Shown: one piece after another, positions 1-64,000 of the stretch
Position numbering within the stretch: the stretch's first letter is position 1
Layout: the number at the start of each line of letters is the position of its first letter
The notes under the pieces: generated by a model
The model's input: only the letters and a program-made list of their open reading frames with translations
Databases searched by the model: none
Told to the model about the DNA's origin: nothing
Made by a program: the position numbers and the translations under genes
From: Kordiimonas marina
GTDB taxonomy: Bacteria > Pseudomonadota > Alphaproteobacteria > Sphingomonadales > Kordiimonadaceae
Direction: 5' to 3'
Length of the DNA: 64,000 nucleotides
Assembly: GCF_023006325.1 (NCBI RefSeq)
Contig: NZ_JAINDF010000001.1
Coordinates: 116,863-180,862, forward strand

Positions 1-45
1 CAGAACGAAATAGGCGGCGAGCGATGTCATTACTTCTATCTGCAT
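1..45 (-). CDS. Partial CDS, N-terminus of an unidentified protein
   Basis: An ATG at 45 on the minus strand opens a frame that runs off the window edge after 15 codons (MQIEVMTSLAAYFVL). An AGAGG-type ribosome binding site lies 8 bases upstream. The visible part turns hydrophobic at once, which would fit a signal peptide or first membrane segment, but this is too short for any family call. It lies 89 bp downstream of proA in the same direction, with a hairpin between them, so it may be a separate unit. An internal ATG at codon 6 is an alternative start. Confidence 0.45.
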   Translation of the reverse strand, partial: MQIEVMTSLAAYFVL

Positions 46-84
46 TGTCCCTGCCTCTAGTGAAACTTGATTTTCAGGTGTGCA

Positions 85-114
85 AACGCCCGGCTACAGA
101 CTGTGCCGGGCGTT
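85..114 (-). terminator. Hairpin after proA
   Basis: Ten-base arms AACGCCCGGC (85-94) and GCCGGGCGTT (105-114) pair perfectly around a 10-base loop, 20 bp past the proA stop codon. Only a short T run follows on the minus strand, so it may be a weak terminator or an mRNA-stabilising stem. Confidence 0.6.
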
Positions 115-134
115 CGTCTGCATGATCGTGGCGG

Positions 135-1400
135 TTAGGGCCGCGCCTGGCCGCTGCCACGCACCTTGTATTTGAAGGTGGTCAGCTGTTCGAGGCCTAC
201 GGGCCCGCGTGCGTGCATCTTGCCGGTGGCGATGCCGATCTCGGCACCCATGCCGAACTCACCACCGTCGGCAAACTGCGTGGAGGCGTTATGCATAACG
301 ATGGCGCTGTCGACCCCGTCCATGAACTGTTCCGCCACCTCCTGATTTTCGGTGATGATGGCGTCGGTATGCTTGGAGGAATGCTGGTCCACGAAGGAAA
401 TGGCGTTTGAGATACCGTTCACCAGCTTCACCGACAGGATGGCATCCAGATATTCGGTACCGAAATCATCTTCATCCGCGGTCTTGATCCGGTCGTCGAT
501 CCGGACGGCAAGGCCATCGCCGCGGAATTCGCATTCCGGCATGGCGTCCAGAAGGCGCGGCAGCACGTCCGGCGCAATTTTACGGTCGACGACCAGGCTT
601 TCGGTGGCACCGCAGATGCCCGTCCGGCGCAGCTTGGCGTTCTTCACCACCGTCACGGCCTTGTCCATATCGGCGGCGGCGTGGATATAGGTATGGCAGT
701 TGCCGTCCAGATGCTGGAGCGTGGGCACTTCCGCCTGTTCGGTCACCAGCTTCACCAATCCCTTGCCGCCCCGGGGGATGACAAGGTCGACATAGTCGGC
801 GCATTTGAGGAGGTGCGTCACCGCCGCGCGGTCCCGCGTATCCACGAACTGGATGATATCCTCCGGCAGGCCCGCCTCGGCGATCCCGCGTTTCAGGCAG
901 GACACGATGGCACTGGTGGAATGAAAGCTTTCCGACCCACCCCGCAGGATGACGGCATTGCCGGACTTGAGGCACAAGGCCCCCGCGTCGGCGCCGACAT
1001 TGGGGCGGCTTTCGAACACCATGGCGATAACGCCGATCGGTACCGCTACACGCTCCACGACCAGGCCGTTCGGCCGGTCGAACTGCGCCAGTTTACGGCC
1101 CACCGGGTCCGGCAGCTTCGCGATCGCTTCCATGGCAGAGGCCATGGCTTCCACACGCTCCTCCGTCAGGACCAGCCGGTCGATGAAGGCCGCGTTTTTA
1201 CCGTCCGCGCGGGCGCTTTCCACGTCTTCGCGGTTGGCGGCCAGGATGGTATCCGTGTCGTCCCTCAGGGCGGCAGCTGCCGCCAGAAGGGCTTGGTTTT
1301 TTTCATCCTCACTTGCTGTTGCCAGCTTCTTGGCCGCAGTGGACGCGCGCTTGGCCAGCAAATGGATATAATCTTTAATCTCGTTAGACAGCGAGGTCAT
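135..1400 (-). CDS. proA: Glutamate-5-semialdehyde dehydrogenase (gamma-glutamyl phosphate reductase)
   Basis: ProA reduces gamma-glutamyl phosphate to glutamate-5-semialdehyde with NADPH, the second step of proline synthesis in the cytosol. The 421-residue product has the usual family length and an aldehyde-dehydrogenase fold. The catalytic cysteine is Cys263 in [11 protein letters not shown], and [11 protein letters not shown] (about 129-139) and LQHLDGNCH (about 229-236) are ProA signatures. The ATG at 1400 follows GGAG with a 6-base gap. It lies 57 bp downstream of proC on the same strand, so the two are probably cotranscribed. proB starts divergently beyond proC, placing the whole pathway in one locus. 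Confidence 0.97.
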
Positions 1401-1457
1401 GAAAGGCTCCGTAAAGTCTTCTGGAAACTGGAAATAGGGGAATTGAGGGCGCCGGCT

Positions 1458-2237
1458 CTACCTGAGCTCCCGGGCGCGGGCGTAGGCCGCGGCAGTCGTG
1501 TTGGTCATCAACTGGTCAAGCGCCTGATGGTCCCGAAGCTGGTTAAGCCCGGCTTGGGTTGTCCCGCCCTTGCTTGTGACGGATTCCCGCAGGCTGCTGA
1601 TCGGCGCTTCCGTGTTTGCCGCCATTTCAGCCGCGCCCAGCATGGTCTGAACCACAAGCGTCCGGGCATCCTTGTCGGAAAACCCAAGCTCGCGCGCGCC
1701 GTCGATGAAGCTTTCGATAAACTGGAAAACATAACCAGGACCGCTGCCGGAGACAGCCGTCAGCCGGTCCAACTGGTCTTCCGACTGGACCCAGACATAT
1801 TGGCCGATGGCCTCCATCAGGATTTCCAGGGCGTCCCGCTGGGCAACGTTCGCGCGCTCACTGGCATATAGCCCTGTCGCCGCGCGGCCGATCAGCGCCG
1901 GCAGGTTCGGCATGACGCGGATGATGCCATGATCCGGAAAAATCGCTTCCAGGCTTGCGAGGCTATAGCCCGCAGCGATGGAAACCAGGCAACCGTCCGG
2001 CTTCAGGCGCGGCACAAAGGCCGGCATCACGTCCGCCATCATCTGCGGCTTGACCGCAGCGATCACCATATCGAACTGCTTGGACCCGAGCGTGGCCGGA
2101 GACTGCACATGCCAAACTCCGACCGGCAGCTTAAGCTCGGCCGGGTCAACAATGGTGAATGACATATCCTCGAGGCCCGCCCAACTGTTCAGCATTGCAC
2201 CGCCCATTTGGCCGCATCCGACCATCAGAATATCCAT
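1458..2237 (-). CDS. proC: Pyrroline-5-carboxylate reductase
   Basis: ProC carries out the last step of proline synthesis, NAD(P)H-dependent reduction of 1-pyrroline-5-carboxylate. The 259-residue protein begins with a Rossmann dinucleotide-binding motif (VGCGQMGGA, residues 6-14) and has the family core SGSGPGY at 163-169, then an SLRESVTSKGGTT-type helix near the C-terminus. Its length fits the family. AAGGAG sits just before the ATG at 2237. It leads a minus-strand proC-proA pair and diverges from proB over an AT-rich intergenic region that carries a candidate promoter and palindrome. Confidence 0.96.
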   Translation of the reverse strand: MDILMVGCGQMGGAMLNSWAGLEDMSFTIVDPAELKLPVGVWHVQSPATLGSKQFDMVIAAVKPQMMADVMPAFVPRLKPDGCLVSIAAGYSLASLEAIFPDHGIIRVMPNLPALIGRAATGLYASERANVAQRDALEILMEAIGQYVWVQSEDQLDRLTAVSGSGPGYVFQFIESFIDGARELGFSDKDARTLVVQTMLGAAEMAANTEAPISSLRESVTSKGGTTQAGLNQLRDHQALDQLMTNTTAAAYARARELR

Positions 2238-2567
2238 TCACCAACTCCTTCTTTCAACCACAGGCTTTCACATACAGGGGCACGCCACGCACTTGGGCAC
2301 CGCGAATGGTCGCAGCACTCCCCAGCGCTTCGGCGTGCCCTAAATATTCGAATTCGAAATATTATTTCAAGGCCAATTTTTGATTACAGAATTAGCCCAT
2401 TTCCGATGTATTTTTATAATTAACTGTTTTTAAAGGTAAATATGGAATTCTTCCCATCACACAATGGAAGGATATTTAATTTCAATTCTAATTATTTCTA
2501 GCAAATTCGGATCCATACCCCTATATGGAGCCCTTAGTTGCAACCATTACAGGAGACCAAATTGTCA
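2238..2567. promoter_or_regulatory. AT-rich divergent control region between proC and proB
   Basis: This 330-bp stretch has no credible gene. The part from about 2340 to 2520 is far more AT-rich than its surroundings. For proC (minus strand) a TTGAAA-like -35 lies at 2370-2365 and an ATATTT or TATTTA -10 at about 2347-2341. A perfect 12-bp palindrome TTCGAATTCGAA (2347-2358) fills the spacer between them. On the plus strand TATAAT occurs at 2415-2420, but with a poor -35. Promoter calls are by eye. Confidence 0.5.
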
Positions 2568-3719
2568 ATGTCCAAGCGTATCGTCGTCAAAATCGGCTCA
2601 AGCCTCTTGGCCGACAGCCAGCAGTTGACGCTCAGGTATGCGTTCATGCACGGCCTGTTGAGCGATATCGCCAAACTCAGGGAACAGGGCATCGACGTGG
2701 TGCTGATGTCATCCGGCGCCGTGGCGCTTGGCCTCAACGCCATCCACAAATCACCTGAAGAAGCGCAAATCCTGGACAAGCAGGCAGCAGCCGCTTTCGG
2801 CCAGCCGCTGCTTTTGAATGCCTACAAACAGGTTGCACACGAATTCGGCTTCGATATCGCGCAAATCCTGGTCACGCTTGGCGACATGGAAGAACGCCGC
2901 CGGTTCATCAATATCAAGAACACGGTGGAGCGCCTGTTCGACAATGGCATCATGCCGATCGTCAATGAGAACGACACGGTCACCACCGAAGAACTGCGGG
3001 TGGGCGACAATGACCGCCTGGCCGCCAAGGTTGCCCAGATGATCCAGGCAGACCACCTCATTCTGCTGACCAGCATTGACGGCCTCTATGACCGCCCGCC
3101 CCACGAAGACGGCGCGCAGTTCATCGAGAAGCTGGAAAATGTCGGCGACTATCTGGAAGCGGCGTGCGGCACCAACGCGCTTGGAAGCGGTGGCATGTAT
3201 ACCAAACTGCAGGCCGCGAACATGGCCCAGCAGGCAGGCTGCAACACGCTGATCGCGGAAGGCATCATCGACCGGCCGATCCTGTCCGTCCTGAACGGCG
3301 AGCGCCGCCACACCACCTGCATGGCCTTCGGCACCCCGGCCTCGGCCTGGAAGGTCTGGCTGACCAACCGCTTGCAAATGGCGGGCAGCCTGGTCCTGAA
3401 CCAGGGCGCGGCCGAAGCCTTGGTGCGGACCCCGCAGCCGATTACCCACACGGATATTATCTCAGTGTCGGATACCTTCCAGAAGGGGGATATTCTTCAC
3501 GTCTATGACGAAAGTGGCCAGGAAATCGCCCGCGGGCTCACCAACTTCTCCTCCGACGAAGTCCTCTTGCTCGCACGCCACCCGGAAGCCTCAACCGCCG
3601 AGCTTCTGGGCTATTCCGCCGTCCCGGACGTTATCGCGACCAAGAACCTCGTGATCCTCAATGACAATCACCTGTCATGGGACGCCCCGACGGAAGACAT
3701 TCACCTGGTGGCAAGCTAG
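2568..3719 (+). CDS. proB: Glutamate 5-kinase with C-terminal PUA domain
   Basis: ProB phosphorylates glutamate with ATP to start proline synthesis and is normally feedback-inhibited by proline. The product has an amino-acid-kinase domain (IVVKIGSSLL at the start, LMSSGAVALG, NENDTV, GDNDRLAAKVA, GSGGMYTKLQAA) and a C-terminal PUA domain from about residue 275. The start is ambiguous. AGGAGA at 2551-2556 lies 5 bases from a TTG at 2562 and 11 bases from the ATG at 2568. I chose the ATG (383 aa); the TTG would add two residues. It is divergent from proC-proA instead of forming the common proBA pair. Confidence 0.95.
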   Translation: MSKRIVVKIGSSLLADSQQLTLRYAFMHGLLSDIAKLREQGIDVVLMSSGAVALGLNAIHKSPEEAQILDKQAAAAFGQPLLLNAYKQVAHEFGFDIAQILVTLGDMEERRRFINIKNTVERLFDNGIMPIVNENDTVTTEELRVGDNDRLAAKVAQMIQADHLILLTSIDGLYDRPPHEDGAQFIEKLENVGDYLEAACGTNALGSGGMYTKLQAANMAQQAGCNTLIAEGIIDRPILSVLNGERRHTTCMAFGTPASAWKVWLTNRLQMAGSLVLNQGAAEALVRTPQPITHTDIISVSDTFQKGDILHVYDESGQEIARGLTNFSSDEVLLLARHPEASTAELLGYSAVPDVIATKNLVILNDNHLSWDAPTEDIHLVAS

Positions 3720-3732
3720 CCCTCCGGCAGGA

Positions 3733-3756
3733 ACCGGCACCTTATTTGGTGCCGGT
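3733..3756. terminator. Shared hairpin between convergent proB and methyltransferase
   Basis: Nine-base arms ACCGGCACC and GGTGCCGGT pair perfectly around TTATTT. The loop holds the stop codon of the minus-strand methyltransferase (3742-3744). It lies 13 bp past the proB stop, so it can serve both converging transcripts. There is no long T tract. Confidence 0.6.
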
Positions 3757-4497
3757 GATCACCGGTTGGAAAAAGACGCCGTCGGTGCGCTTCACATCAT
3801 GGAAACCTGCTTCTTCGAACAGCGCCATCATGCGGGACGGGCTGAGCGCGAGGAAGCTTGAGCGCATGACATGGGTCTTGAGTTCGCTTTTCCCGTCATC
3901 AGCCGTGAAATACATCGAGAAATCATAGACGCCGCTATCGTCCGGTCGCCAATCCCACACCTGGTAGACGCTCCAGCGCACGCCGTCCACGTCGCGCACC
4001 CCGAACGGGTGGAACTGGACACCGCCCCTCCCCTCCTTGTCATAGTCGCGCATGGACACGAGGCAACCACCCCCGGGCTTACAGGCTTTGTGGAAGGATT
4101 TGAGCGCGCCGAGGATCGCCTCTTCGCTCAGAAGATGCGTCACCGCATTGTCGGCGGACATCACCAGGTCATACGGCCCGCCGCGTTCATCGCCCACCTT
4201 GCACATGTCCCCGACATGGAAATCGATATCGAGGCCGCGCTTGTCCGCTTCCGCCTGCGCGCGCCGGACCGCCTCGCCCGACAGGTCGGACCCCGTGACA
4301 CGGTAGCCCTTCTCCGCAAGGCCAATCGCCTGCGTGCCGATGCCGCAGGTGACATCAAGGATGGTCGAGATACCGTTACCCCACTCGGCCTTGATAATGC
4401 TATCAAGCGCCTTGGCCTGGTTTTTGATGCTTGTCTCCCAGTCGCCATGCACCAGATGATAAAAGGGTGCCATCGGGTCGTAGAAATCGTTGGTCAT
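3742..4497 (-). CDS. Class I SAM-dependent methyltransferase, substrate unknown
   Basis: The 251-residue protein carries the class I methyltransferase signature: motif I LDVTCGIGT (about 47-55), the acidic end of beta-2 in VTGSDLS (about 68-74), and motif IV DLVMSADNAVTHL. It resembles small-molecule methyltransferases of the glycine/sarcosine N-methyltransferase-like group, but I cannot name the substrate. The ATG at 4497 has GAGGA about 8 bases upstream; a TTG two codons earlier is too close to that site. It diverges from the MddA-like gene across 137 bp. Confidence 0.85.
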   Translation of the reverse strand: MTNDFYDPMAPFYHLVHGDWETSIKNQAKALDSIIKAEWGNGISTILDVTCGIGTQAIGLAEKGYRVTGSDLSGEAVRRAQAEADKRGLDIDFHVGDMCKVGDERGGPYDLVMSADNAVTHLLSEEAILGALKSFHKACKPGGGCLVSMRDYDKEGRGGVQFHPFGVRDVDGVRWSVYQVWDWRPDDSGVYDFSMYFTADDGKSELKTHVMRSSFLALSPSRMMALFEEAGFHDVKRTDGVFFQPVITGTK

Positions 4498-4634
4498 GGG
4501 CAAGGTCCTCAGCTGATCGCAAACACACGCCAGCCTAACGACCGGCTTAAACGGAATAAAGAGGCAAACTTAAGCTTGGTCCGTGCGGCATCTGGCGGCA
4601 GAATGGCCGACAAGGGATAAGGGGAGACTGTGAA

Positions 4635-5384
4635 ATGACCATCATCAACAAGGCTTATGGCCTGACCTGCTATCTGCTCGGCATCCTGTCCTTGCTGCTG
4701 TTCATCGCTTTCGCCGCCAACCTCTTTGGCGCGCTCGGCCTGACCTCGATCCAGAGCCTGGATATCGACCAGCTCAATTCAGCCCCGGCAGATAACCCGC
4801 TCCTTGTCGATATCGGTCTTCTCGCCCTCTTTGGCCTGCAGCACACCATTATGGCGCGGCCGGGCTTCAAAGCCATATGGACGAAACTCGTGCCCGCGCA
4901 TCTGGAGCGCAGCACCTATGTGCTCCTCTCCGCCGTTGTGCTGTACATCCTGGTGGTCAACTGGCAGCCGGTCGCAGGCTCAGTCTGGCACCTTGAAAAC
5001 TCGGCCGCGCGCTGGGTGCTGCATATCCTCTATGCCGCAGGCTGGATCATCAGCTTCCAGGCGAGCCAGCAGATCAACCCGAGCTACCTGATGGGCCTGC
5101 GCCAGTCCTTCTCGGGTGACGCGGTCGACCACCGCAAGCAGTTCAAGACGCCGGTCTTTTACCAGTATGTGCGCCACCCCATTCAGGCCGGTGTGGTGCT
5201 TTCACTGGTCGCCACGCCTGACATGACGGTTGGCCGCTTCGTCCTGGCCGCCGGGATGATTGTCTATGTCATCATCGCGCTCAAATTCGAGGAACGCGAC
5301 CTGATCGCCGAGTTCGGCGATACCTACCGCGACTATAAAAAGCGCGTCCCCGCGCTGATCCCCTGGAAAGGCCGTATGGCATGA
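4635..5384 (+). CDS. Membrane methyltransferase, MddA-like (possible methanethiol S-methyltransferase)
   Basis: This 249-residue integral membrane protein has about five hydrophobic segments and the C-terminal signature of the isoprenylcysteine-methyltransferase/NnrU superfamily (VRHPIQAGV, then EERDLIAEFGDTYRDYKKRVP). Several blocks recall MddA, which methylates methanethiol to dimethyl sulfide: LFGLQHTIMARPGFK (about 66-80), ERSTYVLLS (about 92-100) and ATPDMTVG. The RHP motif differs from the usual RHPLYLG, so the substrate is uncertain. It stands alone between a divergent methyltransferase and a hypothetical gene. Confidence 0.6.
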   Translation: MTIINKAYGLTCYLLGILSLLLFIAFAANLFGALGLTSIQSLDIDQLNSAPADNPLLVDIGLLALFGLQHTIMARPGFKAIWTKLVPAHLERSTYVLLSAVVLYILVVNWQPVAGSVWHLENSAARWVLHILYAAGWIISFQASQQINPSYLMGLRQSFSGDAVDHRKQFKTPVFYQYVRHPIQAGVVLSLVATPDMTVGRFVLAAGMIVYVIIALKFEERDLIAEFGDTYRDYKKRVPALIPWKGRMA

Positions 5385-5512
5385 GGCGGGGCAAAAGCGC
5401 GCGCCCGTAAAAGCAATTTGACGTAGCCTGAATATATCACCGGTTTACTGGTTTCGCGTAGCCCTCTATCCTATGCTCTTTGTATGGCAACAATTTAATT
5501 GGGGCTTACAGG

Positions 5513-7093
5513 ATGAAATCGGTTTTTCTGTTTGTGGCCTGTACCCTTGGCCTTGCTGCCGCGGGTGGCTTTGGCTATTCCAGTTATCGTTTTGAAACGG
5601 ACGTCCGCACGGCGGTCAACAAATTCAATAGCGATCCTGAAAACAAACTGCAGCTTACAAGTAGAGCCTTCAGCACCAACCTATGGTCGAAGTCTGTGTC
5701 CATGATGGACGTTCAGCTTATTGACAAGGCAAGCCATGCCATCGTGATCAAGGCCAAGAACGCGAGCGTTGAAGTTAGCCGGCAGGAAGGCAAAATCTTG
5801 TCGCTTGGCCATGCCATGCTTGAGGGGCTAAGCATCAGCACCAACGCCGGTGATTATTCTTTCAGTCGCCTCGGTTTCGACAGCCTCAACCTAGTCGGGG
5901 CAGACCTGCTCGGCGTTTTTCTTGCATCAACCGACACCACACTCACGCGCGCGGCGCCAGTGAGCATCGCAGTAACGGGGTTGACTGGAACCTTGGGCCG
6001 AAACAATCCAATTCGGTTCAAGGCAAAAACCTATCGGACCGACATCAGTGCCAACGGCAAACGGCTCGACCAACTTCTCATTGACAACCTGATGATCGAT
6101 GCTCCGTCGCAGCAATTCTGGCTTTCTCTTGGCCATATTCAGATTAACGGCGGCGATATAAACCTATTGAGCAATATTGCCCGGGCGGCCAGTCAGCAAC
6201 CACACACACACCACGGAGTACCGAACAAGAAACGATCCCTGCCCGAAGATATAGCTGTGGCTGCTGTCAAGTATTTCGGCGTTGATACTATTGCCTTCCT
6301 CGACCTCAGGGCGACGCTACCACGCAACGTTATCGTTAGTGTAGAGGCTATGAAACTGGGCAATTTCGAGCACCGTGCCGGCATCATAGTCGGGCTCAAG
6401 CTGACGCTTAAAGACCTTCAAATTGAAAACCTGACCCAGGCCTCGCCGTTGCTGAGGCATACTCCTTTCAACACGCTTAACATGAATATGCAGGCCGAAA
6501 GCCATTATGATGCCCAAGCCAGGCGCCAGGAAAGCCTTAGCGACATCACGCTTGGGGGCCTTGTGAGAGTACGTTCCCGCTTTGCCCTGAGCGAGGTTGA
6601 CCTCGATAAAATGGCCCGCACAGTCATCTCCTTTGAACGAAACCAGATTGACGCCTTCTTGGGTGAGAGCAAGAAACCCACTGCCCCGAAAGCAGTGTTG
6701 GCTGAGATGATAAACACCTTAGCCCAAACCTACAGCGGGTATTATTCTGGCGTCGAGGGTACGATTGACGTTACAGACCGCGGACTGGCGCAAAGTTATC
6801 TCGAGTTTCTCGCTGGCATCGTCAACCAAAACCCTGAGGAATTGAGACCTATGGCAGCCATGGCGGCGCTGTTAAGCTTCACCAGCATTTTTGGCGACAC
6901 TATGCCAGACAACCTGTCCGACGCGCTTAAGGCCTATTTCGCCGCCCCCTCGCAGAGTCTGCGTTTTAAGATGCGCAACAAAGACATTATCACCGCCGAA
7001 GCGCTTAAAGGCTTGACCCTGGACAACTGGCAGCAACTGATTTCCATTGAGGTTGACGCTCCACCGACAGGCTCCGACACAGACAACCGCTAA
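5513..7093 (+). CDS. Hypothetical exported or membrane-anchored protein, DUF945-like
   Basis: The 526-residue product starts with a hydrophobic signal-like helix (MKSVFLFVACTLGLAAAGG), followed by a long soluble part, probably periplasmic and anchored in the inner membrane. The early region (LQLTSRAFSTNLWSKSV) and overall plan recall the YdgA/DUF945 family, but this is a weak match by eye. The start is the ATG at 5513; the frame is open back to a TTG at 5480. Third codon positions are richer in A and T than in neighbouring genes (many AAC, ATT, CTT and ACA codons), which may mean relaxed selection or transfer. Function unknown. Confidence 0.7.
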   Translation: MKSVFLFVACTLGLAAAGGFGYSSYRFETDVRTAVNKFNSDPENKLQLTSRAFSTNLWSKSVSMMDVQLIDKASHAIVIKAKNASVEVSRQEGKILSLGHAMLEGLSISTNAGDYSFSRLGFDSLNLVGADLLGVFLASTDTTLTRAAPVSIAVTGLTGTLGRNNPIRFKAKTYRTDISANGKRLDQLLIDNLMIDAPSQQFWLSLGHIQINGGDINLLSNIARAASQQPHTHHGVPNKKRSLPEDIAVAAVKYFGVDTIAFLDLRATLPRNVIVSVEAMKLGNFEHRAGIIVGLKLTLKDLQIENLTQASPLLRHTPFNTLNMNMQAESHYDAQARRQESLSDITLGGLVRVRSRFALSEVDLDKMARTVISFERNQIDAFLGESKKPTAPKAVLAEMINTLAQTYSGYYSGVEGTIDVTDRGLAQSYLEFLAGIVNQNPEELRPMAAMAALLSFTSIFGDTMPDNLSDALKAYFAAPSQSLRFKMRNKDIITAEALKGLTLDNWQQLISIEVDAPPTGSDTDNR

Positions 7094-7189
7094 ACCGGCC
7101 GCCCATCCTGCCGAATGCCACACTTCGCACCTCCCCTTGGCGCACGTCCCGATCCGTGGCATTCTGATGGCCTATGACGGGAGGGACGT

Positions 7190-8503
7190 ATGCAAGGTAA
7201 TGGTTCCAGTACCCTGAATGTGGCGATCATCGGCGCGGGCCCCGCAGGCTATTACACCGCCGAAGCGCTAACCACGGCAGACGAATGTGTCCATGTGGAC
7301 ATTATCGACCGGCTGCCGACGCCTTTTGGGCTGATCAGGGCCGGTGTCGCGCCCGACCACCAGAGCATCAAGAATGTTTCCCGCCGCTATGAGGCGACCA
7401 ACTGCCGCTCGAACGTCCGCTTCGTCGGCAACCTGTCGCTTGGGCGGGATATCACGCTGGCGGAACTCGGCACGCTTTATGACGCCGTGGTGCTGGCAAC
7501 CGGCGCCGCGAAGGACAGGCCGCTCGGCATCGAGGGCGAAGATTTGCCCGGCGTCATCGGCTCCGGCCCCTTCGTCGGCTGGTACAACAGCCACCCGGAC
7601 TATAAGGACCTGAACCCCGACCTTCAGGTTGCCTCCGTCGCGGTCATCGGCAACGGCAATGTGGCGGTCGATGTCGCCCGCGTGCTCGCGAAAACGGCGG
7701 AAGAGATGGCGGGCTCCGACCTCGCCAGCCACGCCGCCCGGCCGATCCATGGCTCGGCAATCCGCGACATCCACATCCTTGGCCGCCGTGGGCCGCTGGA
7801 GGCCAGCTTCACGCCCAAGGAACTGGGCGAGCTGAATATCCTCGATAACTGCGTCGCGCTCGTCGACCCGGCCCAGTTGCCGGATGAAAGCCTCGACGAG
7901 ACGCTGTCGGGCGCGGCCAAGAAAAACATGGCGATCCTGCGCGCCATGGCCAAGAACAAGCCGGGGGACAAACCGGTGCGCCTGCACCTCATGTTCTATG
8001 TCCGGCCGATGGCGGTTTTGGGGGAGGAACGCGTCTGCGGCCTGAGGCTTGAGAAAACCCGAGTGGAAGACGGCGCCTGCGTCGGCACAGGCGAAACCGA
8101 GGTGCTGCCTGTCGGCCTCGTGGTGCCCTGCATCGGCTACCGCACCAGCCCGATCGCCGATGTGCCCTATAACCAGCGCTACGGCTGTTTCGAAAACGAA
8201 GGCGGCAAAATCCGCGACGGGCTTTACTGCGTCGGCTGGGCCAAGCGCGGGCCTTCCGGCACCATCGGCACCAACAAGCCGGACGGCAGCGAAGTGGCCG
8301 ACCGCATCCTCGCGGAAATCCGCCCCAAGGGCACAAAAGGCCGCGCCGGGCTTGAGGAAATCGTCGCGGAACGCGGTCTCCATATCGTCACCTTCCAGGA
8401 CTGGAAGAAGATCGAAGCCGCGGAAGTCGCCGCCGCGTCAGGCCCCGCCCCGCGGCAGAAGTTCGCCGATGTGGCTGAGATGGTCAGGCTCGCGGAAAGC
8501 TGA
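7190..8503 (+). CDS. Ferredoxin/adrenodoxin-NADP reductase (FAD-dependent)
   Basis: This 437-residue flavoprotein is of the adrenodoxin-reductase/FprA type and moves electrons between NADPH and a ferredoxin in the cytosol. It has an N-terminal FAD motif GAGPAGYYTAEAL (about 16-28) and the family block RLPTPFGLIRAGVAPDH. NADP binding is shown by IGNGNVAVDVARVL and GRRGPLEASFTPKEL, and the C-terminal FAD block is GWAKRGPSGTIGTNK. The ATG at 7190 follows GGGAGG. No ferredoxin or P450 gene lies next to it. It converges on the thioesterase gene with a 4-bp gap. Confidence 0.92.
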   Translation: MQGNGSSTLNVAIIGAGPAGYYTAEALTTADECVHVDIIDRLPTPFGLIRAGVAPDHQSIKNVSRRYEATNCRSNVRFVGNLSLGRDITLAELGTLYDAVVLATGAAKDRPLGIEGEDLPGVIGSGPFVGWYNSHPDYKDLNPDLQVASVAVIGNGNVAVDVARVLAKTAEEMAGSDLASHAARPIHGSAIRDIHILGRRGPLEASFTPKELGELNILDNCVALVDPAQLPDESLDETLSGAAKKNMAILRAMAKNKPGDKPVRLHLMFYVRPMAVLGEERVCGLRLEKTRVEDGACVGTGETEVLPVGLVVPCIGYRTSPIADVPYNQRYGCFENEGGKIRDGLYCVGWAKRGPSGTIGTNKPDGSEVADRILAEIRPKGTKGRAGLEEIVAERGLHIVTFQDWKKIEAAEVAAASGPAPRQKFADVAEMVRLAES

Positions 8504-8507
8504 GCGC

Positions 8508-8927
8508 TCAGCCGCGTACCCGCTTCAGGATACCGCTGAAGGTCAGGATCGTGCGGTCAGCGGAAAAGATCGTGCCGCGCACAAAGAGGAGCGACCGGGT
8601 CGCCCGGACGACCTCACCCACCGCTTCAATCATTTCGCCTTCCATCCCTGCCGAGACGAATTCGCTGTTGAAGCCCACGGTCACGCAGCGGCCTTCCAGC
8701 TCCTTCTTGGCGATGGAGAACAGCGCATAATCGGCGAAGCTCATCAACAGCCCGCCATGAAGCGCGCCTGAGGTATTGCAGTGGCGCTTTTCCGAGATGA
8801 AAGCCGACCGGTACGTGCCGTCGCCATTATCCTTGTGATAAAAAGGGCCGATCAGGTTTTCAAAAGGGTCTTCATCCCCCCAAAGGCCGTAACCTTGCGC
8901 GATGAGGTCTTCGGTCGTCAGTGCCAT
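8508..8927 (-). CDS. PaaI-type hotdog-fold thioesterase
   Basis: The 139-residue protein has the hotdog thioesterase pattern: NTSGALHGGLLMSFADYALF (about 48-67) with the HGG turn over the central helix, then VGFNSEFVS. Such enzymes hydrolyse acyl-CoA esters; the substrate cannot be told. I chose the ATG at 8927, which follows the stop codon of the Asp-box gene by 13 bases and has AGGA upstream. The open frame continues back into that gene. It is the last gene of a minus-strand group with the Asp-box and TIGR00266 genes. Confidence 0.85.
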   Translation of the reverse strand: MALTTEDLIAQGYGLWGDEDPFENLIGPFYHKDNGDGTYRSAFISEKRHCNTSGALHGGLLMSFADYALFSIAKKELEGRCVTVGFNSEFVSAGMEGEMIEAVGEVVRATRSLLFVRGTIFSADRTILTFSGILKRVRG

Positions 8928-8940
8928 AAAACTGTATTTC

Positions 8941-10083
8941 CTACTCGAGTTCCAGAAGCGAGCCTTCGATCCCGCGAATGCCCCGTTTGTCTGCAATATA
9001 GGTGGCGATCAGGATTCGTCCATCCTCAAGTTGGACGGCGGAGGGATAACCCGTATCGCGGCTGGGGCTGTCAGACCGGATGACGATCTCCTCCGCGTTC
9101 TCTATGGCCTGTCCCGGCTCGACAAGCCGTGCCCGCACGCCCATGGGCGCGTGGCGGTAGCCGTAAACAAGCAGCAGACGCCCGTCCGGCAGCACCAGGG
9201 GGTCATACGGGTGGCCTTTTATCGGCACGGTTACAGGCGGGTCGAAACAGGCACCTGCATCATAGGATGTCGCGATGACGAGCCTGTCATCATGGCCATG
9301 GGTCCGGTGAAAAACCGTCATGCCGCCTTCAGGCCAGCGCGCGAGCGCAGGTTCCTGCAAATCTACCCCGGGCATGGCGACAATAGGCCCTGCAGGCTGC
9401 CAGCTTTCCCCGCCATCCAGCGATTTCACCAGCCGGGTGACCTGGTTCTCATGCCCTTCTATCCCGCCCATATAACGCGACAGCAACAGCGTTCCGTCGT
9501 CCAGCTCCACCATGCGGCCCCGGACAGGCCCGGCAAGATGTTCAGCCGGCCATTTGGACGGGCCATGGTCGGGGTCGACGGGCAGGCGTCGGTAATCGCT
9601 CCAGGTTTTACCCTCATCGTCGCTCAGGCGCACATAGGAGCCCCAGTAAACGTAGCGGGCTTCGCCGCCGTCCCAGCGAGAGACAAAGGCCGGGCGGTCA
9701 GTGACCTTCCCGGCAACCGCCCCCGTAACCGGATACCACAGGAAACTATATTGGATCAGACGACCCGAGCGGGTCACGAACAGGTTGCCGTCCTGGTCAG
9801 CCGCTTCCGGATGCATGGGCATGGTGACGGCGTCGCCCAAGGGCTGCAGGTCCGGCCCGAACCGCCGGAGCGCGATATGGGATTTCGGGTGCACATGATC
9901 GACCGAATTAAAATCGGCGTCGGCGGTACCCTTTAAAAGCCAGCGATGGTCCGGCGCCCGGCGGAAGGCCAGGAGAATATCACCCGACGGCAGCGCGGCA
10001 AGCGCGGGAAAGGCGGAGAAATACCGCTCAGACCGGTACATCACCACCGGGTCGCTGATACGCATGGCCATGGCCTTTCCCAT
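8941..10083 (-). CDS. Sialidase-like Asp-box (BNR repeat) protein
   Basis: A 380-residue beta-propeller-type protein with Asp-box motifs SDDEGKTW, SLDGGESW and the looser SYDAGACF, as in exo-alpha-sialidase-like proteins. No signal peptide is visible, so it appears cytosolic, unlike most secreted sialidases. I do not see enough of the sialidase arginine triad to assign an activity. Starts at 10083, 10071 and 10065 are all possible; 10083 lies 6 bp from the stop of the upstream TIGR00266 gene. The tight spacing suggests an operon with that gene and the thioesterase. Confidence 0.75.
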   Translation of the reverse strand: MGKAMAMRISDPVVMYRSERYFSAFPALAALPSGDILLAFRRAPDHRWLLKGTADADFNSVDHVHPKSHIALRRFGPDLQPLGDAVTMPMHPEAADQDGNLFVTRSGRLIQYSFLWYPVTGAVAGKVTDRPAFVSRWDGGEARYVYWGSYVRLSDDEGKTWSDYRRLPVDPDHGPSKWPAEHLAGPVRGRMVELDDGTLLLSRYMGGIEGHENQVTRLVKSLDGGESWQPAGPIVAMPGVDLQEPALARWPEGGMTVFHRTHGHDDRLVIATSYDAGACFDPPVTVPIKGHPYDPLVLPDGRLLLVYGYRHAPMGVRARLVEPGQAIENAEEIVIRSDSPSRDTGYPSAVQLEDGRILIATYIADKRGIRGIEGSLLELE

Positions 10084-10089
10084 CCCGCC

Positions 10090-10938
10090 CTAGAAGCTGT
10101 TGTCGCCGTCCAGCACGCGGCCGATCCCGCCGAGGACCGAGCCTTCACCCCGATGGCCGCCGTGCTGGGGCATTGAGGCATGGATGCGGCCCGCAAGGCG
10201 GCTGAACGGCAGGCTTTGGAGCCATACCTTACCCGGCCCGGTAAGCCGCGCGAAGAACACGCCTTCGCCGCCGAAGATCATCGACTTGATGCCGCCAACT
10301 TTCTCGATATCCATATCGACATCGGCGGTCATCGCCGCCAGGCAGCCCGTGTCTACATGCAGCACTTCACCCGGCTTCAGCTCGCGCTCCACCACCGTAC
10401 CGCCGACATGGACGAACACCCAGCCGTCGCCGTCGAGCCGTTCCATGATGAAGCCTTCACCGCCAAACAGGCCGGTCATGACCTTCTTCTGGAAATGGAT
10501 CCCCACCTGCACACCGCGCGCGGCGGCCAGGAACGCGTCCTTCTGGCAGATGAGCCTGCCGCCCATGTCGCTGAGCTTCAGCGCCAGGATGGTGCCGGGA
10601 TAAGGCGCCGCGAACGCGACCCGCGCCTTGCCGTGGCCTTCGTGGGTGAAAACGGTGGTGAACAGGCTTTCGCCGGTCAGAAGCCTTTTGCCCGCGCCCA
10701 GAAGCTTGCCCATGAAGCCGCCTTCCTGGCCGGAGCCGTCCCCGAACACGGCGTTCATGGTGATGACCGAGTCCTTGAACATCATGGCGCCGGCTTCGGA
10801 GATGGCGGATTCGCCGGGGTCAAGCTCGACCTCGACAAACTGCATCTCATGGCCCTTGATTTCATAATCGACATCATCGGCCACGCCTTCACGGCGGGCA
10901 TGGCGGCTGATCGGCACGTTCGGAACATGGGCAGGCAT
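10090..10938 (-). CDS. TIGR00266/AIM24-family protein
   Basis: The 282-residue protein belongs to the AIM24/TIGR00266 family, a double-stranded beta-helix fold of poorly known function. Visible features are YEIKGHEMQFVEVELDPGES near the N-terminus (a typical opening), SEAGAMMF, GGEGFIMERLDGDGWVFVH and VDTGCLAAMTADV. The ATG at 10938 has a clear GGAG 6 bases upstream, so I prefer it to the longer open frame. It heads the minus-strand group with the Asp-box protein and thioesterase and diverges from sppA. The C-terminal tail is glycine- and histidine-rich. Confidence 0.85.
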   Translation of the reverse strand: MPAHVPNVPISRHARREGVADDVDYEIKGHEMQFVEVELDPGESAISEAGAMMFKDSVITMNAVFGDGSGQEGGFMGKLLGAGKRLLTGESLFTTVFTHEGHGKARVAFAAPYPGTILALKLSDMGGRLICQKDAFLAAARGVQVGIHFQKKVMTGLFGGEGFIMERLDGDGWVFVHVGGTVVERELKPGEVLHVDTGCLAAMTADVDMDIEKVGGIKSMIFGGEGVFFARLTGPGKVWLQSLPFSRLAGRIHASMPQHGGHRGEGSVLGGIGRVLDGDNSF

Positions 10939-11123
10939 AGGTTTCTCCTTCGCTGACAGCGGCGCCACAGCGGACCCGCGCGTATTATTTTAAGGTGTCA
11001 TCCCATTAAGGCCACAAACAGCTTCAACTATTCGGGATATCCCCTTGACGATGGCCCCCTGCCATCGCACTTTCTTACCGGAATACTATGTAAGATATTC
11101 TTTTTGCGATTTGGAGTGCTTGT

Positions 11124-12968
11124 ATGGCCGGAATTTGGAAAATCCTGAAATCGATCGTCAAATTCATCCAGGGACTGGGAACCATTACCATCGGTTTCCT
11201 GGTGATCCTGGTGATTGCCGTCGCACTCATGGGCCGCAAGGCCGAACCCAAGCCCAGCGTGCCGGATGGCGCCGTCCTCGTCCTGTGGCCCAATGGCGCC
11301 ATTGTCGAGCAGGCGCAATATCCCGACCCGCTGGAAAGCCTGTTTTCCAAATACCGGTCCACGCCGCCGCAGACCAGCGTCCATGATATCCTCCGCGCGC
11401 TCAAGCGCGCCAAGGATGACAAGCATATCCGTGCGCTGGCGCTGATTACCGACAGCATGTCGGGTGCTGCCCAGGCGCACCTCCATGAAATCGCCGCGGC
11501 GATCCGGGACTTCAAGACAAGCGGCAAGAAGGTCTATGCCCTTTCCACCGCCTACAGCCAGGGCGGCTATCTTCTCGCGGCCCAGGCCGACAAGGTCTAT
11601 ATGAACCCGGCCGGCAGCGTCCTCCTGACCGGTTTCGGCTCCTACCCGCTGTATTTCAAAAGCTTCCTCGACAAGATCGAAGCCAACGTCCACATCTTCC
11701 GCGTCGGCACTTATAAGTCGGCGGTTGAGCCCTTCATGCGGGATGACATGTCTCCCGCCGCGAAGGAAGCCAACACCGCCTTCCTCGGTGCCCTGTGGTC
11801 CCAGTATCAGGCGTCCATCGTGAAAGCCCGCGGGCTTGAGCCTGACGCGCTCGACAAGGACGTCGCCAACATGCCGTCCAAAATGCGGGAGGCCGAAGGC
11901 AATTTCGCTGAGCTCGCAGTCCAGAACAAACTTGTGGACCAGCTAGCGCCACGGGCAACCTGGCGCAAGGCCCTGATGGCCGAATATGGCGCGGACAAGA
12001 GCGGCCTTTCCTTCAAGCAGATCCGGGTCGAACAATATCTCGCCGCCACCGACAAGCCGAAGAAAGCCGGGCATGACATTGCCGTCATCACCGCGCAGGG
12101 CGAAATTGTCGGCGGGTCGGGGCCGATCTCGGTCACGGCAGCGGAAACCGTCGTCGGCTATATCCGCAACGCACGCCATAACCCGAAAACGGCTGCCATT
12201 GTACTGCGCGTCGACAGCCCCGGTGGCTCGGTTGTCGCGTCCGAACTGATCCGCCAGGAACTGGCTGCAGCTCAGGCGCAGGGCATTCCCGTCATCGCCT
12301 CGATGGGGCCTGTTGCCGCGTCGGGCGGCTACTGGATCTGTTCGACCGCGGACCAGATTTGGGCGGAACCCAGCACCATCACCGGCTCGATCGGCATCTT
12401 CGGCATGATCCCGACCTTCGAGAAAACGCTCGACAAGATCGGCGTCCATTCGGACGGCGTCGGTACCAGCCCGCTGGCCGACGGCTACAACATCACCCGC
12501 GCGATGAACGATGAGACCAAGGACATCATCCAGCAGTCGATCGAATCCGGCTACCGGGAGTTCCTCACCCACGTCGCCAAGGGCCGCAAGATGAGCCTGA
12601 AGGATGTGGACAAGATCGCCCAGGGCCGGGTCTGGATCGGCACCAAAGCGGCGGAACTTGGCCTCGTCGACCATCTGGGTGGTTTCGATAAAGCCGTTGA
12701 AGCTGCCGCTGAGGCCGCCAAGGTCGGCAAGGACTACCGTGTGGTCTTCTACCGCGACAAGCCGAATACGCTGAAGCAGATGGTGGCCCAATTGTTCGGC
12801 TCCACCATCGAAACCGATGCGCCGCGCACCTATGGCTACAGCACGTCCACAAGCCTGTCGCCGGTGCTGAACGCTGCCATGAAGCTTAAGAAGGAAGCCC
12901 GGATGCTGGCGAACTTCAACGACCCCTTGGGCGAATACGCCCTGTGCCTCACCTGTGAGGTCAGATAG
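11124..12968 (+). CDS. sppA: Signal peptide peptidase SppA, 67K type
   Basis: SppA is an inner-membrane serine protease that degrades cleaved signal peptides. The 614-residue protein has one N-terminal membrane segment (about 22-36) and two tandem S49 domains, the long bacterial form. The catalytic lysine is Lys198 in [10 protein letters not shown] and the catalytic serine is Ser400 in [10 protein letters not shown], matching the Ser-Lys dyad split across the two halves. GGAG precedes the ATG by 7 bases. The stop codon is 2 bp from the msrB start, so the two are probably coupled. Confidence 0.95.
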
Positions 12969-12970
12969 CC

Positions 12971-13387
12971 ATGCCTGAAGGCAGCAAAACGGGTGATGGC
13001 AAAAAGAGCGACGAAGACTGGCGCCGCGCGCTGTCGCCCGAACAATATGCCGTGTGCCGCTGCGGCGGCACAGAGGCCCCCTTCAGCGGGGAATATTGGA
13101 ACACCAAGACCAAGGGCACCTACCACTGCGCCGCCTGCGGGGTGCCTCTTTTCTCCAGCGACACAAAGTATGACAGCGGCTCCGGCTGGCCCAGCTTCTG
13201 GGCGCCCTTCAGCGAGGACGCGGTCGCCGAGAAGCGGGACACCAGCCACGGCATGATCCGTACCGAAATCCTGTGCGCGAAATGCGAAAGCCACCTCGGC
13301 CACGTGTTCCCGGACGGCCCGCCGCCCACGGGACTGCGCTACTGCACCAACTCCGCTTCCTTGAAGCTCGTTCCTTCTGGCGACTGA
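12971..13387 (+). CDS. msrB: Peptide-methionine (R)-S-oxide reductase
   Basis: MsrB reduces methionine-R-sulfoxide in proteins. The 138-residue protein has the structural zinc cysteines (Cys53, Cys56, Cys102, Cys105), the GSGWPSFW substrate block (about 70-77) and the catalytic Cys125 in [10 protein letters not shown]. Cys31 near GGTEAPFSG may be the resolving cysteine. It has no signal peptide, so it is cytosolic. It lies 2 bp after sppA, whose last codons hold the GAGG ribosome binding site. The pairing suggests a shared role in protein quality control. Confidence 0.95.
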
Positions 13388-13400
13388 CCGCTTCAAACAC

Positions 13401-13419
13401 TGTTGCGTATTTCGCAACA
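13401..13419. promoter_or_regulatory. Inverted repeat upstream of azoR, candidate operator
   Basis: Seven-base arms TGTTGCG and CGCAACA flank five bases, giving a 19-bp dyad 87 bp before the azoR start and 14 bp after the msrB stop. Its core fits the T-N11-A pattern typical of LysR-family sites. No regulator gene is adjacent. It could also act as a weak msrB terminator, but there is no T run. Confidence 0.5.
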
Positions 13420-13505
13420 CAAAGTGTCAATTTACCGGCCTATCAGATCACAACTGGCAACCATACATTCTCCCTAACCGAACCCCACACGACAGGGAGA
13501 ATGAC

Positions 13506-14135
13506 ATGGCCACCCAAGCTAAAACCCTTCTGCGTCTTGATGCCAGTGTCCGCACAGACGGCTCCGTCACCCGCGGCCTGACCGAGAAATTCGTGCATGA
13601 CCTCACATCCAAAGGCGACAGCCTGAATGTCACCACCCGTGACCTGGCAAACGGCCTGCCGCTCATCGATGAAGCCTGGACAGCCGCCAACTTCACCGCG
13701 CCCGAAGACCGCACCGACGACCAGAAAGAGGCGCTCGCGCTGTCCGACAGCCTGATCGAGGAACTCAAGGCCGCCGACATCCTGGTCATTGGCCTGCCGG
13801 TCTATAATTTCGGGGTGCCTGCCGCCCTCAAGGCCTGGGTGGACCTGATCTCCCGTGCCCGGGTTACTTTCCGCTACACGGAGGATGGGCCCGAAGGCCT
13901 CCTGAAGGGCAAGAAAGCCTATGTCCTGACGGCATCCGGCGGCACGCCGGTCGGCAGCGGCTATGACTTCGCCACCACCTACCTCCGGCATATTCTCGGT
14001 TTTGTCGGCATCGACGATGTCACGATCATCGCCGCCGACCAGATGGCGATGAACGCCGATGCCGCGCTTGAAGCCGCCCACAACCGGATTGAAGACGAAG
14101 TGGCCGCGCTCCAAGGCCTGCGCACCGCGGCATAA
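13506..14135 (+). CDS. azoR: FMN-dependent NADH-azoreductase / quinone reductase
   Basis: A 209-residue flavodoxin-like protein of the AzoR family, which reduces quinones and azo compounds with NADH and FMN. It opens with LLRLDASVRTDGSVTR, the FMN phosphate-binding loop. The family block GLPVYNFGVPAALKAWVDL follows at about 97-115, then RVTFRYTEDGPEGLLKGKKAYVL and a GG turn. AGGGAGA lies 5 bases before the ATG. It follows an inverted repeat that could bind a redox- or quinone-sensing regulator, and is followed by a strong hairpin. Confidence 0.92.
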   Translation: MATQAKTLLRLDASVRTDGSVTRGLTEKFVHDLTSKGDSLNVTTRDLANGLPLIDEAWTAANFTAPEDRTDDQKEALALSDSLIEELKAADILVIGLPVYNFGVPAALKAWVDLISRARVTFRYTEDGPEGLLKGKKAYVLTASGGTPVGSGYDFATTYLRHILGFVGIDDVTIIAADQMAMNADAALEAAHNRIEDEVAALQGLRTAA

Positions 14136-14147
14136 GAAAACAGATCA

Positions 14148-14175
14148 GGCCGGCTCCCCGTGGGGGGCCGGCCGG
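14148..14175 (+). terminator. Terminator after azoR
   Basis: GGCCGGCTCCCC pairs with GGGGGGCCGGCC around a short loop, followed by CTTTAAAG. It lies 12 bp past azoR and just before the 3' end of the convergent DUF3667 gene. Confidence 0.7.
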
Positions 14176-14178
14176 CCT

Positions 14179-15537
14179 TTAAAGCTCCTTGAGCCCCTGG
14201 AAGATCACGAACGCCAGCCCGCCGACCATGAAGGTCATATAGGTCACCCAGATAAAGCCGGCCTTCAGGAACGCCCGGATCCAGCCCTGGTCCTCCCCGA
14301 TCTTGAGCGCGATGATCAGATAGACCGAGGCCGAGATCCAGAAAACCCACGCCCCCATCGCACCGCCATAGTAAGGCACGATCACGATAAGCGCGGTCAA
14401 CAGCAGGAACAGGAAGGTGTGGAAATGGAGCGCAAACACCAGCTGGTTCATATAGTAGCGCTTCTTGCCCCAGTGGAAGACCCGCAGGATCAGGGCGAAC
14501 AGCGGGATCAGCACAAACAGCACGCGCGGCAGCCATTTGTTGAACAGGTCATTGAAGGTCTGCGGGTTCTTGAGCGCCCGCGCCATCCCGCGCACCAGCT
14601 CTTTTGACGTCTCGTTATTTTCGGAATTGGCGAGGATACTGTCGATATCCTCCTGCCTGAGGCCGACGTGTTCGATGCCATTGTCCCGCACGAACATATT
14701 CACCTTCACATTGTAAGGCAGGTCGAACAGGCCCAGGTTGATGCCGCTATCCTTGGTGCCGACGATGATATTCGGCTTGGCCTTCTTGTTCCCCGGCGTG
14801 GGCACCTCCCCCGGTGCGGGCTGGGCGGTGCTCCTGTCGATCATCTTATCGATCGCCGCCCTGGTGCTGTCAGACAGCGGGATATTCTTATCCGCCAGCG
14901 CCTTCTTGACCTCGGCTTTTGCCTGCTCGGCCTTGCGGGCGGCATCGGTTTGCTCGGCGGTCGGCTGCGGTGCCTCCGGCTGTGGGGCGACGGGTGCGGC
15001 CTGCTTTTCAGCTGCCTTGTCCACGGCCGCCTGAGGCTCGCCACTGGTTGGGGAAGCGGCCTCAGATGTCTTGCTGACCGCAGGCGGTGCCGGTGTCGCG
15101 AGCGGCGAGACATTGACATCCAGGATCAGCACATTGGCGACCGTCAGGATCAGGAAAAACCCCAGCGAGGCGATCAGATAGAAGCGGAGCGGTGGCGAAT
15201 AGCGCGCCCGGTGGCCGTGCATATAGGAGCGGGTCAACCCGCCCGGCACGAACAGCAGCATGATGAGCGACCGCAGCATTTTGCTGTCCGCCTGCAACAG
15301 ATTGTCGACGATTTCCTGAACGAAGGTCCAGATCGGCCGTTTGAGGTCATCATCCTTCTGGCCGCAGATATGGCAGAAAGGCCCGTGAAGCTGGACGTTG
15401 CAGTTGCTGCAGCGGTGCCCCTTCTCGCGGATCGGCCGTTCGACCGCACGGTAATCACCCTGCGCGCGCCGTTCCCGCCGGAACCGCCTGCGCCTGAGAT
15501 TGACCGTCCATTTTCTGAGAAGCGCCTTCATGCCCAC
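14179..15537 (-). CDS. DUF3667-type membrane protein with zinc ribbon
   Basis: The 452-residue protein has an N-terminal basic stretch, then a CSNC...CHICGQ zinc-ribbon-like motif (Cys43, Cys46, Cys55, Cys58), the hallmark of DUF3667. After this come a conserved helix region (FVQEIVDNLLQADSKMLRSL), a first membrane segment near 125-147, and a low-complexity Ala/Pro/Glu-rich stretch (about 150-215). The C-terminus carries four or five membrane segments. The zinc ribbon would face the cytosol. Function unknown. Start may be GTG at 15537 (GAGG 5 bases upstream) or ATG at 15531. Confidence 0.75.
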   Translation of the reverse strand: MGMKALLRKWTVNLRRRRFRRERRAQGDYRAVERPIREKGHRCSNCNVQLHGPFCHICGQKDDDLKRPIWTFVQEIVDNLLQADSKMLRSLIMLLFVPGGLTRSYMHGHRARYSPPLRFYLIASLGFFLILTVANVLILDVNVSPLATPAPPAVSKTSEAASPTSGEPQAAVDKAAEKQAAPVAPQPEAPQPTAEQTDAARKAEQAKAEVKKALADKNIPLSDSTRAAIDKMIDRSTAQPAPGEVPTPGNKKAKPNIIVGTKDSGINLGLFDLPYNVKVNMFVRDNGIEHVGLRQEDIDSILANSENNETSKELVRGMARALKNPQTFNDLFNKWLPRVLFVLIPLFALILRVFHWGKKRYYMNQLVFALHFHTFLFLLLTALIVIVPYYGGAMGAWVFWISASVYLIIALKIGEDQGWIRAFLKAGFIWVTYMTFMVGGLAFVIFQGLKEL

Positions 15538-15608
15538 ACCCCAGCCTCATCTAACCCCCTTATACCGAAGGCGGATTCTGAAGGCTAGACCTTATAGGCG
15601 AATAAGGC

Positions 15609-16268
15609 TCAACGCATGGCTGATGTCAGCACGGCGTCGCCTACGAACGGGTTGCTCTGACGCTCGGCGCCGAAGGTGGACAGTGGCCCATGTCCAGGCA
15701 CGAAGGTCACGTCCGGACCAAGAGGCCACAGCTTGCCGGTGATGGATTTGACCAGTGTCGGCATGTCGCCGCGCGGGAAATCTGTCCGGCCGATCGAGCC
15801 CTTGAAGATCACGTCGCCGACAAAGGCAACCTTGTGGTTGCCTTCATAGAAAACCACATGACCCGGCGTGTGGCCGGGTGTGTGCAGCACCTGAAGCGTG
15901 ACATTGCCGACCGTGACCTCATCGCCGTCGTCCAGCCACTGGTCCGGCGTACAGTTCCGGAGGCCCGCCATACCATAGCGCGCGGCATTGTCCTCGATCT
16001 GGTCAAGCCAGAATTTATCGTCCTTGTGCGGCCCGATGATTGGCAGCCCCAGCTTTTCCTTGATGTCAGCGGCACCGCCCGCATGGTCCAGGTGCCCATG
16101 GGTCAGCAGGATCTTGGTCAGCTTGACGCCGAGCTTGTCGACGACTTCCAGCAGGCGGTCCACATCCCCGCCCGGGTCGACAAGCGCGCCTTCCATGGTC
16201 TCATCGCACCAGATGATGCTGCAATTCTGGGAAAAAGCCGTTACCGGCACGATCTGGGCCTTGAGCAT
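15609..16268 (-). CDS. MBL-fold metallohydrolase, glyoxalase II-like (YcbL type)
   Basis: A 219-residue metallo-beta-lactamase-fold hydrolase with THGHLDHAGG (about 56-65), HTPGHTPGHV, VGDVIFKGSIGRTD and VPGHGPLSTFGAE, i.e. the full set of metal ligands. The short form without a C-terminal helical domain and the GSIGRTD block match YcbL-type glyoxalase II-like enzymes, which hydrolyse thioesters such as S-lactoylglutathione. The true substrate is not known. It lies between the DUF3667 gene and an empty intergenic stretch. Confidence 0.88.
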   Translation of the reverse strand: MLKAQIVPVTAFSQNCSIIWCDETMEGALVDPGGDVDRLLEVVDKLGVKLTKILLTHGHLDHAGGAADIKEKLGLPIIGPHKDDKFWLDQIEDNAARYGMAGLRNCTPDQWLDDGDEVTVGNVTLQVLHTPGHTPGHVVFYEGNHKVAFVGDVIFKGSIGRTDFPRGDMPTLVKSITGKLWPLGPDVTFVPGHGPLSTFGAERQSNPFVGDAVLTSAMR

Positions 16269-16483
16269 TCCGCCTATCCTTACCTCAGCCGGGTCACCGG
16301 CAAACCTTGGACGCGCACCCTAGCGGCGGCAGAGCCATCAGGCAAGTCACGCCTCTCGGCCACGGCTGCCTTTGTGGCGCCCTAATCACAGCTATTAACT
16401 ATATTGACCGCAATGAAATTAAAGGCTTGCCGCCTACACCTGCGCCGTGGCACGAGGGAAGTGGTCAATAGAAAGGCTTTGAA

Positions 16484-16624
16484 ATGGCTAAAATGCTCGC
16501 GCTTGCCGTCGTCCTGATCACGGTATCCGGCTGTGCTGTCGTCACCGTGCCGGTGAAGGTTGCCACCAAAGCCGCCAAGACCACGGTTGGCGTTGTCGCC
16601 ACCGCCGTCGACGTCGCCACCTGA
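16484..16624 (+). CDS. Very small lipoprotein (46 aa)
   Basis: An ATG at 16484 opens a 46-codon frame. The product begins MAKMLALAVVLITVSGCAVV, a signal peptide with a perfect lipobox (VSGC, Cys17). The mature part is only 30 residues, rich in Val, Ala, Lys and Thr, without charge clusters. It resembles small alphaproteobacterial lipoproteins with a VVTVPVKVA...AAKTTVG pattern (a family such as NF038104, from memory). The gene starts 215 bp upstream of any other feature and 268 bp before kynA on the same strand. Role unknown; probably envelope-associated. Confidence 0.75.
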   Translation: MAKMLALAVVLITVSGCAVVTVPVKVATKAAKTTVGVVATAVDVAT

Positions 16625-16663
16625 CCCCTTGCCCGCACGCAGACCTCGCGCAAATTGATCATT

Positions 16664-16721
16664 TGATATAGCCTCCCAAAAGCGTTATCCTGCAGTTAGT
16701 TTAGGACTAAAATAATAGTCC
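16664..16721 (+). promoter_or_regulatory. Candidate kynA promoter with operator palindrome
   Basis: TTGATA (16664-16669) and TATCCT (16686-16691) are 16 bp apart and could be the -35 and -10 of the kyn operon. Just downstream is a perfect 18-bp dyad GGACTA-AAATAA-TAGTCC (16704-16721), placed where a repressor would block early elongation. The core resembles Rrf2/IscR-type sites but has a longer spacer. No kynR-like regulator is visible. Confidence 0.5.
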
Positions 16722-16751
16722 GGATTTCAAAAAGCCGGAGGGACAGGCCCC

Positions 16752-17606
16752 ATGACCAGCAACCAATCGCCCAAAACGTCGGTCGATCTGACGAGTGAAG
16801 ACAAGGACATCCACTGGCAACAGGATATGAGCTACGGCTCCTACCTGCAGCTTGATGCCCTCCTGAAGTGCCAGAAGCCGCTGTCCGGCAAGCATGATGA
16901 GATGCTGTTTATCATTATCCACCAGGCGTCCGAGCTGTGGATGAAACTCTGCATCCATGAACTGGGCGCGGCGATGCAGCACCTCAAGGATGACGACCTC
17001 GGCCCCGTGTTCAAGATGCTGTCGCGCGTCGCCCGGGTGCAGGCCAACATGCAGCAGTCGTGGGAAATCCTTTCCACCCTCACCCCGGCTGACTATGCCG
17101 CCTTCCGGGACGACCTGGGCCAAAGCTCCGGCTTCCAGAGCTTCCAGTACCGCGAGATCGAATACCGCCTCGGCAACAAGAACGCCAAAATGGCCGAAGC
17201 CCACAAGGCGGTGCCTGAGCGCTATGGTCACCTGCAGGATGTGCTCGACCAGCCGAGCTTTTACGACCTGTGCCTGCAGCTGCTGGCACGCCGTGGGTTC
17301 GACATCCCGGCTGACAAGCTTGAGCGCAAATGGCGCGAACCATACGTCGCCAGCAAGGAAGTGGAAGATGCCTGGCTTGCCATCTACAAGGACACCCAGA
17401 AATACTGGGACCTGTATGAGCTTGCCGAAAAACTGGTCGACCTTGAGCATCATTTCCACCAATGGCGCTTTGCCCATATGAAAACGGTTGAGCGCATCAT
17501 CGGCTACAAGCGCGGCACCGGTGGCACCGCGGGGGTTTCCTACCTCGTCAAAGCGCTCGACCTGCGCTTCTTCCCCGAGCTTTGGACTGCAAGGACACGG
17601 ATGTGA
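16752..17606 (+). CDS. kynA: Tryptophan 2,3-dioxygenase
   Basis: KynA is a cytosolic heme enzyme that opens the indole ring of tryptophan to N-formylkynurenine, the first step of the kynurenine pathway. The 284-residue protein has the family blocks IIHQASELWMK (His57, the distal active-site histidine), GFQSFQYREIEYRLG (about 127-141) and WRFAHMKTVERIIGYKRGTGGT with the likely axial heme ligand His242. GGAGGG lies 9 bases before the ATG. The stop codon overlaps the GTG start of kynB by three bases (GTGA), so the operon is translationally coupled. Confidence 0.97.
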   Translation: MTSNQSPKTSVDLTSEDKDIHWQQDMSYGSYLQLDALLKCQKPLSGKHDEMLFIIIHQASELWMKLCIHELGAAMQHLKDDDLGPVFKMLSRVARVQANMQQSWEILSTLTPADYAAFRDDLGQSSGFQSFQYREIEYRLGNKNAKMAEAHKAVPERYGHLQDVLDQPSFYDLCLQLLARRGFDIPADKLERKWREPYVASKEVEDAWLAIYKDTQKYWDLYELAEKLVDLEHHFHQWRFAHMKTVERIIGYKRGTGGTAGVSYLVKALDLRFFPELWTARTRM

Positions 17607-18247
17607 CCAAGATCTACGACATCAGCCAGACGATCAGGCCCGGCATCCCGGTATGGCCGGGGGACCGGGAATTCCAGCTTACCCGCACCTGGGAGATTGA
17701 GCATGGGGAGATCGAGCCCGGCTGCCCGGTCAATGTCAGCGAGATTTCCATGTCCACCCACACCGGCAGCCACGCCGACGCACGCCTGCATTTTGACGAC
17801 AAGGGTGTCGATAGCGCGAACACCGCCCTTGAGGCCTATATCGGCCCCGCCGTGGTGATGGACCTGTCAGACGAGGTGACGGACCTGGTGCGGCCTGAAC
17901 ATCTGGCGGCCCTGCCCGACAGTGCCGAGCGCGTGCTCTTGAAACTGTTCAAATCCTTCCCGCATGAGGGTTGGGACCCGGCCTTCCCGGCCATGAGCCC
18001 GGACGCCATCCGCTTCCTGGCGGACCGCGGCTGCAAGCTGATCGGCCTCGATGTGCCGTCGCTCGACCCACAAGAGTCTAAAACGCTGGACGCCCACTTC
18101 GCGGTTGATGCCGCCGGAATGGCCATCCTCGAAGGCCTTGTGCTCGATGATGTGCCCGAAGGCGCTTACGAGCTTATCGCCCTCCCCCTCAAGATCGCCG
18201 GCGCCGACGGCAGCCCCGTCCGTGCCATACTAAGGAGCCTTTCATGA
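17603..18247 (+). CDS. kynB: Kynurenine formamidase (arylformamidase)
   Basis: KynB hydrolyses N-formylkynurenine to kynurenine and formate. The 214-residue protein is of the cyclase-like metal-dependent type: IYDISQTIRPGIPVWPGD at the start, then STHTGSHADARLHF (metal-binding HxGxHxD, about 51-64), GLDVPSLDP and ILEGLVLDDVPEG. I chose the GTG at 17603, which has AAGGA 7 bases upstream and overlaps the kynA stop; an upstream TTG would lie inside kynA without a binding site. The stop overlaps the kynU ATG (ATGA). Confidence 0.95.
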   Translation: MTKIYDISQTIRPGIPVWPGDREFQLTRTWEIEHGEIEPGCPVNVSEISMSTHTGSHADARLHFDDKGVDSANTALEAYIGPAVVMDLSDEVTDLVRPEHLAALPDSAERVLLKLFKSFPHEGWDPAFPAMSPDAIRFLADRGCKLIGLDVPSLDPQESKTLDAHFAVDAAGMAILEGLVLDDVPEGAYELIALPLKIAGADGSPVRAILRSLS

Positions 18248-19485
18248 TCCCGACCGACCTCGACTGGTGCCGCGGCCAGGATGCCGCCGACCCACTCGCC
18301 CATTGCCGGGACCGTTTCGACCTGCCTGAAGGCGTGATCTACCTGGACGGCAACAGCCTAGGCCCGCTGCCGAAAGGCGTGGCGGAGCGCGTGCAGAAGG
18401 TCATCGCGCACGAATGGCGCAATGACCTGATCAAAAGCTGGAACACCGCCGACTGGGTGAATCTGCCGACCCGGGTGGGCGCGAAAATCGCCCCGCTCGT
18501 AGGCGCCGGCGCGCATCAGGTTGTGATGGCGGACAGCACGTCCGTCAACCTGTTCAAGGTTGCCGCCGCGGCGTGCAAGCTGAACCCCGGCCGCACGGAA
18601 ATCCTGTCCGAACCCGGCAATTTCCCGACCGACCTTTACATGATGCAGGGCCTCACCGACTTCCTCGGCCCCGACTATAAGCTTCGGACCGTCCCGCGCG
18701 GTGAGATCGGCGACGCGATCGATGAAAACACCGCCGTCGTGCTCCTGACCCATGTCCATTATGTCACCGCCGACATGTATGACATGAAGGCGATGACCGA
18801 GCTCGCACATGAGAACGGCGCCCTGATGGCGTGGGACCTCAGCCATTCGGCCGGGGCCGTGCCGCTTGAACTGGCGACCTCAGGCGCCGACTTCGCGGTC
18901 GGCTGCGGCTATAAATACCTGAACGGCGGCCCCGGGGCGCCTGCCTTCGTCTATGTCGCGGACAAGCACCTCAAGACTGCGCGCCAACCGCTGAGCGGCT
19001 GGTTTGGCCACAAGGCGCCGTTTGAGTTTGTCGATGATTTCGATCCCGCGGATGATGTGCGCCGGATGCTCGTCGGCACGCCGCCGGTGATCGGCGCCTC
19101 CGCGCTCGACGCCGCGCTCGATGCCTTCAACGGCGCGGATATGGAAACCATCCGCCGGAAATCCGTGGCGCTCGGTGACCTGTTTATCGCGCTCAGCCGC
19201 GAACGGCTTGCCCGCTTCGGCTATAAGGTGGTCACGCCTGAGAACCCGCGCATCCGCGGCAGCCATGTCTCCCTCAAGGGCGATAACGGCTATGCTGTCA
19301 TGCAGGCGCTGATCGACCGGGGTGTCATCGGTGACTTCCGCGCGCCCGACCATATGCGCTTCGGCTTCACACCGCTTTATCTCGGCTTTGAGGACGTCTA
19401 CCGTGCGGTCGAGATTCTGGAGGATATTCTGGAAACCGAAGCCTGGCGCGACCCGAAATATAGCGCGCGCGGTGCTGTCACCTAA
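18244..19485 (+). CDS. kynU: Kynureninase
   Basis: KynU is a PLP enzyme that cleaves kynurenine to anthranilate and alanine. The 413-residue protein shows YLDGNSLGPLPKG (about 34-46), HEWRNDLIKSW, MADSTSVNLFK, WDLSHSAGAVPLEL and the PLP-lysine block VGCGYKYLNGGPGAP, plus GWFGH. It ends the kynABU operon with a 4-bp overlap with kynB and is followed by a strong hairpin. The operon lacks kynMO and quinolinate genes here, so anthranilate is the expected end product. Confidence 0.97.
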   Translation: MIPTDLDWCRGQDAADPLAHCRDRFDLPEGVIYLDGNSLGPLPKGVAERVQKVIAHEWRNDLIKSWNTADWVNLPTRVGAKIAPLVGAGAHQVVMADSTSVNLFKVAAAACKLNPGRTEILSEPGNFPTDLYMMQGLTDFLGPDYKLRTVPRGEIGDAIDENTAVVLLTHVHYVTADMYDMKAMTELAHENGALMAWDLSHSAGAVPLELATSGADFAVGCGYKYLNGGPGAPAFVYVADKHLKTARQPLSGWFGHKAPFEFVDDFDPADDVRRMLVGTPPVIGASALDAALDAFNGADMETIRRKSVALGDLFIALSRERLARFGYKVVTPENPRIRGSHVSLKGDNGYAVMQALIDRGVIGDFRAPDHMRFGFTPLYLGFEDVYRAVEILEDILETEAWRDPKYSARGAVT

Positions 19486-19511
19486 ACGCGTTTCAGCCCG
19501 CTGATACCATA

Positions 19512-19545
19512 AAAACGCCTGCCCCTTATCCGGGCGGGCGTTTTC
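19512..19545 (+). terminator. Rho-independent terminator of the kyn operon
   Basis: AAAACGCCTGCCC pairs with GGGCGGGCGTTTT across a 7-base loop, followed by CATTT. It starts 27 bp past the kynU stop codon and is followed by the convergent tRNA gene. Confidence 0.85.
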
Positions 19546-19645
19546 ATTTCGCGCACGGACCGACGGCAAACCTATACTGACAGCCAAACACAGCAACAGT
19601 GTTTGAAACCAAATGGTTAGATATATTTTCTGGGAAAGGGCGAAC

Positions 19646-19720
19646 TGGCTGGGGCGGCAGGGATCGAACCTGCGAATGCCGATACCAAAAACCGGTGCCT
19701 TACCGCTTGGCGACGCCCCA
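19646..19720 (-). tRNA. tRNA-Gln (anticodon TTG)
   Basis: On the minus strand the acceptor arms TGGGGCG and CGCCCCA pair, and the 3' GCCA end is encoded (19649-19646). The anticodon stem CCGGT/ATCGG encloses a TTTTGGT loop with anticodon TTG, which reads CAA (Gln). The T arm carries GGTTCGATCC. The sequence is close to other bacterial tRNA-Gln genes. It stands alone, converging with the kyn operon. Confidence 0.97.
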
Positions 19721-19888
19721 ACTGGTTCGTGGCGCGGTTTTAGTAGAAGCTCTCAACCAAGTAAAGACCTTTTTCTCGCTTTTTTTCGGTTTTTGAGTTC
19801 ACAGTCATAAATCCTTCAACACACTGACAAAATCCTTGCAGAGACACAGCCATAAGTTAGTGTTTCTCAAAGAGGTGAAAGGACAATA

Positions 19889-20884
19889 ATGGCCATTCTG
19901 ATTACAGGCGCCGCAGGCTTTATCGGCTTCCATGTTTCCAAGGCACTCCTGGCCCGCGGTCATGAGGTTGTCGGCATCGACAACCTGAATGATTATTATT
20001 CCCCGGCCCTCAAGAAGGCACGGCTTGATGCCATCGAGCCCGAATCCGGCTTCCATTTTCACCAGCTTGATTTCGCCAACGCCAAAGCACTGGATGAGGC
20101 GCTGGCGGGCCACACCATCACCCAGGTGATTCACCTGGGCGCCCAGGCGGGTGTGCGTTATTCGATCGACAATCCCATGGCCTATATCCAGTCCAACCTG
20201 GTTGGCCACGCCAACATTCTGGAATATTGCCGCCACAGCGACACGGTCGACCATCTGCTTTATGCCAGCTCCAGCAGCGTCTATGGCGGCAACACCAAGC
20301 TGCCCTTCGCGCTCGATGACCGGACGGACACGCCCGTGTCGCTTTATGCCGCCACCAAGCGCGCCGATGAGCTGCTGAGCCAGAGCTACGCCCACCTCTA
20401 CCGCCTGCCGCAAACCGGCTTCCGTTTCTTCACGGTTTATGGCCCGTGGGGCCGCCCGGACATGGCCATCTGGCTGTTCACGGACGCCATCCTGAACGGC
20501 CGCCCGATCAAGGTGTTCAATCACGGCGACATGGCCCGTGATTTCACCTATATCGGCGATGTGGTCGCCGGGATTGTGGCCGCGCTCAACAAGCCGCCCC
20601 GGGATGACGGCCGCCTGCACACCTTCGGCAGCACGGCGCCGCATACGGTTTACAATATCGGCAATAATGAGCCAGAGCAGCTTCTGGACATGATCGGCAT
20701 TCTCGAAGGGGCGCTCGGCCAGGAAGCGGTGAAGGAATTCCTGCCCATGCAGCCGGGGGACGTGAAGGCAACCTACGCTGACATCACCGCGATCCAGAAA
20801 GACCTTGGCTTCAAGCCGTCAACGCCCCTGCAGGTCGGGCTACCGCGTTTTGTTGACTGGTTCCGGCAGTATCACGGCCTTTAA
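19889..20884 (+). CDS. NAD-dependent epimerase, probable UDP-glucuronate 4-epimerase
   Basis: An extended SDR of 331 residues. The NAD motif is TGAAGFIGFHV (about 6-16), the catalytic tyrosine and lysine lie in SLYAATKRADE, and SSSSVYGGNTKLPF and TVYGPWGRPDMA are typical of UDP-glucuronate 4-epimerases of the LpsL/GAE type. These make UDP-galacturonate for surface polysaccharides. NLNDYYSPALKKARL also matches that group. GGTGAAAGGA precedes the ATG. It is monocistronic: the next gene, ispE, is convergent and the two stop codons overlap by 4 bp. Confidence 0.9.
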   Translation: MAILITGAAGFIGFHVSKALLARGHEVVGIDNLNDYYSPALKKARLDAIEPESGFHFHQLDFANAKALDEALAGHTITQVIHLGAQAGVRYSIDNPMAYIQSNLVGHANILEYCRHSDTVDHLLYASSSSVYGGNTKLPFALDDRTDTPVSLYAATKRADELLSQSYAHLYRLPQTGFRFFTVYGPWGRPDMAIWLFTDAILNGRPIKVFNHGDMARDFTYIGDVVAGIVAALNKPPRDDGRLHTFGSTAPHTVYNIGNNEPEQLLDMIGILEGALGQEAVKEFLPMQPGDVKATYADITAIQKDLGFKPSTPLQVGLPRFVDWFRQYHGL

Positions 20885-21765
20885 AGCGCGATCTCATCCG
20901 CCATCACCCACCAGGCCGGGTGCGCTGCCTTCAGCCTATCTGCGGCGGCTTCGGCATCCTTGAGGCTGTCAAAAAGCGCGAAACAGGTCGCCCCGCTGCC
21001 GGACATGCGCACAAGCCGTGCGGCCTTCTCCTCGCACAGGACCGCAAGCACCTCGGCGATAGCCGGATTCAGGCTGAGCGCCGCAGCCTCAAGGCTGTTA
21101 TGGCTGTCCGCCTTCAGGCTATCCGGGCTTTGCCAGGCGTCTTCAGGCAACCCAAGCGGGGCATCGAAGGCCGTGCCCGCCGCCTTGTAGGCTTTGAAGA
21201 CCGCCGGTGTCGCACTGCCCGAGCCCGGGTTCACCAGAAGCAGCGCCCCGGTCCAGGGCAAGGTCACGCGGCGGACCGTTTCACCGATCCCGGTCACGTA
21301 AAGCGGCTCCTGGTAGAGGCACGCGGGCACATCGGCGCCTAGCGTCAGGGCAATTTCCGCAAGCTTATCCTTGGACCAGCCCAGCCCCCAAAGATCGTTC
21401 AGCCCCAGAAGCACGGCAGCAGCATCGGCCGACCCGCCGCCGATCCCCGCTTCCACCGGCAGGGTCTTGATAAGCTCGATATGCACGGAAGGCGCGCGCC
21501 CTGCCGCGTCGGCCAAGGCCCGTGCGGCGCGCACGACCAGGTTGCCCTCGCCGTCGCCGCCAAGCGCCCGAAGCCGCGGCGCGAACGGCCCCGCCAGGCT
21601 GAAACCCAGATCATCCGCCGGTGTCAGGACAAGCTCATCGCCTTTGCGGGTGAAGACAAACAGGCTTTCAAGCGCGTGGTAGCCGTCCGCCCGCCTGCCC
21701 GTGACATGCAGGAACAGGTTGACCTTCGCAGGGGCGGTTATATGGAGGGCAGCTTCCTCAGCCAT
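20881..21765 (-). CDS. ispE: 4-diphosphocytidyl-2-C-methyl-D-erythritol kinase
   Basis: IspE phosphorylates CDP-methylerythritol in the MEP route to isoprenoids. The 294-residue GHMP kinase has the opening APAKVNLFLHVTGRRADGYH (about 10-29), the ATP-binding glycine loop LPVEAGIGGGSADAAAVL, and the C-terminal MSGSGATCFALF. All are typical, and the length is normal. It follows the TPR lipoprotein gene with a 2-bp gap and ends in a 4-bp convergent overlap with the epimerase. Confidence 0.96.
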   Translation of the reverse strand: MAEEAALHITAPAKVNLFLHVTGRRADGYHALESLFVFTRKGDELVLTPADDLGFSLAGPFAPRLRALGGDGEGNLVVRAARALADAAGRAPSVHIELIKTLPVEAGIGGGSADAAAVLLGLNDLWGLGWSKDKLAEIALTLGADVPACLYQEPLYVTGIGETVRRVTLPWTGALLLVNPGSGSATPAVFKAYKAAGTAFDAPLGLPEDAWQSPDSLKADSHNSLEAAALSLNPAIAEVLAVLCEEKAARLVRMSGSGATCFALFDSLKDAEAAADRLKAAHPAWWVMADEIAL

Positions 21766-21767
21766 GG

Positions 21768-23489
21768 TCAGGGAACATCGGGCAGACCGTAAGCCAGCTT
21801 ATGCTGGATCGTCTGCACATCCTTCTCATCCGGCTTGCCTGTCAGGGCATGGCGCCACTGGAAGCGGGCCTCCAGCCTGCGGCCGACCCGCCAGTAAGCA
21901 TCACCCAGATGGTCGTTGATCGTCGGGTCGTCAGGTTCCAGCCGCACGGCTTTCTCCAGAAGCTCCACCGCCTTCGGGTAATCGCCGGTCAGATAATGGA
22001 CCCAGCCGAAACTGTCGATAATGAAGCCGTCGTTCGGGCGTTCCTTTGCCGCCTTGGCGATCAGCATCTTGGCTTCTTCGATGTGGACACCGCGGTCGAT
22101 CCAGCTATAGCCCAGGTAATTGAGCACGCTAGCTTCCCCGGGGTTGAGCTTTAGGGCCGCCAGCATGTCGCCTTCGGCCTTCTGCCAGTCCTTCAAGCGT
22201 TCGTAGCAAACCCCGCGGGAGAAAAAGATGAACCAGTCGTTCGCGTCCGGCTTGCCCAGAAGGTCGACCACCTGGCTATAGCGCTCCGCAGCCTCGGCGT
22301 AGTTTTCCCGCCCGCGCAGGACGTTGGCAAGCAGGGTAAGACGCGCGGGGTCATCCGGCTTTTCCTTCAATAGCCGCCGGGCTTCCTCTTCCGCCTTGTC
22401 CGCGTGTCCTGCTGCCTCAAGCGCTTCTATGCGGCGGATATCCGCCAGGCGGCGCAGCGAACTGGAAGGCGAAACCGCAGCGTAGGCCGCTGCGGCATCA
22501 TGCGCGTCATCGGTTTGCTGGAACAGATCCCCCAGCATGACTGAAATCTCGGCATTTCCCGGCGCCAGATAGGCTGCCAGGCGCAAATAAATGATCGCGG
22601 CCCGTGGGGACCTGCTGTGGGCAAATTCGCGCGCCAGGCGGAAGAAGACCGCCGTCGCAGCCCCATCAGGGGTCGTCGTATCCAGGCTTGGCGCCTCCGC
22701 CGACAGGATATTGACGGCTTCCCGCAACAAAAGCTGGCTGTTCGCATAAATTTTGGACTTTTCCGAGAGGAAGGCCCTGGCCTTATCCTTCTGTCCCGAC
22801 CGGTACAGCATATGGGCATAGGCGATCATCGCCTGCATCGAGCTGGCCTTGTCGCCGTCGATAAGAGTGCGGTAGACCTTCCCGGCCGCGTCATACTGGT
22901 TAAGGTGATCGAGAATATAGGCGAGGTTTTCCTCGCCGATCGTTTTCAGGCGCGGGTCTGCAATCAAGGGCTTGAGGGCCGTGCGCGCGGCACCTTCATT
23001 CCCTTCCGCGGCATAGCTCCAGGCCGTGAACAGCGGCTTCAGAATAAAGCCAAAGCCGAATTTCGGCTGATTGGTCAACCGCTCACGAACCGCCTGCCAG
23101 TCCCCGCGTTTGTAGGCTTCCAGGACATAGGTCAGCTGCAGAAGGTCGTCCTGCTGGTCGGCCGCGCCCACAATAAGCCCCTCAGCAAGCTTGGCGGCTT
23201 CACCAACCCTGCCGGCATAGAGAAGCTGGTAAAAGGCCCTCTCTGCCACAAACCGGCTGGTGGGGTCGGCCTTCAGGGCCTCCATGTAATAATGAGCGGC
23301 GCGCGCATGTTCGTCGCTTTCCTGCGCCAGTGTGGCGGCCAGGAAGGGGCCGTATTCGCTGCCCTTTGCATAGGATTGGGTAAAATCGCTATGGAGCGGG
23401 GCGACCACCGGTGCAGGAGCATCGGTATGACCGCCGGTCGCACAAGCGCCGACGGCCAGTGCCGTCAAAACCGTCCATAGTTTTTTCAT
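21768..23489 (-). CDS. TPR-repeat lipoprotein
   Basis: A 573-residue protein with signal peptide and lipobox (MKKLWTVLTALAVGAC, Cys16), then many tetratricopeptide repeats from about residue 55 to the end. The clearest are VLNYLGYSWIDRG and GFIIDSFGWVHYLTGDYPKA. It should be a lipid-anchored periplasmic scaffold; its partner is unknown. The order ETF-QO, TPR protein, ispE is recurrent in alphaproteobacteria as I recall it. The gene is 21 bp downstream of ETF-QO and 2 bp upstream of ispE. Confidence 0.9.
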   Translation of the reverse strand: MKKLWTVLTALAVGACATGGHTDAPAPVVAPLHSDFTQSYAKGSEYGPFLAATLAQESDEHARAAHYYMEALKADPTSRFVAERAFYQLLYAGRVGEAAKLAEGLIVGAADQQDDLLQLTYVLEAYKRGDWQAVRERLTNQPKFGFGFILKPLFTAWSYAAEGNEGAARTALKPLIADPRLKTIGEENLAYILDHLNQYDAAGKVYRTLIDGDKASSMQAMIAYAHMLYRSGQKDKARAFLSEKSKIYANSQLLLREAVNILSAEAPSLDTTTPDGAATAVFFRLAREFAHSRSPRAAIIYLRLAAYLAPGNAEISVMLGDLFQQTDDAHDAAAAYAAVSPSSSLRRLADIRRIEALEAAGHADKAEEEARRLLKEKPDDPARLTLLANVLRGRENYAEAAERYSQVVDLLGKPDANDWFIFFSRGVCYERLKDWQKAEGDMLAALKLNPGEASVLNYLGYSWIDRGVHIEEAKMLIAKAAKERPNDGFIIDSFGWVHYLTGDYPKAVELLEKAVRLEPDDPTINDHLGDAYWRVGRRLEARFQWRHALTGKPDEKDVQTIQHKLAYGLPDVP

Positions 23490-23510
23490 GTAAGCGGTAT
23501 GCCTAACTCT

Positions 23511-25160
23511 TTACATGTTCGGATAGTTCGGTCCGCCGCCGCCTTCCGGAACCACCCATGTGATATTCTGCGTAATATCCTTAATATCACAGGTTTTGCA
23601 GTGAACACAGTTTTGCGCGTTGATCTGCAGCTGCTTTTCACCGTCGCCGACAAATTCATACACACCCGCCGGGCAGAAGCGCTGCTCGGGGCCGGCATAT
23701 TCGGCCAGGTTCACCTTCACCGGCACGTCTGGGTCCTTCAGCTGAAGGTGGCAGGGCTGGTCTTCCTCATGGTTGGTGTTCGACAGGAACACGGAGGTCA
23801 GCTTGTCAAAGCTGATGACACCATCCGGCTTCGGATAGTTGATCGGCTTGCAGTCCTTCGCCTTTTTGGTGGCTTCGTTATCCTTGTGGCCGTGCTTGAG
23901 GGTCGGCATCAAACCGCCGAGGCCAAGCGCGTTCATCCACATGTCGAAACCGGCATAGAGCGTGCCCCACTTGGCGCCGAATTTGGCGAGCGCGGGTCGG
24001 GCGTTCCGGACCTTGTAGAGATCCTTGTAAATCCAGCTTTTCTTGAAGGCTTCTTCATAGGAGGTCAGCTCGACCTCACCGTTCGAACCGGCCACGATGG
24101 CGTCGAACGCGGCTTCCGCAGCCAACATGCCGGACTTCATGGCGTTATGGCTACCCTTGATCCGCGGTACGTTCACGAACCCTGCGGCACAGCCGATAAC
24201 GGCGCCGCCCGGGAAGTGAAGCTGCGGCACGGACTGGAGCCCGCCTTCGTTGATTGCCCGCGCGCCATAGGCCACACGGCGGCCGCCTTCGAGGATCTTC
24301 CTGACTTCCGGGTGCGTTTTGAAGCGCTGCATTTCGTCGAACGGCGACAGGTACGGGTTTTCATAATCCAGCGTTACCACGAAACCGATGGCGACCTGGT
24401 TGTTTTCCTGGTGGTAGATGAAGCCGCCACCCGCAGTGTTGCCGAGCGGCCAGCCCTGGGTGTGGATCACCCGGCCCGGCACGTGCTTCGCGGGGTCGAT
24501 ATCCCACAGTTCCTTGATGCCGATACCGTAGGTCTGGTGTTCGCTGTTCGAGCGCAGGTCATACTTGGCCTCGAGCTGCTTGGTGAGCGAGCCGCGGCAA
24601 CCTTCGGCGAACAGGGTATATTTGGCGTGGAGCTCCATGCCCGGCGTGTAGCTGTCCTTGTGGCTGCCGTCGCGCGCGACACCCATGTCACCAGTGGCGA
24701 CACCTTTGACACGGCCGTCTTCATGATACAGCACCTCGGCACCCGCGAAGCCCGGGTAGATTTCAACACCCAGCGCTTCGGCCTGTTCGGCCAGCCAGCG
24801 GGTGAGATTGCCCAGCGACAGGGTGTACATGCCATTGTTCGACAGGAACGGCGGCATGATGAAGTGCGGCAGCGATTTGTGACCGGTTTCCGTCAGCACC
24901 CAATGCTGGTTGTCGGTGACCGGCACGTTCATCGGCGCGCCCTTTTCTTTCCAGTCCGGGATCAGTTCGTTGAGCGCGATGGGGTCGACGACAGCGCCCG
25001 AGAGGATATGCGCCCCAATCTCGGAGCCCTTCTCGATCACGCAGACCATCAGTTCCTGGCCTTTTTCCTGGGCCATCTGCATCAGCCTGATCGCTGCCGA
25101 AAGGCCCGCCGGGCCGCCGCCTACGATCACTACGTCAAATTCCATGGATTCGCGTTCCAT
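23511..25160 (-). CDS. Electron transfer flavoprotein:ubiquinone oxidoreductase (ETF-QO)
   Basis: ETF-QO passes electrons from reduced ETF (fatty acid and amino acid oxidation) to ubiquinone at the inner membrane. The 549-residue protein begins with [18 protein letters not shown] (FAD). It has [12 protein letters not shown] and ends with a 4Fe-4S ferredoxin-like part containing CPAGVYEFV and [12 protein letters not shown]. The ATG at 25160 has GGAG 6 bases upstream and matches the conserved MERESM start. It diverges from the uracil-DNA glycosylase gene. Confidence 0.96.
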
Positions 25161-25457
25161 GCGCCACTCCTTCAAACTTCCCGTATGTCTCCTGCCCATG
25201 GGCTTTCACCCCGGGCTTACCCCCGAAACTGGGCCGGAGACCGTGATTTTCAAGTGTTTATGCCTGCGCGCGCGCGAAAGGTCAAACGCTTGCCGCACTG
25301 CACAAGATACGGACAAGACGGGAAAGCTTGCGGGCCGTTACGTAAGCCTCCCCCCCGGAGAGCCCGGCATGGGGCCAATAAGCGTCAAAAATTAAATGCA
25401 TTTTTTACGGATGCCCCTATATAGTGGGGTCCTGGCGTACAAAAGAAGCGGATATTG
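25161..25457. promoter_or_regulatory. Divergent intergenic region, ETF-QO / uracil-DNA glycosylase
   Basis: A 297-bp gap that must hold promoters for both directions. I see no credible ORF and no clear dyad. A GC-alternating stretch (tgcgcgcgcgcg, about 25265-25276) is the only local oddity. Confidence 0.4.
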
Positions 25458-26282
25458 ATGACCTCACAGCTGGCGGAAAACCTGGACCCGCAGACCCTGC
25501 TTGCCTGGCATGTCGCCATGGGGGTGGACGAAGCCGTTGATGAGACGCCGGTTGACCGTTTCTCGGCGCCTGCCCCTGAAGCGCCCGCCACCAAGGGCGC
25601 TCTGTCTGCCCGTGTGTCCTCCCAAAGCCAGAAACCGGCCCTGAAGCCCGTTGCCGCCAAGCCGGTTCAACCGGTCGAAGGCGCCGGGCAAGCCGCGGCT
25701 GAGCAAGCCGCAGCCGCCTGCAACACGCTGGAGGAACTGGAAGCCGCCTTGGGGGCCTTTGACGGCGGCAACCTCAAGCGCCAGGCCAAGAATACCGTGT
25801 TTGCCGACGGCGTGCCCGGCGCGCCCTTGATGATCGTCGGGGAAGCCCCCGGCGCGGATGAGGACCGGGAAGGCAAACCCTTTGTCGGTGTCTCCGGCCA
25901 ACTTCTGGACAGGATGCTGAACGCCGCCGGGTTCGACCGGACTGAAAACGCCTATATCTCCAACATCGTGCCGTGGCGCCCCTTGGGCAACCGCACGCCG
26001 GACCAGGCCATCATCACCATGTGCCTGCCGTTCATCCGCCGCCATATCGAGCTTGCAAAGCCCAAGGTGGTGCTGATGCTGGGCGGTGTCCCCGCCAAGG
26101 CGCTTCTGGGCAGCGAAGACGGCATCACCCGGCTCAGGGGCAAATGGCGCGAGCTTGAGATCGGCGGTCAGAAAATCGCCGCATTGCCTGCGTATCACCC
26201 TGCATATCTGCTCAGGCAGCCGCATCTTAAAGGCTTCGCCTGGCGTGACCTTCTGTCAGTCAAAGAGAAGCTTGCCCAGTGA
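25458..26282 (+). CDS. Uracil-DNA glycosylase, family 4-like
   Basis: The 274-residue protein removes uracil from DNA. It has the family motif [17 protein letters not shown] (about 129-145), [14 protein letters not shown] and the C-terminal [12 protein letters not shown]. The first 85 residues are a low-complexity Ala/Pro/Lys linker. In classical family 4 enzymes four cysteines hold a 4Fe-4S cluster. Here FDGG replaces the usual C-terminal cysteine of the first pair and VPW replaces the third, so the cluster seems absent. The ATG at 25458 follows a TTG. The stop touches the start of the transglycosylase gene. Confidence 0.88.
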
Positions 26283-28135
26283 TGAGTATCGCTCGCTTTT
26301 TCCGCCCCCTCAGCCGCCTGGTCGGTACTGGACTTGTCATTGCGGGGCTGATGTTCCCCGTTATGCCAACCCAGCCCGCATGGGCCAAGGAACAGCCCAA
26401 TGTCCAGCCCGGCGATGTGCTGCCCGGTGTGCTGAGCGAGCATGACATCAAGCTTTACCGCAAGATCTTCGAGGTGCAGGAAAAGGCCAAATGGCATGAA
26501 GCCGACCGGCTTATCCGCAAGCTTCACGACAAGATCCTGATGGGCCATGTGGAATTCCAGCGGCTGATGCACCCGACCGGCTACCGTGCCCGCTATAGCG
26601 AGCTGGCGGCCTGGATGAAACATTATGCCGACCTGCCCGGCGCCTGGCAGGTCTATAACCTGGCACGCAAACGCCAGGGCCATGCCCATGCCCCGAGACG
26701 CCCGACCGACACCCGCTATCCGGGCGTGACCGGCCAATCGGCCCCGCAAAAACCGCCGCTGCCCCACCGAAGCGTGCTGGAAACCCGCGCGGTTTCGCGC
26801 TTTTTCGCCAATGTCCGCTATTATGTCCGCAAGGGGCAGCCGGAACGGGCCGAAAAACGCTTCTGGGCCATGAATGCCCGCGGCCTCCTGGTGCCTTACG
26901 AAAAGGCCGAAGCGCTGGAGCGGATTTCCGCCAGCTATTATTATGACGACAATGACGACAAGGCGCTGATCCTCGGCACCCTGGGCGCCAACTATGCCCG
27001 CGAGATCGAACCCGGCAACGACTGGATCGCCGGTCTTGCCTCCTGGCGCGAGGGTGACCTCAAGAAGGCCTATACCCATTTCAATTATGTCAGCGTCTCC
27101 GAACGCGCGGGCGACTGGCTGACCGCCGCGGGCCATTTCTGGGCCGCGCGTACCGCACTTCGCCTTGGGCACCCTGCGCAGTCGGACCAGCATCTGCAGG
27201 AAGCCTGCACCTACGTCGAAACCTTCTATGGCCTGATCGCCTGCCGCCAGCTCGGCATCAAGCCGGATATCGACTGGACCGTGCCGGAACTGACCCGGGA
27301 CGCCGCCGACCGCCTGATCAAGCACCCGGCGGTCCGCCGCGCCATCGCGCTCACTGAAATCGGCCGGGATGATATCGCCGACGAGGAGCTTCGCCTGCTG
27401 TGGGGCCGAGAAGGTACTTCGGTGCAGGATGACCTGCTGGCGCTCGCCGCCTACCTGAACCTGCCCGCAATCCAGATCCGCCTGGGCCGCGCGGGCGGCA
27501 CCGGCAAGCCGTCCTCCACCGCCGTACGCTATCCGCTGCCGGACTGGGAGCCCGCAGGCGGCTTCACGGTTGACCGTGCCCTCATCTTCGCCATGGTGAA
27601 GAAGGAGAGCGATTTCCGCATCCGGGCGCGTAGCCACGCCGGTGCCGGCGGCCTGATGCAGGTGATGCCCGCAACCGCGCGCTATATCAGCCGCGGCCAT
27701 GCGAACCGGCTCCTGCGCCGCAACCGCCACCGGCTGTATGAGCCGGAGTTCAACATGGCGCTCGGCCAGAATTACATCGAATATCTCCTGGATGCCGACT
27801 ATGTCGAAGGCAACCTCTTCATGGCGCTGGCGGCCTATAACGGCGGCCCCGGCAGCCTGATGAGCTGGCGCAAGGAAGTCACCTACGGGCAGGACCCGCT
27901 TCTGTTCATCGAATCCATCGGCTTTTATGAAACCCGGTCCTATGTCGAAAAGGTCATGGCCAACCTGTGGCTTTACCGGATGCGGCTGGGGCAGGAAACG
28001 CCGAGCCTCGATGCCGTCGCCTCCGGTGCCTGGCCGACGCTCGAACAGATGGACACGCCGGAAACAGATGACGCCGTCCAGCGCGCGCTGACCCACACCG
28101 CCAGCCAGGAGGCCAACATCAATGCCCGGAATTGA
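26282..28135 (+). CDS. slt: Soluble lytic murein transglycosylase
   Basis: A 617-residue periplasmic enzyme that cleaves peptidoglycan. It has a signal peptide (MSIARFF...PTQPAWAKE), a long alpha-helical superhelical region, and a C-terminal SLT domain. The catalytic glutamate lies in [10 protein letters not shown] (about 435-444), followed by [10 protein letters not shown] and [12 protein letters not shown]. The ATG at 26282 overlaps the glycosylase stop by one base (TGATG); a GTG one codon earlier is possible. It overlaps moaB by 14 bp, so the three genes are likely cotranscribed. Confidence 0.93.
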
Positions 28136-28652
28136 CGAAAACCGCCCCTTCATCCCAGCAAAGATCGCGGTGATGACGATCTCGGACACCCGCACGCTGG
28201 AAGATGACAAATCCGGCCAGACACTGGTGGACCGGCTAACGGACGCGGGCCATACACTCGCCGACCGCACGATCGTCAAGGATGACGTCGCCACCATCCG
28301 CGCCCAGCTTGAAGCATGGGTGAAAAGCCCTGACATTCAGGTGGTTATCGCCACCGGCGGCACCGGCATCACCGGCCGGGACGTCACGCCCGAAGCCTTC
28401 GAAGCGCTTTATACCAAACCGATCCCCGGTTTCGGGGAACTGTTCCGGATGCTGAGCTTTGAGACCATCGGCACCAGCACGATCCAGAGCCGGGCCACTG
28501 CGGGCCTCGCGGGCACCACGCTGCTGTTCGCGCTTCCCGGCTCCACCGGCGCCTGCAAGGACGCCTGGGACAAAATCCTCGTCACCCAGCTCGACAACCG
28601 CTATCGTCCCTGCAACTTCATCGAACTGATGCCCCGCTTCGGCGAAAAATAA
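28122..28652 (+). CDS. moaB: Molybdenum cofactor biosynthesis protein B
   Basis: MoaB/MogA-family protein of 176 residues, thought to adenylate molybdopterin. It has [18 protein letters not shown] (about 14-31), the [15 protein letters not shown] block, and the [19 protein letters not shown] block that forms the molybdopterin site. The start codon lies inside the end of the transglycosylase gene (14-bp overlap). No other moa gene is present in the window. Confidence 0.94.
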
Positions 28653-28661
28653 ACAGTTAAG

Positions 28662-28691
28662 GGTTGATCTCACATCAACCAAAAGCATAAT
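28662..28691 (+). promoter_or_regulatory. Palindrome overlapping a candidate promoter
   Basis: A 7-bp-arm dyad GGTTGAT-CTCAC-ATCAACC (28662-28680) overlaps TTGATC (28664-28669), which is 16 bp from CATAAT (28686-28691). This could be the promoter/operator of the TonB-C-like gene starting at 28718. The stem could instead help end the moaB transcript, but no T run follows. Confidence 0.4.
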
Positions 28692-28717
28692 GCCCCTTTC
28701 GTACTTAGGGGGAATTC

Positions 28718-29590
28718 ATGCGTTTCATTTATACTACTATTTTCATTAGCTTAAGCTTGAGCCAAGCGGTCAGCGCTGCAACAGACGACCAGCTTCGGGC
28801 CTATGAAGCAGCGAAAGCAGCCTATATATCTGCCGCTAAGGAACAAAACACCAAAGCCACGCACAAAGCCGCCGAACATTATCTGGAAACGGCCCAACGC
28901 GCATTCGAGCCTTGGGATGACGAAACCACCGCAGCTGCCAAGGCTTATGGCCAGGGTTTGGACGCCCACAAAGCAGCCAAGCTAGTCAAAGCAGGCCTGC
29001 GCTCTATCGACCGTAACAGCCGCCTCGACCATGCCTATATCAATTTGCTAGAGGCCCTGGGCTGGAATGATACACATAAAAATCTGTCCCAACGGGTCGA
29101 TATCCTCGTCGGCCTCACGCAACTCCTCGACAAAACCAATCGCGCAGAAATGGCGACACCCTATATCATGGAAGCCGCTCGTTACCTGAGACTGGACCCA
29201 CACCAGTACCAACCAATTTATATGCCCAAGCTTTCTGCACCCAAACATACAGCGCAGTGGGGGCCTGGGGCCTCGGGCGGCAGCGGGATGGAATTTGCCG
29301 GTGCCACTTGGGGCGGCTGCGTCAAACTTTCCTTTACCGTCGGTCCGGACGGCCTTGCCACCAACCCGAAAATTGTCGGCTCTCAAGGGTCTCCCCAATA
29401 CAAGCAAGAGGCGCTCGAGCTGTCTCCGAGGATACGCTACATCCCCAAATATGAAAGCGGACAGACCGTCGCCACCGATAATGTCACCTATATTATGGAC
29501 TGGACCATTCATAAAGTGGTGGGCAAAAACAACAGCATCTACATGCGCAAAAAAACCAAACAGGTGAGCAGTTGCACCCTCAAGTCTTAA
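28718..29590 (+). CDS. Secreted TonB C-terminal-domain-like protein
   Basis: The 290-residue product has a cleavable-looking signal peptide (ending SQAVSA) and an alpha-helical middle with Ala/Lys-rich helices. A C-terminal TonB-C-like domain runs from about residue 196 (GGCVKLSFTVGPDGLATNPK ... NVTYIMDWTI). There is no membrane anchor or proline-rich spacer, so it is not a standard TonB. Two cysteines flank the domain (GGC and SSCTLK) and may form a disulfide. The gene is AT-richer than its neighbours. In frame after its stop lies the remnant of a second copy of the domain. Confidence 0.75.
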   Translation: MRFIYTTIFISLSLSQAVSAATDDQLRAYEAAKAAYISAAKEQNTKATHKAAEHYLETAQRAFEPWDDETTAAAKAYGQGLDAHKAAKLVKAGLRSIDRNSRLDHAYINLLEALGWNDTHKNLSQRVDILVGLTQLLDKTNRAEMATPYIMEAARYLRLDPHQYQPIYMPKLSAPKHTAQWGPGASGGSGMEFAGATWGGCVKLSFTVGPDGLATNPKIVGSQGSPQYKQEALELSPRIRYIPKYESGQTVATDNVTYIMDWTIHKVVGKNNSIYMRKKTKQVSSCTLKS

Positions 29591-29794
29591 GGGTACCGAC
29601 TGGGGGGGCGAGAGGCAGCGCACCAATTACGCTATCTGCCCCTGATCCAAGATGGGAAGCCCGCTCCTGCCGAGAATGTCACATACATTTTCGATTGGTT
29701 TCCTGAATACGATCCTGAAATTGTCACCGGCAGCCATGTCCTGCGTCATGTAGAGGTTCAAAACCATACATGCGCCCTGAAACCAAAAGTATGA
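29591..29794 (+). pseudogene. Remnant of a second TonB-C domain gene
   Basis: From the TAA at 29588 the same frame stays open to a TGA at 29792-29794 with no start codon. It encodes the end of a TonB-C-like domain: REAAHQLRYLPLI, then NVTYIFDWFPE and a tail ending HTCALKPKV. This parallels QEALELSPRIRYIPK, NVTYIMDWTI and SSCTLKS of the intact gene just upstream. The 5' part of the domain and any signal peptide are missing, as expected if a deletion removed the front of a tandem paralogue. Readthrough of the single stop would give a two-domain tail. Confidence 0.8.
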
Positions 29795-29824
29795 ATTATA
29801 GTTTCTAAATCTGGAGGCATTTAC

Positions 29825-30253
29825 ATGCGGAAGAAATTTTCATCGGCCCTGCTTGCTATTTTCATCATTGCGGCGATTCAGCCAGCTTACGCAATGTCAG
29901 CTGACAGCACCCCGGCCCAAGAAAAATTGTCGCACAAAGAAGCTCAAGAAGAATGCCACGCTTTGCAGGCTAATCCTCCAGCTTCGCTTAAACTGATCCG
30001 GTCGGCACCGCCTGCTTTCCCCCTTTCAGCATTAAAAGCTCATCAAGAAGGTTGGGTACTCGTTTCCTTCACCCTTAATGAGAAAGGCAAGGTCAAACAC
30101 CCCACACTCATTGATCATGGAGGTGACAAGGCATTCATTAAACCCGCCTTGAAGGCCATGAAAAAATTCCGCTACGAACCTATTGTTAAGGATGGTCAGG
30201 CTGTCAGTGTAAGCGGCATGAAATATTGCTTCACCTTCGCTATTTCAGAATAG
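29825..30253 (+). CDS. Small secreted TonB C-terminal-domain-like protein
   Basis: A 142-residue protein with signal peptide (MRKKFSSALLAIFIIAAIQPAYA) and a single TonB-C-like domain: SAPPAFPLSALKAHQEGWVL, VSFTLNEKGKVKHPTLID, AMKKFRYEPIVKDGQAV. Two cysteines (EECHALQ and KYCFTFA) bracket the domain, as in the upstream paralogue. It lacks a membrane anchor, so it should be free in the periplasm. GGAGG lies 8 bases before the ATG. It follows the remnant by 30 bp and is probably the third member of a tandem family. Role unknown. Confidence 0.75.
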   Translation: MRKKFSSALLAIFIIAAIQPAYAMSADSTPAQEKLSHKEAQEECHALQANPPASLKLIRSAPPAFPLSALKAHQEGWVLVSFTLNEKGKVKHPTLIDHGGDKAFIKPALKAMKKFRYEPIVKDGQAVSVSGMKYCFTFAISE

Positions 30254-30374
30254 GAAAATGATGGGGATGCAAGCCATACGCTCCCGGCAACAGTAAACTT
30301 TAAGCTTCCCCTTAATCGCCCCCTCCCCTAAGCTCGGGGCCAACGTATGGAAGTGAGTTTTCGGGGGAGTTTTC

Positions 30375-31892
30375 GTGCATACGCTCAAGCGTTTCATGCT
30401 GGCGGCATCGGCTGCTTTGATCATCGGCGGACAGGCCACCGCACAGGAGGCCTCAAACGCCGCGGCGGAAGACCGTGGCGGCTTTATCGACATGCTGGTC
30501 GGCTTCATTCACTGGCTGGACAGCATCGTCTTCATGAATGTCGATATGTTCGGCGCCAGCGTGAAGCCGATCGTGGTGTGGATGGGCGCGCCCATGCTGC
30601 TCCTCACCATCTATTTCGGCTTCGTGAACCTGAACAGCTTCCGCCGCGCCTGGAAAGTCGGCAGCGGCCATTATCACGACCCGTCAGCCGACGGCGAAGT
30701 CACCCAGTTTCAGGCACTGTCGACCGCGCTTTCGGGCACGGTCGGCCTCGGCAACATCGCCGGTGTCGCCGCCGCCATTTCGCTCGGCGGGCCCGGCGCG
30801 ACCTTCTGGATGATCCTGATCGGCCTCTGCGCCATGACGCTCAAATTCTCGGAATGTACGCTCGGGGTGAAATACCGTGTGGTCCATGCGGACGGCACGG
30901 TCTCCGGCGGGCCGATGCATTATCTCAAACGCGGGCTGGCCGCGCGCGGCTGGAAGAAAACCGGGACGATCCTCGGCTGGACCTATGCGCTTCTGGCACT
31001 GCCGTCGCTGCTCCAGATCGCCACCGTCAACCAGATTTATGAATCGCTGACCGTCGTCACCGGCATTGACGGTGTCGGCTACCAGTGGGGCTTCGGGATC
31101 GCGCTCGCCGCGCTCACCGCCGTCATCATCATCGGCGGCATCCAGTCGATCGCCAAAGTGACATCCCGGCTCGTGCCCCTGATGGCCTTCATCTATATCT
31201 CGGCCGCGCTCGTCATCATCCTCGGCAACATCGGGCAAGTCCCTGCCGCGTTCGTGACCATCTTCCACGGCGCCTTCACCCCCGAAGGCGTGGCGGGCGG
31301 CGTCGTCGGTGTGATCGTGATCGGTATGCAGCGGGCGGTTTATTCGACCGAAGCGGGCCTCGGCTCCGCCACCATGGCGCATGCCGCCGCCAAGACCAAT
31401 GAGCCCATGTCCGAGGGCATGGTCGCGCTGATGGAACCCTTCATCGATACCGTCGTCATCTGCACCATGACCGCGCTGGTGATCGTCATCTCCGGCGTAT
31501 ACAAGGGCGCGGACGGTATCGAAGGTGTGTCGCTGACAGCCTCGGCCTTCGCCACCGTCATCAGCTGGTTCCCGGCCGTGCTGGCGGTTGCCGCCTTCCT
31601 GTTCGGCTTTTCGACCATCATCAGCTGGGGCTATTATTGCAGCAAAATCTGGGAGTTCATCTTCGGTGGCTCCGCCCGGTCGATGACGATCTATAAAACC
31701 GTCTATTGCGCGGCCATCATCCCCGGCGCTGTCTTCACGCTTGGGGAGGTTTACACGCTGATGAACAGCCTGTTCTTCCTGATGGCGGTGCCGAACATCA
31801 TCGGCATCTACCTGATGGCGCCGGAGCTGAAGCGTGACCTCAAAAGCTATCTTGCACGGCTCAAATCCGGGGAGATACAGGAAACCCGGTAA
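30375..31892 (+). CDS. Sodium:alanine/glycine symporter (AGCS family)
   Basis: A 505-residue inner-membrane amino-acid transporter with about 11 hydrophobic segments. The AGCS signature STALSGTVGLGNIAGVAAAI lies near 116-135, and GMQRAVYSTEAGLGSATMAHAAAK follows further on. The N-terminus is unusual: a signal-peptide-like stretch (MLAASAALIIGGQATA) and a polar segment precede the first family segment. The GTG at 30375 follows GGGGGAG by 5 bases. The next gene is 24 bp downstream. Confidence 0.92.
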   Translation: MHTLKRFMLAASAALIIGGQATAQEASNAAAEDRGGFIDMLVGFIHWLDSIVFMNVDMFGASVKPIVVWMGAPMLLLTIYFGFVNLNSFRRAWKVGSGHYHDPSADGEVTQFQALSTALSGTVGLGNIAGVAAAISLGGPGATFWMILIGLCAMTLKFSECTLGVKYRVVHADGTVSGGPMHYLKRGLAARGWKKTGTILGWTYALLALPSLLQIATVNQIYESLTVVTGIDGVGYQWGFGIALAALTAVIIIGGIQSIAKVTSRLVPLMAFIYISAALVIILGNIGQVPAAFVTIFHGAFTPEGVAGGVVGVIVIGMQRAVYSTEAGLGSATMAHAAAKTNEPMSEGMVALMEPFIDTVVICTMTALVIVISGVYKGADGIEGVSLTASAFATVISWFPAVLAVAAFLFGFSTIISWGYYCSKIWEFIFGGSARSMTIYKTVYCAAIIPGAVFTLGEVYTLMNSLFFLMAVPNIIGIYLMAPELKRDLKSYLARLKSGEIQETR

Positions 31893-31916
31893 GGCCTTAA
31901 AGGAAGGAAGTGTCCC

Positions 31917-32402
31917 ATGAAAATGCGTTTTGCCTTTCTGATCCTGATGCTGCTTGCCCCCTTGTCCGTGGCGCAGGCTGACGATGATGCCAAAGCGGCG
32001 GCGAGCACGCTGGACCGTTTTCATATCGCCGCCGAACAGGCCGACTGGGACACCTATTTCAGCCTGATGGCCAAGAAGGGCGTCTTCATCGGCACCGACG
32101 CGTCCGAGCGCTGGACCAAGGATGAATTCAAGCATTACGCCACGGCCACCAAGGGCTGGACCTACAAGGTGACCGGCCGCCATGTGGTGTTCTCGGACGA
32201 CGGCAACAGCGCCTGGTTCGATGAAAGCCTCACCAACGTGAAATTCGGCGCCTGCCGCAGCACAGGGACACTGATTCGAGAAAATGGCCAGTGGCGCATC
32301 GCGCAATATGCCCTGACCTTTCCGATCCCGAACGATCTGGCTGACGGAATCACGCAACAGATTCAGGTATTTGAGGAACGGCAAAAAGCGGGCCAAAATT
32401 AG
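31917..32402 (+). CDS. Secreted SnoaL/NTF2-like protein
   Basis: A 161-residue protein with signal peptide (MKMRFAFLILMLLAPLSVAQA) and an NTF2-like SnoaL_3 domain. It shows DRFHIAAEQADWDTYFSLM, a central WTKDEFKHYA and NGQWRIAQYALTFPIPN, the pattern of periplasmic ketosteroid-isomerase-like proteins found beside transporters and esterases. No catalytic residues can be named. AAGGAAG lies a few bases before the ATG. It may be cotranscribed with the symporter. Confidence 0.82.
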   Translation: MKMRFAFLILMLLAPLSVAQADDDAKAAASTLDRFHIAAEQADWDTYFSLMAKKGVFIGTDASERWTKDEFKHYATATKGWTYKVTGRHVVFSDDGNSAWFDESLTNVKFGACRSTGTLIRENGQWRIAQYALTFPIPNDLADGITQQIQVFEERQKAGQN

Positions 32403-32488
32403 GTCAGCAAGCTTGTCTTGAATCCGCCAGAAAACCCGCCCATGCTTTCCACCTGAGGGTTCCAAGTCGTGGCGAGAGGAGGCGGATC

Positions 32489-33127
32489 ATGCCTGTGTCC
32501 GGTGTATTGGAACAATTGCTTCATTACTGGCAGGCTTTGCCCCGGGAGGTCGGGGCGATCATTCCTGCAAGAGCGGCCCTGCATCCGAGCGAGCTGAGGG
32601 AATATCTGCCCAGGCTGGCGCTGATGAAGCGGCTGGACCGCTACGATATCGCGGTCTCCATGATCGGGACGAGCACCGACCAGCTGTGGCAGGCGCCGAT
32701 CGCTGGCATCAATGCCTTCGACCTGACATCCCCCACCGCGCGGGAGAATACCGCCCGGCTCTATTCCGCGATTCTCGACCAGCCGACAGGCGTGATTATG
32801 CGGGAAACCGTGCGCCGGCGCGAAGGCAAAAACGCTGAGCTTTCATCGATTTACCTGCCGCTCGCGGATGAGCATGGATCACCCAGCTATATCGTGACCT
32901 GCTCGGCCTACGAACACCGGTCCCGCTATGACCGCATCAACGACCGCCTGATGCCCGACCACCAGAAAGTATCCTCTGTCGAGTTTATCGACATCGGGTC
33001 CGGCATCCCTGAAATTGAATTTGAACGCCCTGTACCCCGCCCGGCAACTAGGCCGGAGCAACGCTGGTGGGAGCGCTTTATGCCAGCCAAACCACGCCCC
33101 GCCGAGGGTACATGGCACGACGCCTGA
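32489..33127 (+). CDS. PAS_5-family protein
   Basis: The 212-residue cytosolic protein matches the alphaproteobacterial PAS_5 family (PF07310): YWQALPREVGAIIPARAALHPSEL..YLPRLALM at the start, DRYDIAVSMIGTSTDQLWQAPIAGINAFDLTSP in the middle, and a PAS-like beta sheet (SSIYLPLADEHGSPSYIV). Members are stand-alone PAS domains of unknown ligand. AGGAGG precedes the ATG. The C-terminus is Pro/Arg-rich. A terminator follows. Confidence 0.8.
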   Translation: MPVSGVLEQLLHYWQALPREVGAIIPARAALHPSELREYLPRLALMKRLDRYDIAVSMIGTSTDQLWQAPIAGINAFDLTSPTARENTARLYSAILDQPTGVIMRETVRRREGKNAELSSIYLPLADEHGSPSYIVTCSAYEHRSRYDRINDRLMPDHQKVSSVEFIDIGSGIPEIEFERPVPRPATRPEQRWWERFMPAKPRPAEGTWHDA

Positions 33128-33161
33128 CTGAGGACTACCCTGCCCTCAGGTCCAGGTGCAG

Positions 33162-33200
33162 AATGGGTTGAAGGGGGAACTCCCCCCTCAGCCCATTTTT
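33162..33200 (+). terminator. Terminator after the PAS_5 gene
   Basis: AATGGGTTGAAGGGGG pairs with CCCCCCTCAGCCCATT (two imperfect pairs) around AACT, followed by TTTT. The 3' arm covers the stop codon of the convergent SDR gene (33188-33190), so the two genes share this end. Confidence 0.8.
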
Positions 33201-33988
33201 TCAACCATCTTGAAAAGCATGTTCGGGAAGAAGCGCTTCACCCACAGAGCCTTCATCTCAGGCCCGTTGCCGACGGCGATTTCCTTCTTGCCGCTATCGA
33301 AGCCCTTCATGATGACCTTGGCGCAATCGGTCACATCCATGCCGGCGGCGATATTCTTGTCGACCACGCCGAACTGGCTGCCGTCGCCCTTGAGGGCATT
33401 CTCGGAGATCGCGGTGCGGATGAAGCCCGGCGTCACGGTGGTGACCCGGATGCCATATTGCGCCACTTCGGTCCTGAGGGCGTCGAAAAAGCCCATCATC
33501 GCGTGCTTGGCCGCGCAGTAACCGGTGCGCTTGGCAACCCCGATCTTGCCGGCGACCGAGGCGGTGACGGCGATATGGCCGCTTTTCTGCTCGATCATGA
33601 TCGGCAGCACCTGTTTGGTCAGCGCGATCTGGCCGAAGACATCCACCTCGAAAAGTTTACGGTAGGTCGCCATGTCGGTATCCACGCACAGCGAGCGCTG
33701 AGAAATACCGGCATTGTTGAAAAGCATGTCGATGCGGCCCTTGAAGGCCTTGGCCTCCGCCGTCTTGGCCGGGAGGGAGGCTTCATCGGTGACATCGAGC
33801 GGCAGCACGAGCACATCTTCGGGCGCGGCGCCCTTGGCAATGCAGGCTTCGCGCACGCGCTCCAGCGCGTCCGCCCGCCGGGCCGACAGGATCAGCACGG
33901 CCCCGCGCGCCGCAAATTCATAAGCCACCGCCTCGCCAATGCCGGACGATGCCCCGGTGATCCAGATAACTTTTCCCTTGTCGGCCAT
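33188..33988 (-). CDS. Short-chain dehydrogenase/reductase
   Basis: A 266-residue classical SDR with TGASSGIGEAVA (cofactor loop, about 11-22), NNAGIS, catalytic serine in AVTASVAGKIG, and YCAAKHAM (Tyr-x3-Lys). The arginines after the second strand (LSARR) suggest NADP(H). It resembles the DHRS7-type group, but the substrate is unknown. AGGGGA precedes the ATG at 33988. It diverges from the membrane protein gene at 34176. Confidence 0.9.
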   Translation of the reverse strand: MADKGKVIWITGASSGIGEAVAYEFAARGAVLILSARRADALERVREACIAKGAAPEDVLVLPLDVTDEASLPAKTAEAKAFKGRIDMLFNNAGISQRSLCVDTDMATYRKLFEVDVFGQIALTKQVLPIMIEQKSGHIAVTASVAGKIGVAKRTGYCAAKHAMMGFFDALRTEVAQYGIRVTTVTPGFIRTAISENALKGDGSQFGVVDKNIAAGMDVTDCAKVIMKGFDSGKKEIAVGNGPEMKALWVKRFFPNMLFKMVEKMG

Positions 33989-34175
33989 GTCTTTCCCCTT
34001 TAATCAGCGCCGCACCGTTATCCCCCGCGCGGCCTTCCGTTTGCGCATCTGACAATAGGGCCATTTGCCCGGCCTTCAATAGCCGCAAAACCGATACGGC
34101 AACCAGACAAATTGTCGCCAGGCGTTGCAATTGCATGCGCGCCCCGTAAACTGGCGGCAATAAGGAGCCCGAGAA

Positions 34176-35012
34176 ATGACCTTCGTTACACCGACCGTCG
34201 CCAACATCATGGCCCGCGCCTTCGCCATGGCACGGCGCCGTCTTGAGCTTCTGATCCTCCTTGGGCTTCTGTCCGGCATCCTGTCCAGCATCGTCTATAC
34301 CCCGGCTTCGAAAGTGCTGGATGCGCTGTTCACCGCGCTCGAGAAAGCCGAACAGACTGGCGGCACAATGACGGAAGCAGCCCGGATATTGAACGAAGGC
34401 GCCTCCACCCTTCTCATGGGGCAGGTCATGGTGACCCTGGTGGCGACCTTCCTGCTTGTTCCCTGGGCGCGGGCGGCGGCCCCTGGCGGCCTTGTTCCCA
34501 ACGATGGCGGCCTGCCTGCCTTCCTGCGCCGCGGGGTTCGCAGTTTCCTGCACATGCTGGCAGCCCACGGCATGACCGTGCTGATAATCCTGTTCGTGAT
34601 GCCGCTGGCCGCCATGATCGGCAGCTTCCTGGGGCCGTTCGGACCGTTCCTGATCATGATCGCCGTCATGGCGATGATCTGGATCACCATGGCGCTCATC
34701 GGTACCGCCAACCTCGCGATCGCCGCCGAAGCCCGGGACCGCCGGGAGACACTGTTTTCGGCGTGGGTACGCGCGCGGCTGTTCATCCGCCCGATTGTCG
34801 GCTCGCTTTCCGCGCTTTTCCTGCTTCTGATGTTCGCGGACCTGTTGATCGAAGGGCTGATCGTCTCGATCTTACCGGCAGGCATCGCCCGGACCCTGTC
34901 GTCCGCAGCGGGCGGCGCCCTGATTTACGCGATCTCAGCCCTGCATATCGCGGGGATTTATGTGGTGCCCGATTTCCGGGACCTCCGCCCCGACGACCTG
35001 ACCAGCGCCTGA
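34176..35012 (+). CDS. Hypothetical polytopic membrane protein
   Basis: A 278-residue protein with about five to six hydrophobic segments (near 23-40, 85-105, 123-145, 150-180, 208-232 and 240-265). The loops carry short basic stretches (AEARDRRETLFSAWVRARLF). The layout recalls glycerophosphoryl-diester-phosphodiesterase-type or DUF975-like membrane domains, but I do not recognise a family. AAGGAG precedes the ATG by 8 bases. It converges with the crotonase gene, 4 bp apart. Confidence 0.75.
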   Translation: MTFVTPTVANIMARAFAMARRRLELLILLGLLSGILSSIVYTPASKVLDALFTALEKAEQTGGTMTEAARILNEGASTLLMGQVMVTLVATFLLVPWARAAAPGGLVPNDGGLPAFLRRGVRSFLHMLAAHGMTVLIILFVMPLAAMIGSFLGPFGPFLIMIAVMAMIWITMALIGTANLAIAAEARDRRETLFSAWVRARLFIRPIVGSLSALFLLLMFADLLIEGLIVSILPAGIARTLSSAAGGALIYAISALHIAGIYVVPDFRDLRPDDLTSA

Positions 35013-35016
35013 GGCC

Positions 35017-35820
35017 TTACCCGTTCCAGGGAAACTTGGGCGCGCGCTTTTCCAGAAACGCGCTCACGCCCTCGGCGGCATCGATGCCTTCGTGCGCGCG
35101 GCGGAACATTTCGGCACTGGCATCGTCATCATCCAACTGGCCATCGAGAATACGCCGGATCGTCGCTTTGATGCCCTGCACCGAATATTGCGAGGCGGCG
35201 GCGATCTGATGGGCGAAGGCTTCGGTCTCTGCCGCCAGCTCATCCGCCTCGAACAGCGCATCCGCCATGCCGATCGCCAGCGCTTCCTCCGCAGCCATGA
35301 TCCGCCCGGTGAACAGCAGCGACTTGGCGTGCGCGGGGCCCACCAGGTCCATCAGCTGCTTGGTGTCACTCAGCGGGTAGATGATCCCCAGCCGGGCGGG
35401 CGTAATGCCGAAGCGGGCGCTTGTGGCCGCATAACGGAAATCGCAGTGAAGCGCGAGGCCGCAGCCGCCGCCGACACAGGCGCCGTAAATCATCGCGATG
35501 GTCGCCTTTTTCGTGCGCGCGAGCGTGCGCTGGGCGTCGCGGATAGCCAGCCGGTTGCTTTCCTGCCTTTTGGGGTCCGCCGCAATCGCCTGCAATTCGG
35601 CAATGTCCGCCCCGGCCGAGAAAGCCTTGTCGCTGGAGGAGGTAACGATGATCACCCGCACGTCCGGGTCATCATCCAACGCCTGCACCGCCTTCGGCAG
35701 CACGGTCCACATGGCTTCCGACATGGCGTTGCGCTTGTCCGGCCGGTTGAGGATAAGCCGCCCCAGGGCTTTGCCGCCTTCGATATAAACCGGGCTTTCG
35801 GGGTTCAGATAATCGATCAT
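35017..35820 (-). CDS. Crotonase-fold protein (enoyl-CoA hydratase/isomerase family)
   Basis: A 267-residue protein of the crotonase superfamily: LGRLILNRPDKRNAMS, AFSAGADIAEL (oxyanion-hole strand) and the GGGCGLALHCDFRYA block. Classical hydratases have glutamates in the GGGCELA and PEILLG positions. Here these are Gly (GGGCGLAL) and Ala (TPARLG), so neither catalytic glutamate is present and normal hydratase activity is unlikely. The ATG at 35820 has AAGGA 6 bases upstream. It lies 10 bp after the SRAP gene, probably in one transcript. Confidence 0.87.
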   Translation of the reverse strand: MIDYLNPESPVYIEGGKALGRLILNRPDKRNAMSEAMWTVLPKAVQALDDDPDVRVIIVTSSSDKAFSAGADIAELQAIAADPKRQESNRLAIRDAQRTLARTKKATIAMIYGACVGGGCGLALHCDFRYAATSARFGITPARLGIIYPLSDTKQLMDLVGPAHAKSLLFTGRIMAAEEALAIGMADALFEADELAAETEAFAHQIAAASQYSVQGIKATIRRILDGQLDDDDASAEMFRRAHEGIDAAEGVSAFLEKRAPKFPWNG

Positions 35821-35830
35821 ATCGGATCCT

Positions 35831-36523
35831 TCAAAACAGGGTCGGTTGCGGGTCATCCTCGGGCGCATCGAGGCAGCCGGGCTCGTTATACTGTATATTG
35901 CCCATGCGCGGGGTCACAGGGTGCCAGTGGAATGCGGTTTCCGGCATCCAGTCGAAACTTTCCAGAAAGCCGCGCGGCAGCGGGTCATGCGGGGCGAGCC
36001 AGGCGTCATACTGCTCCGGCCGCAGCACCAGCGGCTTGCGGGAATGGAGCGAGCGCATCGGGCCGGTCGCAGGCCCCGTGATGATCGCCATGGTTTCCAG
36101 CCAATGGTCCCCCGCCGGGCCGTGCCATGTGGCCCAGGTACCGGCGAAGGCCATCGGGCCCCCACCGACCGGCGTGACATAATAGGGCTGCTTGCGGCCA
36201 CCTTCTGTGCGCCATTCATACCAGCCGTCCGCAGGCACCAGACAGCGCTTTCGAATGAGGCTGGAGCGGAATGACGGCTTGACCTGCACCGTCTCCACCC
36301 GGGCGTTAATCAGCGGTTTGGCGCCGATCTCCTTGGCCCATTCGGGGATAAGCCCCCATTCGACGGCAGCCAGTTCCTTGCCGCCCGTCTCAGCGCGGCG
36401 GATGATGAGAACCGGCTGGCGCGGCGCGATATTATAGCTCGGCGGCACCGGATGCCGGGCTTCCACACCCAGCTTGCCGCTTATTTCCTCCGCCGGGGAG
36501 ATGAGCACATACCGCCCGCACAT
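35831..36523 (-). CDS. SOS response-associated peptidase (SRAP; YedK/HMCES family)
   Basis: SRAP proteins trap abasic sites in single-stranded DNA through Cys2. Starting at 36523 the 230-residue protein begins MCGRYVL, putting the essential cysteine at position 2. The frame extends upstream, but this start is required by the chemistry and has AAGG just upstream. Other blocks are SYNIAPRQPVLIIRR, WGLIPEWAKE, NARVETV, CLVPADGWYEW and the active-site region ITGPATGPMRSLHSRKPLVL. It diverges from the NUDIX gene. Confidence 0.94.
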   Translation of the reverse strand: MCGRYVLISPAEEISGKLGVEARHPVPPSYNIAPRQPVLIIRRAETGGKELAAVEWGLIPEWAKEIGAKPLINARVETVQVKPSFRSSLIRKRCLVPADGWYEWRTEGGRKQPYYVTPVGGGPMAFAGTWATWHGPAGDHWLETMAIITGPATGPMRSLHSRKPLVLRPEQYDAWLAPHDPLPRGFLESFDWMPETAFHWHPVTPRMGNIQYNEPGCLDAPEDDPQPTLF

Positions 36524-36599
36524 GAAACCTTGCCTCTTGTCCTTATGGCCGCCACTATGCGACCAAGTGAAATGTTGGGGACGAGAAAATAGCAAGCCC

Positions 36600-37040
36600 A
36601 TGACGAGTGCAAGAGAAAACCCCAGTTACCCCATTGTCTGCGCCGGTGCCGTCGTGTTCCGGGGCCAGGAGGTGCTGCTGATCCGCCGCGGCAAGGCCCC
36701 GCGGGAGGATGAATGGAGCATCCCGGGCGGCAGGCAGGAACTGGGCGAAACCATCGCCGAAACCGCCGTGCGGGAGGTCAAGGAAGAAACCGGGCTCGAT
36801 ATCCGCTTAGGCTCGCTTCTCGATGTCGTCAATTTCATCGACCGTAACGGGGATGGCGGCGTGCGCTTCCACTACACGCTGGTGGATTTCGTCGCCGAAG
36901 CCGACGGCGGTGACCTCGCCGCCGGGACAGATGCCCGCGACGCCCGCTTTTTCAGCCTTGATGAGGCCCTCAAGCTTCCGTTATGGGAGGAAACCCGCCG
37001 CATCATCGGCATGGCCGCCGCCGTCAGGCGCCTGAGATAG
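36600..37040 (+). CDS. NUDIX hydrolase
   Basis: A 146-residue protein with the complete Nudix box GGRQELGETIAETAVREVKEETG (glycine at the start; REVKEE binds magnesium), beginning near residue 45. It hydrolyses nucleoside-diphosphate-linked compounds; the substrate is not evident. The ATG at 36600 gives MTSARENPSYPIVCAGAVVF, a normal Nudix start. It is 14 bp upstream of the DUF2842 gene, a pairing I regard as common in alphaproteobacteria. Confidence 0.92.
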   Translation: MTSARENPSYPIVCAGAVVFRGQEVLLIRRGKAPREDEWSIPGGRQELGETIAETAVREVKEETGLDIRLGSLLDVVNFIDRNGDGGVRFHYTLVDFVAEADGGDLAAGTDARDARFFSLDEALKLPLWEETRRIIGMAAAVRRLR

Positions 37041-37054
37041 AAGAAGGACCCTTC

Positions 37055-37270
37055 ATGAACGATACCCGTCCGTCACCGCGCAGCTTCTGGGGCATGTTGA
37101 TCCTGCTTATCGGCCTGGGCGCCTATGCCTTTGCGGCAGCAGCCATCGGCGATTTGCTGGTAAACGCCCCCATCGCGCTGCAGGTGATCTATTATCTCAT
37201 CGCCGGTATCGTCTGGATTTTCCCGGTCAAATATCTGCTCAAATGGATGGCCGCGAAGAGGGACAAATAA
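37055..37270 (+). CDS. DUF2842 small membrane protein
   Basis: A 71-residue protein with two membrane segments (about 15-34 and 42-62) separated by a short loop, ending FPVKYLLKWMAAKRDK. This is the alphaproteobacterial DUF2842 pattern. GAAGGA lies before the ATG at 37055. It follows the NUDIX gene by 14 bp and ends at a bidirectional terminator. Function unknown. Confidence 0.85.
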   Translation: MNDTRPSPRSFWGMLILLIGLGAYAFAAAAIGDLLVNAPIALQVIYYLIAGIVWIFPVKYLLKWMAAKRDK

Positions 37271-37272
37271 AA

Positions 37273-37298
37273 AGGGCGCCCATCTTCACGGACGCCCT
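37273..37298. terminator. Bidirectional terminator, DUF2842 / acyl-CoA ligase
   Basis: AGGGCG pairs with CGCCCT and the inner CC with GG around a short loop. On the minus strand it is followed by TTTTTATTT, after the acyl-CoA ligase. On the plus strand it follows the DUF2842 stop by 2 bp and is followed by CTTCT. Confidence 0.8.
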
Positions 37299-37322
37299 CT
37301 TCTAACTTTATTGCCTTAGCCG

Positions 37323-38948
37323 TCAGTAGGTCGGCAGCTTATAGTCGGTGAACTGGTCGCGGAGCGATTTCTTGGAAATCTTACCGGTCGCGGTATGGGG
37401 GATTTCCTCCACCGTCACCACGTCATCCGGCAGCCACCATTTGGCGACCTTGTCTTCGAGGAAGGCGTGCATCTCCTCGGTGGAAACGCTTTCTCCCTTC
37501 TCCGTCACGATGACCATCAGGGGGCGTTCGTCCCATTTGGGATGATAGACGCCGATCACGGCCGCTTCCGCCACCTTCGGGTGGGCGACAGCCGCGTTTT
37601 CAAGGTCGATGGAGCTGATCCATTCGCCGCCTGACTTGATGACGTCCTTGGCGCGGTCAGTGATCTGCATATAGCCGTATTCGTCAATGCAGGCGACATC
37701 GCCGGTATCAAACCAGCCATCAGCGTCGGTAGCGTTCTTGTCGGCCTTATAATAGGTGTCGATCACCCACGGCCCGCGCACCATCAGGTGGCCCGAGCTT
37801 TTGCCGTCGCGCGGCAGGACATTGCCGTCATCATCCATGATAGTCATCTCAACGCCAAGGACAGACCGGCCCTGCTTGCACTGGATATCCAGCTTTTCCT
37901 TCTCCGACAGGTTTTCAACCGCACCGTTTTCGCTGCCGAGGCTGCCAAGCGGGCTTGTCTCTGTCATGCCCCAGGCGTGGTTCACGCGGACACCATAGTT
38001 GCGCTGGAACGTGTCGATCATCACGCGCGGCACTGCCGAGCCGCCGATGGTGACGGTCTTCAGCTTGCCCATATCCTTGCCGGTGGCTTCAAGATACTTC
38101 AGCATCCCCATCCAGACGGTCGGCACCGCGGCGGTTACTGTGATGCCTTCCTCCATGATCAGCTTATGCAGGGTTTCCGGGTCATGGTGCGGACCGTTGA
38201 AGACCAGCTTGGCGCCCGCCCCCGCGGCCGCATAGGGAATGCCCCAGGCGTTGGCGTGGAACATGGGCACCACCGGCAGGATCACCGACTTGGAGGTGAT
38301 CGAAAGCGTATCGCCCTGAAGCGCCAGCAAAGTATGCAGGAAATTGGACCGGTGCGAATAAAGAACGCCTTTCGGGTTCCCTGTCGTTCCGGATGTGTAA
38401 CAAAGACCGCACGCCGTGTTCTCATCGAAGGTCGGCCAGCGATAGTCGCCGCTTTCCGCGTCGATCAAGTCTTCATAGCTCAGCACATTCGGGAGGCTGG
38501 TTTCGGGCATATGGTCCCGGCCGACCATAATGACATAATGCTCGATGGTCTTAAGCTCGCTCGCCAGCTTCTCGATCAGCGGTACGAAGGTAACATCGAG
38601 GCACAGGATACGGTCCTCGGCATGGTTCATGATATAGACCAGCTGTTCAGGGAACAGCCGTGGGTTCACCGTGTGGCACACGGCGCCCATCCCGGCGGCC
38701 CCGAACCACAGTTCCATATGCCTGTGGGTATTCCAGGCCAGCGTCGCCACCCGGTCACTGAAGCCGATGCCGAGCCGTTCCAGCGCCTGCGCACACTTGC
38801 GCGCCCGCACCGCATGGTCGGCGTAGGTATAGCGGAACTGTCCGCCTTCCGGCAACATGCTGACGATCTCACGCCGTGGGTGGTTTATCTCCGCATGTTC
38901 CAGAAATTTGGACACCAAAAGCGGCCAATTTTGCATTTGTCCGAGCAA
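37323..38948 (-). CDS. Acyl-CoA ligase, DmdB-like
   Basis: A 541-residue AMP-forming acyl-CoA synthetase that activates a carboxylate with ATP and CoA. It has the P-loop-like [12 protein letters not shown] (about 188-199), [41 protein letters not shown] and a C-terminal lysine in TGKISKK. The start is TTG at 38948: GGGGAG lies 7 bases upstream, and the resulting MLGQMQ N-terminus with [12 protein letters not shown] matches the group holding methylmercaptopropionate-CoA ligase (DmdB). A medium-chain fatty acid substrate is equally possible. Confidence 0.9.
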
Positions 38949-39055
38949 CGTCTATCTCCCCTCCATACTGTTCTGGCAGGATTGACTATAGGTCCCGGAA
39001 AGGCAATTTCAAATACCCGCAGGCAGGTAAGGCTTCATAGGGAGATAAGCTGGCT

Positions 39056-39484
39056 TCAGACTAGGACGAGCGGGACAGGCTCCAACTGATGGGCATCGTC
39101 CTCTTTCGCCAGAAATGCCTGCGTTTCCATGACATTACCGGACATGCCGGTTATCAGCCAGCACCAGCCTGCCATTTCCGACCGGGCCCGGTCTTCCGCG
39201 GACGGCCGTGCGGCCCCGCCGGGGTGGCTGTGCCAGACGCCGACAACCGCAAGCCCCCCGTCCCGCGCCTGACGCTGAAGCCGGAGATGCAGGCCGGGAT
39301 CGACCTCGAACATCCGGGCCGGGTTCCCTGCCGTTACATTGGGGCTGATATGGATATCGCTGACGGTGACCGCATCATCCGTGCGGACACCGACAAGCAG
39401 GGCGCAGGCTTCATGGGGGGCCGCGCGTTTGGCCTCGGCTTCAAGGGCGCTCAGGTGCGCACCGGAAAGCCGGAGCATGGTCAC
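39056..39484 (-). CDS. JAMM/MPN-domain metalloprotease (M67 type)
   Basis: A small (142 aa or less) JAB1/MPN/Mov34 protein with the complete JAMM metal site: glutamate in PHEACALLVG, then WHSHPGGAARPSAED (His-x-His-x7-Ser-x2-Asp). Bacterial stand-alone JAMM proteins act on ubiquitin-like sulfur carriers or other peptides; no such carrier gene is nearby. The start may be GTG at 39484, overlapping the upstream stop, or ATG at 39478; no strong binding site decides. It is probably cotranscribed with the small membrane protein upstream. Confidence 0.88.
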   Translation of the reverse strand: MTMLRLSGAHLSALEAEAKRAAPHEACALLVGVRTDDAVTVSDIHISPNVTAGNPARMFEVDPGLHLRLQRQARDGGLAVVGVWHSHPGGAARPSAEDRARSEMAGWCWLITGMSGNVMETQAFLAKEDDAHQLEPVPLVLV

Positions 39485-39900
39485 GGCGCGATGGTGACCC
39501 GGCTTTCCTGGCCGGTCATCCGGTTGAGGACAATCAGCGTGTCGGTGCCGTCGGGCGTCCGGAAATGCAGCATGATCTCCCGGCCATGCAGTTCGCTCGA
39601 CACCAGCTTGGAGCCCGCCGGGCGCTCAACCTTGAAATCCCCGGTCGCATCGACCATCGGCAATTTCTTGCCTTTGAGCGCCGTATCCTTATCCGCCATG
39701 GCGGTCACCACCGCCGGTTTGTGCGTCGCCATCGGGCCTTCGCCGTTCATCAGCTTGATCACGATCACAGACAGCATCGCCAGAAAGGCGATACCGAGCA
39801 CAGCCACAAGGCCGATCAGCCAGCGCGGGGTGCGGTAGGTTTCCGCTTCATCCCCATTGCCCGGCATCTCAGGCGTGACATTTTGATCGGCTCCCGTCAT
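39481..39900 (-). CDS. Small single-pass membrane protein (DUF6476-like)
   Basis: A 139-residue protein with an acidic cytosolic N-terminus, one membrane segment (TPRWLIGLVAVLGIAFLAMLSVIVI, roughly 24-48) and a small periplasmic beta-rich part (GSKLVSSELHGREIMLHFRT ... LIVLNRMTGQE). It resembles the family I know as DUF6476. Function unknown. It diverges from the RluD-type gene with 11 bp between starts, so their promoters overlap, and it overlaps the JAMM gene by up to 4 bp. Confidence 0.72.
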   Translation of the reverse strand: MTGADQNVTPEMPGNGDEAETYRTPRWLIGLVAVLGIAFLAMLSVIVIKLMNGEGPMATHKPAVVTAMADKDTALKGKKLPMVDATGDFKVERPAGSKLVSSELHGREIMLHFRTPDGTDTLIVLNRMTGQESRVTIAP

Positions 39901-39911
39901 AAGGTGTCTCC

Positions 39912-40901
39912 ATGACCGACAAATTCGACATACATATCACCGATGAGATGGCAGGCGCCCGGCTCGACAAGATCCTTGCCGATGCCCTGCCCGACCTCTC
40001 ACGTTCGCGCCTCAAGGCCCTCATCAAGGAGGGCGAGGTCACGCGCACGGGTGATGCAGCCGCCACCATAAAGAGCCCGTCGCAGGCCGTCAAACCGGGA
40101 GAGTGCTACCGGGTCAATATTCCTGCGCCTGAGGAGGCCGAGCCGCAGGCCGAGGATATCCCGCTGGATGTGGTCTATGAGGATGACGACCTGATCGTGG
40201 TCAACAAACCCGCGGGCATGGTGGTGCATCCTGCACCCGGCAGCCCGTCCGGCACGCTGGTGAACGCCCTCCTCCATCACTGTGGCGCTTCGTTGAGCGG
40301 GATCGGCGGTGTCAGACGCCCCGGTATTGTCCACCGTATCGACAAGGACACCAGCGGCCTCCTGATCATGGCGAAGAACGACAAGGCACACCACGGCCTT
40401 GCCGAACAGTTCGCCGCCCATACCATCGAACGGGTCTATGCCGCCGTCTGCAAGGGCCACCCGGTGCCGCCCAAGGGCCGTATCGAGGGCGACATCGCCC
40501 GCCACCCGGTTGACCGCAAGCGCATGGCGGTGACCGACCGCGGCGGCAAATGGGCCGCGACCCACTATGAGACGCTCGCGCACTATCAGGTGAACGGCAC
40601 GCCGCTCGCCAGTCTGATCGAATGCCGGCTCGAGACCGGGCGCACCCACCAGGTTCGGGTTCATATGGCCCATATCGGCCACCCGCTGATCGGGGACCCG
40701 GTCTATGCCCGCGGCATCAAGCTGTCGAACAGCGTGAAAGGCGACGCCCGGGCAGCGCTCCAGAGCTTCAAACGCCAGGCGCTTCATGCCCGCGTGCTGG
40801 GATTTATTCATCCCATCAGCGGCAAGACCTTTAAATTTGAAAGCGAACTCCCACATGATATGGCCGACCTGTTGGCCGCGCTTGACCCCTATAAGGTGTG
40901 A
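39912..40901 (+). CDS. rluD: RluA-family 23S rRNA pseudouridine synthase (RluD type)
   Basis: A 329-residue enzyme with an N-terminal S4 RNA-binding domain (ARLDKILADALPDLSRSRLKALIKEG, about 14-39) and the RluA catalytic domain. The catalytic aspartate lies in HRIDKDTSGLLIMAKND; NKPAGMVVHP and ETGRTHQVRVHMAHIGHPLIGD are also present. The S4 domain and position just before rpoH fit RluD, which modifies helix 69 of 23S rRNA. It has its own short upstream region shared with the divergent DUF6476-like gene. Confidence 0.92.
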   Translation: MTDKFDIHITDEMAGARLDKILADALPDLSRSRLKALIKEGEVTRTGDAAATIKSPSQAVKPGECYRVNIPAPEEAEPQAEDIPLDVVYEDDDLIVVNKPAGMVVHPAPGSPSGTLVNALLHHCGASLSGIGGVRRPGIVHRIDKDTSGLLIMAKNDKAHHGLAEQFAAHTIERVYAAVCKGHPVPPKGRIEGDIARHPVDRKRMAVTDRGGKWAATHYETLAHYQVNGTPLASLIECRLETGRTHQVRVHMAHIGHPLIGDPVYARGIKLSNSVKGDARAALQSFKRQALHARVLGFIHPISGKTFKFESELPHDMADLLAALDPYKV

Positions 40902-40922
40902 AGGCTGCGTCCACGGGCCGGT

Positions 40923-40952
40923 TTGACAGGGGTCAAGGAACCAAGCTAGGCT
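40923..40952 (+). promoter_or_regulatory. Candidate rpoH promoter
   Basis: TTGACA (40923-40928) and TAGGCT (40947-40952) are 18 bp apart, about 75 bp before the rpoH start. Three CTAG tetramers (40946, 40951, 40958) and an ATCATGAT palindrome lie around the expected start site. The assignment is by eye. Confidence 0.4.
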
Positions 40953-41026
40953 AGAGACTAGATCATGATACCGGGGCCGGTCCGCCATGCGGGCCACTGC
41001 AAAATCCCGGAGGGGCGAGGACACAT

Positions 41027-41929
41027 ATGAGCAATCTTTCCAATCTGCCAACTCTGTCGCCTGAGGGCAGCCTCAGTTCGTACCTGCAGGAAATCCGCAA
41101 GTTTCCGATGCTGGGTGCCGATGAGGAATATATGCTCGCCAAGGCCTGGACCGAGCATGGCGACCGCGAAGCCGCGCACAAGATGGTGACGAGCCACCTG
41201 CGCCTTGTCGCCAAGATCGCCATGGGCTACCGCGGCTACGGCCTGCCGGTGGCGGACCTTATCTCCGAAGGCAACGTCGGCATGATGCAGGCGGTCAAGC
41301 GCTTCGACCCTGAAAAAGGCTTCCGCCTGGCCACCTACGCCATGTGGTGGATCCGCGCCGCGATCCAGGAATATATCTTGCGCAGCTGGTCGCTGGTGAA
41401 AATCGGCACCACGGCGGCGCAGAAGAAACTTTTCTTCAACCTCCGCCGCGTGAAGGGCCAGATCGAAGCGATCGAGGAAGGCGACCTGACGCCTGAGAAT
41501 GTCGCCAAAATCGCCGAGCAGCTGGACGTGCCCGAAAGCGATGTCATCAGCATGAACCGCCGCATGACCGCGATGGATCATTCCCTCAATGCGCCTCTCC
41601 GCGCCGACGCCGAAGGCGAATGGCAGGACTGGCTGATCGACGAAAACCCGGACGCGGAAACCCAGGTTGCCGAGAATGAGGAACGGGACCAGCGGATGGA
41701 ACTGCTGTCCGAGGCGATGGCAGACCTCAACGAGCGCGAGAAGCATATCCTGACCGAACGCCGGCTCAAGGAACCTGCAACAACCCTTGAGGAACTGTCG
41801 CAGCAATATGGCGTCAGCCGCGAACGCGTACGCCAGATCGAAGTGCGGGCGTTTGAAAAGGTCCAGAAAGCCATGCGTCAGAAAGCGCAGGAAACAGGTC
41901 TCGGCAATCCGGATAAGTCATCCGACTGA
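41027..41929 (+). CDS. rpoH: RNA polymerase heat-shock sigma factor (sigma-32)
   Basis: A 300-residue sigma-70 family member. Region 2 reads LRLVAKIAMGYRGYGLPVADLISEGNVGMM and RLATYAMWWIRAAIQEYILRSW. It is identified as RpoH by the RpoH box QKKLFFNLRR (about 127-136). Region 4 has ILTERRL and a helix-turn-helix TLEELSQQYGVSRERVRQIE. It directs heat-shock transcription. GAGG lies before the ATG at 41027. A terminator follows directly. Confidence 0.97.
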   Translation: MSNLSNLPTLSPEGSLSSYLQEIRKFPMLGADEEYMLAKAWTEHGDREAAHKMVTSHLRLVAKIAMGYRGYGLPVADLISEGNVGMMQAVKRFDPEKGFRLATYAMWWIRAAIQEYILRSWSLVKIGTTAAQKKLFFNLRRVKGQIEAIEEGDLTPENVAKIAEQLDVPESDVISMNRRMTAMDHSLNAPLRADAEGEWQDWLIDENPDAETQVAENEERDQRMELLSEAMADLNEREKHILTERRLKEPATTLEELSQQYGVSRERVRQIEVRAFEKVQKAMRQKAQETGLGNPDKSSD

Positions 41930-41965
41930 GGCACCCCCTGCCCTGAGGCATCAACGCACCAAAAA

Positions 41966-41993
41966 CAAAAGCCGGGCAATGACCCGGCTTTTT
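41966..41993. terminator. Terminator after rpoH (bidirectional)
   Basis: AGCCGGG (41970-41976) pairs with CCCGGCT (41983-41989) around CAATGA, followed by TTTT on the plus strand and by TTTTGTTTTT on the minus strand. It can also end the convergent membrane-protein transcript. Confidence 0.88.
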
Positions 41994-42011
41994 CCATGAA
42001 CAGTCAGCCTG

Positions 42012-42557
42012 TCACTGCGGGCGTTTGGGGGTTTTGTTGGCCCAGTCTGGCTCATCGCCACTCGGTGCCGCCCCCAGCACTTCCGGCCCCCAGGCTTCAA
42101 CCAGCGTTGTCCGCTGTTGCGACAATGTCTTGAGCCGTTCCTGCGCCAGGCTTTGCAGCACCACAGCGGCCACCATCGGCCCGACATAAATCAGCGCATA
42201 GCCAATCGCCGCCGAGCCAAACATGATCACGACCACCAAGGGATCGATCACGGTTTGCATAAGCTCCCGCGGGTGGTCCCACACCTGCCGAACAAAGGGC
42301 AGCACACCAGCGATATTGGCAAAGGCCACACATTGCAGTTTGTAGTTTTTATGCTCGCCCCGGCCCGTGATCCCCAGCACGAAGGTGGGGAGCAGGCCAA
42401 TCAGCAACAGCCCCGCAACCGCCAGCTTGAACATCGAAATACCGATAAGGCCGACCACGACCAGGGGGGCGAGGCCGCCGATTTCGCTCGTCGGTTTCCG
42501 CCGACGGCGCTGGCGCATCGGGGCTTTTTTCGGCTGCTGTTGTGGTTTCTTGGCCAT
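42012..42557 (-). CDS. Small membrane protein paired with the pseudokinase
   Basis: A 181-residue protein with a very basic N-terminus (MAKKPQQQPKKAPMRQRRRRK). Two hydrophobic segments follow around 27-63 and another long one around 107-137. The C-terminal tail is soluble with a coiled-coil-like helix (VLQSLAQERLKTLSQQRTTL). No family recognised. It starts 4 bp after the stop codon of the predicted pseudokinase, so the two are almost certainly cotranscribed and may form a complex in the inner membrane. Confidence 0.75.
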   Translation of the reverse strand: MAKKPQQQPKKAPMRQRRRRKPTSEIGGLAPLVVVGLIGISMFKLAVAGLLLIGLLPTFVLGITGRGEHKNYKLQCVAFANIAGVLPFVRQVWDHPRELMQTVIDPLVVVIMFGSAAIGYALIYVGPMVAAVVLQSLAQERLKTLSQQRTTLVEAWGPEVLGAAPSGDEPDWANKTPKRPQ

Positions 42558-42561
42558 GATC

Positions 42562-44589
42562 TTATCCCGGGAACATCGTCAGGAACCCGACGAGCACCAT
42601 AACTACAAAGGCAAGTGTCCGGCTACCTTTGATTCCCTTCAACCTGGCTTCAGGGTCTGTCGGCAGGATTTTACGGTTAAGACGGGCACGCTCCCGCTCG
42701 ATCCGGTGGATAAGGTTGCGGGCCTGGCCGAATTCGCGCGCGTCCTCCGCCTGCACCTGCAGCATATTGACGTCCGAGGTCAGCCGGGTGATATCCCCGC
42801 CCTTCTTGATCTTGTCGAGCTGCTGCTGCACCGTCTCCCGGCGCTTCTTGTTCTTCAGTCCCTTGACCACAGGCCCAAGGCTATCGACCAGCTTCTCGGT
42901 CAGGTGGGGCAGCGCACCCATCTTGAAGCGGCGCTGGAGCAGCCCGAAAAACTCGGCCGACAGGCTGGCAAACCGGCCCGGGTCGTTCTGGGCCGCCGCC
43001 AGTTTATTGAAATCACGGCTGAGATCCGGCCCGTGGGTATTGCAATAAGCCGCAACATGACGGTCCAGAAGGATATTGCGGCCGCCCCCGGACGCCGACA
43101 AACGGTCAAGCGCATTCATCAACTGCTTGATCGACCCAATCCAGACATTGTCGAACCGCGGGCTGATACAGGGCAGGATCGGGTTCATTTCATAGAGCAC
43201 CCGCTCCATCCCGCGGCCGAGAGATTTGCTGGTCCCGTGATGGAACAGCCGCTTGAAGTCCTGCAGCCGCTGGGCAAACCCCGGGTCCCTGGGGCCGCAG
43301 ATTTCGGTCAGCGCGCTCATGAATTTCTGGTCCATCATGTCGGTAATGACGGCGAGCAAATCCCGGTCATCCCGGGCGAAGGCATCAGCAATCATCGACC
43401 CCATGCCATCCAGGAACATGGAATGGCCCCTGAAATGGACCGGCCCTGTGGGATGCAAGAACATGCAAACCCGCGAGACCATTTTGTAATCGTCGGCCCG
43501 CGCGCCGGAAAAGCCTTCCGCCGGGCGGACATCGATCACCGCCTCAAGACGTTCCGTCAGGATTTCATCCCGGAACGACAATTGCGCCCAGGATGGAAAA
43601 TCGAGCTTTTTCAGGAAGCTGGCCGCTTCCCGCGGTTCCCGTGCGAACGCATCCGCGAGCAGGCGCCTGTCCACATAGGCCACGCCCTTGAAATTGGTCG
43701 GCCGGTTCATTGTCCAGGCCTTGAGGCTGGTGCGCTTGGGCTTGCCGACACCATCGAACCAATCGAGCACGTCCTCCGCACCCCAGCGTTCATCGGGTTC
43801 ATCAGCCATCATGCCTTTGATCAGCGACCCAAGCGCGCCCGGAATATCGCGCCCGCCCGAAAGCGCCCAATAGGACCCCTGGTTGATCCGCGCCATGACC
43901 ATGGCGTCGCGTTTGCGGCCTTGCCACAGTTGTTCCCCGAAATACAGGCACTGAAGCGCGACACCGAACTGATAGAAATCGCTATCCATGCTGCCTGCGC
44001 CGCGCGCCGTATCGTCAGCGAGCGCAAGGTCGAGCGCCTCCAGTGCGAATGGCTGGCGGAAGCCGGGCGGCGTGCTGTAACACTCCCCAATCCAGACCTC
44101 GTCCCCATCCTTGGTGGCGAAATACATGTTACTGGGCTTCAGGTTCCGGTGGAAAATGCCGCGCTTATGCAGCGCGGCCAACGCCTTTAGGACAGAAAGC
44201 ACCACATGCTGTCTGAGGCGGTTGGTATTGACCCTCGGGTTGACCTTGCCGTCAGGCCCCATCAGTGGGCCGCCCACCGGCCGCTCGAATATGGTAACCA
44301 GCCGCTGCTTGCGGCCATTCTTGTCTATCGACATCAGGCCCCGGTCGACCGGATTGACCATATTGGGGATCGGCCGCCCCTTGATGCTGCGGTAGACATC
44401 ATTGCGCAAGGGAACAAGCGGATTGTGAACGAGCGCATAAAGCTCACGGCCAGGCTCTTGCTGGTCGTTGACCTTGAAGGCTTCGCCACCGGCCGTGCTG
44501 AACTCCGGCAGCGGCGACGCAGTCATGACCACGTACCGTTCGCCGAAGGCGCTCTGACCGGGTGGGACGGGTGCAGACTCCCCGCTCAC
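42562..44589 (-). CDS. Predicted membrane-anchored Ser/Thr pseudokinase
   Basis: A 675-residue protein. Residues about 20-280 look like a protein-kinase fold: a degenerate N-lobe, GIFHRNLKPSNMYF (144-157) at the catalytic loop, DSDFYQFGVALQCLYFGEQLW (helix F), and DERWGAEDVLDWF near the end. The catalytic aspartate of HRD is Asn149, the DFG motif is replaced by GEC (168-170), and no VAIK lysine is evident, so it is probably catalytically dead. The middle is a novel alpha-helical region; 570-645 may be coiled coil; the C-terminus is one membrane segment (about 656-673). GTG start with GGGGGA 5 bases upstream. Confidence 0.72.
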   Translation of the reverse strand: MSGESAPVPPGQSAFGERYVVMTASPLPEFSTAGGEAFKVNDQQEPGRELYALVHNPLVPLRNDVYRSIKGRPIPNMVNPVDRGLMSIDKNGRKQRLVTIFERPVGGPLMGPDGKVNPRVNTNRLRQHVVLSVLKALAALHKRGIFHRNLKPSNMYFATKDGDEVWIGECYSTPPGFRQPFALEALDLALADDTARGAGSMDSDFYQFGVALQCLYFGEQLWQGRKRDAMVMARINQGSYWALSGGRDIPGALGSLIKGMMADEPDERWGAEDVLDWFDGVGKPKRTSLKAWTMNRPTNFKGVAYVDRRLLADAFAREPREAASFLKKLDFPSWAQLSFRDEILTERLEAVIDVRPAEGFSGARADDYKMVSRVCMFLHPTGPVHFRGHSMFLDGMGSMIADAFARDDRDLLAVITDMMDQKFMSALTEICGPRDPGFAQRLQDFKRLFHHGTSKSLGRGMERVLYEMNPILPCISPRFDNVWIGSIKQLMNALDRLSASGGGRNILLDRHVAAYCNTHGPDLSRDFNKLAAAQNDPGRFASLSAEFFGLLQRRFKMGALPHLTEKLVDSLGPVVKGLKNKKRRETVQQQLDKIKKGGDITRLTSDVNMLQVQAEDAREFGQARNLIHRIERERARLNRKILPTDPEARLKGIKGSRTLAFVVMVLVGFLTMFPG

Positions 44590-44716
44590 AATGTTCCCCC
44601 TTTAAGACCTATGTACACCACTATGGTTACATTCCTGTCCACGTGCGTATGACAGTCTTACTCTATTTTGTTAACAAATGTGAATCATAGCGTTTCAAAA
44701 TGCAAATTATTACAAA

Positions 44717-44752
44717 AAAAACGCCGCAACTCTCATGAGTTAGCGGCGTTTT
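44717..44752 (-). terminator. Terminator of the ser-his-pur operon
   Basis: Read on the minus strand, AAAACGCCGC.AACTC pairs with GAGTT.GCGGCGTTTT and is followed by a run of T (A tract at 44714-44720). It lies 38 bp past the purA stop. A second 7-bp-arm stem (44766-44784, AAGGCTA/TAGCCTT) sits between the stop and this hairpin. Confidence 0.9.
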
Positions 44753-44789
44753 ATCACAAACGCTTAAGGCTAGTATATAGCCTTGAGAC

Positions 44790-46082
44790 CTAGTCCTGGA
44801 ACGGATCGCGGACCAGAATGGTATCGTCACGCTCCGGGCTGGTGGACAGAAGCGCCACCGGAACGCCGATCAGCTCTTCGATCCGGCGGATATATTTCAC
44901 CGCGGTCGCCGGCAGATCGGCCCAGCTACGGGCACCGAAAGTGCTTTCCTGCCAGCCTTCGAGGGTTTCGTAGACCGGCTCGATCGCGGCCTGGTCTTCC
45001 ATGCCGTAAGGCAGATAGTCGATGACTTCGCCTTTGTGCTTGTAGCCGACACAGACCTTCAGTTCGTCCATGCCGTCAAGCACGTCCAGTTTCGTGAGCG
45101 CGATACCGTCGACACCGCCGATGGTCAGGCTTTGGCGAACCAGCACGGCGTCGAACCAGCCACAACGGCGCGAACGACCGGTGACGGTACCAAATTCGTG
45201 GCCCTTCTCACCCAGATACTGACCGACTTCATTGTCCTGCTCGCTCGGGAACGGGCCTGACCCCACACGCGTGGTGTAGGCCTTGGTGATGCCGAGCACA
45301 TAATCCAGCGCCCGCGGCCCCATGCCCGACCCGCCAGCCGCCTGGCCTGCGACTGTGTTGGAGCTGGTCACAAACGGATAGGTGCCATGGTCAATGTCCA
45401 GAAGCGAGCCTTGCGCGCCTTCAAACAGGATTTTCTTACCGCTTTTCTGCGCGTCATCCAGCGTGCGCCAGACATTGTGCATATAGGGCAGGATCTGGGG
45501 CGCCAGCGTCATCAGCTCGTCGGCGATGACCTTGCCGTCCACTTCCGGCTGACCGAGGCCACGGCGCACGGCATTATGGTGCGTCAGCGCGACTTCAAGA
45601 CGGGCTTCAATGGTTTCGCGGGACTGCAGGTCGCACACGCGGATCGCGCGGCGGCCAACCTTGTCCTCATACGCCGGGCCGATACCGCGGCGGGTGGTAC
45701 CGATCTTGACGCCCTTGGTCGCGTCTTCGCGCAGGGCATCCAGTTCACGGTGGTAGGGCATGATGAGCGTAGCGTTTGCAGCGATCTGCAACGTCTCGGA
45801 CGTGATGTCCACGCCCTGGTCGCGCAGCTTGTCCATTTCGGACAAGAGCGCCCACGGATCAACGACGACGCCGTTGCCGATCACGCTGATCTTGCCGCCG
45901 CGCACAACGCCGGACGGCATCAGGGACAGCTTATAGACCTTACCGTCAACCACCAGCGTATGACCGGCGTTATGGCCACCCTGAAAACGCACGACCACAT
46001 CGGCGCGTTCGGAAAGCCAGTCAACGATTTTGCCCTTGCCTTCGTCGCCCCATTGCGAGCCGACAACAACGACATTGCCCAT
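44790..46082 (-). CDS. purA: Adenylosuccinate synthetase
   Basis: PurA joins IMP and aspartate with GTP to make adenylosuccinate, on the way to AMP. The 430-residue protein has the signature [15 protein letters not shown] (about 6-20), [41 protein letters not shown] and [11 protein letters not shown]. It is the last gene of serC-serA-hisZ-purA, 39 bp after hisZ, and is followed by a clear terminator. The linkage joins serine, histidine and purine metabolism in one transcript. Confidence 0.98.
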
Positions 46083-46121
46083 CAGAAATCCCCTTATTTG
46101 GATGCCCGTAAAAGTGGGCTT

Positions 46122-47297
46122 TTATACGGCCCGAACCGTATCATCAAGCAAGATATGACCGCAGCCCAAAAGACGTGCCTCTTTCTCCGCGTCCGCGGTT
46201 CCGGCAAGGCCCTGGATCGTACGCCAGCCGTCCTTCCGGTAGAGGGCAGCTACGGCAGCGGAAGTCCCATGCGGCACATAGAGTTTTTTGGGTGCGTCAG
46301 GCATGGGAAGCGTGCGCATCAGCGTATCGAGATAGACCGAAAAGCCGGTCGCTTCCTCTTCGTGGCCGTCCGGATGCGTGACCATATAGCGGCCGCCACG
46401 GCCCAGCTCGCCCTGTGCGCCCTTGGCAAAAAGCGCGAATCCGATGCCGGTTTTATATTCGAAGCCGTGGCATTCGCACGGGTCGACCGTCACGGTCACG
46501 TCCGGCAGACGCTCGCCGATCATATCGACGAGGCGGCCAAGGCGGGCAATCAGTTTGCCTGAGGCACCCTTGAGTTCCATGGTCCGCAACATTTCCATCG
46601 CACGGTCAGCGGGGCCTGTGGCCTGCAGTACGCGGGTGAAAACCGCACGGGTCTCTTCATCCAGGATGGCAAGCGCACCGGCGTCCTTGGCTTCCATGGC
46701 TTCGAGCACGGTCTCGCGCACGTCGCCGGTCAGCTTGGCCTGGTCGCACATATGGCCGACAAGCGGCGCCAGCGTCAGGTCGACGGAGATATTCTCAATC
46801 CCCACGGCCTGCAGGCTTTCGACCGCCACGGCGATCACTTCCAGCTCGGCTTCCAGGCTTTGGCTGCCGACAAGCTCCACGCCCGCCTGAATGAACTGGC
46901 GGTCGGGACGCAGCTGGCTGCCCTTGGTGCGGAGAACATTACCGGTGTAGGCAAGGCGGAGCGGCCGGGGCGCGTCCGACAGGCGCGTGGCCGCCAGGCG
47001 GGACATCTGCATGGTCATGTCGGCGCGGATCGCCATCATGCGCTGGGTGTCCACGTCCATCAGGCGGAACATCTGCTTGGCGCGGGTTTTCCCGGCGCCC
47101 ACCAGCAGGCTGTCTTCATATTCGACCAGCGGCGGGTTCACCCGGTCGTAGCCGTGGCTCACATAGGTATCCACCAGCGTGCGCACCAATGCAGCTTCCT
47201 GTTCTGCATAGGGTGCGAGCTGGTCGCGGAAGCCTTCCGGCAACAATGCTTGGCGGGCGTACGCGCCACCCGCCATGTCTTTTTTAGGACCGTTCAT
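46122..47297 (-). CDS. hisZ: ATP phosphoribosyltransferase regulatory subunit
   Basis: HisZ is a histidyl-tRNA-synthetase-like protein that forms the regulatory partner of the short HisG and allows feedback by histidine. The 391-residue protein has LLPEGFRDQLAPYAEQEA (motif 1-like), IRADMTMQMSRLAA and LRLAYTGNVLR (motif 2-like), RQFIQAGVELVG, and GRGGRY (motif 3-like). It lacks the anticodon-binding domain of HisS. AGGGGA precedes the ATG at 47297. It lies 22 bp after serA, and hisG is not in the window. Confidence 0.94.
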   Translation of the reverse strand: MNGPKKDMAGGAYARQALLPEGFRDQLAPYAEQEAALVRTLVDTYVSHGYDRVNPPLVEYEDSLLVGAGKTRAKQMFRLMDVDTQRMMAIRADMTMQMSRLAATRLSDAPRPLRLAYTGNVLRTKGSQLRPDRQFIQAGVELVGSQSLEAELEVIAVAVESLQAVGIENISVDLTLAPLVGHMCDQAKLTGDVRETVLEAMEAKDAGALAILDEETRAVFTRVLQATGPADRAMEMLRTMELKGASGKLIARLGRLVDMIGERLPDVTVTVDPCECHGFEYKTGIGFALFAKGAQGELGRGGRYMVTHPDGHEEEATGFSVYLDTLMRTLPMPDAPKKLYVPHGTSAAVAALYRKDGWRTIQGLAGTADAEKEARLLGCGHILLDDTVRAV

Positions 47298-47319
47298 CGG
47301 GGTCCCCTTCTCGCCTCAG

Positions 47320-48897
47320 TTAGAAAGACAGTTTTTTCGCCTGTCGTACATGGGCGAGAGCGGCCACCTGGTCAAGCACAATATCCTTGATCGGCTCATC
47401 GACAGCCACCAGCGCAACCGCTTCTTCACCGACGATACGGCGGCCAAGCGAGAAGGTGGCGACGTTGACGCCATTGAAGCCGAGCAGCGAGCCAAGCGCC
47501 CCGATAAAGCCCGGTTTGTCATCGTTGATGACATAGAGCATGTTCGGCGCGACCTTGGCTTCGAGGAGAACGCCGTTCACCTCAACGATCCGCGGTTCGT
47601 GGTTGGCGAACAGGGTGCCGGAGACGCTACGGGTGCGCTTTTCGGTCTCGATCGAGAGACGAATCAGCGTCTGGTAGTCGCCTTCGCGGTCGTGCTTCAC
47701 CTCGGTTACCTGGATGTTGCGTTCCTTGGCGATCAAGGGCGCGTTGACCATGTTGACCGTGCTCATCAAGGGCGACAGCAGGCCTTCGAGGATGATGGCG
47801 GTCAGCGGCTTGGTGTTGAGTTCCGCCACATGGCCTTCATATTCGATGACAACGCGCTTGAGGCTGTGTTCCGTCAGCTGGCCCGCGAAGCTGCCGATCT
47901 GTTCGGCCAGTTTCATGTAAGGCTTCAGCTTCGGTGCATCCTCGGCACTGACCGACGGCATGTTGAGCGCGTTGGTAACGCCCCCCGTCAGCAGGTAATC
48001 AGACATCTGCTCAGCCACCTGAAGCGCCACATTGACCTGGGCTTCCGTGGTCGACGCGCCAAGGTGCGGGGTGCAGATGACATTGTCATGGCCAAAGAGC
48101 GGGTTTTCGGTTGCGGGCTCAACGGCGAAAACGTCGAGCGCGGCACCAGCCACAATGCCGTTATTCAGGGCTTCAAGGAGGGCTTCCTCATCAATGAGGC
48201 CGCCACGGGCACAGTTGACGATGCGCACGCCCTTTTTCATCTTGCCGAAGGCTTCCTTGCCGACGATGCCACGGGTCTGGTCCGTGAGCGGCGTATGGAG
48301 GGTGATCACGTCGGCGCGCTCGAACAGTTCATCAAGCTCAACCTTGGTGATATTGAGGTCCGCCGCGCGTTCAACCGCCAGGAAGGGATCATAGGCGATG
48401 ACCTTCATCTTCAGGCCTTGGGCGCGGTCGGCAACCACCGACCCGATGTTGCCGCAGCCGATGAGACCGAGGGTCTTGCCGGTGAGCTCGACACCCATGA
48501 ATTTGGACTTCTCCCACTTGCCTTCATGCGTGGAGGCATTGGCCTGCGGGATCGAACGGGCGAGCGCCATCATCATGGCGATGGCATGTTCGGCGGTGGT
48601 GATGGAGTTGCCGAACGGCGTGTTCATGACAACGACACCGGCGTTGGTGGCCGCGGTCACATCCACGTTGTCAACACCGATACCGGCCCGGCCGACAACC
48701 TTCAGGTTCTTGGCGGCTTCCAGCACAGTCGGGGTTACCTTGGTGGACGACCGGATAGCAAGGCCATCATAGTCGCCAATGATCTTGAGAAGCTCGTCCT
48801 TATCGAGGCCGGGCTTATAGTCAACGTCTACACCACGCTCCTTGAAAACCTGTTCGGCAAGCGGGCTCATTTTGTCGGAAATCAGCACCTTCGGCAT
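47320..48897 (-). CDS. serA: D-3-phosphoglycerate dehydrogenase
   Basis: SerA oxidises 3-phosphoglycerate to 3-phosphohydroxypyruvate, the first step of serine synthesis. The 525-residue long form has an NAD-binding domain (LGLIGCGNIGSVVADRA), the catalytic NCARGGLIDEEAL and PHLGASTTEAQ blocks, an intervening domain and a C-terminal ACT domain (MLYVINDDKPGFIGALGSLL) for serine sensing. AAGGA precedes the ATG. It lies 73 bp after serC with a strong hairpin in the gap. Confidence 0.97.
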   Translation of the reverse strand: MPKVLISDKMSPLAEQVFKERGVDVDYKPGLDKDELLKIIGDYDGLAIRSSTKVTPTVLEAAKNLKVVGRAGIGVDNVDVTAATNAGVVVMNTPFGNSITTAEHAIAMMMALARSIPQANASTHEGKWEKSKFMGVELTGKTLGLIGCGNIGSVVADRAQGLKMKVIAYDPFLAVERAADLNITKVELDELFERADVITLHTPLTDQTRGIVGKEAFGKMKKGVRIVNCARGGLIDEEALLEALNNGIVAGAALDVFAVEPATENPLFGHDNVICTPHLGASTTEAQVNVALQVAEQMSDYLLTGGVTNALNMPSVSAEDAPKLKPYMKLAEQIGSFAGQLTEHSLKRVVIEYEGHVAELNTKPLTAIILEGLLSPLMSTVNMVNAPLIAKERNIQVTEVKHDREGDYQTLIRLSIETEKRTRSVSGTLFANHEPRIVEVNGVLLEAKVAPNMLYVINDDKPGFIGALGSLLGFNGVNVATFSLGRRIVGEEAVALVAVDEPIKDIVLDQVAALAHVRQAKKLSF

Positions 48898-48936
48898 GAT
48901 CGTTCCTTTCGAAATATTCTGAATGCTCGGGAATGA

Positions 48937-48954
48937 CCGGGGCTTCCGCCCCGG
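48937..48954 (-). other. Intercistronic hairpin between serC and serA
   Basis: CCGGGGC (48937-48943) and GCCCCGG (48948-48954) form a perfect stem with a 4-base loop in the 73-bp serC-serA gap. There is no T run, so an mRNA-processing or stability role is more likely than termination. Confidence 0.55.
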
Positions 48955-48970
48955 CGCATGGCATCTGAAA

Positions 48971-50128
48971 TCAGGCCAGTTCGGCCTTCACGGTCCGGTA
49001 AGCCCAGTCAAGCCAGCCGGTCAGCGCCGACAGGTCCTCGGCTTCGACCGTGGCGCCGCACCAGATACGGAGGCCCGCAGGCGCGTCGCGGTAGCCGCCG
49101 ATGTCGTAGGCGACACCTTCAGCATCGAGAAGCGCGGCCAGCTTTTTCGGCACGGCGGCCTGGGCGTCGGCATCGAGTGTGGCGAACCACGGGTCGACAA
49201 CCTTCAGGCACACGGACGTGTTCGAGCGCGAGGCCTTGTCTTCGGCGAGGAAACCGGCCCAGTCGGTCACGGCCACCCAATCCTCCAGCACGCGGAGGTT
49301 GGCTTCCGATTTAGCGATCAGGCCATCGAGCCCGCCAAGGCCTTCAGCCCAATTCAGCGCATCGATATAATCCTCGACGCACAGCATGGACGGCGTGTTG
49401 ATGGTTTCGCCGACGAAGATGCCTTCGATCAGCTTGCCGCCTTTGGTCAGGCGGAAGATTTTGGGGAGCGGCCACGCGGGTGTATAGCTTTCCAGGCGCT
49501 CAACGGCACGCGGGGACAGGATCAGCATGCCGTGCGCAGCTTCACCGCCCAGAACTTTCTGCCAGCTGTAGGTGACAACATCGAGCTTGTGCCACGGCAG
49601 GTCCATGGCGAACGCAGCCGAGGTGGCGTCACAGATGGTGAGGCCTTCGCGGTCGTCCGCAATCCAGTCGGCGTTCGGGACCTTGACGCCCGAGGTGGTG
49701 CCGTTCCAGGTGAAGACGACGTCGCGGTCGGTATCGACAGCATTGAGGTCCGGCAGCTCGCCATAGTCGGCGGTCAGCGTGCGCACGTCTTCGAGCTTCA
49801 GTTGCTTGACCACGTCGGTGACCCAGCCAGCGCCAAAGCTTTCCCAGGCGAGCATATCGACGCCGCGCTGGCCGAGAAGCGACCAAAGCGCCATCTCAAC
49901 CGCGCCAGTGTCGGACGCAGCCACGATACCGATGCGATAATCGGCCGGAATCTTCAGAATTTCACGGGTTTTATCAATCGCTTCTTTGAGCTTGGCTTTG
50001 CCAGGCTTCGAGCGGTGAGAACGGCCAACAAGGGCATTCTCGAGAGCGTCCACGGCCCAACCGGGACGCTTGGCACACGGGCCGGAGCTAAATTCCGGAC
50101 GCCGCGGTGCGGTAGCAGGCTTCGTCAT
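48971..50128 (-). CDS. serC: Phosphoserine aminotransferase
   Basis: SerC is a PLP enzyme that makes 3-phosphoserine from phosphohydroxypyruvate and glutamate; it also serves pyridoxine synthesis. The 385-residue protein is of the long alphaproteobacterial type: [16 protein letters not shown] at the start, [33 protein letters not shown] and the PLP-lysine block [15 protein letters not shown]. The ATG at 50128 has AAGG 7 bases upstream inside a small stem. It heads the operon behind a structured leader. Confidence 0.96.
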
Positions 50129-50228
50129 ATCCTATCCTTCCAGATAGCTAGCGCCTCGTTGGGGAGGCGTGTCCCAATGTGTGTGCCGACCTCTCAGACG
50201 ACTGCTTCCCAGTTGGGGGAAGTACCGG
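50129..50228 (-). ncRNA. serC RNA motif leader (candidate cis-regulatory RNA)
   Basis: The roughly 100-nt leader of serC can fold into several stems. One is CGCCTC/GAGGCG (50152-50169, loop CCCAAC on the transcript). Another is CTATC/GATAG (50132-50147), which holds the ribosome binding site GGAAGG in its loop and arm. Upstream there are CCCAA and TTGGG segments able to pair over a longer range. A serC motif upstream of serC-serA is known from alphaproteobacteria; position and layout fit, but I cannot run a covariance model. Confidence 0.65.
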
Positions 50229-50234
50229 GGACGG

Positions 50235-50262
50235 AAACTAGCGGAAGAATGTTAACTGTCAA
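50235..50262 (-). promoter_or_regulatory. Candidate serC promoter
   Basis: On the minus strand TTGACA (50262-50257) and TAGTTT (50240-50235) are 16 bp apart. The implied transcript start near 50228 gives a leader of about 100 nt, the length of the structured RNA element. Confidence 0.55.
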
Positions 50263-50326
50263 TGAAATATTGCTGTGCTGCGCCTGATTGTCGCGCAACA
50301 ATCTTACTTTAGGCGCCAAGTGCTTG

Positions 50327-51127
50327 TCAGGCCTCACACATCCAGGTGAATTTTGTGTCCTTGAGGGCTTTTTCGAGCGCATCTGCGTTCTCGACAATAT
50401 CGCCGATCGCGCCCGACCGGAGCTTTTTCTGATCGGTCCTTATGGCACCGAGTCCCGTCACCCCGAGCGCCGCCTCAAGCGCCTCAGCCGCGCTTGCGGT
50501 CAGGCCCCCTTCCTCGGTGAACAGGGTCTCATACTCAAGCTCGGTTCTGGACGGGAACATGCTGGCGAACCGGTCCACCCGGGCTTCCAGCCGCGCCCGG
50601 CCGCGCAAGTTTTTGAGGACTGCTTCCGGGTCGACCGTCAACCTCGGCAGGGAAGCCCCCTCGCCCATACGCTTGTGCCAGATGCCGCTTGCCTCGGCCG
50701 ACAGTTTGGACAGGTGCGCGCGCAACAGGTTCCGCCGCCTGAGGAAGATCACCGGCGCCCCCAGCACCTTCACATGGCGGAACAGCGCCGGTGTGGCGTC
50801 CAGCCCCTTGTCATAACCTTCGAAATGATGGGTCTGGCTGAATTTGACATCCAGGATCAGCCGAGGTTTCCGCGCCCCCGCCCTCAGGAAATCCAGATAG
50901 GCCGAAAGCCGGTCGGCCGCCGCCCCCGGCTGGATCAGCGCCGGGCGTTCCGTCACCGCCCCCGGCAGCCAGCCGAAATAATGGGTGCCGCTGCCTGCGT
51001 AGGCATCCCCAAACACTTCGCCGAGCGCCTGGCATTCAGCATGTTTGTTGAGAAGCCCGGCCAAAGCCCCGGTGCCGGAGCGCTGGCGCGCGAACAGAAA
51101 AACCGGCCTCGCTGATGCCTCATTCAC
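50327..51127 (-). CDS. Stf0-like sulfotransferase
   Basis: A 266-residue protein with a PAPS-binding 5'-phosphosulfate loop near the N-terminus (FARQRSGTGAL, about 12-22), followed by LNKHAECQALGEVF and, further on, VIFLRRRNLLRAHLSKLSA, the 3'-phosphate region. This plan matches the Stf0/trehalose sulfotransferase-like group; the acceptor is unknown. It lies alone upstream of the serC promoter region, 98 bp from it. Confidence 0.8.
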   Translation of the reverse strand: MNEASARPVFLFARQRSGTGALAGLLNKHAECQALGEVFGDAYAGSGTHYFGWLPGAVTERPALIQPGAAADRLSAYLDFLRAGARKPRLILDVKFSQTHHFEGYDKGLDATPALFRHVKVLGAPVIFLRRRNLLRAHLSKLSAEASGIWHKRMGEGASLPRLTVDPEAVLKNLRGRARLEARVDRFASMFPSRTELEYETLFTEEGGLTASAAEALEAALGVTGLGAIRTDQKKLRSGAIGDIVENADALEKALKDTKFTWMCEA

Positions 51128-51303
51128 CTGTTTTTCTCCTTCCCCGACGATGCTTGGTCATTTGGTCGCCATTCTAGCCATAGCGGCACTGGATGCAATG
51201 CCCGGACCTGTGCCATAGTCGCGTTCGGGAACCGAAGGGGACGGGAATGCCAAGCCGTATCACCTTCACCCGACACTGTTTCTGATTGCGAGAGATTTTG
51301 CCG

Positions 51304-51900
51304 ATGCGCGCACGCCTGTCCCTGACTGTCCTTCTGGTCGCTTCATCGTTCTTAAGTGCCTGTGGTGGCGGCCCGAACAGGGGTGGCCCCGACGCACGTG
51401 ACCACCAGCCGCCGATCCCGCCGGAGCGGATGCAACAGCTGTATCACCAGATGATCGACCGCTGGGACTATGACGGCGACGGCAAGGCCACCTGCCAGGA
51501 CATGGACCTTCAGCGCCAGCGCCTGTTCAAGCTGTTGGACAAGAACAAGGACGGCGTCCTCGGCCCGACCGAATACAGGCTGGCCAAGTTCGAGGACAAG
51601 ACCTTCATGTTCTACGGCTTCCTGCGCGTGGATGCCGATTCGTCCGGCACCATCAGCCTGGCCGAACTCAGCAAAATCCCCCACAGCCAGTTCAACGCCG
51701 CCGACAAGGACCATAACTGCGAGATTTCCGAGCCCGAGGCGATCGAGGCGCTGCGCGAGGCCAACGCCGGCATGCTGCCCAGCGGCCGAGAGGACGGGCG
51801 CCCTCACCGCGGCAATAGACATCGCCCATCAAAGGATGATGACGGCGGGCTTCTGCCCCTTCCGGGCGACGAAGACGGCGATAGCGGCGGCGGCCACTGA
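51304..51900 (+). CDS. EF-hand lipoprotein
   Basis: A 198-residue protein with signal peptide and lipobox (VLLVASSFLSAC, Cys20), then four EF-hand-like loops: DYDGDGKATCQD, DKNKDGVLGPTE (canonical), DADSSGTISLAE and DKDHNCEISEPE. The last is degenerate. The tail is Gly/Asp/His-rich. It should be a calcium-binding lipoprotein of the envelope. I chose the ATG at 51304, since the longer open frame would place extra residues before the signal peptide. A 100-bp palindromic repeat follows its stop. Confidence 0.87.
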   Translation: MRARLSLTVLLVASSFLSACGGGPNRGGPDARDHQPPIPPERMQQLYHQMIDRWDYDGDGKATCQDMDLQRQRLFKLLDKNKDGVLGPTEYRLAKFEDKTFMFYGFLRVDADSSGTISLAELSKIPHSQFNAADKDHNCEISEPEAIEALREANAGMLPSGREDGRPHRGNRHRPSKDDDGGLLPLPGDEDGDSGGGH

Positions 51901-51924
51901 GGCCATCCGCACCCCACACACCCT

Positions 51925-52024
51925 TCGTCATCCGCCAGCTTGACCGGCGGATCCAGGCACACAGGGGCCTAACACTTCAAACACATGTGTTCCTAGGCTC
52001 GCCGGTCGAGCCGGCGAGTGACGA
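51925..52024. repeat. Palindromic intergenic repeat element (100 bp)
   Basis: The ends TCGTCA (51925-51930) and TGACGA (52019-52024) are inverted. Inside lie two stems: TCCGCC/GGCGGA (51931-51951) with loop AGCTTGACC, and a perfect CTCGCCGG/CCGGCGAG (51998-52018) with loop TCGAG. This matches the plan of scattered alphaproteobacterial repeats that read CGTCATCC..CTTGACC..GGATCCAGG..GATGACG. It fills the gap between the EF-hand gene and the convergent serine hydrolase. No second copy is seen in the window. Confidence 0.7.
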
Positions 52025-52048
52025 GAGCAATGTATAAGCGGGATAGCC

Positions 52049-53224
52049 TCAGCGGCTGGAAGCCAGGTCGGTGGTCAGTTTCGACAGCGCGTCGGACCAG
52101 AAATTGGCGCCGAGGCGGTCGATCACCGTATTGTCGGCATTCATCAGCATGACAAGGCCGAGGTTTTTCTCACGCGAGTAGGAAATCAGGCTCCTGTAGC
52201 CCTTAACCGCGCCTGCGTGCATCACCACTTCCCCCTCCGGGAACTCATAAAGCCGCCAGCCGAGACCATAGTAAGCATCGGTAATATGGCGGCGCCACTG
52301 GCGCTTATAAAGCTCATGCCGGGTTTCCACCTGCTTGGTGGTGACAAGTTTGAGCACAGGCTCTGGCAGTACGGTCGGACGGTAGCCCATCTGGGCGATG
52401 AGCCATTTGCTCATATCCTCAATACTGGCGTTCACGCCCGCGGCCGGGGCGACATTATAATAGGTGCGGCTGGGGTGGATATGCACCAGCCCCCGGCGGG
52501 TCAGGACATGGGGGTCGGCCCGGTCCTTGGTCGCCATGAAGGCGTTATAGCCGATGGAAGCATCCGCCATGCCGAGCGGCTTGAAGAAGTGGGCGTCAAC
52601 CAGCTCGGAATAAGGTTGCCCCGCTGCGCGTTCCACCACCTTGCCGATCAGGCTGAACAGCACATTCTGGTAGCCATAACAGTCACCGGGGTCGCACACC
52701 GGCTTCAGCTTCTTGAAGTAAGGCAGGATTTTATCGATCTTCCAGCCGTCCTCGACCATCATGTCGTAGGAGTTGGGCATCAGCCCCGCACTGTGGCTGA
52801 GGATATGGCGGATCTTGATCTCCTTGGCGAACCCGGTCTTCTTGAAGCGCAGGTCCGGCACATAGCGGGTGATCGGGTCATCAAGGCTGAATTTATGTTC
52901 CTCGACCAATATACCGGCAAGGTCAGCCGCGAAGGTTTTGGAAACCGACGCCAAACGGAAAATGGTTTTGCGGTCGACCCGGGCATGATGATGCTTGGAG
53001 CGCACGCCGAACGTGCCCATGCGGACAACCTCGCCGTCCCGCACGATGGCATAGGCGCCACCGGGGATATGCTTCTGCCGTGTCAGGGTGTGGAATTGAT
53101 GGTCGAAATGCTGGAATAGTGCCTCTTCGCTCTCCGCCTGCGCCGCCGGACTGACAATTGTCCAACCAGCAGCAGCCACAAAAGCTCCCAGGATCAGCCC
53201 CCTGAAACGCACCAAGACCCGCAT
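52049..53224 (-). CDS. Serine hydrolase, class C beta-lactamase-like
   Basis: A 391-residue exported protein with signal peptide (GLILGAFVAAAGWTIVSPAAQA) and a serine beta-lactamase/esterase domain. The SxxK motif is LASVSKTFAAD, a tyrosine motif lies in YGYQNVLFSLIG, and HAGAVKG replaces the KTG box. Such proteins are usually esterases or D-aminopeptidases, not true beta-lactamases. AAGGAG precedes the ATG. It lies between the repeat and an alpha/beta hydrolase gene on the same strand. Confidence 0.87.
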   Translation of the reverse strand: MRVLVRFRGLILGAFVAAAGWTIVSPAAQAESEEALFQHFDHQFHTLTRQKHIPGGAYAIVRDGEVVRMGTFGVRSKHHHARVDRKTIFRLASVSKTFAADLAGILVEEHKFSLDDPITRYVPDLRFKKTGFAKEIKIRHILSHSAGLMPNSYDMMVEDGWKIDKILPYFKKLKPVCDPGDCYGYQNVLFSLIGKVVERAAGQPYSELVDAHFFKPLGMADASIGYNAFMATKDRADPHVLTRRGLVHIHPSRTYYNVAPAAGVNASIEDMSKWLIAQMGYRPTVLPEPVLKLVTTKQVETRHELYKRQWRRHITDAYYGLGWRLYEFPEGEVVMHAGAVKGYRSLISYSREKNLGLVMLMNADNTVIDRLGANFWSDALSKLTTDLASSR

Positions 53225-53289
53225 TCTGTCTCCTTATCCCCTACTCAAAACTGCCCAGTTTTTATCCGGTTTCTTACCCAAGGAAGATT

Positions 53290-54051
53290 CTAGCCTATCA
53301 GAAACCGGTTAACAATACGCGCCACCAGATCAGGCTTTTCCGCGTGAAGCCAGTGGCCCGTGCCTTCAACCGTGCGCACGCTGGCGTTCGGGAACAACCG
53401 CAGGATCGCCTCCCGGTGTTCCGCCTGCACATAGTCGCTATTGCCGCCGCGCACAAACAGGGTCGGCCCCATGAAAGGCCCGCCGGTGTTCGCTGCCGCA
53501 ATTTCCATATAGTCCCGCTCGATAGCGTCCAGATTGAGGCGCCAGCCCTGCGTGCCGTCATCCTGCCTGCGCCAGTTGGTCAAAAGGAAGCTCAGCACAT
53601 CCGGCTCATCCACGTAAGTGCTGAGGATTTTCTCGGCGTCTGAGCGGCTCATGTCGCCCGCGTCCGCCACCGCGCGCATCCCTTCAAGGATACGGCTGTG
53701 GTGATGGCCATACGCCACCGGCGCGATATCGCCGACCACAAGCTTCGAAACCCGGTCAGGCGCATTGAGCGCCAGCTGCATCGCGGTCTTACCGCCCATC
53801 GAATGGCCGAACAGGTGCACTTTCTCAAGCCCCAGGCTGTCCATCAGCGCCAGCACATCGGCCGCCATCAAAGGGTAGCTCATATGGTCATCATGGGGGC
53901 TGCGGCCATGGTTCCGAAGGTCCGGTGCGATGACGCGGAAATCGCTTTCCAGAATACGGGCGATGCCGCCCAGGTTATCGGCCGACCCGAAAAGCCCGTG
54001 CAGCATGACGAGCGGCGCCCCGGCACCGCGTTCCCTGAAATAAAGCTGCAT
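53290..54051 (-). CDS. Alpha/beta hydrolase, YbfF-like esterase
   Basis: A 253-residue hydrolase: PLVMLHGLFGSADNLG (oxyanion region), APDLRNHGRSPH, the nucleophile elbow FGHSMGGKTAM, and the catalytic histidine in GTGHWLHAEKP. These features match YbfF-type esterases acting on acyl esters. Its start overlaps the thiD stop by one base (TAATG), so it is translationally coupled to the thiD-glmM transcript. Confidence 0.92.
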   Translation of the reverse strand: MQLYFRERGAGAPLVMLHGLFGSADNLGGIARILESDFRVIAPDLRNHGRSPHDDHMSYPLMAADVLALMDSLGLEKVHLFGHSMGGKTAMQLALNAPDRVSKLVVGDIAPVAYGHHHSRILEGMRAVADAGDMSRSDAEKILSTYVDEPDVLSFLLTNWRRQDDGTQGWRLNLDAIERDYMEIAAANTGGPFMGPTLFVRGGNSDYVQAEHREAILRLFPNASVRTVEGTGHWLHAEKPDLVARIVNRFLIG

Positions 54052-54863
54052 TAGTTCGTCTCCGGCCTGACAAGCGCGTGGCCCAGGGGGCCATAGCCTT
54101 TGCCGAAGCCCGGCGCCTTGGCGATGGCGGTATGGACATACGCGTGGGCGCGTTCAAACGCATCCTCAAGCGAAAGCCCCTCGGCCAGCAAGGCCGCCAT
54201 GGCGCTCGCGAGCGTGCAGCCGGTGCCGTGGGTGTGGCGGGTTTCGATCCTGTCAGACGTGATCTGGCATTCGCCCTTGAGGCTGACGAGAAGGTCGGTG
54301 ACCTGCTTACCCGCGAGGTGCCCGCCGGTGATCAGCACCGCTTCCGCGCCGCTATCCAGAATTTTGTAGGCCGCAGCCTTCATGTCATCGAACGTGTCGA
54401 TGGTCATGCCGGTCAGCGCCTCGGCTTCCGGCGCGTTGGGGGTGACGAGGCTTGCGTGCGCGACCAGCGTTTTCAAAGCCTCGATCGCGTCATCATCGAT
54501 AAGCTTGGCGCCTGAGGTGGCGATCATCACCGGGTCGACCACCAGGTCGCCATCGAAGGCCGCATCATCGATCACCTGCAGGACAGTGTCGATGATCGCC
54601 CGGTCATACAGCATCCCGGTCTTGATGACATCGGTGCCGATATCGTCCATCACGGCGCGCATCTGTGCAGCCACGGTTTCAGCGGGCACCGGCATCACGT
54701 CGGTCACCCCCAGCGTGTTCTGCACCGTGATCGCCGTCACCGCCGTGGACGCATACTGCCCCAGCATGGTCACGGTCTTGATATCCGCCTGAAGGCCCGC
54801 GCCGCCGCCGGAATCCGACCCTGCGACGATAAGCACCCGGCCCATTTTTTCGGCGGGGGACAT
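54051..54863 (-). CDS. thiD: Hydroxymethylpyrimidine/phosphomethylpyrimidine kinase
   Basis: ThiD phosphorylates HMP and HMP-P in thiamine synthesis. The 270-residue ribokinase-like protein has AGSDSGGGAGLQADIKT (about 14-30), VDPVMIATSGAKL, TPNAPEAEALTG and the anion-hole block HGTGCTLASAMAALLAEG. GGAGG lies 7 bases before the ATG. The start overlaps the glmM stop by one base (TGATG). Confidence 0.95.
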   Translation of the reverse strand: MSPAEKMGRVLIVAGSDSGGGAGLQADIKTVTMLGQYASTAVTAITVQNTLGVTDVMPVPAETVAAQMRAVMDDIGTDVIKTGMLYDRAIIDTVLQVIDDAAFDGDLVVDPVMIATSGAKLIDDDAIEALKTLVAHASLVTPNAPEAEALTGMTIDTFDDMKAAAYKILDSGAEAVLITGGHLAGKQVTDLLVSLKGECQITSDRIETRHTHGTGCTLASAMAALLAEGLSLEDAFERAHAYVHTAIAKAPGFGKGYGPLGHALVRPETN

Positions 54864-56206
54864 CAGGCGGCCTCCTCAATCTCATGGCAGATCTGGTCAA
54901 CCAGCCGGTTGATCTTGCCCTCGTCATCGCCCTCGGCCATGACGCGGATAAGCGGTTCGGTGCCGGACTTGCGAATGAGCAGGCGGCCTGCGCCATTCAG
55001 CTCCGCCTCGGCGGCCTTGATGCTGGCCTGCACGCTCTCTTTCAACAGCGGATCGCCATCCGCATAACGGACATTCTTCAGGATCTGCGGCACGGGCTCG
55101 AACTGTTTGCACGCCTCCGACGCCGCCAAGCCGGACTGGCGGATTTCCGTCAGCACCTGCAGCGCGGAGATCAATCCGTCGCCGGTGGTGGTGAAATCGC
55201 TCAGCACGATATGGCCGGACTGTTCGCCGCCGACATTGAAGCCGCCCGACCGCATCCGCTCAACCACATAACGGTCGCCCACCTTGGTGCGCTCCAGTTT
55301 GATGCCTTCGCCCGTAAGCAGCCGTTCGAGCCCCAGGTTCGACATGACGGTTGCGACAAGCCCGCCGCCTTTGAGGAGACCGCGCCGGTGCCAGTTGCGG
55401 GTGATGAGCGCCATTACCTGGTCGCCATCGACGATCTCGCCCTTCTCATCGCACAGGATCAGCCTGTCGGCGTCGCCATCGAGCGCGATGCCGAGGTCAG
55501 CGCCTTCTTCCACCACCCGTTTGCACATGGCTTCGGGGTGGGTGGAACCGCAATCGGCATTGATGTTGAAACCGTTCGGCGATACGCCCATCGGGATAAC
55601 CTCGGCGCCCAGTTCCCACAGCACCATCGGCGCCACTTTGTAGGCGGCACCGTTCGCGCAATCGACCACCACCTTGAGGCCGTCGAAGGTTACGCCGTTG
55701 GGCACTGTCGCCTTGGCGAATTCCACATAGCGGCCGCTCGCGTCCTCAAGCCGGGTCGCGCGGCCGATGCGGTCGGGTGCGACCAAGGCCTCATCCAGAT
55801 CGCCCTTCATCAGGCGCTCGATTTCGGCCTCGCGTTCGTCCGACAGCTTGTAGCCGTCGGGACCGAAGAATTTGATGCCATTGTCATAGTGCGGGTTGTG
55901 GCTGGCCGAGATCATCACGCCCAGGTCGGCGCGCAAGGATTTCACCAGCATGGCGATGGCGGGGGTTGGCATCGGGCCGACCATGATGACATCCATGCCC
56001 GCGGCGACGAAACCGGCGGCGAGCGCAGGCTCGAACATATAGCCGGACCGGCGGGTATCCTTGCCGATCACCACGCGGTGGACATGCTCGCCGCGGATGA
56101 AGGCGCGGCCGGCGGCCAGCCCCACGCGCATGGCGATATCGGGCGTCATCAGCCCTTCATTGACACGGCCCCTGATGCCGTCGGTGCCAAAATAACTGCG
56201 GCTCAT
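54863..56206 (-). CDS. glmM: Phosphoglucosamine mutase
   Basis: GlmM converts glucosamine-6-phosphate to glucosamine-1-phosphate for cell-wall precursors. The 447-residue protein has [13 protein letters not shown] at the start, the phosphoserine loop [18 protein letters not shown] (catalytic Ser about 102), the magnesium loop [19 protein letters not shown], and the C-terminal [15 protein letters not shown]. It lies 42 bp after folP and overlaps thiD. The folP-glmM order is common in proteobacteria. Confidence 0.97.
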
Positions 56207-56248
56207 CCCATACCCTATTTTTTTGAAATGCCCGTTTGAGAAGCGATT

Positions 56249-57376
56249 CTAACCGTTTTGTTTGATGGCGTCCATGATTGAGGCATCGTGGAACGCCTGC
56301 TGGACCTTAAGCGCCTGCACGGTTTCCGCCACATCGTGAACCCGGACGATCTGCACACCCAGGCGGGCGGCATGAAGCGCTGCCGCGACCGAGCCCGCCA
56401 TGCGGCGCTCCGCCACGTCTTCCCCTGAGATCGCGCCGATGAAACGCTTGCGCGAGGCGCCCACCAGCAGCGGGCAGCCAAGCGTGTGGAACAGCGCGAG
56501 CCCGTTCATGAGCGCGACATTCTCCGCCACCACCTTCTTGCCGAAGCCGATGCCGGGGTCGAGGATCAGCCGGGACCGGTCGATCCCCGCCGCTTCGCAT
56601 ACGGCCACGCGCTCAGCCAGATAGTCGTAAACGTCCAGCAGCACGTCGTCATAGTCGGCTTCATTCCCGGCGTCGCCCGCCGAATGCATCAGCACGATCG
56701 GCGCGTCTGTCTCCGCCGCCACGCGCAGGCTTTCGGGATCATACTCCAGCGCCGTGACATCGTTGATGATGTGGCAGCCAGCCTGCACGGCCTTGTCCAT
56801 GACGAAGCTGTGGCGCGTATCGATGGAGAGCGGAATGCCGTCAGCCTGCAGGGCTTCGATGACCGGCACCACGCGTGTCGCTTCCTCGCCTTCCCACACC
56901 GGGGTCGCCCCCGGGCGCGTGCTTTCGCCGCCGATGTCGATCATGTCGGCACCCTCGGCGATCATCGCGCGGGCATGCAGGACCGCTTCCCCGTGATCGA
57001 GGAATTTGCCGCCGTCGGAAAAGCTGTCCGGTGTCACATTCAGAATGCCCATGATCAGCGGACGCGTGAAGGTCAGCGCCCGGTCCTGCCCCGGCAGCGT
57101 CATCGGCGGCCTTGGTGTTGCAAGGGCAACATGTTGGCGCACCAATTGATCCTGAATTTCCGAAGAAAATTGGGCGAAAGCCCCCTCAGCTGTTGCAGCT
57201 GCAACAGTTTCATCGTGGGTGATCTTGCCACCCTCGCGCACCAGAAGGCGGAATGTGAGGAACCTCAGGCCAGCACTGCCTGCCTGCAGGCCCAGCGTGC
57301 CGCCGTAAACGGGACCGGCGGGTACAAGGTAAGCCCTTGCCCCGCCGGTGTTCGGTTTGTTTTTATCCGTCTTCAC
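56249..57376 (-). CDS. folP: Dihydropteroate synthase with N-terminal extension
   Basis: FolP condenses p-aminobenzoate with hydroxymethyldihydropterin pyrophosphate in folate synthesis. The catalytic part starts near residue 108 with MGILNVTPDSFSDGG, then IGGESTRPGA, INDVTALEYD, LDPGIGFGKK and VGASRKRFIG. At 375 residues it is about 100 longer than typical enzymes; the extension (AYLVPAGPVYGG ... ALATPRPPMTL) is unlike the catalytic fold, and similar ones occur in alphaproteobacteria as I recall. The GTG at 57376 lacks a strong ribosome binding site, so the start is uncertain. Confidence 0.94.
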   Translation of the reverse strand: MKTDKNKPNTGGARAYLVPAGPVYGGTLGLQAGSAGLRFLTFRLLVREGGKITHDETVAAATAEGAFAQFSSEIQDQLVRQHVALATPRPPMTLPGQDRALTFTRPLIMGILNVTPDSFSDGGKFLDHGEAVLHARAMIAEGADMIDIGGESTRPGATPVWEGEEATRVVPVIEALQADGIPLSIDTRHSFVMDKAVQAGCHIINDVTALEYDPESLRVAAETDAPIVLMHSAGDAGNEADYDDVLLDVYDYLAERVAVCEAAGIDRSRLILDPGIGFGKKVVAENVALMNGLALFHTLGCPLLVGASRKRFIGAISGEDVAERRMAGSVAAALHAARLGVQIVRVHDVAETVQALKVQQAFHDASIMDAIKQNG

Positions 57377-57382
57377 AGATAC

Positions 57383-59293
57383 TTAGCTCTGCGTTTGCGG
57401 CTCGCCATGGTCGGCGCCAGCGCTCGGAACCGCGCTCGACGCCGCCGGGGTCACGCTCGGCGGATGGTCCTGGCCCTTGGGTTTCTGACGGATCGGCTTG
57501 CCTTCGATGACAGCCTTGATCTCGTCGCCCGACAGGGTTTCATACTCCAGCAGCGCCTGCGCAAGCAGTTCCAGCTGATCGTTATGCTCGGTCAGAATCT
57601 GCTTGGCGCGGCCGTTTGCGTCTTCAACGAAGGACTTGACTTCCTCATCGATCAGCTTGGCTGTCGCGCTCGACACATTCTGCTGGCGCGCCACCGAATG
57701 ACCGAGGAACACTTCTTCCTCGTTCGCCGAATAAAGCAGCGGGCCCAGCTTGTCGGACATGCCCCACTTGGTCACCATCGACCGCGCGAGGTTGGTTGCA
57801 TACTGGATGTCGGACGATGCGCCCGAGGTTACGGCGCCATAGCCGAAGGTCAGTTCCTCAGCCACACGCCCCGCCATGGCAATCGCCAGGTTGTCATGCA
57901 TCTTCTGGCGGCTTTGCGAATATTCGTCACGCTCCGGCAGGCGCATGACCATGCCAAGCGCACGGCCGCGCGGAATGATGGTGGCTTTGTGGATCGGGTC
58001 CGCCCACTTGCAGTAGACGGAAACAAGCGCGTGCCCACCTTCGTGATAGGCAGTGAGCTTTTTCTCATCGTCGGTCATGACCATGGAGCGGCGTTCGCTG
58101 CCCATCATCACCTTGTCCTTGGCATCTTCGAATTCCGCCATCGAGACGATCTTCTTGCCGCGGCGGGCCGCCAGCAGGGCAGCTTCGTTGACGAGGTTCA
58201 TGAGGTCGGCACCCGAGAAACCGGGGGTCCCGCGCGCGATGGTGTTGATGTCCACATCCGGTGCCAGCGGCACTTTCTTGATATGCACGCCGAGGATTTT
58301 CTCACGGCCGTTGATGTCCGGGTTCGGCACAACAACCTGGCGGTCGAAACGGCCCGGACGCAGAAGCGCGGGGTCAAGAACGTCAGGTCGGTTGGTTGCC
58401 GCGAGGATGATGATGCCCTCGTTGGCTTCGAAGCCGTCCATCTCAACCAGCAGCTGGTTCAGCGTCTGTTCGCGTTCGTCGTTCCCGCCGCCAAGGCCGG
58501 CACCACGATGGCGGCCGACAGCGTCGATCTCATCGATGAAGATGATGCAGGGCGCGTTCTTCTTCGCCTGTTCGAACATGTCACGGACACGGCTCGCGCC
58601 CACACCGACGAACATTTCCACGAAGTCGGAACCCGAAATGGTGAAGAACGGCACATTGGCTTCACCCGCAATCGCACGCGCGAGCAAGGTTTTACCAGTA
58701 CCAGGCGGGCCGACAAGCAGCGCGCCTTTCGGAATTTTACCGCCAAGACGCTGAAATTTCTGCGGGTCCTTGAGGAAATCAACGATCTCTTCAAGCTCTT
58801 CCTTGGCTTCCTCGATCCCAGCGACATCCTCGAACGTCACCCGGCCCTGCTTTTCGGTCAGCAGGCGTGCCCGGCTTTTACCGAAGCCCATGGCACCACC
58901 GCCACCGCCTTTGCCCTGCATCTGGCGCATCATGAATATCCAGACGCCGATGATCAGCAGGAATGGCAGGTAGGAGAAGAGAACACTCAGGAATGCGCCC
59001 TGGTCTTCCGGGACTTCCTTGAAGTTGACATTATGCTTGCGCAGCAGGCCATAAAGCTCGGAATCGTCGGTCGGCTTGATGCTTTTCGCATGTTCTTTGT
59101 TGGCATAGATGATCGAAACCTGCTGCCCTTTTATCTCAACACTGTCGACACGGTTCTGTTCAACAGCATCGAGGAACTGGCTGTAGCTGACTTCCGGTAC
59201 CTTGCCGGCACCACCCTGGAACAGGTTGAACAGCATAACCAGAAGCGCGATGATCAACACCCAAACGAGCGCATTTCGCATAAAACCGTTCAC
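57383..59293 (-). CDS. ftsH: ATP-dependent zinc metalloprotease FtsH
   Basis: FtsH is the membrane AAA+ protease that degrades misfolded membrane proteins and, in many bacteria, RpoH. The product (636 aa) has two membrane segments (about 5-24 and 103-122), Walker A GPPGTGKT (195-202), Walker [10 protein letters not shown], and the zinc motif YHEGGHALV in the protease domain. I chose the GTG at 59293, which gives the usual short N-terminus and has AAAGG 9 bases upstream; the frame is open back to a TTG at 59329. folP starts 6 bp after its stop. Confidence 0.97.
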
Positions 59294-59424
59294 TATGTAT
59301 CGCCTTTCTTTTACTGGCGTCTCACGCAACTATGAGGGCGCGAAAGCTTGTCCGCTTTCGTCCCGCTTACCTCAAGAGATAAGCGTCCAGCCCGCAGGTG
59401 CAAGGGTTCGCCCCTGAGAAGCCC

Positions 59425-60708
59425 TCACTTTTTCGACAAAGTGAGCCATTTCGGCGTCAAGGTGACCGTAAGGTCATCCCGGACACTATATCCCAGATGA
59501 GGAACCGCCTGCAAACAGTCCTCATCAAAAACCGCCGGCAGGACGAGCCTGACCGGATAAGGCAGGCCACAATCCCGCATCTCCGGCCGGTCAGCCACCA
59601 GCTGCGCCCAGCCTTTTTCGCCAAGCGCACCAATCTTGAGCTTTGCAATATCACCGCGGGCGCAAATGTCAAACCGGTTATCCCAATCAGTCTGATCGAC
59701 CAGCGGTTCCGCGGGGCCGATTGCCGCCAATTCGCGGAAGACGATTATGCTGCCGCCCGGGTTGGGCGCAAACTGAACACCGTCCAGCGTTTGGCCGCTG
59801 AACTCATCGCCCATGAGTGCCTCCAGCAGGCGTTCAAGCTTCTCGAAACGCGGCACATACGGCCGCCCGCCGATCATGCGGCAAAGAGACGCAAGGCCCC
59901 GAAGGACGATATCCTCAGGCGCTGCATCCAAGAGGTCCGGGTTGAGAAAAGCGTGTCCTTCCGGTCTGAGGCGCGCAGCGTCCCGAAGCCAGAGGTGTTC
60001 ATAATATTCAAGCGCGTCCCGGCTGCGTCTGAGCCGCCGTGCCGTGTCAGCCAGCCTTTGGGCACTCAGGCCCTCAAGTGGCGGATCGGCCAGCAAAGCC
60101 CGCACTTTCACCCGGTCATAGGACAGCGAGCTATTGCTCGGGTCCTCGACCCAAGTGACCCCCATGGCTTCAAGCGTGGCGATAAGCCGGGCCTTCGGAA
60201 AGTCCAGGAACGGACGCACAAGCCGGGGCGGCACGTCCCCCACGGGCGGTTTGGAGACAGGCGCCATCGCGGCAAGCCCGTAGACGCCGCTACCGCGCGC
60301 AAGCCGAAGCAACAGAGTTTCCGCCTGGTCATCCTGATGGTGCGCCGTCAAAAGCCATTTGATGCCTTTATCCCGGCACCAATCACACAAAAGGCGGTAA
60401 CGGGCGCCCCGTGCCGCCGCCTGGATATTGGCCGACGGCTTTTCGCCTTCCCACACCAGCGTTTCATGCGCGATGCCGCGGGCCGCCAGAAGGTCATGGA
60501 CCATAGCCGCCTCGTCCGCCGCTTCCGGCCTGAGGCCGTGATCCACGGTCAGGCACACTGCCGGCCTAAGCGCCGCCACCATAAGGCCGAGGCATAAGCT
60601 GTCCGCCCCACCGGAGACCGCAATGGCAACCTGCTCATCCGCACCAATGCGGCAGGCATCAAGCGCGACTGCAACCTCCTGGGCTGTGAGCGGATCAGCG
60701 CTGACCAT
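59425..60708 (-). CDS. tilS: tRNA(Ile)-lysidine synthetase
   Basis: TilS changes the wobble cytidine of tRNA-Ile(CAU) to lysidine. The 427-residue protein has the PP-loop AVSGGADSLCLGL (about 29-41), TVDHGLRPEAADEA, LLTAHHQDDQAETLLLRLARGSG and VRPFLDFPKA. The length fits the alphaproteobacterial form with a helical C-terminus. It lies between cpoB and ftsH, the usual neighbourhood. Confidence 0.95.
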   Translation of the reverse strand: MVSADPLTAQEVAVALDACRIGADEQVAIAVSGGADSLCLGLMVAALRPAVCLTVDHGLRPEAADEAAMVHDLLAARGIAHETLVWEGEKPSANIQAAARGARYRLLCDWCRDKGIKWLLTAHHQDDQAETLLLRLARGSGVYGLAAMAPVSKPPVGDVPPRLVRPFLDFPKARLIATLEAMGVTWVEDPSNSSLSYDRVKVRALLADPPLEGLSAQRLADTARRLRRSRDALEYYEHLWLRDAARLRPEGHAFLNPDLLDAAPEDIVLRGLASLCRMIGGRPYVPRFEKLERLLEALMGDEFSGQTLDGVQFAPNPGGSIIVFRELAAIGPAEPLVDQTDWDNRFDICARGDIAKLKIGALGEKGWAQLVADRPEMRDCGLPYPVRLVLPAVFDEDCLQAVPHLGYSVRDDLTVTLTPKWLTLSKK

Positions 60709-60726
60709 GGCGGCTCCTCAAAGGCA

Positions 60727-61614
60727 TCAGCTGCACTTCGCCTCTTTGGCAAGGTCCGCCGCCCGATCCTTCAACCGGTCATTGGCCTTGGCTTCACTGC
60801 GGCGGAATTCCGCCAGCGCATTGCAGGCGTCCGATGCGCTGCCAAGCTTGATCAGCACTTCGGAAAGGTCGACAAGCGCATCGACACGCTTTTCATGGTT
60901 CGGATGCTTCTCGATCAGCCCAAGGAACTGCTGGGCCGCCTGCGCCATCTTGCCCTGAAGCATATAAATGCGCCCAAGCCAGAACTTGGCATTGCCCGCC
61001 AGCTTCTCATCCTTGTTGACCGCCAGGAATTTCTCCATGGCGATGCGTCCGCTTTCCAGGTCGTTCTTCTGGATGAAGGCGAATGCATATTGATATTGCT
61101 TGGCGGCGTCGCCCTCAGGCAGCTCAACTGCCGGGGCGGCAGGCTTGGGGGCCTCCGCCGTCGCGGGCGCCGGGGTCGTGCTCGCGGCAGGCGTGCCAGC
61201 AGGCTGGGCCACTTTGCCTGCGGCCTGCACCGTGTCCATCTGGTTCTGCTGAAGCATGATCTGTTTCTTGAGGAGGTCGAGCGCATCCTCGAACTGACGC
61301 TGCTGGTATTCGACCTGCTCCATCCGCCCCGTCAGGGTGCGGATCTGGTGTGACAGCGCGCCGATCTGCGCCGACAGGTCGGCGAGAACCTGACGATCAT
61401 TGGAGGAAACCGCGGCCGGCTGGGTCGGTGCCGACACATTGCCGGACGCGTCAACCCCGAACACCTTGCGCTGAAGCGACTGAACCTGGCGCGTAAGCTG
61501 CGCCACCTGCTCAGCCAACTGGTCCGACCGGCTTTTCGCATCGGCGGGCGTGCCAAACGCCGGCACCATCAGCGCCGCCATCAAAACGGAAAGAGCCCAA
61601 GCCCTGACTTTCAT
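60727..61614 (-). CDS. cpoB: Tol-Pal system protein CpoB (YbgF)
   Basis: A 295-residue periplasmic protein with signal peptide (WALSVLMAALMVPAFGTPADA), an N-terminal coiled-coil (SDQLAEQVAQLTRQVQSLQ), a second helical stretch (QIGALSHQIRTLTGRMEQVE), an Ala/Pro linker (about 138-165) and C-terminal TPR repeats starting AKQYQYAFAFIQKNDLESG. CpoB links peptidoglycan synthesis with outer-membrane constriction. It follows pal, with a terminator-like hairpin in the 149-bp gap. tolQRAB are not adjacent. Confidence 0.94.
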   Translation of the reverse strand: MKVRAWALSVLMAALMVPAFGTPADAKSRSDQLAEQVAQLTRQVQSLQRKVFGVDASGNVSAPTQPAAVSSNDRQVLADLSAQIGALSHQIRTLTGRMEQVEYQQRQFEDALDLLKKQIMLQQNQMDTVQAAGKVAQPAGTPAASTTPAPATAEAPKPAAPAVELPEGDAAKQYQYAFAFIQKNDLESGRIAMEKFLAVNKDEKLAGNAKFWLGRIYMLQGKMAQAAQQFLGLIEKHPNHEKRVDALVDLSEVLIKLGSASDACNALAEFRRSEAKANDRLKDRAADLAKEAKCS

Positions 61615-61700
61615 ACTGTTTCTCCTTCCCTACAACTTCCCCTGCTTTTACGGCAAAAACAGGGCTGGCGTGCGAAGACCGCCAGTAGATTGGCTTTTCT

Positions 61701-61739
61701 AAAAAAACGACCCCGCCCCGGAATTCCGGGCACGGGGCC
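61701..61739 (-). terminator. Terminator after pal
   Basis: On the minus strand GCCCCG.TGCCCGG pairs with CCGGGG.CGGGGTC around AATT, followed by GTTTTTTT. It lies 25 bp past the pal stop and 87 bp before cpoB, so cpoB may need readthrough or its own promoter. Confidence 0.85.
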
Positions 61740-61763
61740 ATTGTTCTTTGCGCCTGAGGCGGA

Positions 61764-62318
61764 TTACTGGACGACCAGCACACCGCGGCGGTTCTGGCTC
61801 CAGAACTGCTCACCGTTGCCAACAACGGCCGGGCGTTCCTTACCATAGCTGATGGTGCTGAGGCGCGAGGCCGGGACACCAAGAGCAACGAGATAGTTTT
61901 TAACGGCGGTCGCGCGGCGTTCACCAAGCGCGAGGTTATATTCACGGGTGCCGCGCTCATCGCAGTGACCCTGAACCTGAACCTTGATCTGCGGATAGTG
62001 CTTCAGCCAGTCAGCTTGCTTGCGGAGCGTATCCTGAGCATGAGCCGTCAGCTCGGAGCTATCATATTGGAAGAACACACGGTCCGTACCGGCATAGGCA
62101 ATCATGCCCTGCTCGTTGCCGCCTTTCCAGGTCATCAGTTCCTGTTCTTCAACAGTCGGTGTCTTAACAGCATCCGGCGTACCAGAGCTTCCGCTCTCAA
62201 CAGCAGTTTGCGACTGATCGGTGGTAGCGGACGGTTTGTTTTCGTCTTTCGCACAAGCTGCAACCAGCAGCGCGACAGCGGAAAGATAGACAATCTTCTT
62301 GCCCAGGCGCACGGACAT
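61764..62318 (-). CDS. pal: Peptidoglycan-associated lipoprotein
   Basis: Pal is an outer-membrane lipoprotein that binds peptidoglycan and TolB. The 184-residue protein has a lipobox signal (VALLVAACAKD, Cys22), a Thr/Ser-rich linker, and an OmpA-like domain: DRVFFQYDSSELTAHAQDTL, VQGHCDERGTREYNLALGERRATAV and VPASRLSTISYGKERP. It leads the pal-cpoB pair. Upstream are lysE and pyrC rather than tolB. Confidence 0.97.
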   Translation of the reverse strand: MSVRLGKKIVYLSAVALLVAACAKDENKPSATTDQSQTAVESGSSGTPDAVKTPTVEEQELMTWKGGNEQGMIAYAGTDRVFFQYDSSELTAHAQDTLRKQADWLKHYPQIKVQVQGHCDERGTREYNLALGERRATAVKNYLVALGVPASRLSTISYGKERPAVVGNGEQFWSQNRRGVLVVQ

Positions 62319-62526
62319 AATTTTGCTCCCTCAACGGATTGGGGGCTTCCCCCAGATTACAAATATCATCAACCGACCGTTAACCCTGCCCTCATGCCCT
62401 GATCAACGACCGCTTATTTCGGCAGCAACTATAGAACGCGTTTTCGACATGATCAAGCGCTCAAAATAAGGCAAATACTTGTTCTTTCGTGAATTTTCGA
62501 TGAATTTTAAGTGATCTGCATCACCG
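62319..62526. other. Intergenic region between pal and lysE
   Basis: A 208-bp gap that should hold the pal promoter. It is AT-richer toward lysE. I see no gene, and a small GGGGGC/TTCCCCC-like stem near 62340-62355 is the only structure. Confidence 0.35.
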
Positions 62527-63165
62527 TTACGTGGGCACAACAACACTGGCAATTGCAACGATGGCAAAAACGGCGATAAGCGCCGCGGAAATATGGTTGA
62601 TAATTTCCAGAAGCCGGTCGGTGACTTTATCCCGCAGGAAACGACCAAGGCTGACAAGCGTGCCCCACCATAAAGCGGCGCCAAGAAAAACCCCCAGGAC
62701 GAGCGCGATGGCATCCTGATGGGCGGCTTGGCCACCCGACCCGAGGTCGCCAATGCCTGCGAGCGTATAAAGCCCCAGAAACCCGACAAAAACGCCCGGA
62801 TTCGTCAGCGTCAGCACCAGGCTTGCCGCCATGCCGCGTTTGACACCGCCTGTCTGCGGCTCCCGGTCCAGATGCGGGTGGCTGCGCCAGATACGGATGG
62901 CAAAGACCATCATGATCAACCCACCGCCGAGCCGAAGGGCAATATCATAGGTATTGATCAAGCCGATGACCGCATTGAGGCCCAAGGCGGCTAGCCCGGC
63001 ATAGAAGGCGTCCCCCACCGCGGCGCCGAGACCGATGGCAAAGCCGTCACGTGCCCGACCGAACAGGCTGCGCCTCAAGCAGATTATATTGATGGGCCCC
63101 ACGGGTGCTGACAGAACGAAGCCAAAGCTAATGCCCCAAAGCAGATATCCGACTTCGCTTATCAC
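62527..63165 (-). CDS. LysE-family amino-acid exporter
   Basis: A 212-residue inner-membrane protein with about six hydrophobic segments, typical of LysE/RhtB translocators. It has GISFGFVLSAPVGPINIICLRRSLFGRARDGFAIGLGAAVGDAFY near the N-terminus (APVGP and GAAVGD are family motifs). Exported substrate unknown. The start is GTG at 63165 with AGAGG close by. It ends 209 bp upstream of pal and starts 53 bp after the pyrC stop. Confidence 0.88.
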   Translation of the reverse strand: MISEVGYLLWGISFGFVLSAPVGPINIICLRRSLFGRARDGFAIGLGAAVGDAFYAGLAALGLNAVIGLINTYDIALRLGGGLIMMVFAIRIWRSHPHLDREPQTGGVKRGMAASLVLTLTNPGVFVGFLGLYTLAGIGDLGSGGQAAHQDAIALVLGVFLGAALWWGTLVSLGRFLRDKVTDRLLEIINHISAALIAVFAIVAIASVVVPT

Positions 63166-63218
63166 CGCCTCTTTGGTCCCTGCTGTTAGTGGGAAAGACT
63201 GTTGTTGGAAAGCTGAAC

Positions 63219-64000
63219 TTACGCGTTTTCAAACCCGGCAAAGTGCCAGTTAAGCGTTTCACCGGCATGGAACGGCACCAACGTGGTGCCCGCGCCTTCA
63301 ATGGCCTCCGGCACCAGCGTCGGCTTGCGTTCCAGCACGACCCGGCGGTTGTTGAGCGGCAAACCATAGAATTTCGGGCCATTTTCGGACGCGAAGGCCT
63401 CAAGCTTGTCGAGCGCGCCTTCTTCCTCGAACGTCTTGGCGTAGCTTTCAAGCGCGAAGGGCGCATTGAAGATACCGGCGCAGCCACAGGCGGTTTCCTT
63501 GCGGTCCTGCGCGTGAGGGGCAGAGTCTGTCCCGAGGAAAAACTTGGGCGAGCCCGATGTCGCCGCCTTACGGAGCGCAAGCCTGTGTTCCTCCCGCTTG
63601 ATGACCGGCAGGCAATAGAAATGCGGTTTGATGCCGCCGACCAGCATGGCGTTCCTGTTGCATTCCAGATGCTGCGGCGTGACGGTGGCGCCGATAGTCG
63701 GGCCGCTTGCCTCAACGAAAGCGGCGGCGTCCTTCGTGGTGATATGTTCGAAGACGACCTTGAGCGCCGGGAAATCTGCCGTCACTTTCGACATGACCCG
63801 CTCGATGAACACGGCTTCACGGTCGAAGATATCGATCTCCGGGTCCGTGACCTCACCATGCACCAGAAGCGGCATGCCGATGCGCTGCATGACCTCCAGC
63901 ACACCATGGATGTTCTTAACGTCCGTCACCCCGAAGGCCGAATTGGTGGTCGCGTTCGCTGGGTAAAGCTTGCAGGCGGTGAAACCGCCTTCGGTGAACC
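63219..64000 (-). CDS. pyrC: Dihydroorotase, class II type (5' end outside the window)
   Basis: PyrC cyclises carbamoyl aspartate to dihydroorotate in pyrimidine synthesis. The frame runs past the window edge; upstream codons read [19 protein letters not shown], the E. coli-type carboxylated-lysine block (the K of CKLYP). Visible metal and active-site motifs are [25 protein letters not shown] and the catalytic aspartate in [14 protein letters not shown]. The C-terminus is intact. The GTG at 63929 is internal, not the start. Confidence 0.95.

Follow-up and report, generated by a model that had tools for sequence, protein, structure and literature searches.

A membrane-anchored predicted pseudokinase and its small membrane partner form a conserved gene pair of Alphaproteobacteria

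Introduction

What does a protein do that has the outline of a protein kinase and none of its three catalytic residues, and whose gene is directly followed by that of a small membrane protein? This question is raised by a locus of Kordiimonas marina, located in a 64-kb stretch of DNA that was analysed as a whole (the window). A first-pass annotation had interpreted the two genes as a membrane-anchored pseudokinase (PK) and a dedicated partner (MB), which would form a signalling or scaffold complex at the inner membrane rather than a phosphorylating enzyme.

Pseudokinases are defined by a conserved fold that lacks at least one of its three catalytic residues (PMC12599244). Seven bacterial families have been reviewed, namely ActPs1, ActPs2, ActPs3, DLHK, GLW, CP1 and DYD; most of the named families come from Actinobacteria, and the function has been worked out for very few (PMC12599244). 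Our literature search for an alphaproteobacterial pseudokinase returned nothing relevant.

Results

An open reading frame check of the window found both genes exactly where the first-pass annotation had placed them, between rpoH and purA, with MB downstream of PK at a spacing of 4 bp (Table 1). The distance from the end of purA to PK is 200 bp, and a terminator hairpin in between separates purA from the two genes. Since a second hairpin follows MB, PK and MB look like an independent two-gene unit. Both genes are under purifying selection: compared with the nearest relative, dN and dS are about 0.12 and 1.0 for PK, and about 0.36 and 1.2 for MB. The PK relatives of Kordiimonas and Eilatimonas show 50–64% identity across the whole protein, and a single-protein scan of named genomes found five Kordiimonadales loci with PK.

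Table 1. Features of the locus and of the surrounding window, in window coordinates.
Feature	Position	Strand	Description and evidence
PK, pseudokinase gene	42562..44589	(-)	675 aa, GTG start at 44589; open reading frame and sequence
GGGGG upstream of PK	44596-44600		precedes the GTG start
Kinase-like domain of PK	43735..44547	(-)	residues about 15-285; 112-sequence alignment, PDB profile match, secondary structure of the models
Helical region of PK	42655..43732	(-)	residues about 286-645, about 360 residues
MB, partner gene	42012..42557	(-)	181 aa; open reading frame, hydrophobicity, co-occurrence with PK
purA	44790-46082	(-)	flank upstream of PK
Intrinsic terminator hairpin after purA	44718..44752	(-)	-21.6 kcal/mol, z -5.7; a U run follows
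Terminator hairpin after MB	41967..41992	(-)	between MB and convergent rpoH
rpoH	41027-41929	(+)	convergent flank beyond MB
serC leader (RF00517)	50127-50179	(-)	66.5 bits; known alphaproteobacterial element

Is the N-terminal part of PK a kinase domain? The protein matched the Pfam family Pkinase (PF00069) with an E-value of 2.6e-10 and 40.6 bits (cut-off 31.7), most strongly over residues 122–158, and 27 of 30 homologues matched at E ≤ 1. Many members of the family are overlooked by this Pfam model. A profile built from the 30 homologues found kinases of the PDB with an E-value of 4.6e-11 over profile positions 102–315. These sequence matches are strong evidence, and the kinase assignment is above chance. 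The structure models were built from only six sequences and are accordingly of low confidence (mean pLDDT of 48 for the whole protein and 45 for the kinase part alone). They begin with N-lobe strands interrupted by one helix and continue with a long helix, a set of three short strands and, in the C-lobe, four helices, which is the order of elements in kinases. In a Foldseek search with the second of these models, all 50 matches listed were kinases or a pseudokinase (E-values from 7e-7 to 9e-5), and they superposed poorly overall. This structural result agrees with a kinase fold and falls short of proof, and none of our claims rests on the models alone. Taken together, the profile matches and the order of elements, the latter at low model confidence, place PK in the PF00069 superfamily as far as the fold is concerned, as the first-pass annotation had supposed.

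We then counted the residues at the catalytic sites in an alignment of 112 PK homologues. In PK itself, V54 occupies the position of the beta-3 lysine, H147-R148-N149 that of the HRD motif and G168-E169-C170 that of the DFG motif, exactly the substitutions described at first (Asn for the HRD aspartate, GEC for DFG, no VAIK lysine). These losses are family-wide. The beta-3 lysine is kept in a single homologue, with V, I or L at position 54 in 109/112, the HRD aspartate in none (A in 37, S in 34, N in 12, others in the rest) and the DFG aspartate in one, where G is found in 108/112 and the motif mostly reads GEC or GDC. Remnants of the motifs are still recognizable: the HRD histidine is present in 107 and the arginine in 94 of the 112 sequences, and an acidic residue directly follows the lost DFG aspartate in 104. 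The first-pass annotation had cited K151 and N154 as signs of a preserved kinase plan. Of these, N154 stands as a family trait (90/112) and K151 does not, position 151 being arginine in 68 homologues and lysine in 4.

The structural residues of the C-lobe are retained in at least 98% of the homologues, including the APE glutamate E184 (110/112), D204 and G209 of helix F (111/112 each) and R268 of the pair R268-W269 (111/112). The activation segment from G168 to E184 has exactly 17 residues in every one of the 112 homologues; that of PKA has 25. A phenylalanine or tyrosine takes the C-spine position under the adenine (L173 in PKA numbering) in 106/112. The loss of all three catalytic residues together with an aromatic residue at the adenine-pocket position argues against ATP chemistry by PK. 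On these alignment data, there is good support for the earlier prediction that PK is no phosphorylating enzyme, and the family falls under the definition of a pseudokinase, i.e. at least one catalytic residue is missing and the fold is conserved. No homologue with intact HRD and DFG motifs was found from which PK could differ by an error, and a sequencing error or a pseudogene is ruled out by the 112 homologues and the low dN/dS.

At three loci (L027 in G014, L047 in G031 and L155 in G140) the PK gene falls into two frames that overlap or are interrupted by a stop, owing to either assembly error or decay. A distant relative outside Alphaproteobacteria, about 900 residues long, has retained ILKF, HRDIKPGN and ADFG and shows the same C-lobe signature, D....RW.......W, as PK. 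Given that the lysine, HRD and DFG coexist with this signature in the relative, the catalytic loss in the PK family is most simply derived.

The kinase-like domain is followed by the helical region, in which no Pfam family was found at a meaningful score in residues 286–645 of 30 members. Its sequence is divergent around a small set of nearly invariant residues: Y466, C474 and D616 are present in 112/112 homologues, S476, D509 and H511 in 110/112, and Q552, G460 and G598 in 109/112. A single hydrophobic segment at about residues 652–673 would then form a C-terminal transmembrane anchor, in line with the domain order first annotated. The description of the next gene product as a small basic membrane protein likewise held: MB has a basic N-terminus, hydrophobic stretches at about 22–67 and 100–139, and a C-terminal tail with an invariant tryptophan (W156) followed by a glycine. 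In 30 sequences, M1, P57, N81, P127 and W156 are invariant. Profile searches yielded no family assignment for MB; a similarity to Pam17 (best E-value 0.015, in 3 of 30 members) was taken as chance.

Is the pair an oddity of one genome? The whole-protein PK family was found only in Alphaproteobacteria, in about a third of the sampled ones (100/289 genomes), and it is single-copy in most genomes carrying it. Outside this class, the whole-protein family was not found and only the kinase part was matched, in ordinary-looking kinases, and the viral contigs searched contained no PK relative. Being conserved across about a third of the sampled alphaproteobacterial species, PK–MB is an old, working and undescribed protein pair and not the peculiarity of a single genome.

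At the common site, the genes are arranged as hisZ-purA-PK-MB with rpoH and rluD convergent, and hisZ-purA-(PK-MB)-rpoH is the ancestral site. In 60 of 83 loci the pair has purA or rpoH as a neighbour; this is a lower bound, as some cases go unseen at contig ends or because gene calling was crude. A named Azospirillum replicon has the same gene order, with PK annotated as 'serine/threonine protein kinase' and MB as 'hypothetical protein'; the kinase name recurs at a second Azospirillum PK site without purA. Locus L151 of Azospirillum thermophilum, on NZ_CP029356.1, comprises a phosphoserine transaminase gene, hisZ, purA, PK–MB and rpoH. With these genes on board, the replicon has the appearance of a second chromosome, although it is listed as a plasmid.

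How tight is the link between the two genes? In the first survey of relatives, MB adjoins PK at every full locus, and in the wider survey it is adjacent at nearly all loci, mostly within 60 bp. Genome by genome, the pairing is obligate: full-length PK occurs in 100 of the 289 alphaproteobacterial genomes and MB in 99, all of them inside those 100 (99/100 vs 0/189 others), and the hundredth (G096, locus L183) has a weaker MB beside PK (E-value 5.7e-16). The tandem duplications at L130 and L139 copy PK and MB as whole pairs. The two genes are also co-inherited. Their evolutionary distances correlate with r = 0.88, and with a partial r of 0.73 given PurA that was reached in 0 of 499 permutations. 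The evolution of PK and MB is thus correlated beyond shared ancestry, and the conserved gene linkage implied by the first-pass annotation is borne out.

Departures from strict adjacency are few in kind. In G244 and G314, MB and PK are on different contigs, and at L120, L129 and L157 a second copy of PK has no MB. At locus L168 of G244 (4742–10669), PK has no MB alongside; its neighbours are a PP-loop (tilS-like) gene on one side and a DUF3141 gene on the other. Two genomes of one genus (G070 and G184, L174–L179) contain three extra MB copies each without adjacent PK.

Discussion

Based on the family-wide loss of the catalytic residues and the obligate pairing, we propose that PK is probably a non-catalytic, membrane-anchored scaffold in an obligate two-protein inner-membrane complex with MB. 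PK would be a cytoplasmic pseudokinase that is anchored in the membrane by its C-terminus and has kept its C-lobe framework, while MB, as a putative multi-span membrane protein, would anchor or assemble it. Most likely, the pair would bring another factor to the membrane by scaffolding, without catalysis, in a working mode that may be likened to that of EssB/YukC in type VII secretion. A link of this factor to motility or cell-envelope machines is our leading guess, and a weak one. With respect to the scaffold complex proposed at first, the conserved pairing stands; physical binding of PK and MB, their membrane topology and the scaffolding mode are what we infer. Overall, the observation of the first-pass annotation is confirmed and its interpretation supported.

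Does PK belong to a system already described? EssB/YukC, like PK, is a membrane-anchored cytoplasmic pseudokinase with three degraded motifs and a shortened activation loop that acts as a non-catalytic scaffold (PMC12599244). It belongs, however, to Firmicutes with type VII secretion, whereas PK is alphaproteobacterial, lies among hisZ, purA, rpoH and rluD without such neighbours and has no YukC-family Pfam match. PK further differs in having an additional helical region of 360 residues, its anchor at the very C-terminal end and a membrane partner of its own. It stands outside that family, although the working mode may be similar. In ActPs2/ActPs3 (MviN), too, a transmembrane segment comes after the pseudokinase domain; Asn replaces the HRD aspartate in ActPs2, and bulky aromatic residues fill the ATP site of MviN (PMC12599244). 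These families are actinobacterial, unlike PK, and ActPs2 has Arg at the beta-3 lysine and a 250-residue insertion in the activation loop, in contrast to the aliphatic residue (mostly Val or Ile) and the invariant 17-residue segment that set PK apart from it.

The GLW family shares with PK its proteobacterial origin, a hydrophobic residue for the beta-3 lysine and a C-terminal transmembrane region (PMC12599244). There, GLW replaces HRD, whereas the PK family has kept the histidine and arginine, mostly has Ala, Ser or Asn as the third residue, and is thereby separate from GLW. DLHK retains the HRD aspartate and has no transmembrane region, the reverse of PK on both counts. Indeed, the PK motifs match those reported for none of the seven reviewed families (PMC12599244), from which the PK family is set apart by these motifs; a 42-family kinase atlas may already label it. 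Canonical Hanks kinases, including MAD6 and PD-T4-6, show significant local similarity to PK in the catalytic loop and C-lobe, but the active residues are lost in PK, which lies in core-genome synteny without defence context. The MAD6 profile scored 41 bits against PK (cut-off 460), and the PADLOC matches were local and confined to the kinase domain. A defence-system kinase of the MAD6/PD-T4-6 kind is ruled out by this merely local similarity and the core synteny.

Could the scaffold serve one machine in particular? That PK–MB is specifically a membrane adaptor for the flagellum is possible, if on the unlikely side. FlhA is found in 93/100 PK genomes and in 85/189 others, an odds ratio of 16 (3.4 for the control phaC) that ignores phylogeny and genome reduction, and in G172 (L139, 238–9892) two tandem PK–MB pairs are immediately followed by flhA (FHIPEP), a gene of the MotA/ExbB family and one for a sigma-54 activator. 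Seven PK genomes without FlhA show, on the other hand, that the pair is not strictly flagellar, and most loci adjoin purA and rpoH instead of flagellar genes. We take the association of PK with flagellated genomes as a lead only. Co-occurrence with FlhF was uninformative, as SRP-family paralogues match in 288/289 genomes.

The invariant Cys, Asp, His, Tyr and Gln of the helical region speak against the scaffold reading in that a hidden active or metal site could account for them as well. PK could then be a non-canonical enzyme, in which either the kinase-like domain, as in SelO and SidJ, or the helical region, e.g. via C474, D509 and H511, catalyses another reaction. The persistence of these residues, of Y466 and of D616 in an otherwise divergent region, as well as that of N154 and of the acidic residue after the lost DFG aspartate, would favour this reading, which we nevertheless consider unlikely. 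SelO and SidJ resemble PK as kinase folds without the HRD aspartate, but they are enzymes whose tabulated motifs keep the VAIK-type lysine and the DFG-type aspartate, and the glutamylase activity of SidJ uses the retained ATP- and metal-binding residues (PMC12599244). The PK family keeps neither the lysine nor the aspartate, it has the aromatic residue at the C-spine position, and its helical region matches no Pfam enzyme family. Quite unlikely in our view is a class-wide membrane machine that unites both ideas, with the pseudokinase domain docking a client and the helical region holding a new active or metal site (C474, D509 and H511 together with Y466, Q552 and D616).

Pseudokinases frequently control partner kinases allosterically (PMC12599244), and PK could accordingly be the allosteric regulator or the substrate decoy of a canonical Hanks kinase whose gene lies elsewhere. 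Such a role is very improbable, since the window's own genome contains no PF00069 protein besides PK and a canonical PF00069 kinase is absent from 9/15 near-complete genomes of the same genus; for the window's genome it is largely refuted, as far as PF00069 detects kinases. The pair is thus maintained independently of canonical Hanks kinases. We give as little credit to a local regulator of the neighbouring rpoH, e.g. a membrane adaptor for RpoH turnover. At many loci rpoH is indeed the convergent neighbour of PK–MB, but little can be concluded from the order of genes where synteny is old. The pair also occurs at loci without rpoH (L139, L142, L143 and L168), and it is absent from most sampled alphaproteobacteria. 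Finally, the active serine/threonine protein kinase that RefSeq names for the Azospirillum copies is almost certainly a misnomer, the database names being contradicted by the family-wide loss of all three catalytic motifs.

In summary, we consider PK–MB to be probably a scaffold pair, whose nature has been hidden by annotation, both by the kinase name in databases and by the many members missed by the Pfam model. Genomes in which we detect no canonical Hanks kinase have retained the pair as well. PK thereby offers a clean case of a kinase fold that appears to be used structurally, with no kinase pathway surrounding it.
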